DNA from: Methylomonas sp. UP202
GTDB lineage: Bacteria > Pseudomonadota > Gammaproteobacteria > Methylococcales > Methylomonadaceae
Direction: 5' to 3'
DNA length: 64,000 nt
NCBI RefSeq assembly: GCF_029910655.1
Contig: NZ_CP123897.1
Span: 124,001-188,000 of the forward strand
Shown: positions 1 through 64,000 of the stretch, piece after piece
Layout of the letters: each line of letters opens with the position of its first letter
Position numbering within the stretch: the first letter of the stretch is position 1
Made by a program: the position numbers and the translations under genes
The notes under the pieces: model-generated
What the model was told of the DNA's origin: nothing
Database searches by the model: none
The model's input: only the letters and a program-made list of their open reading frames with translations

Positions 1-1
1 C

Positions 2-349
2 CTGGACCCGCAAAGCCGCAACGGTCTGGTTTACGTTGACCTGCCGGACGCCGTTCGCCAAGGCCTGCGAGCCGGTATGTTCGCCAGGGGCGAATTTGCC
101 CTGGGCGCCAGTCCCGCGCTGATCGTGCCGCAAACCGCGGTGTCCTTGCGCGAAGGTTTCAGCTACGTGTTCAAGCTCGGCGAGCGCCAGGGAGACCTGG
201 CCAAGGTGGCCCTGGTCAAGGTTCAACTCGGCCGGCGCAGCGGCGACGATCTGGAAGTACTGGCCGGCATCAGCGCCGGCGACCAGCTGGTGGCCGGCGG
301 CGTGTCCTTCCTGGCCGACGGCGATCTGGTGCGGGTGGTGCCGAAATGA
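2..349 (+). CDS. RND efflux periplasmic adaptor subunit, C-terminal part (5' end outside window)
   Basis: This is the C-terminal ~115 residues of a membrane fusion protein, which links an inner-membrane RND pump to an outer-membrane channel. The frame is open from the window edge, so the start lies outside. The visible part has the usual beta-barrel and membrane-proximal pattern: a G-L-R-A-G-M-F-A-R-G stretch, then 'LIVPQTAV', then a series ending 'GDQLVAGGVSFLADGDLVRVV'. Its stop overlaps the start of the permease gene in an ATGA, so the two are almost certainly co-translated. The family call rests on these motifs and on the neighbour. The substrate cannot be told from the sequence. Confidence 0.85.
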   Translation: MDPQSRNGLVYVDLPDAVRQGLRAGMFARGEFALGASPALIVPQTAVSLREGFSYVFKLGERQGDLAKVALVKVQLGRRSGDDLEVLAGISAGDQLVAGGVSFLADGDLVRVVPK

Positions 350-3300
350 ACGTCTCCGCTTGGTGCATCCGCAATCCGATTCCGGCCCTGATGCTGTTCG
401 TGCTGCTGGGTTTCGGCGGTTTACAAGGCTTCAAGGCGATGAAAGTCCAGAACTTTCCCGATCTGGACTTGCCGACCGTGACCTTGACCGCCAATCTGCC
501 CGGCGCGTCGCCGGCCCAATTGGAAACCGACGTGGCCCGCAAGCTGGAAAACTCGCTGGCCACGCTGCAAGGCCTTAAGCACCTCTACACCAAGATCTAC
601 GACGGCAACGTGGTGATCAACGCCGAATTTCGCCTGGAAAAACCGGTGCAGGAAGCGGTGGACGATGTGCGCTCGGCGGTCTCCAAGGTGCGCGCCGACT
701 TGCCGGCCGACTTGCGCGAGCCGGTCGTGACCAAATTGGATCTGGCCGGCGCGCCGATACTGGCGCTGACCGTGTCCTCGGACAAACGCGACGACGAAGC
801 GCTGTCCTGGTTCGTCGAGGATACCGTCGCCAAGCGACTGCTGGCGGTGCGCGGCGTCGGCGCGGTGACCCGAGTCGGCGGCGTCAGCCGCGAAATCGGC
901 ATCGCGTTGGACCCGGTCAAACTACAGGCGCTGGGCGTCAGCGCCGCCGACATTTCCCGGCAACTGCGCCAGGTGCAGCAGGAAAGCGCCGGCGGCCGCA
1001 CCGATCTTGGCAGCGGCGAGCAGCCCTTGCGCACGCTGGCGAAAGTCGCGTCGGTCGAGGAATTGCGGCCGCTGCAACTGGCCTTGCCCGACGGCCGCCG
1101 CATCCGGCTGGATCAAGTCGCCGACCTGAACGATTCGGTTGCCGAACCGCGCGCGCTGGCCTTGCTGGACGGCCGGCCGGTGGTCGGTTTCGAGGTTACC
1201 CGCAGCCGAGGCGCCAGCGAGGTCGAAGTCGGTGCCGGCGTGCAACGGGCGCTGGCGGACTTGAAACTAAGCTATCCGGACGTGCAATTCACCGAAGCCT
1301 TTAATTTTGTCGAGCCGGTCGCCGAGGAATTTCAAGGCTCGATGACGATGATCTACGAAGGCGCGCTGCTGGCGGTCATCGTGGTCTGGCTGTTTTTGCG
1401 AGACTGGCGCGCCACCTTCGTCTCGGCGGTGGCGTTGCCCTTGTCGGTGATCCCGTCGTTTCTGGGCATGTATTTGCTGGGTTTTTCGTTGAACGTGATT
1501 ACCTTGCTGGCGCTGTCGCTGGTGATCGGCATTCTGGTCGACGACGCGATCGTCGAAGTCGAAAACATCGTCCGTCACCAGCGCATGGGCAAGACGCCCT
1601 ATCAAGCGGCGCTGGAAGCGGCCGACGAAATAGGCCTGGCCGTCGTCGCCACCACGTTCGCGTTGGTGGCGGTGTTTCTGCCCACCGCCTTCATGAGCGG
1701 GGTGCCGGGGCGTTTTTTCAAACAATTCGGCTGGACCGCCGCGCTGGCCATCATCGCCTCGCTGATTGTGGCCCGGATGTTGACGCCGATGATGTCGGCT
1801 TATCTGTTGAAGGATCGCGAACACGTCGCGGCGCCCGAAGGTTGGCTGATGCGGACTTACATGAACATGGCGGCCTGGTGCTTGCGCCACCGCATTGTGA
1901 CGATGGCCGGCGCGCTGGCGTTTTTCATCGGCTCGCTGATGTTGATTCCGCTGTTGCCGACCGGCTTCATCCCGGCCGACGACAATCCGCAAACCCAGGT
2001 CTTCGTCGAGCTGTCGCCCGGCGCGACGCTGGCGCAAACCCGCGCCTCGGCCGAACAGGCCCGGCAATTGGTGGCGGCGGTGCCTTACGTCAAAAGCGTC
2101 TACACCACGATAGGCGCCGGCGCGGCCGGTAGCGACCCGATGGTAATGAGCATGGGTACCAGCGAGGTGCGCAAGGCGACGCTGACCATCACTCTGGCCG
2201 CCCGCCGCGACCGGCCGGTGCGCAAGCAAACGATAGAAAATGACATTCGGATCGCGCTGCAACGTTTGCCCGGCGTGCGTACCAAGGTCGGCTTGGGCGC
2301 GTCCGGCGAAAAATACGTGCTGGTGTTGAGTGGCGACGATCCGCAGGCCTTGAGCAAGGCCGCCGGCGATGTCGAGCGCGATTTGCGCACGATACCCGGC
2401 CTGGGCAGCATCGCCTCCAGCGCGGCCTTGATCCGCCCGGAAATCGCGGTGCGTCCCGACTTCGCCCGCGCCGCCGATCTGGGCGTCACCACCGCCGCGT
2501 TGGCCGAAACCCTGCGCATCGCGACGATAGGCGACTACGACTGGTCGCTGCCCAAACTCAACCTGAGCCAGCGGCAAGTGCCGATCGTCGTCAAACTGGC
2601 GAGTGCCGGCCGTCAGGATTTGGCGGTGCTGGAACGTTTGACGGTGCCGTCCAACAAGCCCAACGTTGGCTCGGTGCTGGTCGGCCAGGTCGCCAAGCTG
2701 GAGCTGTCCAGCGGCCCGGCCCTGATCGACCGCTACGACCGCGCCCGCAACGTCAATTTCGAAATCGAACTCAACGGCCAACCGCTCGGCGACGTCGCCA
2801 ATGCCGCGCATCAGTTGCCCAGCATCCGCCACCTGCCGGCCGGCGTGCGCTTGCTCAGCATCGGCGATGCCGAAATGATGGAGGAGTTGTTCGGCAGTTT
2901 CGGTTCGGCGATGTTGATCGGCGTGTTGTGCATCTTCGTGGTGTTGGTATTGCTGTTTAAGGACTTCATCCAACCCGTCACGATTTTGACCGCGCTGCCG
3001 CTGTCGTTCGGCGGTGGCTTCGTCGCTTTGCTAATCGCCGGCAAGGCTTTTTCGATGCCGTCGCTGATCGGCCTGGTGATGCTGATGGGCATCGCCACCA
3101 AAAACTCCATTCTGCTGGTGGAATACGCCATCGTCGCTCGCCGCGAGCATGGCCTGAACCGCGGCGAAGCGCTGCTGGACGCCTGCCGCAAGCGGGCTAG
3201 GCCCATCGTGATGACGACGATCGCGATGGGCGCCGGCATGCTGCCGATCGCGTTGGGCATGGGTGCCGCCGACGCCTCGTTTCGCAGTCCGATGGCGATC

Positions 3301-3450
3301 GCGGTGATCGGCGGCTTGGTCACGTCGACGCTGCTCAGCCTATTGGTGATTCCGGTGGCCTATTGCTATCTGGACGATTTGAAAATGAGCTTGGCGCGCG
3401 GCTACGCTCGGTGGTTGAGCTGGTTGAATCGGCGGGCGGCGCAAGCCTGA
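346..3450 (+). CDS. RND family efflux transporter permease (AcrB/MexB-like)
   Basis: A 1034-residue inner-membrane proton-driven efflux pump of the resistance-nodulation-division superfamily, the normal length for the family. The N-terminus 'WCIRNPIPALMLFVLLGFGG' is the first transmembrane helix. It is followed by a large periplasmic loop with the typical porter-domain phrase 'FPDLDLPTVTLTANLPGASP'. Helix 4 carries the proton-relay acidic pair in 'GILVDDAIVEVENIVRH'. The second half repeats the pattern, with 'LMGIATKNSILLVEYAI' and a final helix pair near 'SLLVIPVAYCYLDD'. The gene starts inside the adaptor stop codon (ATGA overlap), so both belong to one operon. An outer-membrane factor is not present downstream. 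Drug versus other substrate specificity cannot be assigned. Confidence 0.93.
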   Translation: MNVSAWCIRNPIPALMLFVLLGFGGLQGFKAMKVQNFPDLDLPTVTLTANLPGASPAQLETDVARKLENSLATLQGLKHLYTKIYDGNVVINAEFRLEKPVQEAVDDVRSAVSKVRADLPADLREPVVTKLDLAGAPILALTVSSDKRDDEALSWFVEDTVAKRLLAVRGVGAVTRVGGVSREIGIALDPVKLQALGVSAADISRQLRQVQQESAGGRTDLGSGEQPLRTLAKVASVEELRPLQLALPDGRRIRLDQVADLNDSVAEPRALALLDGRPVVGFEVTRSRGASEVEVGAGVQRALADLKLSYPDVQFTEAFNFVEPVAEEFQGSMTMIYEGALLAVIVVWLFLRDWRATFVSAVALPLSVIPSFLGMYLLGFSLNVITLLALSLVIGILVDDAIVEVENIVRHQRMGKTPYQAALEAADEIGLAVVATTFALVAVFLPTAFMSGVPGRFFKQFGWTAALAIIASLIVARMLTPMMSAYLLKDREHVAAPEGWLMRTYMNMAAWCLRHRIVTMAGALAFFIGSLMLIPLLPTGFIPADDNPQTQVFVELSPGATLAQTRASAEQARQLVAAVPYVKSVYTTIGAGAAGSDPMVMSMGTSEVRKATLTITLAARRDRPVRKQTIENDIRIALQRLPGVRTKVGLGASGEKYVLVLSGDDPQALSKAAGDVERDLRTIPGLGSIASSAALIRPEIAVRPDFARAADLGVTTAALAETLRIATIGDYDWSLPKLNLSQRQVPIVVKLASAGRQDLAVLERLTVPSNKPNVGSVLVGQVAKLELSSGPALIDRYDRARNVNFEIELNGQPLGDVANAAHQLPSIRHLPAGVRLLSIGDAEMMEELFGSFGSAMLIGVLCIFVVLVLLFKDFIQPVTILTALPLSFGGGFVALLIAGKAFSMPSLIGLVMLMGIATKNSILLVEYAIVARREHGLNRGEALLDACRKRARPIVMTTIAMGAGMLPIALGMGAADASFRSPMAIAVIGGLVTSTLLSLLVIPVAYCYLDDLKMSLARGYARWLSWLNRRAAQA

Positions 3451-3475
3451 TCGCGTATCCGTTGGCCGCCAGCGC

Positions 3476-4555
3476 CTAAAGGAGGCGCGGACCGGGGGAA
3501 ATAACCGCGCCGTCCGATTCGGGCATTTGCGCCAACAGCTGTTTGATCGGTGTCGGCAAACCCAGGGCGGCCCAGGCCTCCGGGGCTTGCCAGGCAAAAG
3601 TCGCGGGGTCGGCGATCGCGGCGACTTCCGCCAAGCTGGCCAATAACGGCGTGTAGTCCAGGTGATAATGCGAAAAGGTATGGCGGCGTTGCGCTAAGGC
3701 CGCGACGGCCGCCAAACAATAGCCGCGTTCGCGACACCAGATTTCGGCGCTCGGCCGATCCGGAAACTCCGGCAAACTCCACAAGCCGCCCCAGATACCG
3801 GTTGGCGGACGCTTTTCCAGCAAGATCGCGCCGTCGCGCGCGGTCAACAGCAGCATGTAACATTGTTTGACCGGCATGGACTTACGCGGTTTGGCGGCCG
3901 GCAATTGCCGAACCAGTCCCCGATGTTTGGCCTCGCATCCGGCCTGGACCGGGCAAATCTCGCACAGCGGCTTGGCGCGGGTACACAGGGTCGCGCCCAA
4001 ATCCATCATCGCCTGGGTATAGTCGGCGGTTCGGTGTTTCGGCGTGTAGGTCTCCGCGAGCTGCCAGAGTTGGGCCGCGACCCTGGTCTCGCCCGGCCAG
4101 CCATGGATCGCGTGAAAGCGCGTCAATACCCGTTTGACGTTGCCGTCCAATATCGGTTGGCTTTGCCCGCCGGCAATGCTGAGTATCGCGCCGGCCGTCG
4201 AGCGGCCGATGCCGGGCAAGGCGCTCAGCGCTTCGACGGTTTGCGGAAACTCGCCGCCGTTCGCCGCGACCAGGCGCGCGGTCTTGTGCAGATTGCGGGC
4301 ACGGGCGTAATAACCCAGTCCGGCCCAATGCTGCAACACATCGTCCAGTTCCGCGTCCGCCAAATGCCGTACGGTCGGGAATCGGTCCATGAAGCGCTGG
4401 AAATAGCCGATCACGCTGGCTACTTGAGTCTGCTGCAACATGATCTCCGACACCCAAACCCGGTAGGGATTGATGTCTTGTTGCCAAGGTAAATCCCTGC
4501 GGCCATGCAGGTCGAACCATGCGAAGAGTTGCTGTTGGAAGTGGGCGGGAGACAC
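3476..4555 (-). CDS. mutY: A/G-specific adenine glycosylase MutY
   Basis: MutY removes adenine mispaired with 8-oxoguanine in base-excision repair. The N-terminal helix-hairpin-helix glycosylase domain is clear ('LPWQQDINPYRVWVSEIMLQQTQV', with the catalytic Glu in SEIMLQQTQ, then 'LPGIGRSTAGAILS' and 'ILDGNVKRVL'). The [4Fe-4S] loop has the exact spacing C-X6-C-X2-C-X5-C in 'CTRAKPLCEICPVQAGC'. The C-terminal NUDIX-like 8-oxoG recognition domain holds 'GIWGGLWSLPEF' and 'RHTFSHYHLDY'. I chose the GTG at 4555, giving 359 residues and a start that aligns with E. coli MutY. The frame stays open to 4804, but those 83 extra codons show no MutY similarity. No good Shine-Dalgarno precedes the GTG. 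The gene is convergent with the RND permease gene. Confidence 0.93.
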   Translation of the reverse strand: MSPAHFQQQLFAWFDLHGRRDLPWQQDINPYRVWVSEIMLQQTQVASVIGYFQRFMDRFPTVRHLADAELDDVLQHWAGLGYYARARNLHKTARLVAANGGEFPQTVEALSALPGIGRSTAGAILSIAGGQSQPILDGNVKRVLTRFHAIHGWPGETRVAAQLWQLAETYTPKHRTADYTQAMMDLGATLCTRAKPLCEICPVQAGCEAKHRGLVRQLPAAKPRKSMPVKQCYMLLLTARDGAILLEKRPPTGIWGGLWSLPEFPDRPSAEIWCRERGYCLAAVAALAQRRHTFSHYHLDYTPLLASLAEVAAIADPATFAWQAPEAWAALGLPTPIKQLLAQMPESDGAVISPGPRLL

Positions 4556-5082
4556 GTTAGAAATATTGAAGCTGCTTGGTGAAATGGGATGACGATCCCA
4601 CGGAAGGGTTCCTGAATCAAGCGTGATTATAGAGCTTGCTATTTGCGGTCGGCGGTTTATTCCACAACTTTTGCCCGTCGAATTTTCACGACCTGATGTT
4701 TTCCTATGCCGGTCTGGGCAGTCCGCGTTCGGGATTGAACGAAAAGACCGGCGAGCGAGGCCGGAAACCGGGTCATATCGGGTTGGGCGTCCGGTTTTCG
4801 GCACTCGACGATGCTGGACCTCGCGGGATTGGGCCGACCTACAACAGTCTGGCTAGATCCGCCGACGGGACGCGGAAACGGGCGCTCCGACGGCGCAAAA
4901 AATCAGATCAGCACGTAAACGCGGGCTGCGCTTATCTTCCTAAGGTTGGCTTGACGCCCGTTGTCGTGGCCCGTTACTCTCGGGGGATACGCTCGGTTGC
5001 GGTAAATCCGTCGCGCATTCAGTCATCGTGTCGTATCATCAGTCGCCAGTGACCCGTTTGCCCTTTCCGAGGAGCTGTTCTG
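4556..5082. other. Intergenic region with no recognised gene (527 bp)
   Basis: This lies between the divergent mutY and Rieske genes. Several frames stay open by chance because the region is GC-rich, the longest being a 138-codon frame at 4636-5052. Its translation is rich in Arg and Gly, has no hydrophobic core pattern or motif and no Shine-Dalgarno, so I do not call it. I see no repeat, tRNA or strong terminator. The last ~15 bases carry the ribosome binding site of the Rieske gene. Confidence 0.6.
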
Positions 5083-5457
5083 ATGAGTAAGAGCCATCTC
5101 GTCCCGATTTGCCGAAGCGATCAGTTAGCCGAACTGGGTAAGTGGTGCTTTTCGGTGCGATACCGGGGAGCGCCCGAACCGGCCTTGGTGGTGCGTTTTA
5201 ACGGCACGGTGTTCGGCTATTTGAATCATTGCGCGCATATGCCGAGGACGCTGGATTGCGAACGCGACGGCGTGTTCGATCCCTCCGGCCGTTACCTACA
5301 ATGCTCGATGCACGGCATTTGTTACGATCCGGTGAGCGGACGATCGCTGAGCGAAATTTGCCTGGATAAGAGTCTGACGGCGATCAAGGTCGCCGAACAA
5401 GAAGGCTGGATTTACCTGATCGACAAGCACGCCAGGCTGGAATCGCCGGAGTCGTAA
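5083..5457 (+). CDS. Rieske [2Fe-2S] ferredoxin-like protein
   Basis: A 124-residue single-domain Rieske protein. The two cluster-binding boxes are visible: C-A-H in 'NHCAHMP' at about residue 48-50 and C-S-M-H in 'QCSMHGICYDP' about 35 residues later, that is C-X-H followed by C-X2-H. There is no transmembrane anchor or signal peptide, so it should be a soluble cytoplasmic electron carrier. A GAGGAG ribosome binding site sits 8 bases before the ATG. It is a lone gene, convergent with a nitroreductase gene whose stop is only 12 bases away. No oxygenase subunit is adjacent, so the partner is unknown. Confidence 0.85.
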   Translation: MSKSHLVPICRSDQLAELGKWCFSVRYRGAPEPALVVRFNGTVFGYLNHCAHMPRTLDCERDGVFDPSGRYLQCSMHGICYDPVSGRSLSEICLDKSLTAIKVAEQEGWIYLIDKHARLESPES

Positions 5458-5469
5458 GGTTCGCGGCAC

Positions 5470-6138
5470 CTAGCGCCATTCGATGACGGCGCTGGCTTGC
5501 TGGCGGGTTTTCGGGCGAGCCGGCGGGTTTTTCCGGTAACCGAAAGCCACCAGATAAGCGACGCTCCATTGTTCGAGGTCGATGCCGATCTCGGCGGCCA
5601 GAGCCTGTTCCAAACTGTTGCGCTCGAAGCCTTCGATCGGACAGGAGTCTATGCCGATTAGGGCTGCCGCCGTCATCATATTGGCCAGCGGAATATAGGT
5701 CTGCTTGCCGGCCCAGTCGTTGATGGCGCGTTCCGATTCCAGCAGCGCGAAGTCGTGCTGTTGAAATTTTTCCAGTACTTGGGTGCGGGCCTGGGCGGCG
5801 TCTTCCGGGTAATGCTGAACCTCGCGCATGAAACCTTGCACGTAATCGCTGTCGTAGCGCAGGTCGCGGCTTTTGCGGCACAGCGTCAAGATCAGGTGGC
5901 TGGCGGTCGGCAACTGTTTTTGGCCGCCCCAGATATGCGGACGCAATTTCTCGCGCAATGTCGGGGTCTGAATCACCAGAAACTTCCAGGGCTCCAGGCC
6001 GAACGAGCACGGCGACAGCCTAGCGGTTTCCAGTATGAAGTCGAAGTCCGCGCCGGCGATTTTGCGCTCGGCATCGAATTCCTTGCAGGCGTGGCGGAAG
6101 TGGAAGGCTTCCAGAATTGCGGGTTTATTGATCGTCAT
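5470..6138 (-). CDS. NAD(P)H-dependent oxidoreductase of the nitroreductase family
   Basis: A 222-residue FMN-dependent nitroreductase-fold enzyme. Family features include the N-terminal 'FHFRHACKEFD' (the R-S/H-x-R-x-F type opening), 'ETARLSPCSFGLEPWKFLVI' (the P-S-S-x-x-x-Q-P-W-x-F FMN box) and 'ANMMTAAALIGIDSCPIEGF' (the A-A-x-x-x-G-x-D-S-C-P-I-E-G box of NfsB-like enzymes), with 'VAFGYRKNPPARPKTRQ' at the C-terminus. NfsB-type enzymes reduce nitroaromatics, quinones or flavins; the physiological substrate here is unknown. It is a single gene, convergent with the Rieske gene. Confidence 0.88.
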   Translation of the reverse strand: MTINKPAILEAFHFRHACKEFDAERKIAGADFDFILETARLSPCSFGLEPWKFLVIQTPTLREKLRPHIWGGQKQLPTASHLILTLCRKSRDLRYDSDYVQGFMREVQHYPEDAAQARTQVLEKFQQHDFALLESERAINDWAGKQTYIPLANMMTAAALIGIDSCPIEGFERNSLEQALAAEIGIDLEQWSVAYLVAFGYRKNPPARPKTRQQASAVIEWR

Positions 6139-6252
6139 CGCATCCTCGTGGCGAACGGTGGACTAAGGGTTTGCCCCGGACCCCGGCCTCGCCGACAGCG
6201 GCCGGCAAGGCCCATGGGCGAGGGTCGGCCCTCGGATTCCAGGCGTTTAATG

Positions 6253-7005
6253 CTAGAGGCTATCGCCCACTTCGCGGTGGTAAAACGGCCATTTCTTGAC
6301 GTGCAAATATTTGCGGATCGGGGTTTTGATGACCGACACGCACAGCGCGATCGAAAACAAACACCAGACCGCGCAATACTCGTTCGGATCGTCGGTGGTG
6401 ACGTCCGAAATCCACGGTCCGATCAAATAGTGAAAACCGACGAAACGCCAGGAACCATAAATGATGGGCAGATAAAACGCCGCCAAAATATAGGAAAACG
6501 CATGCAGGCCCCAGTTGAAGCCGAACAGCCACTCGACCGGATTGGACATCAAGCCGTTCAACGGCATTTTCCACGCGATATGCCAGGCACCCGACACCGA
6601 ACAGGTTTGCGCACCGCAGAAGCCTTCGACGCCTTCCACGCAGTTGCCGGCCCACGCGAACGGATACATTTTAATCAACATCGCCAGCGAGCTGATCGCG
6701 CACAGCGTATAGACGGTAGTCCTGATTTTGAGCTTGACGCTCTCCGGAATGAAATACATCGCTACCATGTTGACGAAAAACGGCTGGAAGGCGATATGCA
6801 CGTAGCCGAGCAGCGTCAGTATCTGATTGTTCGGGTTGTCGCATAGATTGATGTACACATAGGTTGCCGCCTGCAACAATTCCATCAACGCGAAATAAGT
6901 CAACGGAATCCAAAGTTCCTTGGACTCGCCTTTGTACGCCACGTAAACGGCGGTGGTCAAACCGGCGGCGGCTAATACGCCCGACGCTTCTCCGCTCCAA
7001 CACAT
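6253..7005 (-). CDS. Polytopic membrane protein of unknown function (DUF5765-like)
   Basis: A 250-residue protein with about seven hydrophobic segments, beginning 'MCWSGEASGVLAAAGLTTAVY' and ending in a basic cytoplasmic-type tail. It is rich in Cys, Trp and Tyr. A Cys cluster lies between helices ('NCVEGVEGFCGAQTCSV', three Cys within 15 residues) and others sit near the end ('EYCAVWCLFSIALC'). I think it belongs to the DUF5765 group, recalled from memory and not checked. A purine-rich ribosome binding site (AAAGGGGG) precedes the ATG. The gene is monocistronic. Redox or metal binding is possible given the cysteines, but nothing shows it directly. Confidence 0.7.
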   Translation of the reverse strand: MCWSGEASGVLAAAGLTTAVYVAYKGESKELWIPLTYFALMELLQAATYVYINLCDNPNNQILTLLGYVHIAFQPFFVNMVAMYFIPESVKLKIRTTVYTLCAISSLAMLIKMYPFAWAGNCVEGVEGFCGAQTCSVSGAWHIAWKMPLNGLMSNPVEWLFGFNWGLHAFSYILAAFYLPIIYGSWRFVGFHYLIGPWISDVTTDDPNEYCAVWCLFSIALCVSVIKTPIRKYLHVKKWPFYHREVGDSL

Positions 7006-7255
7006 TGAAAAGTACCCCCTTTCGTTATTTTAATTATGTGATTGCCATTCGGATTGGGGTGGGGTGCTAGTCCCGCCGCCATAGACCGCAATCTTCCGGG
7101 CGGGGCGTTCGGTGAGCCCGAAGTGTCGGCCTGGCGAATACCCCTGGTTTTTTGCCGCGACCTCGAGCCGCGAAAAAGCGGCGAATTATCCCATAAAACC
7201 CTTCACTTACCGGCGGCTTTTTGCCGGGCGATCGCAGCGAATCGATAGCGGATGG

Positions 7256-9460
7256 TTAATACAAGTCCAGCGGATCGACATCCAGCGACCAACGTACCGA
7301 TCTGGCCTCGCGTAAGTCGGCGAGGCGTGGAACCCAAAAATCCAGCAGCCGCTGCAAAGCCGGGCGCTTATCGCTTTGCAACAGTATTTGGTAACGGTAT
7401 AGCCCGGCGCGTCTGACCATCGGCGCGCTAACCGGGCCGAGCACTTGCACGCCGGACTGTGTAAAGTCGGTCAGACATTGAATGGCTGCCCCCAAAAATT
7501 GCTGCGGAGCGCCGGCGTTGCCGGCTTGCGCCCGCAACAGGGCTTGATAGCCGAAGGGGGGCAGTCCGGCGGCGCGGCGTTCGCTAAGCGCGGTTTCGGC
7601 GAAAGCTCGATAGCCGTGGCTCAGCAGGCTATGCAGCAGCGCGTGTCGCGGATGGCGGGTTTGTAGGATCACCCGGCCGGGCAATTCGGCTCGGCCGGCC
7701 CGACCGGCGACTTGCACGATCAACTGCGCCAATTTCTCGCCGCCGCGAAAGTCGATGCTGAACAGGCCGCTGTCGATATCCAGGATCGCGACCAAGGTCA
7801 CATTCGGAAAGTGGTGGCCCTTGGCCAGCATTTGCGTGCCGAGCACGATGTCGGCGTCGCCGCGATGAATTTGCTGCAAATAGCCTTCGAGCGCGCCCTT
7901 GCGTTGCGTGGTGTCGCGGTCCAGGCGGACGATGCGGCGGCCGGCGAACAACTCGGTTAGGGTTTCTTCGATGCGTTCGGTGCCCAGGCCGAGTGCCTGC
8001 AACTCGCCGATGCCGCAGGCCGGACACTGCCGCGGCAAGGCTTGCTCGTAGCCGCAATGATGGCAGCGCAATTTGTGTATGCCGGCGTGAATCACCAGAT
8101 TGGCGTCGCAACGGTGACAGCGCGATACCCAACCGCAATCGTGGCAGATTTGCACCGGCGCATAACCGCGCCGGTTTAGAAACAGCAGCACTTGCCGGCC
8201 TTCGGCGAGTTCCGCGCCGATCGCCGTTACCAATGGCTCCGACAGACCGGCTTGCAGCTTCTTGCCGCGAATGTCCAACACCTGAAATGCCGGCGGCTTG
8301 GCGTTGCCGGCCCGGTGCGGCAAGTGCGACAGACGGTAGCGGCCCTGGGCCACATTGGCCAGACTCTCCAGCGACGGCGTCGCCGAGCCCATCACCACCG
8401 GAATATTCAGCAGCTTGGCTCTGGCGATCGCGACATCGCGCGCCGAAAATCGAAACCCGTCCTGTTGTTTGAAGGAGCCGTCGTGTTCCTCGTCCAACAC
8501 GATCAGGCCGGGTTCCCGAAGCGGCGTAAACAGCGCGGATCGAGTGCCGAGCAGTATGCGCGCAACGCCGGCGCGCATGCTCAGCCAGGCTTGTTGGCGT
8601 TGCCGGTCGGTCAGATTCGAGTGAAAGGTTTCGATCCCCACCCCGAAGCGCTGCCGAAACCGCTGTTCCAATTGCGGTGTCAGATTGATTTCAGGCAGCA
8701 ATACCAAGACTTGCCGCCCCAAAGCCAGGGTTCGGGCGATGATCTGCATGTAGACTTCGGTTTTGCCGCTGCCGGTCACCCCCTCCAACAAATGCACCGC
8801 GAACCGGCCCAGGTCGGCGCCGACCGCGTCTATCGCGGCTTGCTGATCCGGATTGGCGGCCAGCGCGGCACCGAACACGACCGGACCATCCGACGGGTCC
8901 GGCATTCGCGGTTCGACCAAACCTTTGTCGATCAACGCCCGCAGGGCCGGCTTGTGTCCGGCCAATTCGGCCGCCGACCAAGCCGGTTCGCGGCTGAGCA
9001 TTCGCCGCAGCAAATCTTTTTGCCGAGTGGCGCGTCCCAAATCGACATCAGGCGCCCGGCCGGCCGCGGTCGGCGCGAAATAACGCTCGCACTGCAAAGT
9101 GGCCGGCAAACCTTGGCGTAACGCGGTCGGAAATGCCGTTGCCACTACTTCACCGATCGGATGGTGGTAGTAGCGGGCAGCCCATTCCAGCAACTGCAAA
9201 TCGAGAGCCGACAACAACGGGGTGTCGTCCAGTAGCTCGATGACCGGCTTAATCGAGCGACTGGCTAGCGTCGAGCCGTTGGCGCTACCCATGACGACGC
9301 CGACGCATTGACGCTTGCCGAACGGCACCAAAACCCTGGCGCCACGCTGAAATTCCGCCGAATTGCCGAGTTCGGAAGGTCGGTAATCGAACAATCTGTC
9401 CAACGGAACCGGCACCGCAATTTTTAAAATCAAACTGTCGGCGGCATCGCATTTAGCCAT
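7256..9460 (-). CDS. priA: Primosomal protein N', replication restart helicase PriA
   Basis: A 734-residue 3'-5' DNA helicase that reloads the replisome at stalled forks. The N-terminal 3'-DNA-end-binding domain begins 'LILKIAVPVPLDRLFDY'. Walker A is 'GVTGSGKT' at residues 227-234, and motif II is a DEEH box ('VLDEEHDGSFKQQ') at ~325. The zinc-binding insertion carries eight cysteines in CxxC pairs ('CHDCGWVSRCHRCD', 'CHHCGYEQ', 'CPACG'). Motifs V and VI follow ('GTQMLAKGHHFPNVTLV', 'VAGRAGRAELPGRVILQT'). Length is normal. Upstream (to its right) lies an AT-rich intergenic region with DnaA-box-like sequences. No strong Shine-Dalgarno is visible before the ATG. Confidence 0.96.
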   Translation of the reverse strand: MAKCDAADSLILKIAVPVPLDRLFDYRPSELGNSAEFQRGARVLVPFGKRQCVGVVMGSANGSTLASRSIKPVIELLDDTPLLSALDLQLLEWAARYYHHPIGEVVATAFPTALRQGLPATLQCERYFAPTAAGRAPDVDLGRATRQKDLLRRMLSREPAWSAAELAGHKPALRALIDKGLVEPRMPDPSDGPVVFGAALAANPDQQAAIDAVGADLGRFAVHLLEGVTGSGKTEVYMQIIARTLALGRQVLVLLPEINLTPQLEQRFRQRFGVGIETFHSNLTDRQRQQAWLSMRAGVARILLGTRSALFTPLREPGLIVLDEEHDGSFKQQDGFRFSARDVAIARAKLLNIPVVMGSATPSLESLANVAQGRYRLSHLPHRAGNAKPPAFQVLDIRGKKLQAGLSEPLVTAIGAELAEGRQVLLFLNRRGYAPVQICHDCGWVSRCHRCDANLVIHAGIHKLRCHHCGYEQALPRQCPACGIGELQALGLGTERIEETLTELFAGRRIVRLDRDTTQRKGALEGYLQQIHRGDADIVLGTQMLAKGHHFPNVTLVAILDIDSGLFSIDFRGGEKLAQLIVQVAGRAGRAELPGRVILQTRHPRHALLHSLLSHGYRAFAETALSERRAAGLPPFGYQALLRAQAGNAGAPQQFLGAAIQCLTDFTQSGVQVLGPVSAPMVRRAGLYRYQILLQSDKRPALQRLLDFWVPRLADLREARSVRWSLDVDPLDLY

Positions 9461-9799
9461 TTTTGATGAGTTGTTTTCGATGTTGCATCGCTAAGTGATT
9501 ATGTCGGCTAAGGAATTTAAGTTACCCACAAAACCTGTGGATAACTCTGTGGATGGAGGCGAATACGGACCGCTTAGTGTCGGATTTAATTACAGATTTG
9601 TTAAATTGCGTAAATTTGAGCCAATGTAATTTATCTTTAGTTATCAATGGCTTGAAATCAATCTTCGGCAGGCTCCATCGTTTTCCGTCTAGGCGGTGAG
9701 GCTTCGGGCGTTTGCTCCGTTTTTGTGCATAACTTGTTACAAAACTGAGGGAAATAACACAGCTTGGAGAAGGAAACCCTGTCCGATATTCGACAATGC
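9461..9799. other. Intergenic region upstream of priA (339 bp)
   Basis: Most of this stretch is AT-rich relative to the surrounding genes. It contains three DnaA-box-like 9-mers at 9522-9556 and the rest of a duplicated element (see the separate repeat entry). The priA promoter must lie here, since the upstream gene dsbB ends at 9800, but I cannot pick a convincing -35/-10 pair. Short open frames on either strand have no coding look. Confidence 0.5.
9522..9654 (+). repeat. Copy A of a duplicated intergenic element with DnaA-box-like sequences
   Basis: Three 9-mers with fixed spacing: TTACCCACA (9522-9530), 5 nt, TGTGGATAA (9536-9544, a perfect reverse DnaA box), 3 nt, TGTGGATGG (9548-9556). 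The first two can pair as a short hairpin (CCACA/TGTGG). After a variable stretch come TTAAATTG (9601-9608), CCAAT (9621-9625) and ttatcaatggcttg (9641-9654). The same blocks in the same order, with offsets differing by at most 2 nt, occur at 38197-38327. Seen directly in sequence; function unknown. Confidence 0.7.
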
Positions 9800-10312
9800 T
9801 TATTCGCTAATATGCGGTGTCGAATCGCCCCATAGCAGCCCGGCCCAGGTCGCCAGCAACAGGAAAGCAAACAAGGTCCAGGCCGGTATGCTCAATCCCA
9901 GTAAGGTCCAGTCGATCTTGGCGCATTCGCCGGTGCCGCTCAACATCAATTTGATGGTGTCGGCCAGCGGGAAATTCTGAAATACGTATTCCAGGCCGGG
10001 GCTGCATTCCGGTACCTCCTCCGGCGGCAAATGCTGCAACCACACGTGACGGGCGGAAACGCTGGCGCCGATCAATGCGGCGGCGGCGGCCAAAACCGCA
10101 TAGATCTTACGGCCGCGGTTGTGCAGGCCCGCCGCCAGGAAAATCAAGCCGGTGGCCAGTATGGCCAAGCGCTGCGAAATACACAGCGGACAGGGCTCCA
10201 GCTCTTCGACAAATTGCAAATAGGCACCGACGGCCAGCAAGCCGGCGCAGGCCATAAAACCGATAAAGAACCGCGCGCGCGGACTGAAATAATCAAAAAG
10301 CGAGCTGATCAT
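9800..10312 (-). CDS. dsbB: Disulfide bond formation protein B
   Basis: A 170-residue inner-membrane quinone reductase that re-oxidises DsbA. Four transmembrane segments are visible. The first periplasmic loop carries the CxxC pair in 'EPCPLCISQR' at about residues 41-44, and the second carries the other redox pair in 'VPECSPGLEY' and 'GTGECAKIDW'. These are the four conserved DsbB cysteines. Length is typical (about 170-176). The gene stands alone; no dsbA is adjacent. Confidence 0.93.
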   Translation of the reverse strand: MISSLFDYFSPRARFFIGFMACAGLLAVGAYLQFVEELEPCPLCISQRLAILATGLIFLAAGLHNRGRKIYAVLAAAAALIGASVSARHVWLQHLPPEEVPECSPGLEYVFQNFPLADTIKLMLSGTGECAKIDWTLLGLSIPAWTLFAFLLLATWAGLLWGDSTPHISE

Positions 10313-10437
10313 AACGAATGAGGGCTAAATTTGGAGTATGAAAAATCGGTTCGAAGCGGAGGCTTTCGAACCGCGCTAACCATCCGCGACATGTTAACAA
10401 CTTCGCGCTGCGATGGCTTATCGGGTCTAGCATTCCG

Positions 10438-11142
10438 CTAAATATCGCAAAACTCGTCTTCGACATCTTTTTTAAAAGCCCGAATTTCCCGAGTCGGCCC
10501 CAGAATGACCAGAATGTCGCCGGCGTTCAAGCGGCGTTCGGTTTGTTCGCTGACAAACTGCAACTGATCGCCGGCCTGTTGATCGACGATGCCGATCAGT
10601 ATCAAATTGTATTGCGTCCCCAGCTCCAGTTGCTCGACCGTACGGCCTTGTAAATAGCTGGTTTGAGGAATCGCGATTTCCGCCATCCGCAAATCGTGGC
10701 GGCCGAATACGGTGTGGTCGAAAATATCGGTAATGTCGGGCCGTTTCAGCATGTCGTGAATCTTGCGGCCGCAAATTTCGTAGGGATCGATGATTTTGTT
10801 GGCGCCGGCCGCCAGCAGTTTTTCCGCCGATTCCGGGCTGTCGACGATGGCGATGATGACCAGTTTCTTGTCCATCGCTCGCGCCGACAAGGTCAGAAAC
10901 ACGTTTTCGGAGTCGTCGTCGAAAAAACAAAACAGGATGTCGATATCCCGACCGATGCCTATCGATTTCAATTCCTCGTCGCTACGAAAATCGATCGTGG
11001 CCGATTCGAAGCCGTTTTCAGCGGCCATCGCGGTATGCAGCGGCCGATGGTCGATAACCAGGATGTCGTGGTGCTCGCGATCCAGGCGGCTGATGGCCTC
11101 GAACGACAGGCGGTTGTAGCCGAATACGGCGACCTTTTTCAT
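10438..11142 (-). CDS. RCK/TrkA-type regulatory protein coupled to the K+ channel gene
   Basis: A 234-residue cytoplasmic protein. It has an N-terminal Rossmann-type TrkA-N (RCK-N) domain starting 'KKVAVFGYNRLSFEAISRL', with the acidic end of beta-2 in 'ILVIDHRP', and a C-terminal TrkA-C (RCK-C) domain ('GRTVEQLELGTQYNLILIGIV' through 'GDILVILGPTREIRAF'). The glycine motif is degenerate (G-Y-N-R instead of GxGxxG), so nucleotide binding may differ. I start it at the ATG at 11142, which overlaps the channel stop as ATGA; an in-frame ATG at 11160 would add six residues inside the channel gene. Translational coupling points to a partner or gating subunit for that channel (inference). Confidence 0.85.
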   Translation of the reverse strand: MKKVAVFGYNRLSFEAISRLDREHHDILVIDHRPLHTAMAAENGFESATIDFRSDEELKSIGIGRDIDILFCFFDDDSENVFLTLSARAMDKKLVIIAIVDSPESAEKLLAAGANKIIDPYEICGRKIHDMLKRPDITDIFDHTVFGRHDLRMAEIAIPQTSYLQGRTVEQLELGTQYNLILIGIVDQQAGDQLQFVSEQTERRLNAGDILVILGPTREIRAFKKDVEDEFCDI

Positions 11143-12743
11143 GGCGACGTCCTGTTCCATAAGCGGCGCTGCTCGACCTGATCGCGAAAATGATCGATCC
11201 CGTATTTCCGCCCCAGCAACACCAGCAAATCGCCGTGGCGCAGGATGAATTTTTCTTCGGGATTGAAGTAAAAATGCTGCTGTTTCACCTGGTACTTGTT
11301 CTTGTGCTTGAAATGGATGGGATTGTCGCTGATCACGCCCAGCAGCGTCAGCTTGTTTTGCCGTAATTCCAACTGACCGATACGGCGGTTGTCGAGCGGT
11401 GAGTTTTCGGTGACCAAAACGGTTTCCATCGTAATCTCGGTCTGGTTTTGCAGAATCCCGGAAATCGCCTCGAAGGCCACCGGCTGGCCGACGAACTCGG
11501 CGGCCAGCAGCCCGGCGACTTCGAAGGGCCGAATCACGTTGTCCGCGCCGGCTTGGTAGAGTTTGTTGACGTTTTCGTGGCGGTTGGCACGGGAAATAAT
11601 CCGCACGCTTTTATTCAAATGCCGGCCGGTCAGCGTGATGTAAACGTTGACGACGTCGTCGCCGGTGATGCACAAAATCGCGGTGGCGCCACGATTGATG
11701 CCGGCGTTCAGTAACACTTCGTTTTTGCTGGCATCGTTTTGCACCGCCAGATACCCCAGGTTTTTGGCCTGGACGACGTTAGCCTCCTTGCGGTCGATAA
11801 TGATGAAAGGCTGTTGCTCCCGATGCAGATGGCGGGCGATTTCCTGGCCGACCCGGCCGAAGCCGCAAATGATGATGAAGCTTTTGTAGCGGTCCAGTTC
11901 GGCATAGGCGCGACTTTCGCGTAGCGACAGCATTTTTTCGGCGAAGGCGGCGATCAGAATCGACGTAAAAAACGACAACACGCCGATGCTGGTTAGAATC
12001 AGAAACACCGCGACCCATCGTCCGCCGGTGGTTTGCGGGGTAATGTCGCCGTAACCGACCGTCGCCAAGGTCACGACGGCCCAATAGAAGGCGTCGAACA
12101 TGGTTTTGATGCTGCCGCCCGCCAACTGGTATTCGAACATGTAAATCGCCACGCTGGCGATAAACAGCAAGAAACCGCTGAAAATCAGCAAGGTGGTCAG
12201 TTCGTAGCGCCGGCTGGCCAGCACGTTGGCAAACAATTTGGCGCTATCCGAGTAGCGGAACAGCTTGAACAAGCGGAATACGATAAAAATGCGCAAGATG
12301 TCCAACGGTCGATAGCTGGGCAAAATTGCCAAAATATCGATCACCGCGAACGCCGAACTCATGTATTCCAGTTCCTTCGCGAGGATGCGCTTGCCGGCCG
12401 CCGGCAAATTGAACGGCAAATTCAAGTACAGGGCTTTTTCGTATTCTTCGATGATGATTTTGTAGGAATCCGAATAAATCCAACCGCGCAGCAGGTACTC
12501 GGCAATGAATACCGCCAGGATTGCCTGCTCGAAATAGCCGCCCATGGTGCTGGCCTGATGTTCGATCCGGTACAGTAAAAAAATCACGCTCAACACGATC
12601 AAGCCGATCATGATGCTGTCGAAACGTCGTTTACTCGGGCTATGCGGCTCTTCCAACAGTAGATAAAAAAACCGTTTGCTGCGCCGGTAGCCGTCGGCCG
12701 ACTTCAGGAAATACGCGGCGTAAACGATTAGTTTGGAAAACAT
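11139..12743 (-). CDS. Voltage-gated-like potassium channel with fused RCK domain
   Basis: A 534-residue inner-membrane K+ channel. Hydrophobic segments before the pore include an S4-like helix with spaced basic residues ('LRIFIVFRLFKLFRYS', ~150-164). The pore helix and selectivity filter are clear: TVGYGD at 228-233, within 'DAFYWAVVTLATVGYGDITP'. The last helix is followed at ~289 by an RCK domain with a complete glycine motif ('FIIICGFGRVGQEIARHL') and acidic 'FIIIDRKE', then a TrkA-C domain to the end ('HGDLLVLLGRKYGIDHF'). Ligand-gated K+ flux for osmotic or pH homeostasis is expected. Its stop overlaps the start of a second, free-standing RCK protein. Confidence 0.92.
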   Translation of the reverse strand: MFSKLIVYAAYFLKSADGYRRSKRFFYLLLEEPHSPSKRRFDSIMIGLIVLSVIFLLYRIEHQASTMGGYFEQAILAVFIAEYLLRGWIYSDSYKIIIEEYEKALYLNLPFNLPAAGKRILAKELEYMSSAFAVIDILAILPSYRPLDILRIFIVFRLFKLFRYSDSAKLFANVLASRRYELTTLLIFSGFLLFIASVAIYMFEYQLAGGSIKTMFDAFYWAVVTLATVGYGDITPQTTGGRWVAVFLILTSIGVLSFFTSILIAAFAEKMLSLRESRAYAELDRYKSFIIICGFGRVGQEIARHLHREQQPFIIIDRKEANVVQAKNLGYLAVQNDASKNEVLLNAGINRGATAILCITGDDVVNVYITLTGRHLNKSVRIISRANRHENVNKLYQAGADNVIRPFEVAGLLAAEFVGQPVAFEAISGILQNQTEITMETVLVTENSPLDNRRIGQLELRQNKLTLLGVISDNPIHFKHKNKYQVKQQHFYFNPEEKFILRHGDLLVLLGRKYGIDHFRDQVEQRRLWNRTSP

Positions 12744-12746
12744 GGC

Positions 12747-13466
12747 TCAGGGCTGATGGGGTGGTTTCTTAAAGTCGACGACCTTGCAGGCCGGGCCGAG
12801 GTTGATTTCGTCGATCACCAAATGCGGGCCGGCTTGCAAGATGTAGAGCGCCGCGTCGGCGACGTCGGCGGCGTTCAAGGCTTGCCCCGCTTGTTTGCCC
12901 GGCGCGAAGTGCAAGTCGTCGAAAAACGCGGTATCGACCATGCCGGGGTTGATCAAGGATACCCGAACGCCGCTCTTGCCGCATTCCTCGCGTAACGCCT
13001 GACTAAAACCGCGTAACGCAAACTTGCTGGCGCAATAGATGCTGCCGTTACGGCTACCTTTCAGCGCGGCTTCCGAGCCGATATAGAGCAGATTGGCGTG
13101 AGCTTGTTGTTTGAGCTTGGGCAGTAGCGCCCGCGTCAAACAAGCTTGAGCGGTGAAGTTGACGGTCATGAGTCGTTCGATCTGCGTCGGCGAACATTGC
13201 TCGAGCGCGCCGAACCGGCCGTAACCGGCCGCGAACACCGCACCGTCGAGATCCGGAAAATCCTGCTGCAAACGCTTCGCAAACGGCGCGATGGCGGACA
13301 AATCCGCCAAATCCAGGGTCATTGGATAAAAACGCGGATGGACCCGCTCGAAACGACGACTATCTCGGGACGTGCCGATCACGCGATGGCCTTGTTGCAA
13401 CAGACGCCGGGCGATTGCACGGCCGATGCCCGAGCTCGCGCCGGTGACCAGGATTGCGCGACTCAT
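12747..13466 (-). CDS. Short-chain dehydrogenase/reductase (SDR family)
   Basis: A 239-residue classical SDR. The NAD(P)-binding motif TGASSGIG sits at residues ~8-15. An Arg just after beta-2 ('VIGTSRDSRRFERV') suggests NADP preference. The catalytic motif is Y-C-A-S-K in 'GSIYCASKFALRGFSQAL', with the Ser in 'LLYIGSEAALKGS', and 'NPGMVDTAFF' follows. I start it at the ATG at 13466, which overlaps the stop of the upstream radical SAM gene (ATGA); an ATG three codons earlier is possible. The coupling suggests a shared process, but the substrate is unknown. Confidence 0.9.
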   Translation of the reverse strand: MSRAILVTGASSGIGRAIARRLLQQGHRVIGTSRDSRRFERVHPRFYPMTLDLADLSAIAPFAKRLQQDFPDLDGAVFAAGYGRFGALEQCSPTQIERLMTVNFTAQACLTRALLPKLKQQAHANLLYIGSEAALKGSRNGSIYCASKFALRGFSQALREECGKSGVRVSLINPGMVDTAFFDDLHFAPGKQAGQALNAADVADAALYILQAGPHLVIDEINLGPACKVVDFKKPPHQP

Positions 13467-14455
13467 GGCACGCACCGGAAAAACCGGGCTTCGTCTACAT
13501 ACTGCCGCAACATCTCGCTGCAGTCGGCGATCATCGCTTGTTCCAGATCGGCGCGATAAGACACCAGGCCGGCCGAGGTTTGCAACGGACTGGCAAACAG
13601 GCGCTCGTCCGGATAGAGCTTATGTATCTTCTTGAAATACGCCTCGGGCAAGCGGAAGGCGCCGAGGCTGACCGAATGCAAGGTTTCGGCATCCAACGTC
13701 GCGAAGACTTGCTGGAACAAAGTCCTGTATTGGTCGCGGTAGTCGTGTTGGTAAATCAGCGGATCGAAACGCAGCCCGATCGGCCAGCCCTGTTGTTGCA
13801 ATTTGGCCGCCGCCTCCAGGCGCTTGGCAAGGCCGGGTGCCTTGGCTTCGACCTGATCGGCCACCGCATCCGGCGCCAAGCTGAATGCGACGACGCAACG
13901 CGGCCATGGCCGGCGCGTCAACAGGCTGCGAATTTGAGTGCTCTTGGTACGCAATTCCAGCCAGGCATTGGGTAGCGTCTCGAAAAACGGCAGGAATTGC
14001 TCGGCAAAGCCGGTGATCGGCTCCAGGGCTAGGCTGTCGCAATCGTAGCCCGAGAAAAAATAGACAGCTTCGTCGGGTGTTTCGGCGCAAATTTGGCCAA
14101 TTTCATGCTGAAAATCCTCGAAATTGACGAATAACACGTAATTGGCCGACTGGTACATGCCTTGCAAAAAGCAGTAGCGACAGTCGTACAGGCAATTGAG
14201 CATGTGCGAGAAATAGAAATTGCGTGTCCCGCCAATCCCGTAACCGGCCGGCGCCGGCAGCGCGAAATTCCGGTATTTCTCGGCCAGGATCAGTGCCGGC
14301 CTTTGCTTTTGCATGCGAAAATTCTGCGCCCTGGGATTGAAGACTTCGCCGTAACGCGCGCACTCCACCACGCGCGCTCGCGGAAAGCGGGCGCGTATCG
14401 CCGCCGTGCGGGAATGCCCGGCGACGGCGGCTTCGATATACAAGGTATCTATCAT
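13463..14455 (-). CDS. Spore photoproduct lyase-family radical SAM protein
   Basis: A 330-residue radical SAM protein related to spore photoproduct lyase (SplB). The cluster motif is C-X3-C-X2-C in 'LNCLYDCRYCFLQG', preceded by the family phrase 'NFYFSHM' and followed by 'YVLFVNFEDF'. 'RYGEVFNPRAQNF' and 'QKQRPALILAEKY' near the N-terminus are also typical. Non-sporulating gammaproteobacteria carry such homologues and their role is unclear; DNA photolesion repair is only one possibility. I place the start at 14455 ('MIDTLYIEAAVAGHS') instead of the ATG at 14497. A TATAAT on the minus strand at 14501-14496 overlaps that upstream ATG, so it may lie before the transcription start. It is coupled to the SDR gene. 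Confidence 0.85.
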   Translation of the reverse strand: MIDTLYIEAAVAGHSRTAAIRARFPRARVVECARYGEVFNPRAQNFRMQKQRPALILAEKYRNFALPAPAGYGIGGTRNFYFSHMLNCLYDCRYCFLQGMYQSANYVLFVNFEDFQHEIGQICAETPDEAVYFFSGYDCDSLALEPITGFAEQFLPFFETLPNAWLELRTKSTQIRSLLTRRPWPRCVVAFSLAPDAVADQVEAKAPGLAKRLEAAAKLQQQGWPIGLRFDPLIYQHDYRDQYRTLFQQVFATLDAETLHSVSLGAFRLPEAYFKKIHKLYPDERLFASPLQTSAGLVSYRADLEQAMIADCSEMLRQYVDEARFFRCVP

Positions 14456-14563
14456 GCGGGCATAAATAGCGAAAGCAAAACTCGGTCGGGCGTTCATTAT
14501 AAATGACGATAGGCCGGGGTCGGCGCTTGCTGATAGAATCGCCGCTTTTAACCCGACTCAGCC

Positions 14564-15505
14564 ATGCGATTGATCAGAGGCCTGCACCATCTGGAGCCGT
14601 TGCGCGACGGTTGCGCATTGACGATAGGCAATTTCGACGGACTGCATCTTGGCCACCGCCGTGTCATCGAAACCTTGGCCGAGCATGGCCGCCGCCTGCA
14701 CCTGCCGACCGTGGCGATGGTGTTCGAGCCCCAGCCGCTGGAATATTTTCTAGGCGACCACGCCCCGTCGCGGTTGACCCGCTTACGGGAAAAAGCCATT
14801 CAATTCGCCAAATTGCCGATAGACGAACTGTTGGTGCTGCCTTTCAATCGGACTCTGGCGGATTGCGATGCCGAACATTTCATCCGTGACATTTTGGTCG
14901 AACGCCTGCGCGTCAAACATTTGGTGGTTGGCGACGATTTTCATTTCGGCAAGGCCAGGCGCGGCAATTTTGCGATGCTGCAGCATTTCGGCGAACAGTA
15001 CAGTTTCGCGGTCGAAGACAGCCATTCCTTCGAGGTCGATAGTTTGCGGGTCAGCAGTACGTTAATTCGCGACGCGCTCAGCGAAGGCCAATTGGCGTTG
15101 GCTCGAACCATGTTGGGCCGCGATTTTTCGGTGTGCGGACGGGTAGCGCACGGCGACAAACGCGGCCGCGAACTGGGTTTTCCGACCGCCAACGTACGGA
15201 TGTTTCGCAAAAATACGCCGATAGTCGGCGTGTACGCGGTGACGATGAGCGGTCTGGACGGTAACGAATATCCTGGGGTTGCCAACGTCGGCACGCGTCC
15301 TACCGTCGACGGCGGCGCCAAAGTGGTCTTGGAAACGCATTTATTCGATTTCAATCAAGATATTTACGGCCATTACGTGGAAGTTCATTTCAAACGCAAA
15401 TTGCGTAACGAAACCCGCTTTGCGTCGTTGGCAGCCTTGAAAGCGCAAATTGAATTGGATGTGGTCGATGCGCGGCGGTTTTTCGCCGAGGAGGAAGCGC
15501 GATGA
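14564..15505 (+). CDS. ribF: Bifunctional riboflavin kinase/FAD synthetase
   Basis: A 313-residue enzyme that phosphorylates riboflavin to FMN and adenylylates FMN to FAD. The N-terminal nucleotidyltransferase domain begins 'LTIGNFDGLHLGHRRVI' (the G-N-F-D-G-x-H-x-G-H motif). The flavokinase domain in the second half shows 'GRVAHGDKRGRELGFPTAN' (the G-x-x-x-G-F-P-T-A-N signature), 'YPGVANVGTRPTVDGG' and 'YGHYVEVHFKRKLRNETRF'. Length matches the family (~310). The stop overlaps the start of a small DUF1289 gene (ATGA). Confidence 0.95.
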   Translation: MRLIRGLHHLEPLRDGCALTIGNFDGLHLGHRRVIETLAEHGRRLHLPTVAMVFEPQPLEYFLGDHAPSRLTRLREKAIQFAKLPIDELLVLPFNRTLADCDAEHFIRDILVERLRVKHLVVGDDFHFGKARRGNFAMLQHFGEQYSFAVEDSHSFEVDSLRVSSTLIRDALSEGQLALARTMLGRDFSVCGRVAHGDKRGRELGFPTANVRMFRKNTPIVGVYAVTMSGLDGNEYPGVANVGTRPTVDGGAKVVLETHLFDFNQDIYGHYVEVHFKRKLRNETRFASLAALKAQIELDVVDARRFFAEEEAR

Positions 15506-15732
15506 GTGGGCTGGATCGGGTGGCTTCGCCCTGCGTGCGCAATTGTTGTCTGGACGACGAGGATGTTTGCTTGGGATGCTTCCGAAGTTTGTCGGAAATT
15601 TGCGGCTGGAGCGTCGCCGACGACCGCGAGCGATTGAGTTGCTTGGCCCGCGCCGAACAGCGCAAAGCGGCCAAAAAGTCGCCGAAAGCTCAAGCAGGAG
15701 CCGGCGAGCCGACCGGCGGAATCTCACCGTAA
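15502..15732 (+). CDS. DUF1289 family small cysteine-rich protein
   Basis: A 76-residue protein with the DUF1289 signature 'SPCVRNCCLDDEDVCLGCFRS' followed by 'LSEICGW'. The cysteines (C-X3-C, then C-X2-C) look suited to binding a metal or Fe-S cluster, although the family function is not established. The C-terminal ~25 residues are low-complexity (Lys, Ala, Gly). It starts inside the ribF stop codon, so it is translated with ribF; a link to flavin metabolism is only suggested by that coupling. Confidence 0.85.
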   Translation: MSGLDRVASPCVRNCCLDDEDVCLGCFRSLSEICGWSVADDRERLSCLARAEQRKAAKKSPKAQAGAGEPTGGISP

Positions 15733-15821
15733 AATCCAAGGAGACAACGGTTACTACTTCGGATCGGCAAATCACGCAACATTCGCCGATCCGCGCAATG
15801 GCGCGCGCCGCCTCGAAAATC

Positions 15822-16277
15822 TCACATCTTATGGGTCTGAATCGTCAATCCGAGCTGTTGATACCGCCGATAGCGCTGGCGACCGGCTTGTTTGCTGGCT
15901 TCACTGTTGTCAAGGATCTCGAGTATCCGCTCGGTCGGAGGCGAGGTCGGCGGAAAGTCGGCGGACAGGTTGACAATGACACCGCGCCAGTTTTCCGGAA
16001 TATCGCCGACGCCGATCAGAATCGTGCCGGGGTGGCCGGGCAGCGTGCCCGAATAGCGTTGATGAGGCACGAAACTGCCGGCCCGAAACGTCCACAAGCG
16101 CTTGTCCATCAATTCGGCCTGTTCCGCCGAATCCGTGAGCACATAACAAAATCGGCCGCTACGGTAGATCTTTTCGATCAGCTTGCAGGCGAATTCGTGG
16201 CGCTGCTCCGGATCGTGCGAGCTCAGCACGTAAAAGCTGACTTCAGGCGCAGCGGGCGAGTAGCCGGGCTCGGTCAT
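15822..16277 (-). CDS. holC: DNA polymerase III subunit chi
   Basis: A 151-residue clamp-loader accessory subunit that contacts SSB and psi. Recognisable features are 'EVSFYVLSSHDPEQRHEFACKLIEKIYRSG' with the 'CYVLTDS' strand, 'LDKRLWTF'-like text ('MDKRLWTFRAGSFVPHQ'), and 'IVNLSADFPPTS'. The position directly downstream of pepA is the standard gammaproteobacterial arrangement. I chose the ATG at 16277, which gives the usual chi length; the frame extends to a TTG at 16346, only 8 bases from the pepA stop, but that stretch looks non-conserved and has no ribosome binding site. Confidence 0.88.
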   Translation of the reverse strand: MTEPGYSPAAPEVSFYVLSSHDPEQRHEFACKLIEKIYRSGRFCYVLTDSAEQAELMDKRLWTFRAGSFVPHQRYSGTLPGHPGTILIGVGDIPENWRGVIVNLSADFPPTSPPTERILEILDNSEASKQAGRQRYRRYQQLGLTIQTHKM

Positions 16278-16353
16278 GTCGTTGGCGCGGTTTGGTCGGG
16301 AGCTTGAAGCCGCGACCGGCTCGCGGCCGCGGTCAATTTCCCCCAAAACGAAC

Positions 16354-17838
16354 TTACGCGGTTGCTCGGTTCAATAAATACTGAGTCAGCAACGGCACCG
16401 GTCGGCCGGTCGCGCCTTTGTTCGCACCGGTGCGCCAAGCGGTGCCGGCGACGTCGATATGAGCCCAGCGGAAATCCTCGGCGAATTTGGACAGAAACAC
16501 TGCTGCGGTGATGCTGCCGCCGTCTGGACCGCCGATGTTGGCCAGATCGGCAAAATTGGATTTAAGCTGTTCCTGGTATTCTTCCCAGATCGGCATGCGC
16601 CAGAGCATGTCGCAGGCGGTTTCGCTAGCGCCCAGCAGATCGTTGCACAACTTGTCGTCGTTGCCGAACAGGCCGCTCGGCACTCGGCCCAACGCGACGA
16701 TGCAGGCACCGGTCAGCGTGGCCATGTCGATCACCACGTCGGGATTGTATTTTTTGGCGTAGGTCAGCGTGTCGCACAGTATCAAGCGGCCTTCGGCATC
16801 GGTGTTCAGCACTTCGATGGTTTTGCCGGACATGCTGGTCAAAATGTCGCCCGGTTTGTTGGCGGCGCCGTCCGGCAGGTTTTCCGAGGACGGGATCAGG
16901 CCAACAATGTTAAGCGGCAAATTCAATTGGGTGACCGCCCGCAGAATCCCTAACACACTAGCCCCGCCGCACATGTCGTACTTCATTTCGTCCATGCCTT
17001 GGCCGGGCTTCAGCGAAATGCCGCCGGCGTCGAAAGTCAGGCCCTTGCCGACCAGCACGATGGGCTTGTGGCTACTGTCGCCGCCCTGATAGTCCAGGCA
17101 AATCAGCTTGGCCGGCTGGCGGCTACCGCGCGATACGGCCAGGAACGAGCCCATGCCCAGCGCTTCCATGTCGTGCTCTTCGAGAATTTGGCAGGTCAGC
17201 TTGTCGTGTTGGCCGGCCAGCGCCAAGGCCTGCTCGGCCAGATAAGTCGGCGTGCAGACGTTGCCCGGCAAGTCGCCGAGCGATTTGGCCAATTCGACGC
17301 CGGCCGCGATCGCCGCGCCTTGTTGCAATCCGGCTTCGGCCTGGGCGTGTTGTGCTTCACTGGCAACGATGGCCAGTTGTTGCAACGGAATCTTGTCGTC
17401 GACCTTTTTTGTCGCGCTGTATTGGTAAACGCCGTCGCCGAACAGTTCCACGATTTGCCGGGCTTTCCATTGCACGTCGCCGGCTTCGACGTCGATGTCC
17501 AGCAACGCGGCGGTCGCGGCCTTGACCTTGCTAGCCTTGATCGCGCCGACTGCGGCGATCAGCGCCTTACGGAACTGCTTGCGGCCGATTTTGCCGCGCT
17601 CGCCGAAACCGACCAACACGAGACGTTGAATACCGCCTTCCGGCAAATGGTTGATTAACAGTGTTTCGGCGTTTTTCCCCTTGATGTCGCCCCGGCCGAT
17701 TAGTTTGGAGAGCAGCCCGCCGAATTGTTGGTCTAGCGCCGTCGCGGCCGGGCCGAGTTGTTGGTTTTCGTAGAGGCCAACCAGCAGGCAGTCGCTTTGC
17801 AGTTTGTCTAGGGGAGCGCTTTCTATAAAATAGTCCAT
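16354..17838 (-). CDS. pepA: Leucyl aminopeptidase (M17 family)
   Basis: A 494-residue dizinc cytosolic aminopeptidase, usually hexameric, that in E. coli also acts in cer recombination and transcriptional control. The catalytic core is clear: '[27 protein letters not shown]' supplies metal-binding Lys and Asp residues, and the family signature N-T-D-A-E-G-R-L lies in '[18 protein letters not shown]'. Near the C-terminus '[11 protein letters not shown]' is typical. Length is normal. It is divergent from lptF with a ~90-bp shared intergenic region and lies upstream of holC, the same neighbourhood as in E. coli. Confidence 0.96.
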
Positions 17839-17930
17839 TGCGATAGGTCGTGGGTGTCTTGGATTGAAGGGGATCGCCGAGGCGCGGCCGGGTTCGCCGG
17901 ATTATACCTTAGAAAATCAGGAGTGCGTTG

Positions 17931-19064
17931 TTGAGCAATTTGCGAGCTTTACCCAGTGCCGGCCGGCCGTTTCGGCTATTGACGGTGCTGGACAAAATGA
18001 TCGTCAAGGAGTTGTTTTTGACGGTCGGCGGCGTGTTGACGGTACTGGTGGTAATTATCGTCAGCCGCAAGTTCATCCGGGTGTTGGCTCAGGCCATCGA
18101 GGGCAACATCGCCAACGAGACGGTATTGACCTTGTTGGGTCTGAAAATCGTGTTGGCCGCCAATGCCTTCCTGCCCGCATCGCTGTTCATGGCGGTCCTG
18201 ATGGTGTTGGGCCGGATGTACCGGGAACAGGAGATGGCGGCGATCGCCTCCGCCGGCGGCAGCGTGTTCACCATTTACCGCGCGGTATTTCTGTTGGTCG
18301 TGCCGCTAAGTCTGGCCGGCGTGGCGCTGTCGATGCTCGCGGCGCCCTGGGCCGAGGCAATGAGCGAAAAGCTGATGCACCAGGATAGGCAGGATGCCGA
18401 TATTCGCGGTATTTCAGCCGGCCGCTTCAGCGAATACAGCGACGGCGAGTTGATCTTTTACACCGAGAACGTCGACAAGGACGGCCGGATGCACAAGGTC
18501 TTCGTGCAAAACAAGCAGGGCGAGCGCACCGGCGTCGTCAACGCCGAGACCGGACGTTTGGCGTTTTTACCCGGCGGGCTATACCTGATACTGGAAAACG
18601 GCGAGCGGGTGATGGGCCAGCCCGGTAACCGGGACTTCACGATCGAAAAATTCGGCGAATACGCCGTCTTGGTCGAAAAGAAAACCACCGAACTGGTGTT
18701 GGGCCGGGAGGCGGTAGCGACCGAAGATTTGTGGTCGTCTCGGGAGACGCGCGATGTCGCCGAATTGCAGGATCGCTTGAATACGCCATCCGGCGTCATC
18801 CTGTTGGCGTTCTTGGGCGTGCCGCTGGCCCGGCTTTCGCCGCGCGGCGGTATTTACGGGAGCATGATGGTCGCTTTCGGCATTTATTTCGTGTACGGCA
18901 ACTTGCAACGGGTCAATCATAGCTGGGTGGTCGGCGGCAAAGTGCCGGGCTGGCTCGGCTATTTTTGGGTGGACGCCCTGTTGTTGACGGTCGGTTTGCT
19001 CATGCTGGCTCGACTCTACGGCTGGCGCTGGCTGTGGGAAACCGTAAGGGGGAAACTGGCATGA
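17931..19064 (+). CDS. lptF: LPS export ABC transporter permease LptF
   Basis: One of the two membrane subunits of the LptB2FG transporter that extracts lipopolysaccharide from the inner membrane. The protein has an N-terminal helix group ('KMIVKELFLTVGGVLTVLVVIIVSRKFIRVL'), a periplasmic beta-jellyroll ('GRFSEYSDGELIFYTENVDKDGRMHKVFV') and three C-terminal helices. I use the TTG at 17931, which has AGGAG 7 bases upstream (377 residues). Another TTG lies at 17928, and an ATG at 17997 would give a start closer to the E. coli one; the true start is uncertain. The stop overlaps the lptG ATG. Confidence 0.92.
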   Translation: MSNLRALPSAGRPFRLLTVLDKMIVKELFLTVGGVLTVLVVIIVSRKFIRVLAQAIEGNIANETVLTLLGLKIVLAANAFLPASLFMAVLMVLGRMYREQEMAAIASAGGSVFTIYRAVFLLVVPLSLAGVALSMLAAPWAEAMSEKLMHQDRQDADIRGISAGRFSEYSDGELIFYTENVDKDGRMHKVFVQNKQGERTGVVNAETGRLAFLPGGLYLILENGERVMGQPGNRDFTIEKFGEYAVLVEKKTTELVLGREAVATEDLWSSRETRDVAELQDRLNTPSGVILLAFLGVPLARLSPRGGIYGSMMVAFGIYFVYGNLQRVNHSWVVGGKVPGWLGYFWVDALLLTVGLLMLARLYGWRWLWETVRGKLA

Positions 19065-20131
19065 TCAATGTTCTGACTTGGTATATCGTCAAGGAAATCG
19101 TCAAGGGTTCGTTGATTGCGGTGCTGCTGTTGCTGACGTTGTTTAATTTATTTAGTTTCAGCGACGAACTGAAAGATTTGGGCCAGGGCAATTACGGCCT
19201 GAAACAAATCCTGTGGTTTTTGACCTTGACCTCGCCTCGGGTGTTTTACGAATTGGTGCCGTCGTCGGCATTGCTCGGCAGCTTGTTCGTGGTCGGATCA
19301 ATGGCGAACAATCGTGAAATCGTCGCGATGCGCGCCGCCGGCTTGTCGATCGCCTGGATCATCCGCTCCATCATGTTGGCCGGCTTGGTGTTGGTCAGCG
19401 TCGCGGTCGCGGTGGGCGAATTCGTCGCGCCGACTTGCGAGAAGGCCGCGCAGGTCTTGAAAACCACGGCCTTGCATGACGGCGTCGTGATGCGCTCTTT
19501 ATACGGTATGTGGCTGCGCGAGGGCGACAGCTTCATTAATGTCCGTAGATTGCAAGATGACGGTACCTTGGCCGACATTCGGATTTACGACATCGACGAC
19601 CAGCACCACGTGAGTCGAATCACCCAAGCCGAGCGAGCCCAATTTCTAGGCAACAAACAATGGAAGTTGGAAAACGTCCGCTATTCCGAAATCGGCCAAC
19701 CGCGAATTTTGGCCGGCGCCCAGCCTGAACAGGCCTGGACTTCGGGCATCGATTCGGATTTGCTGAAAGTTGCGGTCGTCAACTCGGACAATTTATCGTT
19801 GTACGATTTATTTATGTACATCGACTTTCTGAAACAGAACAGTCAGAAGTCGCAGAGTTACGAGCTGGCGTTTTGGAGTCGTTTGATCAACCCGTTCGTG
19901 ACCTTCGTGATGCTGATGGTGTCGGCGCCGTTCGTGATCGGCATAGGCCGAGGTACCAGCACCGGTGCCAGGGTGATGGTAGGTATCGTGATCGGGATGA
20001 CTTTCAACATCTTCGACCGGATCGCCGGTCATGTTGGCTTGGTTTACGACATGAATCCGATGCTAATGGCCATGTTGCCGAGCGCCGTGGTGTTTTGCGT
20101 GGCTTCGTTGGCGGTGTGGCGAGTCAGCTAG
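19061..20131 (+). CDS. lptG: LPS export ABC transporter permease LptG
   Basis: A 356-residue partner of LptF. It has the N-terminal 'MINVLTWYIVKEIVKGSLIAVLLL' helix, the coupling-helix region 'NREIVAMRAAGLS', a periplasmic jellyroll, and three C-terminal helices with 'LINPFVTFVMLMVSAPFVIGIGRG' and 'GMTFNIFDRIAGHVGLVYDM', which are diagnostic for LptG. The start is the ATG overlapping the lptF stop (ATGA); reading further upstream would run into lptF. LptB and LptC are not in this window. Confidence 0.95.
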   Translation: MINVLTWYIVKEIVKGSLIAVLLLLTLFNLFSFSDELKDLGQGNYGLKQILWFLTLTSPRVFYELVPSSALLGSLFVVGSMANNREIVAMRAAGLSIAWIIRSIMLAGLVLVSVAVAVGEFVAPTCEKAAQVLKTTALHDGVVMRSLYGMWLREGDSFINVRRLQDDGTLADIRIYDIDDQHHVSRITQAERAQFLGNKQWKLENVRYSEIGQPRILAGAQPEQAWTSGIDSDLLKVAVVNSDNLSLYDLFMYIDFLKQNSQKSQSYELAFWSRLINPFVTFVMLMVSAPFVIGIGRGTSTGARVMVGIVIGMTFNIFDRIAGHVGLVYDMNPMLMAMLPSAVVFCVASLAVWRVS

Positions 20132-20149
20132 CGGTGGGCGGAAGCGAAA

Positions 20150-20167
20150 GGGCGGAGGATTCCGCCC
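20150..20167. terminator. Hairpin between convergent lptG and the next gene
   Basis: A perfect 7-bp stem, GGGCGGA (20150-20156) and TCCGCCC (20161-20167), with a GGAT loop. It sits just after the lptG stop and before the stop of the convergent gene at 20182. No long T run follows on either strand, so termination is plausible but not certain. Confidence 0.5.
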
Positions 20168-20181
20168 AGGGCGGCATTAGC

Positions 20182-20568
20182 TTACTTGTGGGTCATGAAC
20201 AAATAGAGAAATTTACATTTCAGCGTCATATCCTTGCCGTCCAGTTCAACGACCGAACAGTCTTCGTATTTTTCGCGGCCGGGCGTGATTTGTTTTTTGA
20301 TCACACCGTTTTCGATACTGTATTTAATCGGAATGGTCATTTCGCCGATGCCGCTACGCGCATCTTCGCCGGTAGTGATCAAGGTACCGTCTTTTTGGAA
20401 TTCCCAGGTGACCTGCAAGGGTTTCCTTTCTCTGTCCAGCGCGAGCGCTTCGGCGGTAACTTGCCATTTTCCGATGAGTTTAGAGTTGTCTTGCAGTTGC
20501 ACGTCGGCATCAGCGGCGGCCGAGATCAATGCGCCAAACAGTGACAGGGCTATTGTTATAGTTTTCAT
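20182..20568 (-). CDS. Small periplasmic protein of unknown function (lipocalin-like look)
   Basis: A 128-residue protein with a signal peptide ('MKTITIALSLFGALISAAADA'). The mature part begins 'DVQLQDNSKLIGKWQVTAEAL', then alternates strand-like segments ('VTWEFQKDGTLITTG', 'MTIPIKYSIENGVIKKQ'), ending with two cysteines that could form a disulfide ('EDCSVVELDGKDMTLKCKF'). The 'L-x-G-K-W' opening resembles small lipocalin-like beta barrels, but I do not recognise the family. I start it at the ATG at 20568, which has GGGAG 8 bases upstream; the longer frame to 20613 has no such site. Confidence 0.7.
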   Translation of the reverse strand: MKTITIALSLFGALISAAADADVQLQDNSKLIGKWQVTAEALALDRERKPLQVTWEFQKDGTLITTGEDARSGIGEMTIPIKYSIENGVIKKQITPGREKYEDCSVVELDGKDMTLKCKFLYLFMTHK

Positions 20569-20626
20569 TCTGGACTCCCGGACTAGGATTGGTGTGAGGC
20601 GCGAATATAGCACATCCGTTTCGGCA

Positions 20627-21088
20627 TTATCCCGGGCCGTCCAGAAAAAACAGGCGGGTGCCGGATAGCCGGTCGTGCCAGGCCAAGCCTTCTTTGTCGA
20701 TCAAACACCACGCAAAGCCCAAGCCAAAAATTGCCCATGACAGCAGGCCGCCAATAAAGCGCACGCCGGCCCGCCGCCATCCCAGTTTGCCGCCGGCCTT
20801 GTCCGCGACTCGAATTTTCCAGGCCTTCAAGCCGAGCGTCTGGCCGCCATGCGTCCAAAACCAACCGTAAAAACCGAACGCCACGGCCAACAAATACAGC
20901 GGATAAAAATATTGGCCGCTGTTAAAGGCTTCGCCGGCATTGAACGGCAGAATCAGCGCGGTTGCGACAAACCAGATGGCCAACAACAGGAATCCGTCGT
21001 AAAACACGGCGGCCATGCGACGCAAAAAGCCCGGTGTCGCGGCTTTGGCGGCACCGGGCTTGGCGGTTTCAAAAAGATCGTGACGCAA
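20627..21088 (-). CDS. RDD family membrane protein
   Basis: A 153-residue integral membrane protein with an RDD domain: 'GFLRRMAAVFYDGFLLLAIWFV' (R-R and D in the first helix), 'GFYGWFWTHGGQTLGLKAWKIRV' (the conserved G-Q-T-x-G motif) and 'DKEGLAWHDRLSGTRLFFL' (W-H-D). The family is implicated in ion transport in a few cases but is mostly uncharacterised. Its ATG directly follows the stop of a 59-residue gene upstream, so the two probably form one transcript. Confidence 0.88.
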   Translation of the reverse strand: MRHDLFETAKPGAAKAATPGFLRRMAAVFYDGFLLLAIWFVATALILPFNAGEAFNSGQYFYPLYLLAVAFGFYGWFWTHGGQTLGLKAWKIRVADKAGGKLGWRRAGVRFIGGLLSWAIFGLGFAWCLIDKEGLAWHDRLSGTRLFFLDGPG

Positions 21089-21268
21089 TTATTTTTCGAA
21101 CAAAGCCAGCTTCTGGCCCATGTACATGCTCATGCCGACCAGACAGCCCAGCATGACCAGCGAAAACAAGAAAGGCGGCCGGTGAAACACCAGCAATGCG
21201 AAATCGGCCACGAACAAACTGGTGAACAAGGGTTGGTCGATAAAACCATTTAATATCTTCTTAAACAT
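21089..21268 (-). CDS. Small membrane protein upstream of the RDD protein
   Basis: A predicted 59-residue protein beginning 'MFKKILNGFIDQPLFTSLFV', with two hydrophobic stretches ('FVADFALLVFH' and 'PFLFSLVMLGCLVGMSMYM'). The ATG at 21268 has GGAG a few bases upstream. The frame is open to 21328, but the added residues look non-coding. The stop abuts the RDD start. No family recognised. Confidence 0.6.
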   Translation of the reverse strand: MFKKILNGFIDQPLFTSLFVADFALLVFHRPPFLFSLVMLGCLVGMSMYMGQKLALFEK

Positions 21269-21515
21269 ACGCTCCACGCTCCGAAGTAAATTGCCCGCCG
21301 CCGGAGCCCGGACAACGAGGACAGTCATCGATATTATTTAGTATCGCCGCCACTCGGCGAGTCTCTGAATTCTACCTATAAAGGTAGGGATTGTAAAAGA
21401 AAGCGCTCGATTGAGCATGAATCTGGCTCGGTGTTATGATAAAGGTGCCCGGCCGGCTCCGATCCTGCTTGATAGCCTTCGACCCGCCGCCACTTAAAAC
21501 TTTAGGGATAGAGCC

Positions 21516-22895
21516 ATTTTTAGTTTTTTCAGAAGAATTTTCTCGCCGCCCGGCACCGCTGTCGAAGCGGCTCCAGTCGCGGCGCATTCCAGTAATGCCC
21601 CGAGAATATACGCGCGAGCCGAACATTGCATCTCCAGAGCGCAAATCAGCGAAAATGCGTTGAAGGTATTGTTGCGGCTTAAAAAAGCCGATTTCGAAGC
21701 TTATTTGGTTGGCGGATGCGTCAGGGATTTGCTTTTAGGCCGGGAGCCGAAAGACTTCGATGTCGCGACTAACGCCAGTCCCGAGCAGGTTAAGCAGATC
21801 TTTCGCAATTGCCGAATCATAGGCCGGCGCTTTCGGTTGGCTCACGTGTTTTTCGGTCGGGAAATTATCGAAGTGGCAACGTTCCGAGGCTCGGAGGCCG
21901 AGGCGCCCGATCAGCAAGTCGTTCACGAAGATGGCCGCTTACTGCGCGATAATGTGTTCGGTACGTTGGAGGAAGACGTCTGGCGGCGGGATTTCACCGT
22001 CAACGCGCTCTACTATAATATCCGAGATTTTTCGGTCGTCGACTTTACCGGCGGCATGAGTGACCACTCGGCCGGCGTCTTGAAGCTAATTGGCGATCCT
22101 CAGCAGCGCTACCGGGAAGATCCGGTGAGGATGCTGCGCGCGGTGCGCTTCGCGGTCAAGCTGAGTTTCAGCTTGCATCCGGATACCGAGCAGCCGATAT
22201 ACGAACTGACGGATTTACTAAAAAGTATCCCTTCCGCCCGCTTGTACGACGAAGTGTTGAAGCTGTTTTTGGCCGGCTACGGTGTGCAAACCTTCGAAAT
22301 GCTGCGCCATTACGGCTTGTTTGCGATTTTGTTTCCCGACACCGATCGCTGTCTGGCCAGCCAGGAGCAGGATTTTCCCCGCTTATTTGTGATCCGAGCG
22401 CTGGAAAATTCCGATGCGCGCTTTAATGACGGCAAGACGCTGACGCCGTATTTTCTGTTGGCCGCATTATTGTGGGAACCACTGACCGTATCGGCCCAAC
22501 AACGCATCGACCACGGTGAAAACGAAACGCTGGCTTATCAAAACGCCGCCAACGAAGTCCTGGGCCGGCAAGTCAAGATTACCGCAATGCCGCGCCACAT
22601 CACGCAGTCGATCCGCGACGTCTGGTTTTTGCAACAGAAATTCACTCGCACCGTAGGTTCTCGGCCGTTTCGTTTGCTCGAACAACCCAAATTCCGCGCG
22701 GCCTACGATTTTCTGCAGTTGCGCGCCGAAACCGGTGGCGCCGATCCGGAACTAGTGGCCTGGTGGACGGGCTTTCAGGAGGCCGACGAGGACGAACGTC
22801 ATCGGATGACCGCACCGCCCAAGGGCGGCGGTAAACCCAGGGCAAGAAAAACAGGCCGCTACCGCTCCCGTTCCAAACAACCCAATTCGCAATGA
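21516..22895 (+). CDS. pcnB: Poly(A) polymerase I, probably initiated at an AUU codon
   Basis: PcnB adds 3' poly(A) tails that mark RNA for decay. The nucleotidyltransferase core is clear: 'EAYLVGGCVRDLLLGREPKDFDVATNA', 'CRIIGRRFRLAHV', 'RRDFTVNALYYN', 'YREDPVRMLRAVRF'. The tail is basic. The first conventional in-frame start is a TTG at 21660, but similarity to E. coli PcnB continues upstream in frame ('EHCISRAQISENALKV' against E. coli 'QHAISRKDISENALKV'). The frame stays open to a stop at 21495 with no ATG, GTG or TTG. An ATT at 21516 ('ATT TTT AGT TTT') lies 7 bases after AGGGA and gives 459 residues, the E. coli size. E. coli pcnB is known to start at AUU. The stop overlaps folK. Confidence 0.9.
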   Translation: MFSFFRRIFSPPGTAVEAAPVAAHSSNAPRIYARAEHCISRAQISENALKVLLRLKKADFEAYLVGGCVRDLLLGREPKDFDVATNASPEQVKQIFRNCRIIGRRFRLAHVFFGREIIEVATFRGSEAEAPDQQVVHEDGRLLRDNVFGTLEEDVWRRDFTVNALYYNIRDFSVVDFTGGMSDHSAGVLKLIGDPQQRYREDPVRMLRAVRFAVKLSFSLHPDTEQPIYELTDLLKSIPSARLYDEVLKLFLAGYGVQTFEMLRHYGLFAILFPDTDRCLASQEQDFPRLFVIRALENSDARFNDGKTLTPYFLLAALLWEPLTVSAQQRIDHGENETLAYQNAANEVLGRQVKITAMPRHITQSIRDVWFLQQKFTRTVGSRPFRLLEQPKFRAAYDFLQLRAETGGADPELVAWWTGFQEADEDERHRMTAPPKGGGKPRARKTGRYRSRSKQPNSQ

Positions 22896-23395
22896 GCCTA
22901 CCCGTTGGTTATAGGGAAGCCTATATCGGCCTGGGCAGTAATCTGGAAGACTCGGTAGCTCACGTCACGCAGGCCAGAGGCGAGATTGCCGAGCTAGCCG
23001 AGGTTGTCGAACTGGGTTTTTCGGCCTTGTATCGCAGTTTGCCGGTTGGACCGCAAGATCAGCCTGAGTATGTCAACGCGGCGATGCGGATCGCCACCGC
23101 GCTGCCGGCCATCGATTTACTGCGCCAATTGCAAGCCATCGAAAACCGCCACGGCCGGGTGCGTGGGCAGCGCTGGGGCGCTCGAACCCTGGATCTGGAT
23201 CTGTTGCTCTACGATGCCCAGATCATCGAACAACCGGATCTGATCGTACCGCATCCCGAATTGGCCAAGCGTGCCTTTGTCCTGTATCCGCTGGCGGAGC
23301 TTTCAGTACCGGATTTGACGGTGCCCGGTCTCGGCTCGCTGGCCGAACTGATGAGCCGCTGTCCGCCGGACGGGTTGACCCAAATCGATTCATGA
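22892..23395 (+). CDS. folK: 2-amino-4-hydroxy-6-hydroxymethyldihydropteridine diphosphokinase
   Basis: A 167-residue folate-pathway kinase (HPPK) that transfers pyrophosphate from ATP to 6-hydroxymethyl-dihydropterin. Family motifs: 'AYIGLGSNLEDSVAHV' at the N-terminus, 'SALYRSLPVGPQDQPEYVNAA', 'RHGRVRGQRWGARTLDLDLLLY' (the R-W-x-x-R-x-x-D-x-D-x-L signature) and 'VPHPELAKRAFVLYPL'. It starts in the pcnB stop (ATGA) and its own stop overlaps panB (ATGA), a fully coupled operon. The pcnB-folK-panBC order is common in gammaproteobacteria. Confidence 0.95.
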   Translation: MSLPVGYREAYIGLGSNLEDSVAHVTQARGEIAELAEVVELGFSALYRSLPVGPQDQPEYVNAAMRIATALPAIDLLRQLQAIENRHGRVRGQRWGARTLDLDLLLYDAQIIEQPDLIVPHPELAKRAFVLYPLAELSVPDLTVPGLGSLAELMSRCPPDGLTQIDS

Positions 23396-24201
23396 CCCTG
23401 TACGGCGAGACCACCAAAATGTTGACAGTCAGCGATCTGGCGGCAATGAAACGCGCCGGCGAAAAGATTAGCTGCCTGACCGCGTACGACGCGAGCTTCG
23501 CGGCGGTGCTCGATAACGCCGGCATCGACGTGCTGCTGGTTGGCGATTCGTTGGGCATGGTCGTCCAAGGCGAAGCGAGTACGTTGCCGGTGACTATCGA
23601 CGACATGGTCTACCACGGCCGCTGTGTTGCGAAAACGCGTCGCCGAGCATTTTTGATCGTCGATCTGCCATTTGCCAGTTACGCACTGCCCGAGCAAGCG
23701 CTGAACAATGCCGCGCGGCTAATGCGCGAGAGCGGCGCGCAAATGGTCAAGCTGGAAGGTGCCAAGCCTGCCATCGTTGCCTTTTTGGTCGAGCAAGGCA
23801 TCCCGGTTTGCGGACATCTGGGCCTGCTGCCGCAATCGGTCAACCGACTGGGTGGGTATCGGGTGCAAGGTCGGGACGCCGATCAGGCCGAGCGGATCCT
23901 GGCCGACGCCGAGGCGCTGGAACAAGCCGGCGCCGGCGCCCTGGTGTTGGAGTGCGTGCCGGCCGAGTTGGCCGAGCGCATCAGTCGGCGGTTGGCGATA
24001 CCGGTAATCGGCATCGGCGCGGGCGCGGCTTGCGACGGCCAGGTGTTGGTGTTGTACGATATGCTCGACATCGGCGCAGGCAAACGGCCGCGTTTTTCGA
24101 AAAACTTCATGACCGGCGCGGCCGGTATCGCGGATGCGGTCGCCAGCTACCACGCCGCCGTTAAATCCGGTGAATTTCCCAGCTCCGAGCACGCCTACTG
24201 A
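23392..24201 (+). CDS. panB: 3-methyl-2-oxobutanoate hydroxymethyltransferase
   Basis: A 269-residue enzyme making ketopantoate from ketoisovalerate and methylene-THF, the first step to pantothenate. Typical motifs: 'KISCLTAYDASFAAVLDNAGIDVLLVGDSLGMV', 'MRESGAQMVKLEG', 'VCGHLGLLPQSVNRLGGYRVQG' and 'IPVIGIGAGAACDGQVLVLYDML' with the catalytic Glu in 'ALVLECVP'. The ATG overlaps the folK stop; a second in-frame ATG at 23419 may be the real start, since the first nine residues are non-conserved. panC follows after 2 bases. Confidence 0.95.
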   Translation: MTLYGETTKMLTVSDLAAMKRAGEKISCLTAYDASFAAVLDNAGIDVLLVGDSLGMVVQGEASTLPVTIDDMVYHGRCVAKTRRRAFLIVDLPFASYALPEQALNNAARLMRESGAQMVKLEGAKPAIVAFLVEQGIPVCGHLGLLPQSVNRLGGYRVQGRDADQAERILADAEALEQAGAGALVLECVPAELAERISRRLAIPVIGIGAGAACDGQVLVLYDMLDIGAGKRPRFSKNFMTGAAGIADAVASYHAAVKSGEFPSSEHAY

Positions 24202-24203
24202 TC

Positions 24204-25052
24204 ATGCAAACCGTCGATCGCATCGAAGCATTGCGAATGCTGCTGAAACCCTGGCGCCGGGCCGATTTGAAAATTGCCTTCGTCCCGACGATGGGCAATC
24301 TGCACGCCGGACATCTCCGGCTGGTCGAGGCTGCCCGCCGTCATGCCGACAAGGTTGTGGTCAGTATTTTCGTGAATCCGACCCAGTTCGGTCCGACCGA
24401 AGATTTTGCCAGTTACCCGCGCACCGAAGCCGACGACGTGGCCAAGTTGAGCGAAGTCGGCGCCGATCTGCTGTTTCTGCCCGGCGTCGCGGAAATCTAT
24501 CCGCAGGCTTCCCTGACGACTATCTCGGTTGCCGGTTTGTCGACCATCCATTGTGGCGCGAGTCGGCCCGGCCATTTCGACGGTGTGGCGTTGGTTGTCT
24601 GCAAATTGTTGAACATGGTTCAGCCCGATCTGCTGCTGCTTGGCGAAAAGGATTTTCAACAATTGACGCTGATTCGGCGCATGGTGGCCGATCTGAATCT
24701 ACCGGTGGCAATCCAAGGTGTCGCGACGGAGCGGGACGACGACGGCTTGGCGCTGAGTTCGCGTAACGGCTATTTGACGGCACCGCAGCGCGCTAGCGCG
24801 CCTGAGTTGTACCGATGTTTGCGGGCCGCTGGAGATGCGATACAGCGCGGCGAGCGCGATTTTGCCGGGATAGAAGCCGCCCAGTCGCTACGCCTGACAC
24901 AAGCCGGGTTCGTGGTGGATTACTTTACGATTTGTCGGGTCGCCGATCTGGCGCCCGCCACTTCCGGCGACATGGATCTGGTGATTCTTGCCGCGGCCAA
25001 ACTCGGCAATACCCGCTTGATCGACAACCTGGTTTGTCGTTCAAATGGTTGA
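24204..25052 (+). CDS. panC: Pantoate--beta-alanine ligase
   Basis: A 282-residue ATP-dependent ligase that joins pantoate and beta-alanine. Motifs: 'IAFVPTMGNLHAGHLRLVEAAR' (the P-T-M-G-x-L-H-x-G-H nucleotide-binding motif), 'VVVSIFVNPTQFGPTEDFASYPRT', 'LLLGEKDFQQLTLIRRMVADL' and 'DGLALSSRNGYL' (the K-M-S-K-S equivalent region). It follows panB with a 2-bp gap. A 97-bp gap separates it from panD. Confidence 0.95.
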   Translation: MQTVDRIEALRMLLKPWRRADLKIAFVPTMGNLHAGHLRLVEAARRHADKVVVSIFVNPTQFGPTEDFASYPRTEADDVAKLSEVGADLLFLPGVAEIYPQASLTTISVAGLSTIHCGASRPGHFDGVALVVCKLLNMVQPDLLLLGEKDFQQLTLIRRMVADLNLPVAIQGVATERDDDGLALSSRNGYLTAPQRASAPELYRCLRAAGDAIQRGERDFAGIEAAQSLRLTQAGFVVDYFTICRVADLAPATSGDMDLVILAAAKLGNTRLIDNLVCRSNG

Positions 25053-25149
25053 CGAGACAAGGCTTTCCGGCGATAAAGCCAATGCCGATATTTGATAGCC
25101 CGTTCAATTTCAGGCATAATCGCCATCCCTGTCTTCGAACTTGTTTACC

Positions 25150-25530
25150 ATGCAAACCATCATGCTTAAAGCCAAGTTACACCGTGCGCGGGTAACGCAT
25201 TCAGAACTGGATTACGAAGGATCCTGTGCGATTGACGGCAAGATTTTGGATTTTTCAGGGATTAGGGAATACGAGCAGATCCATATTTATAACGTCAACA
25301 ATGGCGAACGCTTCACGACGTACGCGATTCGCGCTCAGGACGGCTCCGGTATTTTTTCGATCAACGGCGCGGCGGCTCGTTTGGCGTGTCCCGGCGATCT
25401 GATCATCGTCGCGGCTTACGTCAGTCTCGACGAAAAAGAGTTGAAAAACTATCAGCCGACGCTGGTGTATTTCGACGGCAATAACCACATCAGTCATTCC
25501 AGCCACGCCATTCCGGTACAAGCCGCATGA
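25150..25530 (+). CDS. panD: Aspartate 1-decarboxylase precursor
   Basis: A 126-residue pyruvoyl-dependent enzyme that makes beta-alanine from aspartate. The self-cleavage site is present: Gly-Ser in '[14 protein letters not shown]' (residues ~24-25), which yields the pyruvoyl group. '[16 protein letters not shown]', '[12 protein letters not shown]', '[20 protein letters not shown]' and the terminal 'AIPVQAA' match the family. I use the ATG at 25150; a TTG three codons earlier is also in frame. All three pantothenate-specific genes are thus together. Confidence 0.95.
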
Positions 25531-25535
25531 CCTAA

Positions 25536-25563
25536 GCAACCGCCGCATTGCGTCGGCGGTTGC
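25536..25563. terminator. Hairpin between convergent panD and fliW
   Basis: A perfect 10-bp stem: GCAACCGCCG (25536-25545) and CGGCGGTTGC (25554-25563) with an 8-nt loop. It begins 6 bases after the panD stop and ends 10 bases before the fliW stop. There is no strong T tract, but the location suits a bidirectional terminator. Confidence 0.65.
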
Positions 25564-25572
25564 CGAAGGGCT

Positions 25573-26031
25573 TTACGCTTCCGATACGTCGATTTCGCTG
25601 ACTTTCTCGGTTAGCGTGATGCTTTGTTCTATCGTCACCAAAACTTTCTGATAGCCGATGCGCTTGTTACTGTTGATCAGTAGCGGCGCTTTGATAGACC
25701 CCTTGATGGTCGGCTTGCCGTTTTCCTGTTCGTTATCCTTGTGCAGTAAAATCAAAATCAATAAATCGTCGCCTTCCTCGATCTTCAACAGCGCTTCTTC
25801 GTCGTCGGTCAGCGTGAAGTTGTAATTGATGTTGAAATGGGCCGGATGCGCGACCGAGAATGTCAATTCCGCGTTATCCACCGCTTGCAGCCAATAAACG
25901 ATTTCGCTGCCTTCCTGATGAAACAGCTTGAAACGGGTTTGATCCTCGAAGCCAGGAATACCGCGCGGAAAGGTGATAATGGTGTCCGGATTGATGTCTT
26001 GGTTGCCTAGCAATTTCGATTGAATTTCCAT
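25573..26031 (-). CDS. fliW: Flagellar assembly factor FliW
   Basis: A 152-residue protein of the FliW family, which binds flagellin and antagonises the RNA-binding protein CsrA. Family text: 'TIITFPRGIPGFEDQTRFKLF' at the N-terminus, 'VYWLQAVDNAELTFSVAHP', and 'NGKPTIKGSIKAPLLINSNKRIGYQKVL' (the N-L-x-A-P-x-x-I-N motif equivalent). No flagellar gene or csrA lies nearby in this window, so the gene stands alone. It is divergent from the cobalamin riboswitch region. Confidence 0.88.
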   Translation of the reverse strand: MEIQSKLLGNQDINPDTIITFPRGIPGFEDQTRFKLFHQEGSEIVYWLQAVDNAELTFSVAHPAHFNINYNFTLTDDEEALLKIEEGDDLLILILLHKDNEQENGKPTIKGSIKAPLLINSNKRIGYQKVLVTIEQSITLTEKVSEIDVSEA

Positions 26032-26177
26032 GATCCCGCCAGTTTCTATTGAAGCCTTCTGAGCGGCTTCGTTGATAAATGCCCCAAGTTATAGCATGTA
26101 ACCGGTGATTTGCAATCCTTACCGGGAGACTTGCCTTGCGCAAACGACTATTCCGGCCTAAAATCGCCTTCCCTCTT

Positions 26178-26376
26178 TCAGGTGTCCTGGACCGTATGGT
26201 CCGGCTTAAACAGGAAGTCGGTGAGCCGGTGTCATCCACCGTTCATGCCGACGCTGCCCCCGCAACGGTAGATAAGTCAAGAATTGCGAACAAGCCACTG
26301 TGCGATTGCGCATGGGAAGGCCGCAACTTCAGGCCGCTAAGGCCGCTTATGAGCCCGGAGACTGGCCCGAAAGATC
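26178..26376 (+). promoter_or_regulatory. Cobalamin (AdoCbl) riboswitch
   Basis: The conserved cobalamin riboswitch blocks appear in order on the plus strand: CAGGTGTCC near 26179, a purine-rich AACAGGAAGTCGGTG (26209-26223), the core GCTGCCCCCGCAACGGTA (26253-26270), AGCCACTG (the B12-box core, 26293-26300), a CATGGGAAGG block (26311-26320) and GAGCCCGGAGACTGGCCC (26351-26368). It lies about 120 bases upstream of the btuB start and should lower expression of the B12 genes when adenosylcobalamin is plentiful. Boundaries are approximate. Confidence 0.95.
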
Positions 26377-26494
26377 ATTCGAGACAGCGGAGGGCTGTTT
26401 ACGGAATGGTCGCAGCCTGTCTACGCCTTTTTCGTGCCCCGTTCTCCTCTGTCGTTTTTATACCCCGAATGCGCGGTGGGCGCAGAGGACAACC

Positions 26495-28360
26495 ATGCAC
26501 AAACCTTACTATCCCTTGCTGGCGTTGGCGGGAGCCGGCACCGTATTTTCCGGGGCGACACCGGCCGAATCGAGCGTTAATTTGCCGGATACCGTCGTTA
26601 CGGCGACTCGCACCGCCACGCTTACCGACGAACTCGCCAGCGCGACCACGGTATTTACACGCGCCGACATCGAGCAATCGCAAGTCAAAACCCTGCCCGA
26701 TCTACTCAAAACCGCGCCCGGCCTGGACATTACTCAGAACGGCGGCTACGGTCAGCAAGCGAACGTCTATATGCGCGGCACTAATTCCGACCATATTTTG
26801 GTGTTGATCGACGGCATCAAGGCCGGTTCGGTCACTTTGGGCACCACGGCGTTTCAATGGTTGCCGATCGATCAAATCGAGCGGGTCGAAATTACCCGAG
26901 GACCGCAATCGGCGCTCTACGGTTCGGAAGCGATCGGCGGTGTCATTCAGATTTTCACCCGCAAGGGTGCTCGGACCGAAACCCCCAGCATCAGCCTGGA
27001 TGCCGGTGCCGGGTCGTTCGATACCGTCAACGGCGCGGGTTCTATCAGTGGCAAATGGGGCGACAATTGGTATAGCTTGGGCGCTTCTCACCTGGGCAGC
27101 CAAGGTTTCAATACCCGCAGTATCGGCACGGAAACCGATAGGGATGCCTATTACAACACCGGCCTAAACGCCCGTGTCGGCCATCGTTTTGCGAACAACG
27201 CGGAGGTCGAAGCCTTTTTCATGCGCGCCGAAGGCAAATCCGAATACGATGGCACACCGAATCGAACCGATTTCGTCAATCAAGTGGTCGGTACGACGGC
27301 CAGCTTCGACGTACTGGAACATTGGCGCTCGATATTCCGTTTCGGCCAGACCGAGGACAGGGCCGACAATTTCAACGCTAACGGCCAGTTCAACAGCCAA
27401 TACAACACCACCCGCTGGAATGCCAGTTGGCAGAACGAATTTCGCCTGACCGAAGCCCATCGTCTGACCTTGGGCAGCGATTATCGCCTCGACGAAGTAC
27501 GTAGTTCGGTGAACTACAGCGAATCCTCGCGCTACGACGTCGGGGTATTCGCTGACTTGCACAGCCGGCTATTCGATCGCCACTTCATCAACGCGGCCTT
27601 ACGCTGGGACGAGAACCAAGCCTTCGGCGACCGGGTGACCGGCAATTTCGGCTGGCGCTTTAACTGGGATTACGGTTTGAGCGCGTTCGCCAGTTTCGGC
27701 AACGCGTTCAAGGCGCCGACCTTCAATGACTTGTACTGGCCGCACAACCAGTCCGACTTTGCCGGCTTTACCTACATCACCGAGGGCAATCCGCGTCTGA
27801 AGCCCGAGGAATCGACGACCTTCGAAGCCGGCCTCGCTGGACAGCATGACTGGCTGAATTGGCAATTGCGCGCCTATCACACCAATATCGACAATCTAAT
27901 CGATTGGGCCGGCGAAATCCTGAATTCGACCACCTATCGCTATCAGCCGCAAAACGTCGATAAAGCCCAAATCGACGGCCTAGAAGCGGAACTGGGCGGT
28001 CAATGGCTGGGTTGGCAAAATAAGTTGAGCATGAGCTTGCTCAGCCCACGCAATCGCCAAACCAATCTGGATCTGGCCCGGCGCGCCGAACAAAGTCTGT
28101 CTTATGATTTGTCGCGCTCGTTTGGTGCCGTCGACGTTGGCGGCCATGTGCTGGCGCAAGGCCATCGCTACGACGACCGGGCCAACACCCGGAAAGTCGA
28201 CGGCTTCGTGACCGTGGACTTGCGCACCGCCTTCCACATCGACAAGCATTGGACGCTGAGCGCTAAATTGAACAATCTGCTGGATAAGCAATACCAAACC
28301 GTCGATACTTATAATACCGCCGGCCGGAACTTTTACTTTTCGGTACATTACAACAACTGA
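26495..28360 (+). CDS. btuB: TonB-dependent outer-membrane cobalamin receptor BtuB
   Basis: A 621-residue outer-membrane beta-barrel receptor. It has a short signal peptide, a TonB box-like 'PDTVVTATRT' at residues 31-40, then a plug domain ('ADIEQSQVKTLPDLLKTAPGLDI', 'VYMRGTNSDHILVLIDGI', 'IERVEITRGPQSALYGSEAIGGVIQIFT'). The barrel follows and ends in an aromatic-rich strand ('RNFYFSVHYNN'). The plug motifs and the cobalamin riboswitch immediately upstream fix the substrate class. The ATG at 26495 has AGAGGA just upstream; the frame is open into the riboswitch, but that part is not coding. Confidence 0.93.
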   Translation: MHKPYYPLLALAGAGTVFSGATPAESSVNLPDTVVTATRTATLTDELASATTVFTRADIEQSQVKTLPDLLKTAPGLDITQNGGYGQQANVYMRGTNSDHILVLIDGIKAGSVTLGTTAFQWLPIDQIERVEITRGPQSALYGSEAIGGVIQIFTRKGARTETPSISLDAGAGSFDTVNGAGSISGKWGDNWYSLGASHLGSQGFNTRSIGTETDRDAYYNTGLNARVGHRFANNAEVEAFFMRAEGKSEYDGTPNRTDFVNQVVGTTASFDVLEHWRSIFRFGQTEDRADNFNANGQFNSQYNTTRWNASWQNEFRLTEAHRLTLGSDYRLDEVRSSVNYSESSRYDVGVFADLHSRLFDRHFINAALRWDENQAFGDRVTGNFGWRFNWDYGLSAFASFGNAFKAPTFNDLYWPHNQSDFAGFTYITEGNPRLKPEESTTFEAGLAGQHDWLNWQLRAYHTNIDNLIDWAGEILNSTTYRYQPQNVDKAQIDGLEAELGGQWLGWQNKLSMSLLSPRNRQTNLDLARRAEQSLSYDLSRSFGAVDVGGHVLAQGHRYDDRANTRKVDGFVTVDLRTAFHIDKHWTLSAKLNNLLDKQYQTVDTYNTAGRNFYFSVHYNN

Positions 28361-28379
28361 TTCCCTTGGAGACCTCTCG

Positions 28380-28952
28380 ATGACCATGCCTAGTTTTGCC
28401 GTCAAACCCGGTGCCGTCGCGTTGATGGCGCTGATGGCCGCCACCCGCTTTCACCATTTCGGCACGCCGTTCGCGCTACCCGATGCCTCGTTGGCGATTT
28501 TCTTTCTGGCCGGCTTATGGCTCGGCGGTCGCTATCTGTTCGCGCTGCTGTTGCTGGAAGCCGGGTTGATCGATTACCTGGCCATCACCAAGCTGGGCGT
28601 TAGCGATTTTTGCGTATCGCCCGCCTACGGATTTTTGATTCTTGCCTATGGAGCGATGTGGCTGGGCGGGAAGTGGTGCCGGCGATACAGCGGCCTTACC
28701 GCCGCCAATGTCGCACAGCGCTTCGCGGCGCTGGTCGTTTCGACATCGGCCGCCTTTTTGATTTCCAACGGCAGTTTCTACTGGTTGTCGGGCCGTCACG
28801 CCGAAACCTCGCTGGCTCAATATGCCGAAGGTTTCGCGAAATACTATCCATCCTATTTGTCGGCCACCCTGATTTACGGCATTGCGATTTTTGCGGCGGT
28901 CTCGGCCGTCAAGGTACTGTTAGCCCAGAAAGCGGCACGCGCGGCGATTTGA
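28380..28952 (+). CDS. Integral membrane protein of the B12-regulated locus, function unknown
   Basis: A 190-residue protein with about five or six hydrophobic segments, an Arg-His-Phe-His patch after the first ('TRFHHFGTPFALPDASLAIFFLAGLWLGG') and 'SDFCVSPAYGFLILAYGAMWLGG' in the middle. The pattern resembles the small DUF6580-type or ECF S-component-like membrane proteins; this is an impression from memory. It lies 19 bases after btuB and before cbiB, with GGAGA upstream of the ATG. Since no BtuCDF is present, a role in moving cobalamin or a precursor across the inner membrane is an attractive inference. Confidence 0.7.
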   Translation: MTMPSFAVKPGAVALMALMAATRFHHFGTPFALPDASLAIFFLAGLWLGGRYLFALLLLEAGLIDYLAITKLGVSDFCVSPAYGFLILAYGAMWLGGKWCRRYSGLTAANVAQRFAALVVSTSAAFLISNGSFYWLSGRHAETSLAQYAEGFAKYYPSYLSATLIYGIAIFAAVSAVKVLLAQKAARAAI

Positions 28953-28999
28953 CAGCCTTCGCGAGTGCTGCTCGCGATTCGGTCGTCGCTAAGCGGTTT

Positions 29000-29027
29000 G
29001 GAGCGGTAAATCCGGATTCACCGCTCC
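29000..29027. repeat. 28-bp near-perfect palindrome
   Basis: GGAGCGGT (29000-29007), A, then the self-complementary AATCCGGATT, C, then ACCGCTCC (29020-29027). The half-sites match at 13 of 14 positions with no loop. It lies between the unknown membrane protein and cbiB. It could be a repetitive extragenic palindrome, a protein-binding site or a transcription-attenuating hairpin; only one copy was noticed in this window. Confidence 0.55.
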
Positions 29028-29113
29028 GCCGCTCGGTCAAGATTACATGATTCAGTTTTGCACCTGCCATCCCGAAAGGTCGGCCTCGCCGCATACCTTC
29101 ATCCCTTAACCGC

Positions 29114-30031
29114 ATGACCTTGACCCTGATAGTCCTTTTAGCCGTAGGACTGGACCGCTGCCTGGGCGAGCCGCGCAATGCGTTGCATCCGTTGGCGGCA
29201 TTCGGCCGCTGGGTCGGCATTCTGGAACGAAGCTGGCTCGATCTGGCCGCCTCCCCGGCCAAGCAACGCTGGGCAGGCATTCTGGCTTTGCTAGGCGCGG
29301 TGGCCCCGGCGTTGTCGTGCTTGTTGGCGCTTCCGGCGATACCGGCATTGCAAGCCGGATTGGCGGTCGCGATCCTGTATTTTTGCATCGCCGCCCGTAG
29401 CCTGGAGCAACACGCCACGGCAGTTGCCTCTGCTTTGGAAGCCGGCGACCTGGCATTGGCCAGGCAACGGGTCGGCTACATCGTCAGCCGTCAAACCGAA
29501 ACAATGTCCGAGGAAGACGTGCGGCGAGCCGTAATCGAATCGGTATTGGAGAATGGCGCCGACGCGGTATTCGCGCCGCTGTTCTGGTTTGTGCTGGCCG
29601 GCCCGGCCGGGGCGGTCGTTTACCGATTGGTCAACACCCTGGACGCAATGTGGGGTTATCGGAATATTCGCTACCGACACTTCGGCTGGGCCGCGGCGCG
29701 TTTCGACGATGTGTTGAACTGGTTGCCGGCGCGGCTGACTGCGTTGAGCTATGCGGCGTTGGCCGACACGGGACGGGCACTACGCGCGTGGCTGCAATTC
29801 GCGCCGTTACTGGATAGTCCGAACGCCGGTCCGGTGATGAGCGCCGGCGCCGGCGCGTTGAATCTGCGATTGGGCGGTCCCGCCGTCTATCACGGCCAGA
29901 TCAAGCAAAAAGCCTGGTTCGGCGGCGACCGATCGCCGGAGTTGGCCGACATCGCCCGCGCTTGCGGCTTGGTGCAACGAACTTTGTGGTTGTGGCTGGC
30001 GGCGATCGCGCTGGGAGACTACCTTGCTTGA
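29114..30031 (+). CDS. cbiB: Adenosylcobinamide-phosphate synthase
   Basis: A 305-residue inner-membrane enzyme (CbiB/CobD type) that attaches the aminopropanol phosphate linker to adenosylcobyric acid. Family motifs: 'VGLDRCLGEPRNALHPLAAFGRWV' (the D-x-x-x-G-E-P-x-x-x-H-P opening), 'ARQRVGYIVSRQTETMSEEDVRRAVIESVLENGADAVFAPLFW' (the R-D-T-x-x-L and S-x-x-E-N-x-x-D-x-x-x-x-P-L-F region), 'VVYRLVNTLDAMWGY', and 'PNAGPVMSAGAGALNLRLGG'. It ends 8 bases into the next gene. Position in the riboswitch locus fits. Confidence 0.94.
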   Translation: MTLTLIVLLAVGLDRCLGEPRNALHPLAAFGRWVGILERSWLDLAASPAKQRWAGILALLGAVAPALSCLLALPAIPALQAGLAVAILYFCIAARSLEQHATAVASALEAGDLALARQRVGYIVSRQTETMSEEDVRRAVIESVLENGADAVFAPLFWFVLAGPAGAVVYRLVNTLDAMWGYRNIRYRHFGWAAARFDDVLNWLPARLTALSYAALADTGRALRAWLQFAPLLDSPNAGPVMSAGAGALNLRLGGPAVYHGQIKQKAWFGGDRSPELADIARACGLVQRTLWLWLAAIALGDYLA

Positions 30032-31025
30032 GCACGGCGGCCGATTGCGCCGGGCCGCTCGGTATTACGGCATACCGCTGGCCGATTGGCTGGATTTGTC
30101 CACCGGCCTGAACCCAAACGGCTGGCCGGTGCCGGCCATTCCGGCCGAATGCTGGCAACGCCTGCCCGAGGATGACGACGAGTTGCCGGATGCCGCGCGT
30201 CGTTACTACGGGAACCCCCACATTCTGGCGGTGGCCGGTTCCCAGGCCGCGATTCAAGCCTTGCCGTCGTTGCGCCCGCCGGGGCGAGTCGGCGTACTGC
30301 ATCCGGCTTACGCCGAACACGCCGCCAATTGGCAACGCGCCGGCCACCCATTAGTCGTGTTGAGCGAAGCGGACATCGAACCGGCACTGGACGACTTGGA
30401 CGTGCTGATTGTGGTCAATCCGAATAATCCGACCGGTAAGTTATGGCAGCCGGCCCAATTGCTGGCTTGGCAAATTCGTCTCGCCGAGCGCGGCGGCTGG
30501 CTAATCGTGGATGAGGCGTTCATGGACAGCCGGCCCGAATCGAGTTTAGCCAGCTTGCCGGTGCGGCCGGGCTTGATCGTGCTGCGCTCGCTGGGCAAGT
30601 TTTTCGGGTTGGCGGGCTTACGTTGCGGTTTCACGATCGCCGAAGCGGACTTGCTGGCTCTGCTGGCCGAAACACTGGGGCCGTGGCCTATCAGTCATCC
30701 TGGTCGCTATGCGGCGACCATGGCCTTGGCCGATACGATTTGGCGGCAGGCGACCATCCGGCACTTGCATAGCCAGGCGGCTCGGCTGGCGGCGTTGCTG
30801 AGCGACCACAGCTGGCCACCCGACGGCGGATGCGACTTATTTCAATGGCTGCGTTGCCCGGCGGCGCCGGCCTTGCACGCCGCGCTGGCCGAGCAAGGAA
30901 TTTTGACCCGTTTGTTCACCGAACCGGATGGCCTACGCTTCGGCTTACCGGGCGACGAGGCGGCCTGGCAGCGACTGAGTCAGGCCCTGGCCCGGCCGGA
31001 AATTCAAGCATTGCGCCGCTATTGA
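30024..31025 (+). CDS. cobD: Threonine-phosphate decarboxylase (PLP-dependent, CobD/CobC type)
   Basis: A 333-residue fold-type I aminotransferase-like enzyme that makes aminopropanol phosphate for the cobalamin lower loop, the partner reaction to cbiB. Visible motifs: 'EHGGRLRRAARYYGIPLADWLDLSTGLNPNGW' (family opening), 'NPNNPTGKLW', 'IVDEAFMDS', and the PLP-lysine region 'VLRSLGKFFGLAGLRCGF'. It starts at TTG 30024 with GGGAG upstream, overlapping the cbiB stop by 8 bases. An alternative naming is cobC; the Salmonella name cobD is used. Its 3' end overlaps the convergent MBL gene by 7 bases. Confidence 0.9.
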   Translation: MLEHGGRLRRAARYYGIPLADWLDLSTGLNPNGWPVPAIPAECWQRLPEDDDELPDAARRYYGNPHILAVAGSQAAIQALPSLRPPGRVGVLHPAYAEHAANWQRAGHPLVVLSEADIEPALDDLDVLIVVNPNNPTGKLWQPAQLLAWQIRLAERGGWLIVDEAFMDSRPESSLASLPVRPGLIVLRSLGKFFGLAGLRCGFTIAEADLLALLAETLGPWPISHPGRYAATMALADTIWRQATIRHLHSQAARLAALLSDHSWPPDGGCDLFQWLRCPAAPALHAALAEQGILTRLFTEPDGLRFGLPGDEAAWQRLSQALARPEIQALRRY

Positions 31026-31936
31026 GCCTCATGCCGCGAGGCGGCCGGCGCCAACTGATATTCCTCGCCTTCCTTGGCCAGATAAATCGGCGGCTCGGTG
31101 CCGATGCTTTGCAGGATGGCGTTATAAATCGATTCCAGATCGGCGTCGCCGCGCGTTGGCTCGTGGTGGGTCAGAAACAGGCGCTTGGCGGCGGCCTGCT
31201 TGGCATGCGCTATCGCCGAGGCATAGGTGCCGTGGCCCCAGCCGCGCCGATGAGCGTATTCGGTTTCGGTGTACGACGAATCGATAATCAGCGCATCTAC
31301 TCCGCTCATCGCGGCGATAACTTCGGCCAGTTTTTGTTCGGTCAAATCCTGCATTGCTTGAAAGCCGGGATGGTCGCCGCGGTAGGGATTGGTCGGCGGT
31401 TCGTAGTCGCCGGTAAAGAACAGCGAGCTGCCGTCGGCATCCTCGATCCGATAACCGAAGTTATAGACCGGGTGGTTCAAGACCGTCGGCGTGACTTTCA
31501 CCCCGCCAACCGCCATCGTTTCGCCGGCTTTTAGCGTGAAGTAGCGGATGTCGGCTTGCAACTGGGCTTCGCTGATCGGGAAATAACTGTGTTGCAATTG
31601 CACGTTCATCGCCCGCTCTATGCCTTGCTGAGTGAAGGGATCGAGTCCGCCGTAGATGTTGATGCGATTGCCGGCCTTGAACATCGGCAGAAAGAAGGGT
31701 AGGCCCTGGATGTGGTCCCAATGGGTATGGGTAATCAGGATGTGCGCGGTCAGCGGCTGACGGCTCTCCAGACTCTGAGCCAGCGCGTGGATGCCGGTGC
31801 CGGCGTCGAGAATGATCAAGTCCCCGGACGAGCTGGCGATTTCGATGCACGTGGTATTGCCGCCGTATTTGACCGTATTCGGGCCGGGAGTCGCAATGGA
31901 GCCTCTGACACCCCAGAATTTGACTTTCAACGCCAA
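31019..31936 (-). CDS. MBL-fold metallo-hydrolase
   Basis: A 305-residue metallo-beta-lactamase-fold protein. The metal-binding motif H-T-H-W-D-H lies in 'AHILITHTHWDHIQGLPFF', preceded by 'LIILDAGTGI'. Further ligands are likely in 'TVLNHPVYNFGYRI', 'SLFFTGDYEPP' and 'DALIIDSSYTETEY', with 'RLFLTHHEPTRGD' near the end. The opening 'VKFWGVRGSIATPGPNTVKYGGNT' is typical of a subfamily often near regulatory domains; no cofactor or substrate can be assigned. The start is a TTG at 31936; a second TTG two codons later has better spacing from GGGGGA. It lies 13 bases downstream of polA. Confidence 0.88.
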   Translation of the reverse strand: MALKVKFWGVRGSIATPGPNTVKYGGNTTCIEIASSSGDLIILDAGTGIHALAQSLESRQPLTAHILITHTHWDHIQGLPFFLPMFKAGNRINIYGGLDPFTQQGIERAMNVQLQHSYFPISEAQLQADIRYFTLKAGETMAVGGVKVTPTVLNHPVYNFGYRIEDADGSSLFFTGDYEPPTNPYRGDHPGFQAMQDLTEQKLAEVIAAMSGVDALIIDSSYTETEYAHRRGWGHGTYASAIAHAKQAAAKRLFLTHHEPTRGDADLESIYNAILQSIGTEPPIYLAKEGEEYQLAPAASRHEAQ

Positions 31937-31949
31937 TCCCCCATGCCGC

Positions 31950-34706
31950 TCAGTGCGCCTCGTCCCAATTCGCGCCGGTTCCGGCTTCGACGAGCAGGGG
32001 CACGGCCAACTCGGCGGCGTTGGACATGATGGCGACGATTTGGGCGATGCTGGCGTCGAGCTGGGATTCGGCCACTTCGAACACCAATTCGTCGTGTACC
32101 TGCATGATCATGTTCAGGTCGGCGCCGCTGGTTTCTATCCAGTGATGGCAGGCGATCATCGCCCGTTTGATAATGTCGGCGGCACTGCCCTGCATCGGCG
32201 CATTGATCGCGGTGCGCTCGGCGTATTGGCGCTGAGCGGCGTTGCGGGCGTTGATGTCCGGCAAATACAGGCGGCGGCCGAAGATCGTTTCGACGTAGCC
32301 GAGGCGCTTGGCCTGTTCGCGGATGTCGTCCATGTAGCGTTTGACACCGGGATAGCGGCTGAAATACAGATCGATGTAGGACTGGGCCTGATTGCGCGGC
32401 AGACCCAGCTGTTGCGCCAGACCGAAGGCCGACATGCCGTAGATCAAGCCGAAATTGATGGCCTTGGCCGAGCGGCGCAAATCGTGGGTAACTTGGTCCG
32501 GCGCGACTTCGAACACTTCGGCGGCTGTGGCGCGATGGACGTCTTCGCCGTCGGCAAAGGCTTTCAGCAAGCCGGCGTCGCCGGACAAATGCGCCATGAT
32601 CCGCAATTCGATCTGCGAATAGTCGGCGGCGACGATTTTATAGCCGGGCGGCGCGATAAAGGCCTGACGAATCTTGCGGCCCTCTTCGCTACGGATCGGA
32701 ATGTTCTGCAGATTGGGATCGGTGGACGACAGCCGGCCGGTCGCCGCGACCGCCTGATGGTAGGAGGTATGCACCCGGCCGGTTTTCGGATTGATCTGTT
32801 GCGGCAGTTTGTCGGTATACGTCGATTTCAGCTTGCTCATGCCGCGATGCTCCAAAATCACTCGCGGCAACGGATAATCGATCGCCAGTTCCTGCAGCAC
32901 CGATTCGTCGGTGGACGGTTGGCCTTTCGGCGTCTTCTTCAATACCGGCAATTTTTGGCGGTCGTACAGAATTTCCTGGATTTGCTTGGGCGAACCCAGG
33001 TTGAAGGTCGAACCGGCCAGATCGTGAGCCTGAATTTCCAGGCCTATCATCCGGTCGGCGAGTTCCTGACTTTGCTGCGCCAGCATATCGCTATCGATCA
33101 ACACGCCATTGGCTTCGATGCGGGTCAACACGTCGATCAGCGGCACTTCGATCTCGTTATACAGCGCCCAAAGACCGGGCTGCCGTTGCAATTGCGCCGA
33201 CAAGGTTTGGTGCAAACGCAAGGTGATGTCGGCGTCTTCGGCGGCATACTCGGTGGCTTGGTCGATGGCGACCTCGGCAAAGCCGATCTGCTTGGAGCCC
33301 TTGCCGCACACGTCTTCGAAATGAATGGTTTCGACGCCGAGGTAGTGCTTGGCTAGGTCGTCCATATTGTGCTTGGTGGCGGTACTATTGAGTACGTAGG
33401 ATTCCAGCATCGTATCGTGGCGGATGCCGCGCAACGCGATGCCGTGGTTGGCCAGCACGTGGGCGTCGTGTTTTAGGTTTTGACCGAGCTTGGCTTTCGC
33501 GGGATCTTCCAACAGTGGCCGCAAGGCCGCCAACACACTTTCCCGGTCGAGTTGGGCCGGCGCGTCCGGATAATCGTGCGCCAACGGCAAATAGGCGGCC
33601 CGACCGGCTTCCACCGCGAACGAGACGCCGACGATTTGCGCGTCGCTGTAATTCAGGCTGCTGGTTTCGGTGTCGAACGCAAACAGATCGGCTTGCGTGA
33701 GCGCCGCCAGCCAGGACTCGAAATCGGCTTGATCGAGGATGGTTTGGTACTCTCTGGTCAACGCGGCGGCGGATTCGGAGCTTGCTCCAGCGTTTCCGTC
33801 CAGGCTCTCGGCAACGTCGGAAACCGCGGTAGTCGAAGGCGCGGCGTCGCCGTTCAAGGTCTTTAGCCAACTGCTGAAGCCGAGGTGGCCCAACTGTTTT
33901 TTCAAGGCCGGGATGTTCGGTTCCTTGCGTTTCAGGTCGTCCAGCGTGTAATGCAGTGCCACGTCGCATTTGATCGTGGTCAGCTCGCGCGACAGCGGCA
34001 ACTGGCCCAGCGCGTCGCGGAGGTTGTCGCCGATTTTGCCTTTGATGTCGGAGGCGTGGGCGATCAGATTGTCCAGCGTACCGTATTCCTGCAACCACTT
34101 GGCGGCGGTTTTCGGGCCAACCTTGGGCACGCCGGGAATGTTATCGACCGCGTCGCCCATCAAGGCCAGATAATCGATGATTTGCTCGGGCTTGACGCCG
34201 AATTTGTCGATCACGCCGGCGATGTCCATCCGGGTATTGGTCATTGAGTTTTCCAGGATGATTTGATCGTTGACCAATTGCGCCATGTCCTTGTCACCGG
34301 TGGAAATGACGACCTGGAAGCCCTGGCGGGCCGCGCTTTGCGCCAAGCAGCCCAACACGTCGTCGGCCTCGACGCCGTGCTCGATAATCAGCGGCAATCC
34401 CAACGCCCGGATCAGTTCGTGCAAGGGTTGGATTTGCACTCGCAAATCGTCCGGCATCGGCGGGCGATGGGCCTTGTATTGCTCGTACATTTCGTGGCGA
34501 AAAGTCTTGCCCGGCGCATCGAACACCACCGCGAAATACGGCGTGTTGTAATCGTTGATCAGCTTGCGCAGCATGTTGGAGACGCCGTAAATCGCGTTGG
34601 TCGGTTCGCCTTGCGCATTGGTCAGTGGCGGAACGGCATGAAAGGCGCGGAACAGGAACGACGAACCGTCGACCAGGATCAGTTTGTGTGTGGCGGAATC
34701 GGACAT
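31950..34706 (-). CDS. polA: DNA polymerase I
   Basis: A 918-residue three-domain repair polymerase. The N-terminal 5'-3' exonuclease is marked by 'LILVDGSSFLFRAFHA', 'VVISTGDKDMAQLV' and 'DYLALMGDAVDNIPGVPKVGPKTA'. The 3'-5' proofreading domain looks intact ('LFAFDTETSSLNY' carries the D-x-E pair; 'HDTMLESYVLN' follows). The polymerase domain has 'ADYSQIELRIMAHLSGD' (motif A), 'RRSAKAINFGLIYGMSAFGLAQQL' (motif B) and 'MIMQVHDELVFEV' (motif C, HDE). Length is normal. Confidence 0.97.
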   Translation of the reverse strand: MSDSATHKLILVDGSSFLFRAFHAVPPLTNAQGEPTNAIYGVSNMLRKLINDYNTPYFAVVFDAPGKTFRHEMYEQYKAHRPPMPDDLRVQIQPLHELIRALGLPLIIEHGVEADDVLGCLAQSAARQGFQVVISTGDKDMAQLVNDQIILENSMTNTRMDIAGVIDKFGVKPEQIIDYLALMGDAVDNIPGVPKVGPKTAAKWLQEYGTLDNLIAHASDIKGKIGDNLRDALGQLPLSRELTTIKCDVALHYTLDDLKRKEPNIPALKKQLGHLGFSSWLKTLNGDAAPSTTAVSDVAESLDGNAGASSESAAALTREYQTILDQADFESWLAALTQADLFAFDTETSSLNYSDAQIVGVSFAVEAGRAAYLPLAHDYPDAPAQLDRESVLAALRPLLEDPAKAKLGQNLKHDAHVLANHGIALRGIRHDTMLESYVLNSTATKHNMDDLAKHYLGVETIHFEDVCGKGSKQIGFAEVAIDQATEYAAEDADITLRLHQTLSAQLQRQPGLWALYNEIEVPLIDVLTRIEANGVLIDSDMLAQQSQELADRMIGLEIQAHDLAGSTFNLGSPKQIQEILYDRQKLPVLKKTPKGQPSTDESVLQELAIDYPLPRVILEHRGMSKLKSTYTDKLPQQINPKTGRVHTSYHQAVAATGRLSSTDPNLQNIPIRSEEGRKIRQAFIAPPGYKIVAADYSQIELRIMAHLSGDAGLLKAFADGEDVHRATAAEVFEVAPDQVTHDLRRSAKAINFGLIYGMSAFGLAQQLGLPRNQAQSYIDLYFSRYPGVKRYMDDIREQAKRLGYVETIFGRRLYLPDINARNAAQRQYAERTAINAPMQGSAADIIKRAMIACHHWIETSGADLNMIMQVHDELVFEVAESQLDASIAQIVAIMSNAAELAVPLLVEAGTGANWDEAH

Positions 34707-34836
34707 GTGAGCTTATCGGCGCAAAGATTCGGGCAACGATACAGGGCCGAATCAGGCCCTGCAAGTGTTGAATATCACAGACCGGTGGCGATTGGCGCGA
34801 AACTCGCGTGTTGCGCGGCATATCCCGGCCGGTGGT

Positions 34837-36087
34837 TTACTCGGCCTCGGCCGGTTCGGGCTGGTCCACCAAGGCGGCGATCACCAAATCGCCGCTAACG
34901 TTTAGGGTAGTCCGGCACATATCCAAGAAGCGGTCCACACCCAGGATCAGCCCCATGCCTTCGGCCGGAATGCCGACCTGTTGCGTCAAAATCATAATCA
35001 GCGGCAGCGAGCCGCCCGGTACGCCGGCGGTGCCGATGCCGGCCAATATCGCCATCATCACGACTCTAACCTGTTCGGCCATCGACAGATCGACCCCGTA
35101 GACCTGGGCCAGAAACAACACGGTAATGCCTTCGAACAACGCAGTGCCGTTTTGATTGGCGGTCGAACCTATCGTCAGCACGAAGCGGGCGATTTCCGGT
35201 TTGATCGCCAAATCGCGCTCGGCCAGCTCCAGCGAGCGCGGCAGCGTGGCATTGGACGACGCGGTCGCGAAAGCGTATAGATAGACTTCCCGACATTCCC
35301 GAAAAAACGCCAGCGGCGACCGCTGGGTAAAGGTTTTCAACAATGCCGAATACACCAGGGCTTGCTGCAGCAGCAAGCCGCCGACCACGACGGCCACGTA
35401 AAATCCCAGCGAGACCAAAATGTGGTGGCCGAATTTGAACGTCGATTGAAACACCAGCGCGAATACCGCCAACGGCGCCAGACGCATCGCCCAATCGACG
35501 ACGACCAAGCTGGCGGTATAGCTTTCTTCCAGCAATTCGACCCAACGCGACGCCTTGCCGGCCGTGATCGTGGCCAAGGCCGCGCCGAACACCAGCGAGA
35601 AAAACATCAGCGCCAGCATTTCGCCTTCCAACGCTTGCGAGGCGGTCGCGAATGGATTTTTCGGAATAATATCCAACAAGGTTTGTTCGATGGGTTTGGC
35701 TTGTTCGGCGTTTCGGCGGATGCCGCCGACCGCCGTGGTTTCGCCGCTTTGGGGAATTTCGACGCCGACACCGGGTTCGGCGATATTCACCAGAGTGATG
35801 CCGATCGCAACCGATGCGGAACTTGCCAACAACGTGAACAGTAGCGTGCGCCGCGCTACCCGCGCCAGGCCGTGGTGGCTGCTGAGTTGGAATACCCCCA
35901 GTATCAGGCCGCTGACGACCATCGGCACCACGACCATGAAAATCAGCCGCAAAAAGATCTGCCCCAACGGTTCCAGCACATAGCGAACGCTCAGTTGCAG
36001 CGGCAACCAGCCTGCGTATTCGTGGCCGATCAATCCGGCCGCGGCGCCCAGTACGAGGCCAAGTAACAAGCGATGGTGATTTTTCAT
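34837..36087 (-). CDS. Dicarboxylate/amino acid:cation symporter (DAACS family)
   Basis: A 416-residue inner-membrane sodium- or proton-coupled carrier of the GltP/DctA type. Evidence includes an N-terminal helix, 'LGQIFLRLIFMVVVPMVVSGLILGV' (family hallmark), the serine-rich re-entrant hairpin 'FATASSNATLPRSLE', 'LTIGSTANQNGTALFEGITVLFLAQ' (the N-M-D/N-G-T equivalent motif) and 'AGIGTAGVPGGSLPLIMILTQQVGIPAEGMGLILGVDRFLDMCRTTLNVSGD'-type second hairpin. Such carriers take up glutamate, aspartate or C4-dicarboxylates; which one cannot be told. It is a single gene. Confidence 0.92.
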   Translation of the reverse strand: MKNHHRLLLGLVLGAAAGLIGHEYAGWLPLQLSVRYVLEPLGQIFLRLIFMVVVPMVVSGLILGVFQLSSHHGLARVARRTLLFTLLASSASVAIGITLVNIAEPGVGVEIPQSGETTAVGGIRRNAEQAKPIEQTLLDIIPKNPFATASQALEGEMLALMFFSLVFGAALATITAGKASRWVELLEESYTASLVVVDWAMRLAPLAVFALVFQSTFKFGHHILVSLGFYVAVVVGGLLLQQALVYSALLKTFTQRSPLAFFRECREVYLYAFATASSNATLPRSLELAERDLAIKPEIARFVLTIGSTANQNGTALFEGITVLFLAQVYGVDLSMAEQVRVVMMAILAGIGTAGVPGGSLPLIMILTQQVGIPAEGMGLILGVDRFLDMCRTTLNVSGDLVIAALVDQPEPAEAE

Positions 36088-36464
36088 GGCGGTCTAGGAC
36101 GAAATCGCAAAGTTCGGATGATACTGCGAATCGGCGCGAGGACCGAGATTGGATTGTTATGTTTGGGAATGGGTGCGGATGGCACGATGGGTCGTCCCTG
36201 CCTGGATAAAAGCCGATGTCCAAGCTTTTATCCAGGTATTCCTTGGCGTCGTTGTTTTCCATGTTCACGGGGGAGAGAACTTAACATCCTTGATGCCGCC
36301 TTTAAGTTAGCAAGTGGTATGCCAAAACAACCAGGCCAAGCGCGATGCGCCATGCCTAGGCCGATCGACACGGAATTCGTTAAAAACTATGTTAAATTCC
36401 GTAAAAAATACAAATCGTAGCGGCATTTCCCGCACTTCGGTCGCTCTGGCGCGAATCATGGATA
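36088..36464. other. Divergent intergenic region with two inverted repeats (377 bp)
   Basis: This region separates the symporter gene (minus) from mtgA (plus). It holds a perfect 13-bp inverted repeat at 36201-36236 and a shorter one at 36370-36402 (acggaatt and aattccgt around an AT-rich centre). The right-hand part, 36380-36420, is AT-rich and probably contains the mtgA promoter. No coding frame convinces. Confidence 0.5.
36201..36236. repeat. Perfect 13-bp inverted repeat
   Basis: CCTGGATAAAAGC (36201-36213) and its exact reverse complement GCTTTTATCCAGG (36224-36236) are separated by 10 nt. It is about 115 bp upstream of the symporter start and 230 bp upstream of mtgA. No T tract follows on either strand, so an operator or regulatory hairpin is as likely as a terminator. 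Confidence 0.65.
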
Positions 36465-37244
36465 ATGTCCGGGAAATTTACCGCCGCCGAACTTAGCTTG
36501 AGACATTTCCGACATCCCGAACGTTACCGCACCCCGGCCCGCCGCTTTCGGCCGGCCGCGGCTTCATCTTGGTGGCGTTCTCTGAAACGGGGATTCGGCT
36601 ATGCGCTTGCCGCTTTCGTCGTGGGGTCGGTGCTGAGCGTCGCGGTATTGCGCTACTTACCGCCGCCAACCTCGGCTTTCATGTTGAACCGGCATTGGGT
36701 AGATTGGCAGGCAGGCAAGGACTATCGGCCGATCTCCCAGCAGTGGGTCGACGGCGGGCGTATATCCCCGCATGCCTATGCGGCGGCGGTGGCTTCGGAA
36801 GATCAATTGTTTTTTCAGCACAACGGCTTCGATGTCGAGGCGATCGGCAAGGCATGGTCGCAACATGCGCGCGGTGGCAAGCTGCGGGGCGCCAGCACGA
36901 TCAGTCAGCAAGTCGCGAAAAATTTGTTTCTGAGTCCGGCCCGAAATTGGACCAGAAAGGCACTGGAGATTTGGTTTACCGTGCTGATCGAGGCGTTCTG
37001 GAGCAAACAGCGGATACTCGAGATCTATTTGAACATCGCCGAATTCGGCGATCATTTATTCGGCGTCGAAGCGGCCAGCCGCCGTTATTTCGGCGTTCCC
37101 GCCCAACAGATGACGCCGGCGCAAGCCGCATTGTTGGCCGCGACGCTGCCGAATCCTCTACTGCTGAAAGCCGATAGACCCAGCGCTTATGTCGCTAGGC
37201 GGCAGAGCTGGATATTGGCGCAAATGCGCGTGGCGGGTCGCTGA
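36465..37244 (+). CDS. mtgA: Monofunctional biosynthetic peptidoglycan transglycosylase
   Basis: A 259-residue GT51 glycosyltransferase that polymerises lipid II. A basic N-terminal tail of ~45 residues precedes one transmembrane segment ('FGYALAAFVVGSVLSVAVLRYL'). The GT51 motifs follow: 'AAAVASEDQLFFQHNGFD' with the catalytic Glu, 'GASTISQQVAKNLFLSPARNWTRKALE' and 'KQRILEIYLNIAEFGDHLFGVEAASRRYFG'. No transpeptidase domain is attached, so it is the monofunctional type. The N-terminal tail is somewhat longer than in E. coli MtgA. It is convergent with darP, 17 bp apart. Confidence 0.94.
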   Translation: MSGKFTAAELSLRHFRHPERYRTPARRFRPAAASSWWRSLKRGFGYALAAFVVGSVLSVAVLRYLPPPTSAFMLNRHWVDWQAGKDYRPISQQWVDGGRISPHAYAAAVASEDQLFFQHNGFDVEAIGKAWSQHARGGKLRGASTISQQVAKNLFLSPARNWTRKALEIWFTVLIEAFWSKQRILEIYLNIAEFGDHLFGVEAASRRYFGVPAQQMTPAQAALLAATLPNPLLLKADRPSAYVARRQSWILAQMRVAGR

Positions 37245-37261
37245 GGCGGACCCGTTCGGGC

Positions 37262-37852
37262 TCATTCGATGCTTTCGGTGTCGTCGTCGGATTCGCTTTG
37301 GTAGGCCGCGCCGGCATCGGCGATCAGCTGTTTCAAGTATTGATACAGCTGCCTTGCGGCCTTCGGCGGTTTGCCATCCTTCGCTTCTTTCTGAGCATTG
37401 CGTTGCAACTGACGCAGATGCTGGGTGTCGGCGTCCGGATATTCGCCGACCAATTCGGTAATTTGACCGTTACCGGAGTCGGCCAATAATGCGTCGCGCC
37501 AGCGTTCGGCCTGGTGGTGCTCGCGCACCGCATGAGCGCTGCGGTTTTTGAGGCGGTCCAGCTTTTCGCGGATCGAGTCGGTGTCGAGTTCGCGCATCCG
37601 CGCGGTGATGTATTTCAGCAGACGCTTCTTGGCGGCGTTTTGCCCCATTTTGCCGGCATCACGCAAGGCTTGCTCTATCGGTTCCGGCAGCTCGAATTCG
37701 GCGATTTGGGCTGCCGACAAGCCACAGATTTCCTCGGCCATCGCAAACACTTCGGCGATTTCCTTTTTGATGCGGGTCTTGTTTGGGCGTACCGCGTAAT
37801 ACTCGACTTCGTCGTCTTCGTCTTCGTCTTCCAGATAAAATTCTTCGTTCAT
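37262..37852 (-). CDS. darP: Ribosome-associated protein DarP (YjgA, DUF615)
   Basis: A 196-residue protein of the YjgA/DarP family, which assists 50S ribosomal subunit assembly. It opens with an acidic run ('EEFYLEDEDEDDEVE'), then 'RPNKTRIKKEIAEVFAMAEEICGLSAAQIAEFELPE', 'KRLLKYITARMRELD', 'REHHQAERWRDALL' and 'QLQRNAQKEAKDGKPPKAARQLYQYLK', all family-typical. I use the ATG at 37852, 2 bases before the stop of the small upstream gene; the frame extends further, but inside that gene. Confidence 0.92.
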   Translation of the reverse strand: MNEEFYLEDEDEDDEVEYYAVRPNKTRIKKEIAEVFAMAEEICGLSAAQIAEFELPEPIEQALRDAGKMGQNAAKKRLLKYITARMRELDTDSIREKLDRLKNRSAHAVREHHQAERWRDALLADSGNGQITELVGEYPDADTQHLRQLQRNAQKEAKDGKPPKAARQLYQYLKQLIADAGAAYQSESDDDTESIE

Positions 37853-37853
37853 T

Positions 37854-38036
37854 TCAAACCATTGCGATGAGGAACAGCACAAACATCACGACCATGACGA
37901 GCGGCACGATCAAGCCGCCCCAGTCGGATGGTGCTTGCCGGCTGCGGGCCAACGCGGCTTTGATGCCGGGTTGCATCCAGAATAAAATCAAAAGCGCCAA
38001 GGCGCCAATTAGCAGATTTTCCCAAGTGGAAAGCAT
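37854..38036 (-). CDS. Small membrane protein upstream of darP
   Basis: A 60-residue protein beginning 'MLSTWENLLIGALALLILFWM', with two predicted transmembrane helices separated by 'QPGIKAALARSRQAPSDWGG'; the second is 'LIVPLVMVVMFVLFLIAM'. The ATG at 38036 is preferred over one at 38090 because the extra residues are non-conserved in appearance. Its stop lies 1 base from the darP ATG, so the two are probably one transcript. No function is known to me. Confidence 0.7.
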   Translation of the reverse strand: MLSTWENLLIGALALLILFWMQPGIKAALARSRQAPSDWGGLIVPLVMVVMFVLFLIAMV

Positions 38037-38517
38037 GGTGTCGTCCCAGTTGCGGCCGACAGACGGCGGCCGGAGTGCCGTGTTCGGCATATCTTAACAA
38101 ACCTGATGGAAAGCCATGGTCAGGTTTTGTCCGGCGCTTTAGGATAGTCAGGGAGTTGTCGCCGATAAATGATTGCCCCGGCAGGGAAAAGTCCGGATAG
38201 TCACAGAAGCTGTGGATAAGTCTGTGAGTTGAGCGGCGATTTCCGGTCGAATTCCCCGGTTTTCCTGAAGCGAGCTTAAATTGTACAGAAATTGGCCAAT
38301 AAAAATACATTATTTATCAATGGCTTGTCTTTACTCTTTTGAATTCAACGAGTTATTTTGTCAAGCTTTTTTACAGTCTCGTCTTTAATGGCTAAATGTG
38401 AATAAGTGATAATGAAGCGATCCGTCCGACTTGGACGATTCGGCGGTTTCCCCAATTGGCCAGTTCTAAGGATTCAACAAATTTGCGATAATGGCCGGTT
38501 TTTGACAGAGTCTTTTC
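38037..38517. other. Divergent intergenic region upstream of rdgC (481 bp)
   Basis: It separates the small membrane protein gene (minus) from rdgC (plus). It contains the second copy of the DnaA-box-like element at 38197-38327, followed by an AT-rich tract (38280-38410) that probably includes the rdgC promoter. No coding frame or tRNA seen. Confidence 0.55.
38197..38327 (+). repeat. Copy B of the duplicated intergenic element with DnaA-box-like sequences
   Basis: ATAGTCACA (38197-38205), 5 nt, TGTGGATAA (38211-38219), 3 nt, TGTGAGTTG (38223-38231): the same box-5-box-3-box layout as at 9522-9556. The hairpin changes in compensating fashion (CACAG/CTGTG here). Then TTAAATTG (38276-38283), CCAAT (38296-38300) and the identical 14-mer ttatcaatggcttg (38314-38327). 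The distance from TGTGGATAA to the 14-mer is 103 here and 105 in copy A. Confidence 0.7.
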
Positions 38518-39429
38518 ATGTGGTTTAAGAATCTTGCCGTCTATCGGTTTTCCGAGCCGTTCGAGTTGTCCGCCGACGCCGTGCAACAAAAACTGGCTGA
38601 GTCTCCTTTCAAGCCATGTGGTAGCCACGACACCTTCAGTTTCGGCTGGACTTCGCCGTTGGGGCGGGCGTCCGACGACCTCGCGCACGTCAACAATGGC
38701 TTTTTGATGGTTTGCGCCAAGAAAGAGGAAAAGGTGGTTCCCGGTTCGGTCGTTAACGAGATGCTACAGGATCGGATTACTGAAATCGAAGAGCGCGAAG
38801 CTCGCAAACTGCCGGCCAAGGAACGCAGTCGGCTGAAGGACGAATTAATTTTTGATTTATTGCCGAGAGCCTTTTCCTTTTCCAAAAAGACCTATGCCTA
38901 CATCGACAGTCGAGGTGGTTGGCTGGTTGTTGACGCTGCCTCGGCGAAGAAAGCCGAGGACTTATTGAGCCTGTTACGCAAATGCCTGGGCTCGTTGCCG
39001 GTGACGCCGATTGCCGGCAACGGCATGGCCTCCAGCGTGATGACCCGGTGGCTGCTATCAAACCAAGCCCCTGGTGACATTGTCATCGAAGACGAATGCG
39101 AATTGCGATCACCCGAGGAAGAGGGCGCAATTATTCGCTGCAAGCGCCACGACCTGGGTTTGCCGGAGATCAAAAATCATTTGGATACCGGAAAACAAGT
39201 CATTAAATTAGCGATGAATTGGACGGATAGGCTATCGTTTGTGCTCGACGAGAATTTGGCGATTAAGCGCCTGAAATTCCTGGATTTAGTGCAGGAACAA
39301 GCCGCGAATATCGAGGCGTTCGACGAAGTCGAGCAATTCGATGCCGATTTTTCGATTATGACCGCGGAACTTGCCCAGTTCCTGCCGCGTCTGCTCGAAT
39401 TATTTAACGTTGAAGGTAAGGTTCAATGA
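38518..39429 (+). CDS. rdgC: Recombination-associated protein RdgC
   Basis: A 303-residue ring-forming DNA-binding protein that modulates RecA and supports replication fork integrity. The opening 'MWFKNLAVYRFSEPFELSADAVQQKL' and 'FGWTSPLGRASDDLAHVNNGFLMVCAKKEEKVVPGSVVNEMLQDRI' are diagnostic, with 'RAFSFSKKTYAYIDSRGGWLVVDAASAKKAEDLLSLLRKCLGSLPV' further in. Length matches E. coli RdgC (303). The stop overlaps the start of an L,D-transpeptidase gene (ATGA), an unexpected functional pairing. Confidence 0.96.
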   Translation: MWFKNLAVYRFSEPFELSADAVQQKLAESPFKPCGSHDTFSFGWTSPLGRASDDLAHVNNGFLMVCAKKEEKVVPGSVVNEMLQDRITEIEEREARKLPAKERSRLKDELIFDLLPRAFSFSKKTYAYIDSRGGWLVVDAASAKKAEDLLSLLRKCLGSLPVTPIAGNGMASSVMTRWLLSNQAPGDIVIEDECELRSPEEEGAIIRCKRHDLGLPEIKNHLDTGKQVIKLAMNWTDRLSFVLDENLAIKRLKFLDLVQEQAANIEAFDEVEQFDADFSIMTAELAQFLPRLLELFNVEGKVQ

Positions 39430-40388
39430 AAACCCGATTATTGATAAGCCTGTTGATAGGTGTGGTCGCGGCCGTCCCGTCGGCCTCGGCCTTGACCTTG
39501 CCGCCGCCGGACCGGCCCGGCGATAGCCTGATCGGCAATCCGCCGCACGAGGTCAAATATGTTGCGGCCAAACAAGAAGACACGTTGATCGATATCGCCG
39601 TCAATTTCAGGCTGGGGCAGGATCAAATTGTGTTGGCCAACCCTTACGTCGACCGCTGGTTGCCGGGCGCCGGCGCTCAGGTGCGTATTCCCAGCAGTTT
39701 TTTATTGCCTAATGCGCCCCGCGAAGGGATTGTGATCAATTTGCCGGAAATGCGAATTTACTACTTTCCGGACGCTATCAAGGTAGTGACGTATGCGATC
39801 GGCATAGGCAGGGAGGACGACTGGAAAACGCCGCTTGGCAAAACCCGGATTCTCGGTAAAACCGAGCGGCCATCGTGGACGCCGCCTAAGTCCATCATTG
39901 CCGAACATTTGGCCGATGGCGACGTTCTGGAGCCGTATTACCCGCCCGGTCCCGACAACCCGTTGGGGTTGTACGCGTTTCGCCTGGGCATTCCCGGTTA
40001 TTTGATCCATAGCACCAACAAAACCAATGGCGTCGGCATGCGCGTCAGCCATGGCTGCATCAGGATGTATCCCGCCGATATCGAGCAGTTCTTCCCGATG
40101 GTGAAAACCGGTACCACGGTCAATATTGTCAATCAGCCGATAAAGGTTGGCTGGTATCACGATACCTTGTATCTGGAAACCTATCCGCAAATGGAAGAGA
40201 CGCCCGCGACTTTCGAGCAGCGCTTGCATGTGGCATTGGATTTAATCGAACAAGCCAATGGCGGCAAGATGCCGGTCATCAAGGGGGCGATTTTGAAAGC
40301 CGCTCTCGAAAAAGCCAGCGGCATTCCGATTGCGATTTACGAGAGACCCGTGCAAACGCCGGCTATCGTACAAAGTCAGGCGCACTGA
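39426..40388 (+). CDS. L,D-transpeptidase with YkuD catalytic domain and LysM-like region
   Basis: A 320-residue secreted ErfK/YbiS-type enzyme. A signal peptide is visible ('TRLLISLLIGVVAAVPSASA'). Next comes a LysM-like segment ('VKYVAAKQEDTLIDIAVNFRLGQDQIVLANP') and the YkuD domain with the catalytic H-x14-17-S-H-G-C-x-R motif: 'LIHSTNKTNGVGMRVSHGCIRMYP', Cys in SHGC at about residue 210. Such enzymes form 3-3 crosslinks or attach Braun lipoprotein to peptidoglycan; the lipoprotein gene directly downstream supports the latter. Translationally coupled to rdgC. A strong terminator follows 20 bases after the stop. Confidence 0.92.
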   Translation: MKTRLLISLLIGVVAAVPSASALTLPPPDRPGDSLIGNPPHEVKYVAAKQEDTLIDIAVNFRLGQDQIVLANPYVDRWLPGAGAQVRIPSSFLLPNAPREGIVINLPEMRIYYFPDAIKVVTYAIGIGREDDWKTPLGKTRILGKTERPSWTPPKSIIAEHLADGDVLEPYYPPGPDNPLGLYAFRLGIPGYLIHSTNKTNGVGMRVSHGCIRMYPADIEQFFPMVKTGTTVNIVNQPIKVGWYHDTLYLETYPQMEETPATFEQRLHVALDLIEQANGGKMPVIKGAILKAALEKASGIPIAIYERPVQTPAIVQSQAH

Positions 40389-40407
40389 CCGCTAACTCGG
40401 GACAACA

Positions 40408-40445
40408 AAAAAAGCCCGTGAACCTTTCGGTTCACGGGCTTTTTT
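40408..40445. terminator. Strong bidirectional rho-independent terminator
   Basis: A 12-bp perfect stem AGCCCGTGAACC/GGTTCACGGGCT with a TTTC loop, flanked by an A run on the left and a T run on the right. It serves the rdgC-transpeptidase operon on the plus strand and the lipoprotein gene on the minus strand. Confidence 0.95.
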
Positions 40446-40469
40446 AATCGGCAACTCAAATAATAAAGC

Positions 40470-40748
40470 TTATTTGTGTTGTGATTTTTTGAACATGCGG
40501 TCCAATTTGCTGTTGGTATCTTGAGCATATTGAGCGGCACGGTTAGCAGCGGCTTCGGCAGCGGCAGCTTTAGCAGCAGCTTCGGCAGCGGCAGCTTTGG
40601 CGGAAGCGGCGTCAGCAGAGGCAGCGGAAACTTGTGGTTTCAGGCTGTCGATTTGACCTTGCAGGTTTTCGATATCTGAAGTGCTGGCGCAACCAGTAGC
40701 CAGAGCTGCAACGGCAACAACTGCTGATAATTTAATGGCTTTCATCAT
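40470..40748 (-). CDS. Braun-type alanine-zipper outer-membrane lipoprotein (Lpp/OprI-like)
   Basis: A 92-residue lipoprotein. The lipobox L-A-T-G-C places the lipidated Cys at residue 20 in 'AVVAVAALATGCASTSDI'. The mature part is an alpha-helical heptad coiled coil rich in Ala ('KAAAAEAAAKAAAAEAAANR'), ending 'LDRMFKKSQHK'. The C-terminal residue is Lys, as in E. coli Lpp, whose terminal Lys is joined to meso-diaminopimelate. Two ATGs are adjacent; AGGGG lies upstream. L,D-transpeptidase genes flank it on both sides. The low-complexity DNA at 40540-40630 is due to repeated Ala codons. Confidence 0.88.
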   Translation of the reverse strand: MMKAIKLSAVVAVAALATGCASTSDIENLQGQIDSLKPQVSAASADAASAKAAAAEAAAKAAAAEAAANRAAQYAQDTNSKLDRMFKKSQHK

Positions 40749-40833
40749 GGTGTTTTCCCCTTGATTGTGGTTTCAAAAAATAAAATGAAAAAACGGTGGC
40801 AATTGTCCAACATTTTTTTGGTTTTTACCAACA

Positions 40834-41385
40834 TTATTTCACGGTGACAAGCGTCCCTTTTTCCACCCATTGACTCAACAAGTCTATTTGTTCGTTAGTC
40901 AATGCGATACATCCGTGTGTCCAGTTTGTGGTTTTATGAATGGCGAGATTGGCACTACCCAAGCCATGGATACCAATCTGACCTCCCAATTCGGTGTTTT
41001 GCGGCGGAATTTGGCCGGAAGTATGCGCCCGGGCGATGGCTTCGTAGGTGCCCAAATCGATTTTGCCTTGTTTCAAGGCTTCGTCGGCGTGGTCGACATC
41101 CGGATAGGTCAAGCCGAAAAACTTACGAAACGAGCTTTTCTGATTGATCCAGCCGATACGGTAGTTGCCGAGCGGTGTCACATCGTCGCCGCGATGGCTT
41201 TTCTTGCCCGCGCCGCTACGGCCGATGGCGATGTTTTCCAGCACGGCAAGCGTTTTTTCACCTTTCTTGACCTCCATGTTCAGCTTTTCGGTATCGACCA
41301 GCAGCCAGACGTCCGATGCCAGACTTACCGAGGACCCTAGACAGCCAATTAGGACAAAAACTTTCGATAATTTTTTCTTCAGCAT
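40834..41385 (-). CDS. L,D-transpeptidase (YkuD family), short form
   Basis: A 183-residue exported protein with a signal peptide ('LSKVFVLIGCLGSSVSLAS') and a compact YkuD domain. The opening is 'DVWLLVDTEKLNMEV', followed by 'VTPLGNYRIGWI' and the catalytic motif 'IGIHGLGSANLAIHKTTNWTHGCIALTN', with H-G-C supplying the Cys; the usual Ser is Thr here (T-H-G-C). I use the ATG at 41385; the frame extends to 41499, across the divergent pgm promoter region. It is upstream of the lipoprotein gene on the same strand, 85 bp away. Confidence 0.88.
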   Translation of the reverse strand: MLKKKLSKVFVLIGCLGSSVSLASDVWLLVDTEKLNMEVKKGEKTLAVLENIAIGRSGAGKKSHRGDDVTPLGNYRIGWINQKSSFRKFFGLTYPDVDHADEALKQGKIDLGTYEAIARAHTSGQIPPQNTELGGQIGIHGLGSANLAIHKTTNWTHGCIALTNEQIDLLSQWVEKGTLVTVK

Positions 41386-41454
41386 GGCAATCTGTAAATA
41401 ACCGGGGTTTTGGTGTAATTTAACCCTTTCGAAACGCGGTAAAACAAAGGGTAG

Positions 41455-43092
<1,638 letters not shown>

Positions 43093-43276
43093 TTCGGCGT
43101 TTTCAGGCGCCCCGGAATTTGGGTCGGTGCCGAGCGGCGCGGTTTTCTCCTCGGGTCGAACGCGGCAAGCCGCGCTTCGGCCTGCTAACATTAACGGCCA
43201 AAAGCCGGCCGACGCAGTTGGCGGGTTAGGTATCGCCGTCGCGATTGGCGCCGGCGGCTTTGCTGTTAACGCAGCG

Positions 43277-43295
43277 TCGAATGCGGCGCATTCGA
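43277..43295. promoter_or_regulatory. 19-bp palindrome upstream of the alpha-2-macroglobulin gene
   Basis: TCGAATGCG, G, CGCATTCGA: perfect 9-bp half-sites around one central base, ending 31 bases before the ATG of the alpha-2-macroglobulin gene. The position suits an operator or a hairpin in the 5' leader. No regulator gene is adjacent. Confidence 0.4.
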
Positions 43296-43326
43296 AGTTC
43301 GGGCGATAGAACGGGGAGGAAGGGAC

Positions 43327-46300
43327 ATGTTGGATATTTTCGGTCCAGGTAGACGGGCGGACTCGTCGATTCGAGCTTTCGCTCGATGGGTATTTTCAAT
43401 TTGTCCGGCCGCGGTCCCCGATAATCCCCGCGTCGTCGCGCTCTCAATCGGGCTATGCTGGACCCTCGCCGGCTTGCTGACGCTGGCTTGCGCCGGACCA
43501 GCCTGGGCCGGGAGTCCCTTTTACCTGACCGCCGAGCGCAGCTTTTCCAATACCGAGTCGCCGGCCGTACGCCTCGATTACACCGTCACCGACCAGCCCA
43601 TGTTGCTTCGGGTATTGAAGGCCGACAACCTGGAAAACTTTTTGGATGGTCAATTCAATGTCAGTCGCAGTTACGAACAACCCGTTAACGAACTCAATCC
43701 GGGCCACTATTTCGCCAAGGGTCTGAATAACGCCCAATCGCCGTTGAAGCTGTTGCGCGGCCTGTTGGATGTGGAGTTCCGCAAGGCGTTGAAAGAAACC
43801 AACTTTAGCGGCTCGGTATTGACCGTCACCGAAAAACCGCTGGTCTCGGTGCCGCAACAGATTTTGGTCGCGGCGCCTAAAGGTTTTAGCGTCGTCAGGG
43901 AAAGCTATCTGGATTTGCAACGCAACGGCCGGCAAACCCACGATTTGGGCTGGTGGTTTAACGAAGACGCCTGGAGTGAAAACCGTTACAAGGTTAGGCA
44001 AGTCGCGCTCGAGCCCTTGCCGGACGGCCTTTATTTATTGCAGGCCGTGCAAGGCAAAACCGAGGCGCAATGCTTGATTCAGGTCAGCAGTCTGGCGGTA
44101 CAGGTCAAGCAATCCAGCGAGCAATTGCTGGTGCGGACGATGAACCGCGATCTGCAACCGGTGGCCGGCGCCAAGGTCAGCGTTCGCGACGGCCGTGGGC
44201 GTTGGCGGGCGATCCCGGGTGCTTCCGATGCCGTCGGCGAATTGCGTTTCGACAACCCCGACGGAATTCTAGACGGCAAATTGCTGGTCAGGGTCGATGC
44301 GCCGGCCGGCAAGCCGGGCGAAGCACCGCGCACCGCGCTGACCGCGACCGACTTTCTACCGACTCAGGCCAAGGACGACGCGGTGTTTGTCATGACCGAC
44401 CGGCCGATCTTCAAGCCCGGCGAAACCTTTTTCTACAAGGGCATCGTCCGTAACTTGCAGGATGGACGCTTGAAAATCCCGGCATTTCAATCCAGGCAAA
44501 CCGACGTTTCGTTGCTGCGCGCCGACGGCAACGCCACCGGTTTGCAAGGCCAAACCCTGTTGACCGATTTCGGCTCGTTTTCCGGCAGCTTCGATTTGGA
44601 CCCCGCGCAAACGCCGGGCTTGTACCGCTTGTTGGCCCAGATCGACCAAAAAGCCTATGGCGGCGAATTCCGGGTGCGCGATTACATTAAGCCCACCTTT
44701 TATCTGGAATGGCTGGATCGCAGCCCCAGCGTGCAACCCGGTCAAACCTTTAACTTGAAATTCCGCGCCAAGCGCTATAGCGGCGGCACGCCGCAAAACG
44801 TCAAATTCGAAGTGTTTCTCTACCGCAAGAAATTCGAGGTGCCGCAGTTCGTCAGTGAGGCCGGCGCCGGTTTGACGGCCGGCAATGATTATTTTGGCCA
44901 GATCAAATCTGCGGCGCCGCTGAGCCAGCCGCAGCGCTTGTTCAGCTCGATCGAAGCGCGTCAGGCCGTCGATGCCAGCAACCCTTGGGAAACCGCCGCC
45001 AAACTGGCCGAAAACGGTGACGGCAGCTTCGAGTTCACGGTGCCGGTCGAGGCTCAAGCCGATGCCAAACAGCCCAAACCCGAACAGGAATGGATTTATA
45101 CCCTGATGGTGCGCGCCCAGGATACGGCCGGCGGCAGTGCGATTTTGACCGACAACCTGTACGCGACCCTGTCGGAAGCCCAGCCGGCGTTACGCTTCAA
45201 TAAAACCGTCGCGGCGGTTGGCGACAACGATCTGCAACTGTTGCTGCAAACCAGCTATCCGGACGGCAAACCCGCCGCCGGGGCCGGTGGCGTGGTCGAT
45301 GTTTTGATCGACCAACCCGGTTCGGCTAAGCGCGGTCTGGTCAAACTGGAATTCCAAACCGACGAACGCGGCCAGCAAGTATTGACGATCCCGGCCCTGC
45401 AACAATACGGTCGCTTGTCGGCGGTCGCCCGCTTGGAAACCTTGGCCGGCAGAGTGATGAACCATGCCGCGGAGTCGCAAGCGGCAACCTTGATTGTCGC
45501 CGGCAGCGGTGGCGAAGCGGTGGCGGACAATCCGGAACTGGAGTTGTACACGCCGACCACGATACTCAGTCCCGGCGAGCAAGCCAAGGTCTTCGCGCTG
45601 CTGCCCAAATCCTGGGGAAATAACGAACGCGGGGCGGTCTGGGAAACCGTGACCGGTGCCACGTTGTTCGATAGTCGCGGCGCGAACGCGGAAGGCCGCA
45701 GCCGTTGGTTCGAGGTCACCGCCAAGCCGGAATACGGTACCGGCTTCTACCACACCGTGACCGTGCCGGTGGCCGGCGGTAAGTACAAGGAGCAGACGCT
45801 GGGTTTCCGCATCGTGCCGTGGGACAAGCGTTTGCAAATCGCCATAGAACCGGCCCAAGCCGAAGCCGAACCGCTGAAGCCAACTCAAATCAAGCTTCAA
45901 GTAAAGCGCGCCGATGGCACCCCGGCCGCCGACACCGAACTGGCGGTCTCCATCGTCGATCGCGCCGTCTACGCGGTACAAGCCGAATTCCGGCCCGGCA
46001 TTTTCGACTTTTTCTACCCGCTGCAACGCAGCAATTTATCCACTTTTTATTCCGACGACCTGCAAGGCTACGGTTACGCCGATTTGTTACGCAAACCCAA
46101 TTTCGCGCTGAGCGCCTTGAAAAGCCAAAGCAAGCTGGCGAAGAAAGCGATGCGCGATACCGCCGGCTGGTTTCCGCATGTCGTTACCGATGCCAACGGG
46201 GTTGCCGCTATCGATGTCGATATGCCCGCCAACGTCACCGAATGGCTGGTCACCGCGGTCGCCAGCGACAAGGACGGCAGGCTCGGCGAAACGACCGGCC

Positions 46301-48306
46301 AATTTCGCACCAAGACCGACATAGCCGTCGATACCGTCGGCCCGCAATTTTTGCGCGGCGGCGACGAAGTCGAATTGGCCGTGAAGTTGACCAACCACTT
46401 GGCCGCTCCGGTTAAGCTGACCGGCGATCTGAGTCTTTCGGAATCGCTGCAGCGACAAAGCGGTGAGCTTGCCTGGGCTGCCGAACTGGCCGGCAAGGCC
46501 GAACAACTGTGGCCGCTGCGTTTACGGGCGGCCGTCGAATCCGGCAGCGCCTCCCTGAGGGTGGGCTTGACCGCGCCGGCGCCGGTCAAGGTCGGTGGTG
46601 CCGAGACCTTCGATCTGCCTATTCAGCCGGCCGCGCTACCGCAAGTCTATGCAGCCGAACGCCGCGATGGCGGTTTGCATTTCGATATTCCGGAACCAGC
46701 CCAAGCCAAGCAACTGACGGTGCGGGTCAATTCCGGCTTGCTCGGCGCGGCCTTGCAAGCAGCGGCCATGCTGGCGCAATATCCATACGGCTGTACCGAA
46801 CAATTGGCGCATAGCACTGTGCCGAATCTGGTGCTGCTGGACTTGATCGAGCGGGCCGGTTTGAAAGCCGAGCAACTCGGACCGCTCGAAAAGCCCTTGC
46901 AGCGTGCCAAGCAAAATGCCGCGCTGGGCATCCGCAAATTGATACAAAACCAAAAAGCCGACGGCGGTTTCGGATTGTGGCCCAACGACAGCGCCGCGAG
47001 TGTACCGGTTACCTTGATTGCGATGCAGGCCTTGAAATACGCCGAGGAGTTAAAGATCGACGGCGCGGCCTCCGCCTACGGGAAAGGCGTGGTCTGGCTG
47101 GAGCAGCAGGCCGCCAGCAACCAAGCTTCGGACGGTTTTACGCTGGCCGGCTACACCGCCGCCACTTACATTTACCAAGGGCCATGGCAGCAGCAGGCCG
47201 ATTTCGTCTCCCGAGTGTATGCCGACGATCGGGCCGGCGTCGCCGACTTGACCGCCGCGCTACGTTTGGTCATCGCCTATCGAACCATTAGCTGGCACAG
47301 TTTCAATCAAGCCTTGCAGGACAAATCCGATCTGCAAAAACGCTTGGTTACCCGCTTGCAACAAGCCTTGGACGCGATTGATCCGGGTACTTATCAGTCC
47401 GAGCGCGGCGAGTTGTATGGCCGATTGGGTTTTGGCTTCGGATTGCCCAGCGTGGTTTCCGAAGGACTAGGTGTTTTGTTTACGGCCGGTGAACTACCTC
47501 AGGCTCTGGAAACCAAACTCAAACGCCTGCTGCTGCAAACTCAGCAACACGGCTATTGGACTTCGACTTACGACACGGCCCAAGTGATCTTCAACACCCG
47601 CGAACTACTCAGCAAGGAAGCCGCCGCCGCGCAAAACGCCAAGGCAAGGTCCTTGAAAGCCAGCGCGGCCGGCCGCGTGCTGGGTAATTTGAATCGAATA
47701 CCCGGCGGTTATCTGGGGCGTTTCGACTCATTGCCGGCGGCCGGCGAGCTGGCGGACATCCGCATTGCCGAGTTAAGCGATACCGACGTGGCTTCGGCCA
47801 GCTTGCAAGTGGATGTGCCGTATCCGGCGGTTAGCGCTCGCGCGGCCGGTCTGACCGTCGAGCGGGTTTTTCGCCGCATCACGTCGAGCGGCAACGAATC
47901 GATCGACTTGAACCAGCCGCTAAGCCTCGGCGATGTGGTAGTCAGCGAAATCCGGATCAAACGGCATGACGAGCCGGGTCGTTTGCCAACCGGCAGCGAA
48001 TTCGTCGTCGTCGAAGATGGAATTCCGGCGTTGGCGGAAGGCCAGGAGAACGACCAAACCTACTTGGCCGACGCCAAATTGCAAGCCAGCGACGACAGCT
48101 ATTGGGCCAACGTCAAGGAAACCCAGCGCTACCCGGACCGCATCGTTCGCGTCGCCAAGCTACAACCCGGTGGGGATTTAACCTTATACCAAGTTTGGAA
48201 AGTCGGCCGTCCCGGTAATGCTGCGATACCGCCGGCCAGCGGCTTCGACATGTATAACGAGGCGGTTAGGGGGAATAGTCCGGCCGGAAGAGTGATTGCG
48301 CGTTAG
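43327..48306 (+). CDS. Large alpha-2-macroglobulin family protein with thioester
   Basis: A 1659-residue protein of the bacterial alpha-2-macroglobulin (YfhM-like) class, thought to trap invading proteases in the periplasm. It has an N-terminal extension of ~35 residues, a signal sequence ending 'CAGPAWA', then MG-type beta domains ('AVFVMTDRPIFKPGETFFYKGI' and 'LELYTPTTILSPGEQAKVF'), 'ELAVSIVDRAVYAV', and the macro region 'AGWFPHVVTDANGVAAIDVDMPANVTEWLVTAV'. The thioester motif is C-T-E-Q in 'QYPYGCTEQLAHS' at about residue 1155, followed by the helical TED domain. A strong ribosome binding site (GGAGGAAGG) precedes the ATG. The usual downstream pbpC is absent. Confidence 0.93.
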   Translation: MLDIFGPGRRADSSIRAFARWVFSICPAAVPDNPRVVALSIGLCWTLAGLLTLACAGPAWAGSPFYLTAERSFSNTESPAVRLDYTVTDQPMLLRVLKADNLENFLDGQFNVSRSYEQPVNELNPGHYFAKGLNNAQSPLKLLRGLLDVEFRKALKETNFSGSVLTVTEKPLVSVPQQILVAAPKGFSVVRESYLDLQRNGRQTHDLGWWFNEDAWSENRYKVRQVALEPLPDGLYLLQAVQGKTEAQCLIQVSSLAVQVKQSSEQLLVRTMNRDLQPVAGAKVSVRDGRGRWRAIPGASDAVGELRFDNPDGILDGKLLVRVDAPAGKPGEAPRTALTATDFLPTQAKDDAVFVMTDRPIFKPGETFFYKGIVRNLQDGRLKIPAFQSRQTDVSLLRADGNATGLQGQTLLTDFGSFSGSFDLDPAQTPGLYRLLAQIDQKAYGGEFRVRDYIKPTFYLEWLDRSPSVQPGQTFNLKFRAKRYSGGTPQNVKFEVFLYRKKFEVPQFVSEAGAGLTAGNDYFGQIKSAAPLSQPQRLFSSIEARQAVDASNPWETAAKLAENGDGSFEFTVPVEAQADAKQPKPEQEWIYTLMVRAQDTAGGSAILTDNLYATLSEAQPALRFNKTVAAVGDNDLQLLLQTSYPDGKPAAGAGGVVDVLIDQPGSAKRGLVKLEFQTDERGQQVLTIPALQQYGRLSAVARLETLAGRVMNHAAESQAATLIVAGSGGEAVADNPELELYTPTTILSPGEQAKVFALLPKSWGNNERGAVWETVTGATLFDSRGANAEGRSRWFEVTAKPEYGTGFYHTVTVPVAGGKYKEQTLGFRIVPWDKRLQIAIEPAQAEAEPLKPTQIKLQVKRADGTPAADTELAVSIVDRAVYAVQAEFRPGIFDFFYPLQRSNLSTFYSDDLQGYGYADLLRKPNFALSALKSQSKLAKKAMRDTAGWFPHVVTDANGVAAIDVDMPANVTEWLVTAVASDKDGRLGETTGQFRTKTDIAVDTVGPQFLRGGDEVELAVKLTNHLAAPVKLTGDLSLSESLQRQSGELAWAAELAGKAEQLWPLRLRAAVESGSASLRVGLTAPAPVKVGGAETFDLPIQPAALPQVYAAERRDGGLHFDIPEPAQAKQLTVRVNSGLLGAALQAAAMLAQYPYGCTEQLAHSTVPNLVLLDLIERAGLKAEQLGPLEKPLQRAKQNAALGIRKLIQNQKADGGFGLWPNDSAASVPVTLIAMQALKYAEELKIDGAASAYGKGVVWLEQQAASNQASDGFTLAGYTAATYIYQGPWQQQADFVSRVYADDRAGVADLTAALRLVIAYRTISWHSFNQALQDKSDLQKRLVTRLQQALDAIDPGTYQSERGELYGRLGFGFGLPSVVSEGLGVLFTAGELPQALETKLKRLLLQTQQHGYWTSTYDTAQVIFNTRELLSKEAAAAQNAKARSLKASAAGRVLGNLNRIPGGYLGRFDSLPAAGELADIRIAELSDTDVASASLQVDVPYPAVSARAAGLTVERVFRRITSSGNESIDLNQPLSLGDVVVSEIRIKRHDEPGRLPTGSEFVVVEDGIPALAEGQENDQTYLADAKLQASDDSYWANVKETQRYPDRIVRVAKLQPGGDLTLYQVWKVGRPGNAAIPPASGFDMYNEAVRGNSPAGRVIAR

Positions 48307-48332
48307 AAAAGAGGTGCCGGACTATCCGCCAA

Positions 48333-48353
48333 GCTCCGGCTCCGACCCGGAGC
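48333..48353 (+). terminator. Possible terminator hairpin after the alpha-2-macroglobulin gene
   Basis: A 7-bp perfect stem GCTCCGG (48333-48339) and CCGGAGC (48347-48353) about 27 bases after the stop, with TTTTT at some distance. Weak evidence. Confidence 0.35.
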
Positions 48354-48440
48354 ATCCGGCAAACCTGGTTTTTGACGGTGGCTTGTTGGAGCGTTACACC
48401 GGAGGATTTGCCGCTATTTTGGCGTTAGCTGGTGGCGAGC

Positions 48441-49028
48441 TTAGCAGTGGCAAACCGTCGCCGCCTGAAAACAAAAATCGAATAACAAGCGCCATTCCAG
48501 CGCTTGAATCCGTCGGCACAGCATTTCGATTTCCGCGTCACCCTTTCGGCCCAGCTCGCACAGGTCGACGAAACCGTAGGCGTCCCATTCGGGCAGTTTA
48601 CCCAAAAAGCCCGCCATGCCGGGCAATTCCTGATCGGCAAGCAACCGTTGAACTTGCCGGTTCAAGTCGGGAAAAATCGGGTGGCGGCCGGTGCGATCCA
48701 GCCAATACTTGCTGTTGCCGCTGTCCGGTTCGCGGCGGTGCATGATCGCGTGCCAATAACTCCCGGAAGGCCCGGTTATTTTTTGGCTGATTCGATGGCT
48801 TTGTTCGAGATAGTCGTAATACAGCCAAAGCCCGGCAATACACAGCGCCGCATAATTGCTGTCCTTGACGACGCGCGGTGCAAATGCCGTTTCGATTTGC
48901 AGCGAATTCAAGGTGTCGTAAACACTCGGTTCAGGCTGGCCCGGACCTAAATCCATTAAGCGCTCTTCGGCCAGCAATCGACCGAAAACCGGACCGTAAA
49001 ATTGGCTGTCGAAGGTGGAGGAGATCAT
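48441..49028 (-). CDS. Conserved-looking protein of unknown function (195 aa)
   Basis: A soluble protein beginning 'MISSTFDSQFYGPVFGRLLAEERL', with a central 'GSYWHAIMHRREPDSGNSKYW' segment and a tail rich in Cys and Trp ('WRLLFDFCFQAATVCHC'). The His-, Arg- and Trp-rich middle looks like a real enzyme or binding site, but I do not recognise the family. There is no signal peptide or membrane segment. It sits between the alpha-2-macroglobulin gene and a Septu-like locus, so it could be part of the same accessory patch. Confidence 0.7.
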   Translation of the reverse strand: MISSTFDSQFYGPVFGRLLAEERLMDLGPGQPEPSVYDTLNSLQIETAFAPRVVKDSNYAALCIAGLWLYYDYLEQSHRISQKITGPSGSYWHAIMHRREPDSGNSKYWLDRTGRHPIFPDLNRQVQRLLADQELPGMAGFLGKLPEWDAYGFVDLCELGRKGDAEIEMLCRRIQALEWRLLFDFCFQAATVCHC

Positions 49029-49172
49029 TGGCTGGCCTTTGGGGAAATGTATATCTTGAGCATTCGACTCGTTAGAGAGCTGTGTCCGATGATTATTTCA
49101 GTTGGTCATGTGCTTGAATGGAAAACGGCATGACATCGCTGGTTGTCCGCCCACCGTTAAACGGACAATGCG

Positions 49173-49919
49173 TCAATCGGGCAATGACGAGCTTATCATG
49201 GACGAATATTCAGCCATTGACGATTTCGCGGAGGCAAGCGTTTGTTTTGCTTGGTCCGCCAATATTTGCAATTCGGCATTTTCGAATTGTTTGTCCGCTA
49301 GTTTTACCACTTTGATTAAATCATTAATCAACGCAAGATGGCTACGGCGCTTTTCGTTCAATATTTCTCGATCCAAACCAACAACGGTTATGGTTGTTTT
49401 GCCGTAAATATTGTCTTCAAGCGCATACGGAATCTCTTGCCGAAAGCCAATATATTGGCTTGGATCAGTTACGGATGGATTGATTAATAATGGTAGCTCA
49501 AGAGTAATATCGTCATGATGGCTAAGCGCGCGTTGTTGAGGTTCTAACAAAGGGAACAGGTTTTTCTTAAATTGCTGATTGCACAAAGAACAACTCAGTA
49601 ATAAATTTCCCCAATCGTATGCCAACCAATAATAGCCGGGCGCTTGCAATGTTTCTTGCTCGGTTTGTTTAAATCCGCCTTTCGGCCGATAATGTTCAAC
49701 ATCGCCGTAGCTGATATGGCTGATTTTCGATTCGCAAAAACAGCATTTGTCGTGCTGCATTTGCTTCAAAGTCGATTTTACGGTTCCGTGTCCATAAATC
49801 TTGCTATCGAAATCGAATTCTCTTTGCTCTTCGTCGTAAGCCGCGCATAAAGCGCGCCGTTTTGTTTGGCCTTGCTCCTGCAAGATTATCGGTTCTGGTG
49901 CGCGCTGGATGAAAATCAT
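49173..49919 (-). CDS. ptuB: Septu-like HNH endonuclease (PtuB-type, TIGR02646-like)
   Basis: A 248-residue putative nuclease. Zinc-finger-like cysteine pairs frame an HNH core: C59-x-x-C62 in 'DKCCFCESKI', the catalytic-type His76 in 'DVEHYRPKGG', then C110-x-x-C113 in 'LLSCSLCNQQFKKN'. This spacing and the 'E-H-Y-R-P-K' phrase are typical of the PtuB nuclease of Septu systems and of retron-associated HNH effectors. It starts in the stop codon of the ATPase gene (ATGA), so the two proteins are made together. No reverse transcriptase lies nearby, arguing for Septu over a retron. The C-terminal part is helical and Ala/Gln-rich. Confidence 0.85.
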   Translation of the reverse strand: MIFIQRAPEPIILQEQGQTKRRALCAAYDEEQREFDFDSKIYGHGTVKSTLKQMQHDKCCFCESKISHISYGDVEHYRPKGGFKQTEQETLQAPGYYWLAYDWGNLLLSCSLCNQQFKKNLFPLLEPQQRALSHHDDITLELPLLINPSVTDPSQYIGFRQEIPYALEDNIYGKTTITVVGLDREILNEKRRSHLALINDLIKVVKLADKQFENAELQILADQAKQTLASAKSSMAEYSSMISSSLPD

Positions 49920-51184
49920 GCGCTTTGTTTCAACAGCTCCGCCGCGCGCCGAATAATGTCCATCGCCTCCATGTCTTGGCGAGTTTCCGCCGTGGGTAAG
50001 TCGCCGATCTGGGCTTCCAGTTCGTTTAATCGCTCTTGATCGGCCGAGGATAAATGCGGCTGACTCAAGATTTGCCGGCGTTGCGTCAACAGGTTTTCGT
50101 AATGCGGCGAGCGGGCGCTGGGTATATCAAACAAATCGCTGGTCAATAACTGGTCGATACGCCAGCCTTTAACGTCTTGCGGATGTTGATGAATTTTCAC
50201 CGAATCGCCTTCGCGCTTGAGTACCACGATATTGGCGTTTTCCGCAGCCTGCACGATTAAAGGGCTATGCGCGGTGACAATAAACTGAGTATTGACGAAG
50301 CGTTCGCTCAAATAAGCCATGATGGTTCGCTGCCATTTGGGATGCAAATGCAGGTCGATTTCGTCGATCAATACCACAGCCGGTTCGGCGATGGGGTTGG
50401 GGCTGTTGGGATAGTGTTTGAATAATTGGGCGGCCAAATCGACCATCCAGGCGGTCATGGTTTGATAGCCCAAGCTGAGTTGAGATAACAACAGCCAGCC
50501 GTCGGGCAGTTTAAATTCGACTCTGGGGTTAGGCGACTTTTCGCTGGGCGTCGAGATGCGAATATCGGTAACGTCAGGCAATAACGCAATTAGTGTGTCT
50601 TTGATAACCGTCAGGCGATTTTTATAGCTTTCCTGAATTTCGGAGGGCGTTTTGGCGATGTAATCGGTTTGTAATAGCCATTCCTCGGCGTTGATTAAAT
50701 CATCCGGGTCATCAACAGGTAATTCTACGTCTCCATCGCCAAAATCAAATTCATATTTTTTTGTTAGCCTCCTGCTTGCGGAATAATAAAAGACTAACGA
50801 TGAATCGAATAATTCTTCATAAAGCTTTTGATCTTGAAATATTTGTTTTACTTGCTGACCCTTTAAGAATGGCTTAAAGCAGTACTCTTTTTGTGATGGT
50901 ATTGAGTATAAACCTTCACTGCCTCCAAATCGTAAAACAGCGCTCGCCGCTTTATTTTTTATACTAATTAAACTTCTATCTAGGAATCGGAAATGTTGAT
51001 TTATATTGAAAGTGTCTAATAAGGTTGATTTGCCTACCCCATTATCCCCCAAAATCACCGTCCACTGCGCCGGCCTGCCGTTGCCATCCGATAAATCCAG
51101 CGTCTGTTTTTCGGCAAAACAGCGCACGTTTTCTACCGATAACGATAGGAAATAAACGCCTTGGTTGCTAGGGTTTTCGGCCAT
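49916..51184 (-). CDS. ptuA: Septu-like AAA/ABC-type ATPase (PtuA-type)
   Basis: A 422-residue ATPase of the AAA_21/SMC-like class. Walker A is 'GDNGVGKST' (46-54), the signature is 'LSLGY' (236-240), Walker B is 'VVLIDEIDLHLHP' with D274-E275, and the switch His is in 'FIVTAHSPLIV' (H306). The C-terminal ~60 residues form a linker-like helix region ending 'EAMDIIRRAAELLKQSA'. In known Septu systems PtuA and PtuB form a complex that restricts phage. The DNA here (about 50600-51060) is visibly more AT-rich than the flanking genes, a sign of transfer. Operon with the downstream HNH gene. Confidence 0.87.
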   Translation of the reverse strand: MAENPSNQGVYFLSLSVENVRCFAEKQTLDLSDGNGRPAQWTVILGDNGVGKSTLLDTFNINQHFRFLDRSLISIKNKAASAVLRFGGSEGLYSIPSQKEYCFKPFLKGQQVKQIFQDQKLYEELFDSSLVFYYSASRRLTKKYEFDFGDGDVELPVDDPDDLINAEEWLLQTDYIAKTPSEIQESYKNRLTVIKDTLIALLPDVTDIRISTPSEKSPNPRVEFKLPDGWLLLSQLSLGYQTMTAWMVDLAAQLFKHYPNSPNPIAEPAVVLIDEIDLHLHPKWQRTIMAYLSERFVNTQFIVTAHSPLIVQAAENANIVVLKREGDSVKIHQHPQDVKGWRIDQLLTSDLFDIPSARSPHYENLLTQRRQILSQPHLSSADQERLNELEAQIGDLPTAETRQDMEAMDIIRRAAELLKQSA

Positions 51185-51217
51185 GATTTTGACTACTCGC
51201 TATTAAAATGCCGATTT

Positions 51218-51436
51218 TCACGAGATTGGTGTCAAACAAAGGGATTGATTAGCTGTAAACCGTTCGGTGTACCCAACTTTTCGCAGCAGATTGTTACAGA
51301 CCTCGTTCACGATTTGAGTGCTAAGCATTACGCCGGGCTGCGCGATAACCGTTAACGCTTGCTGGTGTTTGGGCGAACTCTCATCCATGAAGGCGTAAAG
51401 CCAGACGTTGGAATCGACAAAACAGTTAACGCTCAT
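51218..51436 (-). pseudogene. Truncated PIN-domain (VapC-like) toxin gene
   Basis: A 72-codon frame starting 'MSVNCFVDSNVWLYAFMDES', which is the N-terminus of a PIN ribonuclease (first catalytic Asp in F-V-D-S-N). It continues 'TQIVNEVCNNLLRKVGYTE', the normal end of the first half of the domain, and then diverges into unrelated residues and a stop. PIN toxins are usually ~130-140 residues and need acidic residues in the missing half, so this copy should be inactive. It overlaps the antitoxin gene by 11 bases. The break lies just upstream of the Septu ATPase gene. Confidence 0.75.
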
Positions 51437-51608
51437 ACACCGCTTCGCGCGGCAGTGGTTCGAATGGTTTAACCAAGCGAGGCGCTAGCGGCACTGATTC
51501 GTTAAGGTCTTGTTGTTGACCGGCGTATTTTTGCAATAAAAATTGATAAAAATCCTCCAACTCGTGCCTGGCAAAGTCCGGTAGTTTTTCTAAATTCAAT
51601 GTTTGCAT
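51426..51608 (-). CDS. Small antitoxin-like protein of a broken PIN toxin-antitoxin pair (DUF2281-like)
   Basis: A 60-residue protein, 'MQTLNLEKLPDFARHELEDFYQFLLQKY...', resembling the short DUF2281-type antitoxins that precede PIN toxins ('L-x-K-L-P-x-x-x-x-x-E-V-x-D-F-x-x-F-L-L' pattern). A GGAGGG ribosome binding site precedes the ATG. Its stop overlaps the toxin start by 11 bases, the usual coupling in such modules. With the toxin truncated, the antitoxin may be a relic. Confidence 0.72.
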   Translation of the reverse strand: MQTLNLEKLPDFARHELEDFYQFLLQKYAGQQQDLNESVPLAPRLVKPFEPLPREAVYER

Positions 51609-51637
51609 ACTAGCCCTCCAAGGAAGTTGATCCTTGC

Positions 51638-52933
51638 CTACAACAACAAGCGCCGAATATCCGCCAGATTGGCTTTCATCGCTTCCATGAAACGCGCGCC
51701 CTCGGCGCCGTCGATGACGCGGTGGTCGTAGGTGATGTCCAAGGGTAGCATCAGTTTCGGTTCGAATTCCTTTCCGTTCCAGACCGGTTGCACCTTGGAA
51801 CGAGTCACGCCCAGGATCGCGACTTCCGGGGCGTTGACGATGGGCGTGAACGCGGTGCCGCCGATGCCGCCTAGGCTGGAAATGGTCATGCAGCCGCCTT
51901 GCATATCGGCGGGTTTCAACTTGCCGAGTCTGGCCAGTTCGCTCATTTCGGCCAATTCGGTCGACAGTTGGAAAATGCCTTTCTTGTCGACGTCCCGTAT
52001 CACCGGCACCACCAAACCGTTCGGGGTATCGACGGCGATGCCGATATGGAAATATTTCTTGAAGTACAGCTTGTCGCCTTCCGGAGACAAGGAACTGTTG
52101 AACGCCGGATACTTTTGCATCGCCGCGACCAATGCCTTCATGATGAACACCAGGCCGGTCAGCTTGACGCCGTCCTTGCCTTGGCCGGCATTGACGGATT
52201 TGCGGAATTCTTCCATCTCGTCGATAGAAACTTCATCATGGTAAGTCACCAGCGGCAAGTTCAGCCAGACGCGGGTCAAGTTTTGGCCGGTCAGACGCTT
52301 GATTTTGCTCAACGGTTTTTCCTCGATTTCGCCGAACTGGCTGAAATCGACGGCCGGAATCGCTGGTATGCCGGCACCGCCGGTTGTCGCCGGCGCCGAG
52401 GTCATCGCTTGCTTGACGAAGTTTTTCACGTCGTCTTGCAGGATGCGTCCCTTGCGGCCGCTGCCGGCGGGAATTTTGCTTAAATCGACGCCGAGTTCGC
52501 GGGCGAACAAGCGCACGCTGGGCGTGGCGTGAGGTTTAAAGCCTTCGGCGCTGGCAACGACCGGGGCGGCAGGCGCTGGCGCCGGTTTAGCTGCTTCGGG
52601 TTTGGGCGCTTCGGCGACCGGAGCGGGAACGACTTCGGCGGGTTCCGCCGGGGCCGGCGCGGGCGCGGCCACTGCCGGCGCGGCAGCGGATTCGCCGACT
52701 TCGACGGTGGCGATCAGGCTGCCTTCGGCGACTTTGTCGCCCGGCTTGATATGCACGGCCTTGATGATGCCGGCCGCGCTGGATGGCAGGTCCATGGTCG
52801 CCTTGTCGGTTTCCATGACCGCCAGGGTTTGCTCGATGGCGACGACGTCGCCGGGCTGGACCAATACCTCAACGATGTCGATTTCCGGCACATTGCCGAC
52901 ATCGGGGACTTTTACTTCGATTAAAGAACTCAT
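51638..52933 (-). CDS. aceF: Pyruvate dehydrogenase E2, dihydrolipoamide acetyltransferase
   Basis: A 431-residue E2 core subunit. It has one N-terminal lipoyl domain with the lipoylated Lys44 in 'METDKATMDLP', an Ala/Pro/Glu-rich linker (~80-125), a peripheral subunit-binding domain ('HATPSVRLFARELGVDLSKIPAGSGRKGRILQDDV'), and the catalytic acetyltransferase domain ending with 'YDHRVIDGAEGARFMEAM' (catalytic His and Asp in D-H-R-x-x-D-G). E. coli E2 has three lipoyl domains; one is common elsewhere. It lies 25 bp after aceE. The lpd (E3) gene is not downstream; a toxin-antitoxin remnant and the Septu locus are there instead. Confidence 0.95.
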   Translation of the reverse strand: MSSLIEVKVPDVGNVPEIDIVEVLVQPGDVVAIEQTLAVMETDKATMDLPSSAAGIIKAVHIKPGDKVAEGSLIATVEVGESAAAPAVAAPAPAPAEPAEVVPAPVAEAPKPEAAKPAPAPAAPVVASAEGFKPHATPSVRLFARELGVDLSKIPAGSGRKGRILQDDVKNFVKQAMTSAPATTGGAGIPAIPAVDFSQFGEIEEKPLSKIKRLTGQNLTRVWLNLPLVTYHDEVSIDEMEEFRKSVNAGQGKDGVKLTGLVFIMKALVAAMQKYPAFNSSLSPEGDKLYFKKYFHIGIAVDTPNGLVVPVIRDVDKKGIFQLSTELAEMSELARLGKLKPADMQGGCMTISSLGGIGGTAFTPIVNAPEVAILGVTRSKVQPVWNGKEFEPKLMLPLDITYDHRVIDGAEGARFMEAMKANLADIRRLLL

Positions 52934-52958
52934 GTGTCGCTTTCCGTTAAATCAGCCG

Positions 52959-55631
52959 TTAAATCAACCAGGGCGCGGTGACGTTGGGATTGATATTGTA
53001 TTTGGCGATGGCCACCTCGACTTTCGCGGCGTCGAACTCGCCGGCCTGGGCCAGCGCGTGCAGCGCGGCGACGGCCACGTGGTAGCGGTCCACCTCGAAG
53101 AAACTGCGCAAATTGGCGCGGGTGTCGGACCGGCCGAAGCCGTCGGTACCCAAGACCGTGTAAGGTTGTTTGACCCAAGGCCGAATTTGTTCGGCAAAGG
53201 CGCGCATGTAGTCGGTCGCGGCGACGATAGGGCCTTTCGCGCCGCCCAGGCAATGTTCGATATGCGTGGTACGCGGCTTTTCGGTGGGATGCAGTCGATT
53301 CCAGCGCTCGCAGCTTTGGCCGTCGCGCGCCAGTTCGGTGAAACTGGGGCAACTCCACAAGTCGGCATCGACGCCCCAATCGTCGTGGAGTAATCCGGCG
53401 GCTTCGATGACCTCGATAAAGATCGTGCCGGAACCCAGCAGCTGCACGCGCGGCTTTTTGCTGTTCGGGCCTTTCTTGAACAAATACATGCCCTTCAGAA
53501 TATCGGCTTCCGAACCTTCGACCAACGCGGGTTGATCGTAGTTTTCGTTCATCAAGGTGATGTAGTAGAAAATGTCTTCCTGTTCGACGTACATGCGGCG
53601 CAAGCCGTCGTGGACGATCACGGCCAGTTCGCAGGCGAAGGTCGGATCGTAGGAATAGCAGTTCGGTACGGTCGCCGCCACCAAATGGCTGTGGCCGTCT
53701 TCGTGTTGCAAGCCTTCGCCGTTCAACGTAGTGCGACCGGCGGTGCCGCCCAGCAGGAAGCCGCGGGTGCGTTGATCGGCGGCGGCCCAGATCAAATCGG
53801 CGACGCGTTGGAAACCGAACATCGAGTAGTAAATGAAGAACGGAATCATCGGCACGCCGTGGGTCGAATAGGCGGTACCGGCCGCGATCCAGTCGCACAG
53901 ACCGCCGGCTTCGTTGATGCCTTCCTGCAACACTTGGCCGTGCTTGTCTTCCTTGTAGAACATCAGTTGTTCGGCGTCTTGCGGCGTGTAAAGCTGGCCG
54001 ACCTGCGACCAGATGCCCAATTGGCGGAACATGCCTTCCATGCCGAAGGTGCGGGATTCGTCGGGGACGATGGGCACGACCCGCTTGCCGATTTGCTTGT
54101 CCTTGACCAGGATGTTGAGGATACGGACGAAGGCCATCGTCGTTGAAATCTCGTGACCTTCGCCGGTGCCTTCCAGCAGGGCTTTGAAGGCCGGCAGAGC
54201 CGGAATTTCCAGCGGATAGGATTTCGGTCGCCGCGCGGGCAAATAGCCGCCCAGATCGACGCGGCGTTGCCGCAAATATTTGAGTTCTTCGGAATCTTCC
54301 GCGAAGCGGATATAGGGCAAATTGGGTAGTTCTTCGTCGCTGATCGGCAATTGGTAGCGGTCGCGGATGGCTTTGATCGATTCCAGGCTCATCTTCTTTT
54401 GCTGATGGCTGGTGTTTTGCGCCTGGCCGGAATCGCCCATGCCGTAGCCTTTGATGGTTTTGGCCAGAATCACGGTCGGCTGGCCTTGGTGGTTGGCCGC
54501 CGCGTTGTAGGCCGCGAAGACCTTGATCGGGTCGTGACCGCCGCGATTCAGTTCCCAGATATCGCGGTCGGTGTAATCCTTGACCAGTTCCTTGAGTTCC
54601 GGCGTATTGAAGAACTTCTCCCGGACATAGGCGCCGTCCTTGGATTTGAAAGTCTGGTAGTCGCCGTCGACGCATTCCATCATGCGCTTGACCACCAAGC
54701 CGTCCTTGTCGCGCGCCAGGATGGCGTCCCAGCGCCGGCCCCAGATGACTTTAATGACGTTCCAGTTGGCGCCGCGGAAGTTGCCTTCCAATTCCTGAAT
54801 GATCTTGCCGTTGCCGCGTACCGGGCCGTCCAGACGTTGCAGGTTGCAGTTGACGACGAAAATCAGGTTGTCCAGTTTTTCGCGGCCGGCCATGCCGATC
54901 GCGCCCAGGGTTTCCGGTTCGTCGGTCTCGCCGTCGCCGAGGAAGGCCCACACTTTGCGGCCGTCGGTATTGGTCATGCCGCGATCCTGCATGTAGCGCA
55001 TGAAGCGGGCTTGGTAAATCGCCATGATCGGCCCCAGGCCCATCGACACGGTCGGAAATTGCCAGAATTCCGGCATCAGCCAAGGATGAGGATAGGACGA
55101 CAAGCCGTTGCCGCCGACTTCCTGGCGGAAATTGTCCATTTGCGCCTCGCTCAAGCGCCCCAGCAAGAAGGCGTGGGCGTAGGTCCCTGGCGCCGAATGG
55201 CCTTGCGAGAAAATCAGGTCGCCGCCGTGCTTGTCCGAAGCGGCGTTCCAGAAATGGTTTTGGCCGACGTCGTACAAGGTAATCGCCGACGCGAAGCTGG
55301 CGATATGGCCGCCGACATTGGTGTATTTGTTGGCGCGCAACACCATCATCATCGCGTTCCAGCGCACGTAGGAGCGGACGGTGCGTTCGATATCGGTGTT
55401 GCCGGGATACTTCGGCTGCTTATCGACCGGGATCGTGTTGATGTAGGGGGTGTTGGCGGAGAAGGGTATATCCAGACCGGATTGCCTGGCGGTTTCAAGC
55501 AGGGTTTCGATCAGGTAGCTGGCGCGGTCGCTGCCTTCCTTTTCGATGACCGCCTGTAGCGCCTCCATCCATTCCTGAGTTTCTGCGGGATCGATATCGT
55601 GTTTGCCGGCAATGTCGGTATTGTTGGTCAT
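52959..55631 (-). CDS. aceE: Pyruvate dehydrogenase E1 component, homodimeric type
   Basis: An 890-residue thiamine diphosphate enzyme that decarboxylates pyruvate and acetylates E2 lipoate. The TPP motif is 'VWAFLGDGETDEPETLGAIGMAGREKLDNLIFVVNCNLQ' (G-D-G-E ... N-C-N). Other markers are 'HFWNAASDKHGGDLIFSQGHSAPGTYA' and 'EQLMFYKEDKHGQVLQEGINEAGG'. Length matches E. coli AceE (887). I start it at the ATG at 55631 ('MTNNTDIAGKHDIDPAETQEW'); the frame is open a further 79 codons with no family similarity. Operon with aceF. Confidence 0.96.
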   Translation of the reverse strand: MTNNTDIAGKHDIDPAETQEWMEALQAVIEKEGSDRASYLIETLLETARQSGLDIPFSANTPYINTIPVDKQPKYPGNTDIERTVRSYVRWNAMMMVLRANKYTNVGGHIASFASAITLYDVGQNHFWNAASDKHGGDLIFSQGHSAPGTYAHAFLLGRLSEAQMDNFRQEVGGNGLSSYPHPWLMPEFWQFPTVSMGLGPIMAIYQARFMRYMQDRGMTNTDGRKVWAFLGDGETDEPETLGAIGMAGREKLDNLIFVVNCNLQRLDGPVRGNGKIIQELEGNFRGANWNVIKVIWGRRWDAILARDKDGLVVKRMMECVDGDYQTFKSKDGAYVREKFFNTPELKELVKDYTDRDIWELNRGGHDPIKVFAAYNAAANHQGQPTVILAKTIKGYGMGDSGQAQNTSHQQKKMSLESIKAIRDRYQLPISDEELPNLPYIRFAEDSEELKYLRQRRVDLGGYLPARRPKSYPLEIPALPAFKALLEGTGEGHEISTTMAFVRILNILVKDKQIGKRVVPIVPDESRTFGMEGMFRQLGIWSQVGQLYTPQDAEQLMFYKEDKHGQVLQEGINEAGGLCDWIAAGTAYSTHGVPMIPFFIYYSMFGFQRVADLIWAAADQRTRGFLLGGTAGRTTLNGEGLQHEDGHSHLVAATVPNCYSYDPTFACELAVIVHDGLRRMYVEQEDIFYYITLMNENYDQPALVEGSEADILKGMYLFKKGPNSKKPRVQLLGSGTIFIEVIEAAGLLHDDWGVDADLWSCPSFTELARDGQSCERWNRLHPTEKPRTTHIEHCLGGAKGPIVAATDYMRAFAEQIRPWVKQPYTVLGTDGFGRSDTRANLRSFFEVDRYHVAVAALHALAQAGEFDAAKVEVAIAKYNINPNVTAPWLI

Positions 55632-55893
55632 TTCGGAACCTGGAATAACGTGGGATGAGCTTAAAAAGGATACCCGAAATGGTCGGCGCAAGCATGTTTT
55701 TTTGGGAGGCTTTCGGCCAATTTGTTGGCTTTGCGCCGCGATCGAAAAATCGCAATCGGCGGCGGCTTGCCGCTTGCGGACCGATACCGAACATTCCGTA
55801 TCGTAAAGAGACGAGTTTCCCATTCGTCCAGTGGCCTGCCGAGCGTGGATCGCGTAGAATTGGACCATCCTTTTTAGTCATGGGTAAGTCCTT

Positions 55894-56535
55894 ATGCAGA
55901 CCACGTTATCCAAACTCTTCGCCTTGCTGGGAATGGCCTTCGCCGCTTCTCACGCGAATGCCACCACGGTTACCTACACTCCACCCAACCAGGTTACCTA
56001 CACCTCTGAAGTCTTCTCGCCAAGCAATACCGCCAGAACCTTCGACTTCGAAATTCCAGAAGCCGTCATCGCCACCTTCATTGATGGCGTGTTCACGATC
56101 AGCGCCACCGGCGATTACACGATCGACGCCGCCAACGAATCGGTCAACGCCGTCGTGCTCGACAGCTACGTCCCCGGCGACGATTACTATCTTTACGATT
56201 GGGATGCGCGGCCGCAAACCGGCTACGGCACGGCCACCGAATTGGGCGCCGAGGGCGGCGACATTTCCTGGGTACGTTGGACCAGAAGTTTCGATATTAG
56301 CGGCGACGACATCGTTAACTGGACTCAGGACGGTCGGGTCGTGATTCGATTGACCTTGTCCGATGGGGTCGATCTGGATTTGTTCAACAGCGGCTTGTCC
56401 GACCAATTTCCTCCATCCTTGCAAGCGACGCTGACTTATTCGGTGGCCGCGGTACCTCTGCCGGCCGCGACTTGGCTGTTTACGACCGGCTTGCTCGGTG
56501 TGTTGGGCGTTGGCGGACGCCGGCATTTGATTTAG
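55894..56535 (+). CDS. VPLPA-CTERM sorting-domain exported protein
   Basis: A 213-residue secreted protein: a signal peptide ('KLFALLGMAFAASHANA'), a beta-rich body with many Asp, Thr and Gly, and a C-terminal sorting signal 'VPLPAATWLFTTGLLGVLGVGGRRH' (V-P-L-P-A-x-x-W-L-F motif, hydrophobic helix, basic end). Such proteins are processed by an exosortase in bacteria that make exopolysaccharide; no exosortase is in the window. The body 'TYTSEVFSPSNTARTFDFEIPEA' has no catalytic motif. Mono-cistronic, convergent with the adhesin gene across a strong terminator. Confidence 0.88.
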   Translation: MQTTLSKLFALLGMAFAASHANATTVTYTPPNQVTYTSEVFSPSNTARTFDFEIPEAVIATFIDGVFTISATGDYTIDAANESVNAVVLDSYVPGDDYYLYDWDARPQTGYGTATELGAEGGDISWVRWTRSFDISGDDIVNWTQDGRVVIRLTLSDGVDLDLFNSGLSDQFPPSLQATLTYSVAAVPLPAATWLFTTGLLGVLGVGGRRHLI

Positions 56536-56551
56536 CGTTACGCTGTCAGCA

Positions 56552-56579
56552 AAAAAAACCGGCGCGAGCCGGTTTTTTT
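56552..56579. terminator. Bidirectional rho-independent terminator
   Basis: AAAAAAACCGGC and GCCGGTTTTTTT around a GCGA loop, between the VPLPA-CTERM gene and the convergent adhesin gene. The A and T runs make it work on both strands. Confidence 0.95.
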
Positions 56580-56598
56580 ATGTCTGGAGATTTCGATT

Positions 56599-59049
56599 TT
56601 ACGGCGTGGACAGCGCGTGCAAGCTATCGGGGTGTTCCAATACGCTGGCCGGGGTTTGCAATTGTGTCGTCAGCAAGGCCCCGGTGTCGACGGTAAAGCT
56701 GCCGGTCACGCTGTCGCCGTCGCCATCGGTCGCGGTAAAACCGAATTTCAAATCGAGCTGCTGGGTGTTGGGCAAATTCAGGTATTTCAGACCGCCAACC
56801 TCGAAACCGCCGGAGATCACCTGAATCTTCAGCGTATCGTAACCGCCGTCCACGGTGATCGCCGGCGCGTAATCGCCGCCGGCTGTCGCGGTAAAACTCA
56901 CAGTCTTACTACCGACCACGGCGCCGTCGCGATAGGCGGTCCAGCGAAACGCATCGGCGCCGCTATTGGTGTTGAATTCCTGCAACTGTACCGAATTCAC
57001 CAATTGTTTGACGGATACATCGAAGTTATCGACCGTTCCGAACTGGTAGGTAATCGATTCGCCCTTGTCCAGGCTGGCATTGCCTATCCCGATGTGACCG
57101 TTGGCGACATTAAGGTCGCTGCCCGTCACCAGCAGAGAATTGCCGACCGCCACTTGTCCGGCGGGCCCGGTGCTGGTGGTGCCGAAGCCGAGCGTCACGC
57201 TATCGGCCGGGGGCAGATCCAGTACTTGGTAGAGCGTTAGCGTGTAATCGCCGATTGCGGAGTCGTTTTGCGTCGGCGTCAACGTAAACACCATCCGGTC
57301 GCTGGCATCCAATCCCTGAGGGCCTTTGTCGATGAAGGCGTAGAGTTCGTCCAAGCCGTCCCCGTTGGTGTCGGCAACCGCGAAGCTGACCGCGTCGGCG
57401 TCCGACGTCAATTGCCAGGGCGCGCCGTTAGCGGAAATTTCGGGCAGGTTCAGCGTAACACTGCCCAAGCCGTCGAATCCCAAGTCGTAATCGATCAACT
57501 GCGTTAACGCTTCGCCGACGGAATCTTTCAGTTGACCGTTGGCATTGGTGACGGTGGGGCCGTCGTCGTAAACCGTTACGGTAAAATCGGTATTCGCGCT
57601 ACTGCCATCGGCGGCGGTCAAGCTTGCCGAGATGTCGAATGCCAGCGGGTTGCCGCTGCCGGTGTGGGTCAACGGTTGCAGCAGAGTAAATTGATAGGTG
57701 CCGTTCTCGACCTTCACGGTGTAATGGCCGCCATCATCGGTCAATGTCTGCGTCGCCGGGTTCCAAGTGGCGCCGACGGCGGCCAACGTGACCGAAGCCG
57801 GCGCCGCGCCGTCTATCGTCAATGCTGCTGTCACGGATCGGTCGGCGTCGCTTTCGTCGACAGCCGAATCGAGCGCGGTGACCGCCGGGGCGTAATCGAC
57901 GCTGACCGTGGCCGGCTCCGAACGCAAACCCAGATTATCGGCGATGGTGTATTGAATTGGGGTCGGGTCGCCGATGAAGCCGGCGACCGGCGTAAACGTG
58001 ATGGTGCCGGACTCGAGGTCGACGCTCCAGGTGCCCTGGCCCGCGACCACTAGCGCTTGGCCCGGCGCCGACGTGCCGACAATCTGAATACTGGTCGGAT
58101 CGACGCTACCGTCCGGGTCGCTGTCGTTGCTCAATACCTTTAATGTCGCGGCGTTGCCTGGAACTAGGCCGGAGATGCCGTCGTCGCCGGCCGCCGGCGG
58201 TAGGTTGTAGTCGATACTGACCGTGGCTGGATCGGAACGTAGGCCGAGATTGTCCGCGACGGTATATTGGATCGGGCTCGGATCGCCGACGAAGTCGGCG
58301 GCGGGGGTAAACGTGATCGCACCGCTGACGGGGTCCACACTCCACACGCCCTCCCCGGCCACCGTTAGTGACTGTCCGGGCGCGGCGGTGCCGACGATTT
58401 GCACGCTGGTCGGGTCCAGGCTGCCGTCCGGGTCGCTATCGTTGCCAAGCACGTCCAAGGTGACCGGCGTGCCGGCCGGCAATCCGCTCGAGCCGTCGTC
58501 GACCGCGATCGGCGGTTGGTTGAGCCCGCCGTCCGCGGTTGCAGGCAGGCGGCGCGGATCGAGTAGCAGGACTTGCGGGGCGATGTCGTTGAACGCCACG
58601 ACCGGGCCTATCGTATCGAAGCCGTTGTTGACCGGCGCGACCGGATTTAAATAATCGATGCTGACGATGCCGTGGCCTTCATTGCCGCCGCCGGGTCCGC
58701 CGCCGGCCGCCGGTGCGCCGGCCGCGGTGGGATCGGCAACCTTGGTCGGATCTTGGCCGGCCAACAACGCGGCCTGAATGTCTTCTACGCTAGGGCCGCT
58801 GGCTTGGGCCTGGCCGTTGCCGGTTATATCGCCACCATCCGGCAATGCGTCGCCAAGCGCCATTCGGTCGTTACCGCCCATGTCCAGACTGCCGCCGCCA
58901 TCCAATGCAACCACCAGGCTGGCGCCGTCGGCGGTCTCCAAGATGTCCGTCGCCTCGATGCGGTCGCCCACCTGCAGTATGCGCCGGCCGCCGTCGGCGG
59001 AAAGCGCGGTAACGGTGCCGGTGACGACAGTAACGGTTCCTACGGCCAT
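56599..59049 (-). CDS. Short LapA-like adhesin with retention module, TAAG site and CshA-type repeats
   Basis: An 816-residue Asp/Gly/Thr-rich surface protein. The N-terminal ~85 residues match the retention module of LapA-type adhesins ('VTVVTGTVTALSADGGRRILQVGDRI', 'ILETADGASLVVALDGGGSLDMGGND'). T-A-A-G at residues 108-111 is exactly where LapG cuts LapA-type proteins, before a Gly/Pro linker. Two ~105-residue CshA-like fibril repeats follow (176-281 and 283-387), then larger beta domains ('DYDLGFDGLGSVTLNLPEIS' and 'DKGESITYQFGTVDNFDVSV'). The end 'DGDGDSVTGSFTVDTG' plus ~25 residues shows no RTX nonapeptides. LapA proteins are usually several thousand residues, so this is a mini-adhesin or shortened form. 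Confidence 0.85.
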   Translation of the reverse strand: MAVGTVTVVTGTVTALSADGGRRILQVGDRIEATDILETADGASLVVALDGGGSLDMGGNDRMALGDALPDGGDITGNGQAQASGPSVEDIQAALLAGQDPTKVADPTAAGAPAAGGGPGGGNEGHGIVSIDYLNPVAPVNNGFDTIGPVVAFNDIAPQVLLLDPRRLPATADGGLNQPPIAVDDGSSGLPAGTPVTLDVLGNDSDPDGSLDPTSVQIVGTAAPGQSLTVAGEGVWSVDPVSGAITFTPAADFVGDPSPIQYTVADNLGLRSDPATVSIDYNLPPAAGDDGISGLVPGNAATLKVLSNDSDPDGSVDPTSIQIVGTSAPGQALVVAGQGTWSVDLESGTITFTPVAGFIGDPTPIQYTIADNLGLRSEPATVSVDYAPAVTALDSAVDESDADRSVTAALTIDGAAPASVTLAAVGATWNPATQTLTDDGGHYTVKVENGTYQFTLLQPLTHTGSGNPLAFDISASLTAADGSSANTDFTVTVYDDGPTVTNANGQLKDSVGEALTQLIDYDLGFDGLGSVTLNLPEISANGAPWQLTSDADAVSFAVADTNGDGLDELYAFIDKGPQGLDASDRMVFTLTPTQNDSAIGDYTLTLYQVLDLPPADSVTLGFGTTSTGPAGQVAVGNSLLVTGSDLNVANGHIGIGNASLDKGESITYQFGTVDNFDVSVKQLVNSVQLQEFNTNSGADAFRWTAYRDGAVVGSKTVSFTATAGGDYAPAITVDGGYDTLKIQVISGGFEVGGLKYLNLPNTQQLDLKFGFTATDGDGDSVTGSFTVDTGALLTTQLQTPASVLEHPDSLHALSTP
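57889..58524 (-). repeat. Tandem pair of ~105-codon fibril repeats inside the adhesin gene
   Basis: Two in-frame copies at 58207-58524 and 57889-58203. Shared protein blocks are 'NDSDPDGS', 'DPTS(V/I)QIVGT', 'G(E/Q)G(V/T)WSVD', '(I/V)GDP(S/T)PIQYT(V/I)ADNLGLRS(D/E)PATVS(I/V)DY'. This is the CshA-type fibril repeat pattern. The copies differ at many positions, so the duplication is not recent. Confidence 0.85.
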
Positions 59050-59135
59050 GAGAGCTCCTTTGAATGCCTCAGCGAAAAATCAAGCGACAATGATAAGCCA
59101 TGTCGGGTTACGCGCCAGTGTCACGACGCCGAAAA

Positions 59136-60749
59136 TTACGAACTACACGAGAGCATCGAACAACCGGCGCGTTCCTTGGCCCAATCCGGCCGCTTCGCGG
59201 CGAACCGATCGCGCTCGGGTTGCTCGGCATACGGCGCGCGCAATAAATCCAGCAACTCCCAAACCAGGCTGAAATCGCCTTGTTCGGCCAGATCGATGGC
59301 TTGTTGGGCCAAATAATTGCGCAACACGTATTTGGGATTGACCCGATTCATGATTTCGCGGCGCTCGCTTTGCGGCAGGCCGTCGCTTAACAGCCTTTTC
59401 CGATAATCGCCGAACCAGCGCTCGGCCATTTCGACGACGGCTTCGCTCAAGGTCTCGTAACTGTTTCGTTGCAACAGCTCGATAAATTCGGCATTGGCTT
59501 GCTCGTCGGCCGATCCGGCGATATCGACATCGGCCAGTTGCCGGAAGAACAGCGTCATGTCGGTTTCGGCATTCTGCAACAACTTCAACACGCGATGGGT
59601 CAGGGCCTCGTCGCCGGCATCGGCATCGAATGCCGACAGGCCGAGTTTGGCGGCCAGCGTCGCCTGCCATTGCCGGTCGAATGTGTCGGTAAAGCTTTGC
59701 AGGGCCTGCTGCAAACCCTCGGCGCGCTTAACCAGCGGATACAAGGCGTTGGCCAGTTGCACCAGATTCCAATAGGCGATTTTGGGTTGGTTGCCGTAAC
59801 GGTAGCGGCGGCCTTGGGCATCGGTGGTGTTGGGCGTCCAGTCCGGATCGTAGTTTTCCAGCCAGCCGTAGGGGCCGTAATCGATGGTCAAGCCCAGAAT
59901 CGACATGTTGTCGGTATTCATCACGCCGTGGACGAAGCCGACCCGTTGCCAATGCACCACCATATCGGCGGTTTTCCGGCAGACTTCGGCGAACCATTGC
60001 AGGTAAACGGCGGTACACGGTTCGCCCAATTCCGGAAAGTCGTTGCGTATCGTGTAGTCCACCAAGGCTTTCAGCGACTCCAGGTCGTCGCGGGCGGTGA
60101 ATAATTGGAAGTTGCCGAAACGGACGAAGGACGGCGCGACCCGGCACACAATCGCGCCCGGTTCCAATTGCGGATTACCGTCGTAAAACATGTCGCGCAC
60201 CACGGTTTCGCCGGTCAAAACCACGCTGAGCGCGCGGGTGGTCGGTACGCCGAGATGGTGCATCGCCTCGCTGCACAAAAATTCCCGAATCGACGAGCGC
60301 AATACCGCCAGGCCGTCGGCGCTACGCGAATACGGGGTCAGGCCGGCGCCCTTCAATTGCAGGGTTTGCCGCGAGCCGTCCGGGCAGATCACTTCGCCGA
60401 GATTGATGGCGCGGCCGTCGCCCAGTTGTCCGGCCCAATGCCCGAACTGGTGACCGCCGTATCCCATCGCGAACGGCTCCATCCCGTCCGCCAGCCGGTT
60501 GCCGGCGAAGACTTGGCAAAAATCGTCGGAGCGACAGACCTCCTCGGCAATGCCCAGTTCCTCGGCCAGGTCGGCGGCGTAGGCCACTAGTCGCGGGTTC
60601 TTGACCCTGCTGGGTGTGACTTTCGAATAACAGGACGCATACACTTGGCGGCGAAAATTGTCGGGTTCCGGGTCGCCCGGCAACTCGCGGACGAATCGGT
60701 TGTCGAAGCGCAGGCTATCGAGGGGGAGGCTATCGGCTGAGGCTGGCAT
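59136..60749 (-). CDS. selO: Protein adenylyltransferase SelO (YdiU family)
   Basis: A 537-residue pseudokinase-fold enzyme that transfers AMP to proteins. Typical text: 'FRRQVYASCYSKVTPSRVKNPRLV', 'AMGYGGHQFGHWAGQLGDGRAINLGEV', 'LQLKGAGLTPYSRSADGLAVLRSSIREFLCSEAMHHLGVPTTRALSVV', and 'FVHGVMNTDNMSILGLTIDYGPYGWLENYDP', the inverted active site with metal-binding Asn and Asp. The C-terminus ends S-C-S-S: Cys where animal SelO has selenocysteine. Length is typical for the bacterial family. Confidence 0.94.
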   Translation of the reverse strand: MPASADSLPLDSLRFDNRFVRELPGDPEPDNFRRQVYASCYSKVTPSRVKNPRLVAYAADLAEELGIAEEVCRSDDFCQVFAGNRLADGMEPFAMGYGGHQFGHWAGQLGDGRAINLGEVICPDGSRQTLQLKGAGLTPYSRSADGLAVLRSSIREFLCSEAMHHLGVPTTRALSVVLTGETVVRDMFYDGNPQLEPGAIVCRVAPSFVRFGNFQLFTARDDLESLKALVDYTIRNDFPELGEPCTAVYLQWFAEVCRKTADMVVHWQRVGFVHGVMNTDNMSILGLTIDYGPYGWLENYDPDWTPNTTDAQGRRYRYGNQPKIAYWNLVQLANALYPLVKRAEGLQQALQSFTDTFDRQWQATLAAKLGLSAFDADAGDEALTHRVLKLLQNAETDMTLFFRQLADVDIAGSADEQANAEFIELLQRNSYETLSEAVVEMAERWFGDYRKRLLSDGLPQSERREIMNRVNPKYVLRNYLAQQAIDLAEQGDFSLVWELLDLLRAPYAEQPERDRFAAKRPDWAKERAGCSMLSCSS

Positions 60750-60854
60750 GGTAATCGACTCACGGGCTAAAAATTACGAATCGTTGCGCGAACCGGCTAA
60801 GATACGCGGCGTTCCGCTACTTATATCAATCAATTTCCCTATCAGGCAATGCTT

Positions 60855-61199
60855 ATGAGAAATATCGCGAAAATATTCAGCTTGCGGGCTGTTTCCCTGG
60901 GTTCGGCCCTGATGCTTTCCAGCCTGTCGGCGCTGCCGTTGAGCGGTTGCGTCACGGTCGGTCAGGAATTCGCCGCGTCCAGAGTACCGGAAATCAAAGT
61001 CGGTCAAACCCGCAAGCAGGACATCACCGAACTGTTCGGCACGCCCTGGCGTACCGGCATGGAAGACGGCCGGCCGACGTGGACCTACGGCATCTACAAA
61101 TATTCGCTGTTCGGCGGCGACGACACTCAGGATTTGCTGATTCGCTTCGATAACCAGGGCGTCGTCAAATCCTACACGTTCAGCTCTACCCGGAAGTAG
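60855..61199 (+). CDS. BamE/SmpA-OmlA-domain lipoprotein
   Basis: A ~114-residue outer-membrane lipoprotein. A signal sequence ends at the lipobox L-S-G-C (Cys ~32), then comes an SmpA/OmlA fold ('IKVGQTRKQDITELFGTPWRTGMEDGRPTWTYGIYKYSLFG', the G-x-T-x-x-x-x-x-x-L-G-x-P pattern) and a final strand 'IRFDNQGVVKSYTFSS'. True BamE belongs to the barrel-assembly machine; this may be a paralogue of unknown role. I use the ATG at 60855; an ATG two codons earlier (60849) is also in frame. The M23 gene follows 9 bases later. Confidence 0.85.
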   Translation: MRNIAKIFSLRAVSLGSALMLSSLSALPLSGCVTVGQEFAASRVPEIKVGQTRKQDITELFGTPWRTGMEDGRPTWTYGIYKYSLFGGDDTQDLLIRFDNQGVVKSYTFSSTRK

Positions 61200-61207
61200 T
61201 TCGCGGC

Positions 61208-62164
61208 GTGTCGGCGCGCGGCGGCTTGGCGATGGTGCTGGTGCTGATTTGCGGCGGCGCCGACGCCAAAAAACTTTACAAATACCGCGATCCCCAGGGC
61301 CTCTGGCATTACAGCGACCAGGCGCCGCAGGACGCCGGTCCGATCGAGATTCGGCAAATGAAACCGGCCGCCGCTCAGAGAGTGTGGCTGGAAAAATCCG
61401 GCGACGACCGACGCGCGACCTTCGCGGTTCGCAACACCTATCCGGGACCGATTGAAGTCGAGATCGACTGGCGGGACGGCGAAAACGTCGAGGCCCAGCC
61501 AGCGCTGCCGAGCCGTTTCGTTGTCGGTCCCGGTCTGTCCGCGCCGCTGTTCGCGGTTGACGCCGTTCCCGGCGCCGGCCGATGGCACTACGGTTTGCAA
61601 TATCGCTATGTGCTCGGCCAGCCGCTGGCCGAAGCGCCGGGGGACCCTGATTACCGCCCGCCGTTGGCGTTGGGAAGCCGCTTTCAAATCACCCAAGGCT
61701 TCGGCGGCGAATACAGCCATACCGACGACCAGAATCGGTACGCGGTGGACATCATGATGCCGGTCGATACTCCGGTGCATGCGGCGCGCGCCGGCGTCGT
61801 GCTGGATGTCGAAAACGATTTCGACGGCAACGGCACCGAACCCGCCTATGCCGGCAAAGCCAACACGATTCGCATCGGCCATGACGACGGCACGATGGCG
61901 GTCTATGCCCATCTTGCGTTGGAAAAAGCCCTCGTCAAGGTCGGCGAGCGGGTCGCGGCCGGACAATTGATCGGGTTTTCGGGAAATACCGGCCTTACCA
62001 CCGGTCCCCACCTGCACTTCGCGGTGCAGGTCAATCGCGGCATGGCGTTGGTGTCGGTGCCATTCCGTTTTGTCGACGCGCAAGGTCGGCGCTTTACGCC
62101 GGAATTGGGCCGGTGGCTGGGCGATCAGCCGTCTCCGGCCGGCGTCGCGGCCGAGTCGCCGTAG
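61208..62164 (+). CDS. Exported M23 family metallopeptidase (with DUF4124-like N-terminal region)
   Basis: A 318-residue periplasmic endopeptidase-like protein. After a signal sequence ('LAMVLVLICGGADA'), a DUF4124-like segment is seen ('KKLYKYRDPQGLWHYSDQAP'), then a linker. The LytM/M23 domain follows with zinc ligands in 'YSHTDDQNRYAVDIMMPVDTPV' (H and D) and H-x-H in 'TTGPHLHFAVQVN'. 'GVVLDVENDFDG' and 'VYAHLALEKALVKVGERVAAGQLIGFSGNTG' are typical. The start is GTG 61208, with ATG 61232 as an alternative. It probably shares a transcript with the BamE-like gene; peptidoglycan cleavage is the expected role. The 3' end overlaps the GGDEF gene by 40 bases. Confidence 0.9.
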   Translation: MSARGGLAMVLVLICGGADAKKLYKYRDPQGLWHYSDQAPQDAGPIEIRQMKPAAAQRVWLEKSGDDRRATFAVRNTYPGPIEVEIDWRDGENVEAQPALPSRFVVGPGLSAPLFAVDAVPGAGRWHYGLQYRYVLGQPLAEAPGDPDYRPPLALGSRFQITQGFGGEYSHTDDQNRYAVDIMMPVDTPVHAARAGVVLDVENDFDGNGTEPAYAGKANTIRIGHDDGTMAVYAHLALEKALVKVGERVAAGQLIGFSGNTGLTTGPHLHFAVQVNRGMALVSVPFRFVDAQGRRFTPELGRWLGDQPSPAGVAAESP

Positions 62165-64000
62165 AACCGATAACAGCCCTTGCCGGCGCATTTGGCTTGG
62201 TACATCGCTTGGTCGGCGTGCTTCATTAAAGTTTTGACGTCGGCTCCGTGATTGGGATAAATCGCGATGCCCAAGCTGGTCGAAATATTCACCGCGTATT
62301 GCTCGAGCGAAAACGGTCGGTTCAAGGCTTCCAAAATCTTTTCGGAAATCGCCACCACATCGCGCTCGCCGTCGATTTGTGGCAGCAGAACCACGAATTC
62401 GTCGCCCCCCAGCCGGGATACCGTATCGGATTCGCGGCGGACGCAGGCCCGTAGCCGGCAGGCCACGTCTTGCAACAGCAAATCGCCGATGTCGTGACCG
62501 TAACTGTCGTTGACCGGTTTGAACTGGTCCAGGTCCAGATATATCAAGGCGAGCCGGGTTTGCTCGCGTCTGGCTTGCGCCAGCGCCTGACGCAAGCGGT
62601 CGCTGAGCAGGATGCGATTGGGCAGATCGGTTAGCGGGTCGTGGTGGGCCAAATGGTGGACGTGGTCTTCGATGGCCTTGCGCTCGCTGATGTCGGTCAT
62701 CGCCGCGACAAAATGGGTGATGGCGCCGTCCGCGCCTCGCACCGCGGTCATGGTTTGCCACACCGGAAACACCGTGCCGTTCTTGTGCCTGTTCCATAGC
62801 TCACCCTGCCAGACGCCGTTACGGCGCAAGCCGCTCCATACTTCGTCGTAAAATCGGCCGTCGTGAATATCCGAATGCAACAGGTTAAGGTTGCGGCCGA
62901 CCGCGTCGGCCGGGGTGTAGCCGGTCATTTCGCTAAACGACAGATTGATTTTCAGGATCACCGCGTCGGCATCGGTGATGGCCATGCCTTCTTGGGACTC
63001 GAACGCGGTGGCGGCGATGCGTAACTGGGTTTCGGCTTGTTTGCGTTCGCTAATATTTTGCGCGAATGCAAACATCAGCGAACGATCGCCGTAACGGATG
63101 TAATGTCCGGTCACTTCGACCGGCACCAGCGTACCGTCCTTGCGGCGGTGCCGGCTCTCCAGCACGACGATTTCCTCGGCTTGTAGACGTTGCCACAACA
63201 TCGGCCAGTCCGCCTCGCTCAAATCGAGGTTGAACTGCCAGGGGAACATGCCCAACAATTCGGCGCGGCTGTAACCCAGCGTTTCGCAGGCGTAATCGTT
63301 GATATAGGTGATACGGCCGTTTTCGTCCAGCCAGTAGAACGCGGTCTTGCTTTTATCGACCATGGCTCGGGTAAACCACAGCTCGGATTCGATTTGCTTG
63401 AATTCGGTGATGTCGTCGTAAACGCCCAGCACGCCGATGGTTTCGCCGCGTCGGTTACGTAACGGCGCTTTCGATGTGCGCAGCACACATTCGCCGTGAT
63501 CGGACGTGATTTGTGGTTCTTCGTAAGCCAGTTTCGCTTGACCGGACTCAATGACCCAACGGTCGTCGCGCCGGTAGAGCTCCGCTTGCCGGTACCACGC
63601 CAATTGAGTGTCGACCTTGCCGATCACGGTCGCCACGTCCGGCGCGCCGCTGTCCTCGGCGAACAAAGCATTGCAGCCCAGATAACGGGAAGCTCGGTCC
63701 TTCCAGAATACGCGCAACGGGATGGTTTCGATCACCAGTTGCAACAAGTTGCGCGACTCGGCCAGCGCATTCATCGCCTCGACCCGCTCCGACACGTCGT
63801 ACAGCACTACCAAGTGGAGGTGGTCGCAGAGCGGCCCCAACGGCGTTACGGTGACGACCACGTTTTTGGTTATGCCGTTCTTGCAAAAAACCTTGAGTTC
63901 CAGCGGTTCGAAGCGGGGCGGCTCGCAATTCAGCCGGCGCTGCCATTCGTCGGTTACCCAATAGCGATAGTCGCTGTCCGGATAGGCTTTGCGGCGCCAG
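62125..64000 (-). CDS. PAS-GGDEF diguanylate cyclase, partial at window edge
   Basis: At least 625 residues of a cytoplasmic sensor that makes cyclic di-GMP; the frame stays open to the window end, so the N-terminus is missing. Four PAS-like units can be read: a partial first ('WQRRLNCEPPRFEPLELKVF' onward), then 'IETIPLRVFWKDRASRYLGCN', 'KTAFYWLDENGRITYINDYACETLGYS' and 'GMAITDADAVILKINLSFSEMTGYTPAD', each followed by PAC text such as 'AAMTDISERKAIE'. The C-terminal domain has the active site 'SRLGGDEFVVLL' and an RxxD inhibitory site (R-E-S-D) five residues before GGDEF. No EAL domain follows. The last 40 bases overlap the convergent M23 gene. Confidence 0.92.
   Translation of the reverse strand, partial: WRRKAYPDSDYRYWVTDEWQRRLNCEPPRFEPLELKVFCKNGITKNVVVTVTPLGPLCDHLHLVVLYDVSERVEAMNALAESRNLLQLVIETIPLRVFWKDRASRYLGCNALFAEDSGAPDVATVIGKVDTQLAWYRQAELYRRDDRWVIESGQAKLAYEEPQITSDHGECVLRTSKAPLRNRRGETIGVLGVYDDITEFKQIESELWFTRAMVDKSKTAFYWLDENGRITYINDYACETLGYSRAELLGMFPWQFNLDLSEADWPMLWQRLQAEEIVVLESRHRRKDGTLVPVEVTGHYIRYGDRSLMFAFAQNISERKQAETQLRIAATAFESQEGMAITDADAVILKINLSFSEMTGYTPADAVGRNLNLLHSDIHDGRFYDEVWSGLRRNGVWQGELWNRHKNGTVFPVWQTMTAVRGADGAITHFVAAMTDISERKAIEDHVHHLAHHDPLTDLPNRILLSDRLRQALAQARREQTRLALIYLDLDQFKPVNDSYGHDIGDLLLQDVACRLRACVRRESDTVSRLGGDEFVVLLPQIDGERDVVAISEKILEALNRPFSLEQYAVNISTSLGIAIYPNHGADVKTLMKHADQAMYQAKCAGKGCYRFYGDSAATPAGDG

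What the first reader, a model, noticed from the sequence alone, without database searches (positions are those of the whole stretch)
9522..9654. Duplicated intergenic element with three DnaA-box-like sites in fixed spacing (copy near priA)
The box-5nt-box-3nt-box layout, the TTAAATTG and CCAAT blocks and a 14-mer (ttatcaatggcttg) about 104 nt away recur at 38197-38327 in the same order, with offsets differing by at most 2 nt. The intervening sequence has diverged. This pattern of conserved blocks suggests selection on a structured or protein-bound element. One copy precedes priA and the other precedes rdgC, both genes of replication-fork maintenance, so DnaA-linked control is conceivable.
Basis: partly seen in the sequence, partly recalled or inferred. 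Interest (0 to 1): 0.62.

Follow-up and report, generated by a model that had tools for sequence, protein, structure and literature searches.

The report
Two DARS-like DnaA-recharging DNA sites
The two matching stretches are probably non-coding docking sites where the replication-starting protein DnaA is recharged with ATP, built like the known DARS sites of E. coli but arranged differently and present in more copies.

Summary
The triad has the orientation and spacing of E. coli DARS1 and DARS2, the sites that turn ADP-DnaA back into ATP-DnaA. A profile finds seven such elements in this genome, and at least one in 37 of 37 genus genomes (2-11 each) and 234 of 276 sampled class genomes. Within the genus they form two types: type A with IHF site and fourth box (as at priA and rdgC), type B with neither; 7 of 121 fit neither type. 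Best explanation: DARS-like DnaA-reactivating elements, type A being IHF/Fis-dependent like DARS2. DnaA control of priA and rdgC is not supported: the copies face those genes in opposite ways and other copies lie by unrelated genes. Against: E. coli datA scores as high as DARS1 with the profile; only box I separates them. Binding and ADP release are untested. New variant of a known kind.

The parts
9522..9530 (+). Copy 1 (priA side): DnaA box I, TTACCCACA, inverted relative to boxes II and III
   Evidence: 1 mismatch to TTATNCACA
9536..9544 (-). Copy 1: DnaA box II, TGTGGATAA, perfect consensus, 5 nt from box I
9548..9556 (-). Copy 1: DnaA box III, TGTGGATGG, 3 nt from box II
9601..9623 (+).
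   Evidence: motif at exactly +79 in 97 of 121 genus elements; profile hit 9522-9624, 55.8 bits
9642..9654 (+). Copy 1: IHF site TATCAATGGCTTG, perfect WATCAANNNNTTR, at +120
   Evidence: consensus printed in PMC4585315 (passages)
9724..9732 (-). Copy 1: fourth DnaA box TGTGCATAA, perfect, at +202
38197..38205 (+). Copy 2 (rdgC side): DnaA box I, ATAGTCACA (2 of 8 mismatches)
38211..38219 (-). Copy 2: DnaA box II, TGTGGATAA, perfect
38223..38231 (-). Copy 2: DnaA box III, TGTGAGTTG, weak
38276..38298 (+). Copy 2: Fis-type motif at +79 (TTAAATTGTACAGAAATTGGCCA); its 15-mer GTACAGAAATTGGCC fits GNNYANNNNNTRNNC (my reading)
   Evidence: profile hit 38198-38299, 55.4 bits
38315..38327 (+). Copy 2: IHF site TATCAATGGCTTG, perfect consensus, at +118
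38397..38405 (-). Copy 2: fourth DnaA box TGTGAATAA, perfect, at +200
7256..9460 (-). priA; start codon 61 bp from box I of copy 1
   Evidence: NCBIfam TIGR00595, 612 bits, cut-off 230
9800..10312 (-). Neighbour of copy 1 on the other side, disulfide bond formation protein B-like
   Evidence: NCBIfam NF003354, 150 bits, below its cut-off of 168
38518..39429 (+). rdgC; start codon 190 bp after the IHF site of copy 2
   Evidence: NCBIfam NF001462, 377 bits, cut-off 330
37262..37882 (-). yjgA-like gene on the other side of copy 2
   Evidence: NCBIfam NF003593, 144.5 bits, cut-off 70

Best explanation
Both copies are DARS-like DnaA-reactivating elements of an IHF/Fis-dependent form (type A). Inferred mechanism: two ADP-DnaA molecules bind boxes I and II head to head, box III stabilises them, and ADP is released so that DnaA can bind ATP. 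Fis on the +79 palindrome and IHF on the +120 site shape the complex; the IHF bend lies between the triad and the fourth box and could bring the DnaA on the fourth box to the triad. Shown here: presence, order, register and conservation of the sites, and identity of the core geometry with E. coli DARS1 and DARS2. Inferred: binding by DnaA, Fis and IHF, looping, ADP release and effect on initiation.
For: E. coli DARS1 and DARS2 cores have the same orientation and 5/3 spacing; reviews say that equal spacing and an inverted box I mark the DARS core (PMC5742627, passages; PMC10380432 section 10). With spacers of 0-14 and 0-14 allowed (225 combinations), 70 of 71 three-box matches in 140 class genomes have exactly 5/3 (counted); backwards control 0. 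In 29 class loci chosen by the core alone, the Fis motif score peaks at +79 (z 6.8; best offset in 15 of 29) and the IHF score at +121 and +120; 23 of 29 have an IHF site (up to 1 mismatch, +114 to +126) and 20 of 29 a perfect fourth box at +195 to +212. In the genus, IHF site and fourth box go together: of 121 elements 47 both, 67 neither, 7 one only. Box I separates DARS from other DnaA loci of E. coli: mismatches of 8 are 1 (DARS1), 1 (DARS2), 1 and 2 (window copies) against 4 (datA) and 6 (oriC). The genome encodes DnaA, Hda (TIGR03420 255 bits, cut-off 194.8) and a Fis homologue (49% identity to E. coli Fis over residues 17-97).
Against: No binding or activity data. E. coli datA scores as high as DARS1 with the profile (20.2 and 20.1 bits) and oriC (15.9) near DARS2 (16.1), because a box II-III pair is shared; only box I separates them, and in copy 2 boxes I and III are weak. 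E. coli DARS1 and DARS2 match only the core end of the profile; DARS2 has IHF-like sites at +93/+109, a Fis consensus at +145 and its extra box in the other orientation, so the arrangement downstream of the core differs. The loci differ from E. coli (uvrB, mutH/rppH): 0 of 29 class loci lie by those genes. 42 of 276 class genomes had no match. In the class the IHF site and fourth box are not tied to each other (14 both, 9 IHF only, 6 box only, 0 neither of 29). IHF genes were not looked for.
Confidence: 0.72

Rival explanations
1. The elements are DnaA sinks or datA-like inactivators: they hold DnaA or, with IHF, drive hydrolysis of DnaA-bound ATP, so they restrain rather than promote initiation.
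For: A box II-III pair with 3-nt spacing is shared with E. coli datA, which scores 20.2 bits with the profile; type A has an IHF site between two groups of DnaA boxes, and IHF looping between boxes 2 and 3 is the model for datA (PMC10380432, passages). Seven copies could hold many DnaA molecules; a large share of titration by DARS1, DARS2 and datA is argued in PMC12371093 (abstract, headings and section 6).
Against: datA has no box I at that place (4 of 8 mismatches) and its perfect IHF consensus lies on the other side, at -55. The conserved head-to-head pair with 5-nt spacer (70 of 71 matches) is described as characteristic of DARS. A Fis site is described for DARS2, not for minimal datA.
Confidence: 0.15
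2. The elements are DnaA/Fis/IHF-controlled promoter regions of priA and rdgC.
For: Copy 1 ends 61 bp from the priA start; the core (up to 2 mismatches) is near priA in 20 of 78 PriA loci outside the genus, and 8 of 29 class loci picked by the profile lie by priA. A further block (GCTTAGTG...TTTATTACA) is conserved in the priA group and could be a promoter.
Against: Opposite orientation relative to the two genes; neighbours of other copies have no replication role by Pfam; one pair apparently between convergent genes. Regulation of a neighbour could still be a side effect.
Confidence: 0.08
3. The elements are secondary origins or primosome-assembly sites.
For: DnaA boxes and IHF sites also make up oriC; one copy is next to priA; a copy is on contig C2 beside a TraF gene.
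Against: Seven copies per genome; dnaA with its own box clusters lies at C1:1-2289; the core does not occur there or in the last 2.5 kb of the contig up to 5 mismatches. No search for an unwinding element was made.
Confidence: 0.03
4. A dispersed mobile repeat (REP/MITE-like) that happens to carry DnaA boxes.
For: Several copies per genome; tandem pairs and arrays occur.
Against: Non-orthologous copies share mainly the protein-site positions; copies stay beside homologous reading frames across the genus (groups of 21 and 15 members for the priA and rdgC copies). I saw no inverted-repeat ends in the alignment, but did not search for them.
Confidence: 0.02

Closest known systems
DARS2 of E. coli
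   Same: Core of three DnaA boxes in the same orientation and spacing; IHF and Fis sites and a further DnaA box downstream within about 220 bp.
   Different: Order and positions: here Fis motif +79, IHF +118/+120, fourth box at +200/+202 in the orientation of boxes II and III; in E. coli IHF-like sites at +93/+109, a Fis consensus at +145, perfect box at +211 in the other orientation. Different genes beside it.
DARS1 of E. coli
   Same: Same core; AATTG at +82 to +86 in the register of the +79 motif (read from the sequence). Type B elements resemble it in lacking an IHF site and perfect extra boxes.
   Different: Profile matches only the core end (20.1 bits); no Fis consensus at +86; described as needing no protein factors (PMC4585315, passages).
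datA of E. coli
   Same: Box II-III equivalent TGTGGATAACTCTGT; 20.2 bits with the profile; IHF consensus in the neighbourhood.
   Different: No inverted box I; IHF consensus at -55 instead of +120; no perfect box near +200.
oriC of E. coli
   Same: Box II-III-like pair (15.9 bits).
   Different: No box I (6 of 8 mismatches).

Membership tests
DARS (DnaA-reactivating sequence) | Three DnaA boxes, box I opposite to II and III, same spacing as DARS1/DARS2 | tested here: met
   definition from PMC5742627 (passages). In copy 2 boxes I and III are weak
DARS (DnaA-reactivating sequence) | Promotes ADP release from ADP-DnaA | not testable with these tools
   needs purified proteins
DARS2-type | IHF and Fis sites downstream of the core | tested here: met
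   by consensus and register only; binding not tested
DARS2-type | Same order and distances of core, IHF and Fis sites as in E. coli and its relatives | tested here: not met
   Fis +79 then IHF +120, against IHF-like +93/+109 then Fis +145; so not filed as a DARS2 orthologue
DARS1 or DARS2 orthologue | Genomic position as in E. coli (bioD-uvrB or rppH-mutH) | tested here: not met
   own copies at priA and rdgC; 0 of 29 class loci (about 1.5 kb each side) match E. coli RppH, MutH, PtsP, YgdR, BioD or UvrB
datA | DnaA boxes 2, 7 and 3 with one IHF site, no inverted box I | tested here: not met
   inverted box I present here; IHF on the other side
datA | IHF-dependent hydrolysis of DnaA-bound ATP | not testable with these tools
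   needs purified proteins
oriC | Unique origin with unwinding element | tested here: inconclusive
   seven copies and dnaA elsewhere speak against; unwinding element not searched for
structured RNA | RNA structure or known family | tested here: not met

The most novel reading that the evidence does not exclude
Most gammaproteobacteria use a four-part DnaA-recharging station (inverted-box triad, Fis palindrome at +79, IHF bend at +120, returning DnaA box at about +203) of which E. coli DARS1 and DARS2 are rearranged descendants, and Methylococcales run an expanded network of it, about seven stations per chromosome in Methylomonas in two classes (IHF-gated type A and constitutive type B), so that the rise of ATP-DnaA is set by many dispersed sites instead of two.
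Probability: 0.4. Interest if true: 0.75.

Novelty: new variant of a known kind. Interest (0 to 1): 0.6.

Why it matters
In the papers seen, DARS sites are worked out in E. coli, where two are described and a third Fis-dependent one has been suspected (PMC4245941, passages). Here the same core with a different, strictly registered set of accessory sites is found in 234 of 276 sampled class genomes and in several copies in a methanotroph genus. That gives comparative rules (5/3 spacers, +79, +120, about +203; in the genus IHF site and fourth box present or absent together) that can be tested directly, suggests which parts of DARS2 are peculiar to enteric bacteria, and offers a natural two-class system for asking what IHF and the extra DnaA box do. 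A review says that sequences similar to DARS1/2 occur in many proteobacteria (PMC10380432 section 10, citing Fujimitsu 2009, not held), so the spread itself may be partly known; the architecture and copy number were not found in the searches made (listings, plus the passages cited).

Tried and rejected
Chance similarity of two AT-rich promoters: rejected. The 14-mer as a family of its own: rejected, 7 sites with up to 1 mismatch in the genome and only 2 with boxes; in the window it has 14 matches with up to 3 mismatches where 4 are expected, left unexplained. Structured RNA: rejected. Plasmid-derived origin: blastn against plasmids gave 46 records, the 20 listed with short matches over the box triad, 18-20% of the query; phages gave none for priA (of little use here). 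The first fixed pattern (TGTGGATAA, gap, TCAATGGCTTG) found only 4 of 37 genus genomes; the box pattern then found 37 of 37. Using the profile score alone to call DARS in E. coli: rejected, datA scores as high as DARS1. Promoter or terminator consensus: none found, few expected.

Rows dropped before counts: one of 30 class loci was too near a contig end (29 used); of 29 class loci picked by profile 28 were used; of 80 PriA loci 22 had a core with up to 2 mismatches, and two of these (L013, L014) turned out to be genus members, the same DNA as L220 and L215, so the outside figures are 20 of 78; of 18 loci from other classes 16 had a core with up to 4 mismatches. Two of the 121 genus elements (L209_1, L216_1) are probably opposite-strand readings of palindromic cores. 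The listing was cut off after G021; from it 100 stretches of 18 genomes were fetched; rows of G005, G008 and G021, three of G020, three of G009 and one of G017 were left out, as were second readings of palindromes.

Full report
WHAT IS THERE. The window is C1:124001-188000 of a 5.68-Mb genome in two contigs. Two genus members are named Methylomonas records: L013 and L014 (Methylomonas sp. WSC-7 and WSC-6) hold the same DNA as stretches of G018 and G017, so the genus is Methylomonas. dnaA is at C1:307, so the replication origin is probably near position 0 of the contig, and the two copies at C1:133.5 kb and 162.2 kb are origin-proximal. The described blocks are all present. Taking the first base of box I as 0, copy 1 and copy 2 have: box I 0, box II 14, box III 26, a 23-bp motif beginning TTAAATTG at 79, a perfect IHF consensus at 120 and 118, and a perfect DnaA box at 202 and 200. 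The IHF consensus WATCAANNNNTTR and the Fis consensus GNNYANNNNNTRNNC are those printed in PMC4585315 (passages).

MORE COPIES IN THIS GENOME. The core pattern TTATNCACA-N5-TGTGGATAA-N3-TGTG with up to 3 mismatches has 8 hits at 7 places and 0 in the reversed control. A sequence-only profile of 104 positions was built from 49 elements of 17 other genomes of the genus, which align without a gap. It finds seven elements here over most of its length: C1:4490738 (6.9e-17), 628135 (1.6e-16), 2316110 (2.0e-15), 133522 (2.4e-14, copy 1), 162198 (3.2e-14, copy 2), 2316360 (7.5e-13) and C2:30365 (2.2e-7); the next, 0.042, is the other strand of the last. The profile contains orthologues of both copies from other genomes, so this shows reality and copy number, not independence by locus.

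INDEPENDENCE BY LOCUS. I took 121 cores from 108 loci (100 stretches of 18 genomes, plus 8 earlier loci) and grouped them by homology of flanking reading frames into 25 groups: 21 in the group of the priA copy, 15 in that of the rdgC copy, the rest elsewhere. A match of at least 14 of 23 to the motif has its best place at exactly +79 in 97 of 121; 104 of 121, from 22 of 25 groups, have it within 76-84. Best scores upstream of the core were 10-15 with one 18, downstream 11-23. The conserved inner part, TGnnYAAWWWTTRnnCA, is a palindrome that fits the Fis consensus, preceded by TYARAY; information is 0.06 bits just before the motif and 0.43 then 0.18 just after it. Some elements miss the motif there, for instance the contig C2 type (best score 11-14 at +77).

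TWO TYPES. In the genus an IHF site (up to 1 mismatch, +114 to +126) is present in 51 of 121 elements, against 0 to 8 of 121 in seven control windows. It goes with a perfect fourth DnaA box at +195 to +212: 47 elements have both, 67 neither, 4 only IHF, 3 only the box. By group: priA 20 of 21 with IHF, and 20 perfect boxes at 202-205; rdgC 15 of 15 and 15 boxes at 200-204; groups 7 and 8 6 of 6 and 5 of 5; groups 2, 3, 4 and 6 have 0 of 40 IHF sites. I call these type A and type B. Both window copies are type A; the other five in this genome lack the IHF site and a perfect box at 195-212, though one has a perfect box at +262.

BEYOND THE GENUS. Profile hits at E up to 1e-4: 37 of 37 genus genomes, 2 to 11 copies, median 7; 147 of 151 genomes of the order, 46 of 47 genera; 234 of 276 genomes of the class, 186 of 216 genera, commonly 1 to 3 copies and up to 8; 140 of 249 in a phylum sample, including members of other classes, one family of which has 1 to 9 copies. 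Named examples come: outside the genus the core (up to 2 mismatches) is found in 20 of 78 PriA loci, among them Methylobacter, Methylovulum, Cycloclasticus and Sedimenticola records, and in none of the Pseudomonas PriA loci held there.

TESTS OF GEOMETRY. A pattern with both spacers free from 0 to 14 in 140 class genomes gave 71 matches in 54 genomes; 70 have spacers 5 and 3, and one reads 5 and 5 (there TGTGTGGA also gives a 3-nt spacer to TGTG); reversed control 0 (counted). This pattern demands perfect boxes, so it does not see weak ones, this genome's included. In 29 loci from that search, chosen by boxes only, the motif score peaks at +79 (z 6.8; best of 214 offsets in 15 of 29) and the IHF score at +121 and +120. 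In the same 29, IHF is present in 23 and the fourth box in 20; all 23 perfect boxes seen at 140-300 lie at 192-215 in one orientation. There the two sites are not tied to each other (14 both, 9 IHF only, 6 box only, 0 neither), so the all-or-none rule is a genus finding. In the 20 PriA loci outside the genus IHF is present in 18, the fourth box in 13, and +79 is the best offset in 13. In 16 loci of other classes, chosen by the profile, the motif score peaks at +78/+79; 6 have the IHF site, none the fourth box.

COMPARISON WITH E. COLI. The cores of DARS1 (bioD-uvrB) and DARS2 (rppH-mutH) fetched from MG1655 match the pattern with 1 and 2 mismatches at the same spacings. PMC5742627 (passages) says that the spacing is the same in both and that box I is opposite; PMC10380432 section 10 says that the head-to-head pair of boxes I and II is characteristic and essential. 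DARS2 has IHF-like sites at +93 and +109, a Fis consensus at +145 and a perfect box at +211 in the other orientation; DARS1 shows AATTG in the register of the +79 motif, no Fis consensus there and no IHF site up to 1 mismatch. Against a simple reading: the profile gives datA 20.2 bits and oriC 15.9, as much as DARS1 (20.1) and DARS2 (16.1), because a box II-III pair is shared. What separates them is box I: 4 and 6 of 8 mismatches in datA and oriC, 1 in both DARS, 1 and 2 in the window copies. datA also has its perfect IHF consensus on the other side (-55). No whole-chromosome scan of E. coli was possible.

HOW IT MOST LIKELY WORKS. From the DARS mechanism as reviewed: ADP-DnaA on boxes I and II meet head to head through their AAA+ domains, ADP is released, apo-DnaA leaves and binds ATP; box III helps assembly; at DARS2 IHF and Fis are needed. 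The site order here suggests that Fis near the triad and an IHF bend between the triad and the fourth box fold the fragment so that DnaA on the fourth box joins the triad complex; joint presence or absence of IHF site and fourth box in the genus is what such a loop predicts, while the looser link in the class is against a strict need. Type B would be a simpler form. The genome has the partners tested: DnaA, Hda, which makes ADP-DnaA, and Fis. All steps of function are inferred.

WHY NOT GENE CONTROL. Copy 1 turns its box I end to priA, copy 2 its IHF end to rdgC. Other copies lie between a frame without Pfam match and a POR_N oxidoreductase gene, between Meth_synt_2 and DUF815 genes, and after a phosphopantetheinyl transferase gene, where the next sizeable frame points towards it (that frame has no Pfam match, so convergence is likely but not proven). 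Absence of promoter-like pairs says little. A local effect on priA is possible, since a further block is conserved in the priA group and 8 of 29 profile-picked class loci lie by priA.

WHAT IS NEW. Presence of DARS-like sequences in many proteobacteria is already stated in a review (citing a paper not held). Kasho 2014 describes conservation of core, IHF and Fis sites in E. coli relatives (section 26), and PMC8682772 section 16 treats seven species. I found nothing in the held library on the arrangement described here, on the two types, or on copy number (listings and the passages cited). Hence new variant of a known kind.

Noticed in passing
L195, L209, L212, L216 (genomes G012, G015, G016, G017): Tandem arrays of DARS-like cores with a period of about 165-176 bp, between an ABC-transporter-like and a dehydrogenase-like frame by my reading; IHF site in 0 of 10 elements of this group.
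   Followed up: partly
G000:C1:2316110 and 2316360 (L097, L330): Two elements 250 bp apart after a phosphopantetheinyl transferase gene, apparently between convergent genes.
   Followed up: partly
G000:C2:30365-30476 (L098, L333): A copy on the 149-kb contig beside a TraF gene, with a triad readable on both strands and a poor motif at +77; a similar copy with homologous flanks occurs in G002, G004 and G006.
   Followed up: partly
window 9572-9594: Block GCTTAGTG.CGG.TTTAATTACA between core and Fis motif, conserved in the priA group of the genus and in several priA loci of other genera; unexplained, perhaps the priA promoter.
   Followed up: no
L232 1707-1828 and 2072-2193 (after dnaA): Three DnaA boxes with the same spacing occur twice, 365 bp apart, at the dnaA locus; perhaps a duplicated part of oriC.
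   Followed up: no
G000 chromosome: If the origin is at dnaA, all six chromosomal elements have the same orientation relative to fork movement (five + on the right arm, one - on the left arm). Not tested in other genomes.
   Followed up: no
L307-L313, L315 (other class of the phylum, family f177): Genomes of 2-3 Mb with up to nine elements; some show the perfect palindrome GCCTAAATTTTAGGC in the +79 register and an IHF-like site near +119.
   Followed up: partly
window 38197-38231: In this species the rdgC copy has 2 mismatches to the core pattern; the 14 other members of its group have 0 or 1.
   Followed up: partly
window 26163-26384: Cobalamin riboswitch (RF00174, 97.8 bits).
   Followed up: no
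family f1, genus g371 (G651, G656, G658, G669): Four genomes of 2.1-2.7 Mb in the same family have no profile match, a possible natural loss.
   Followed up: no
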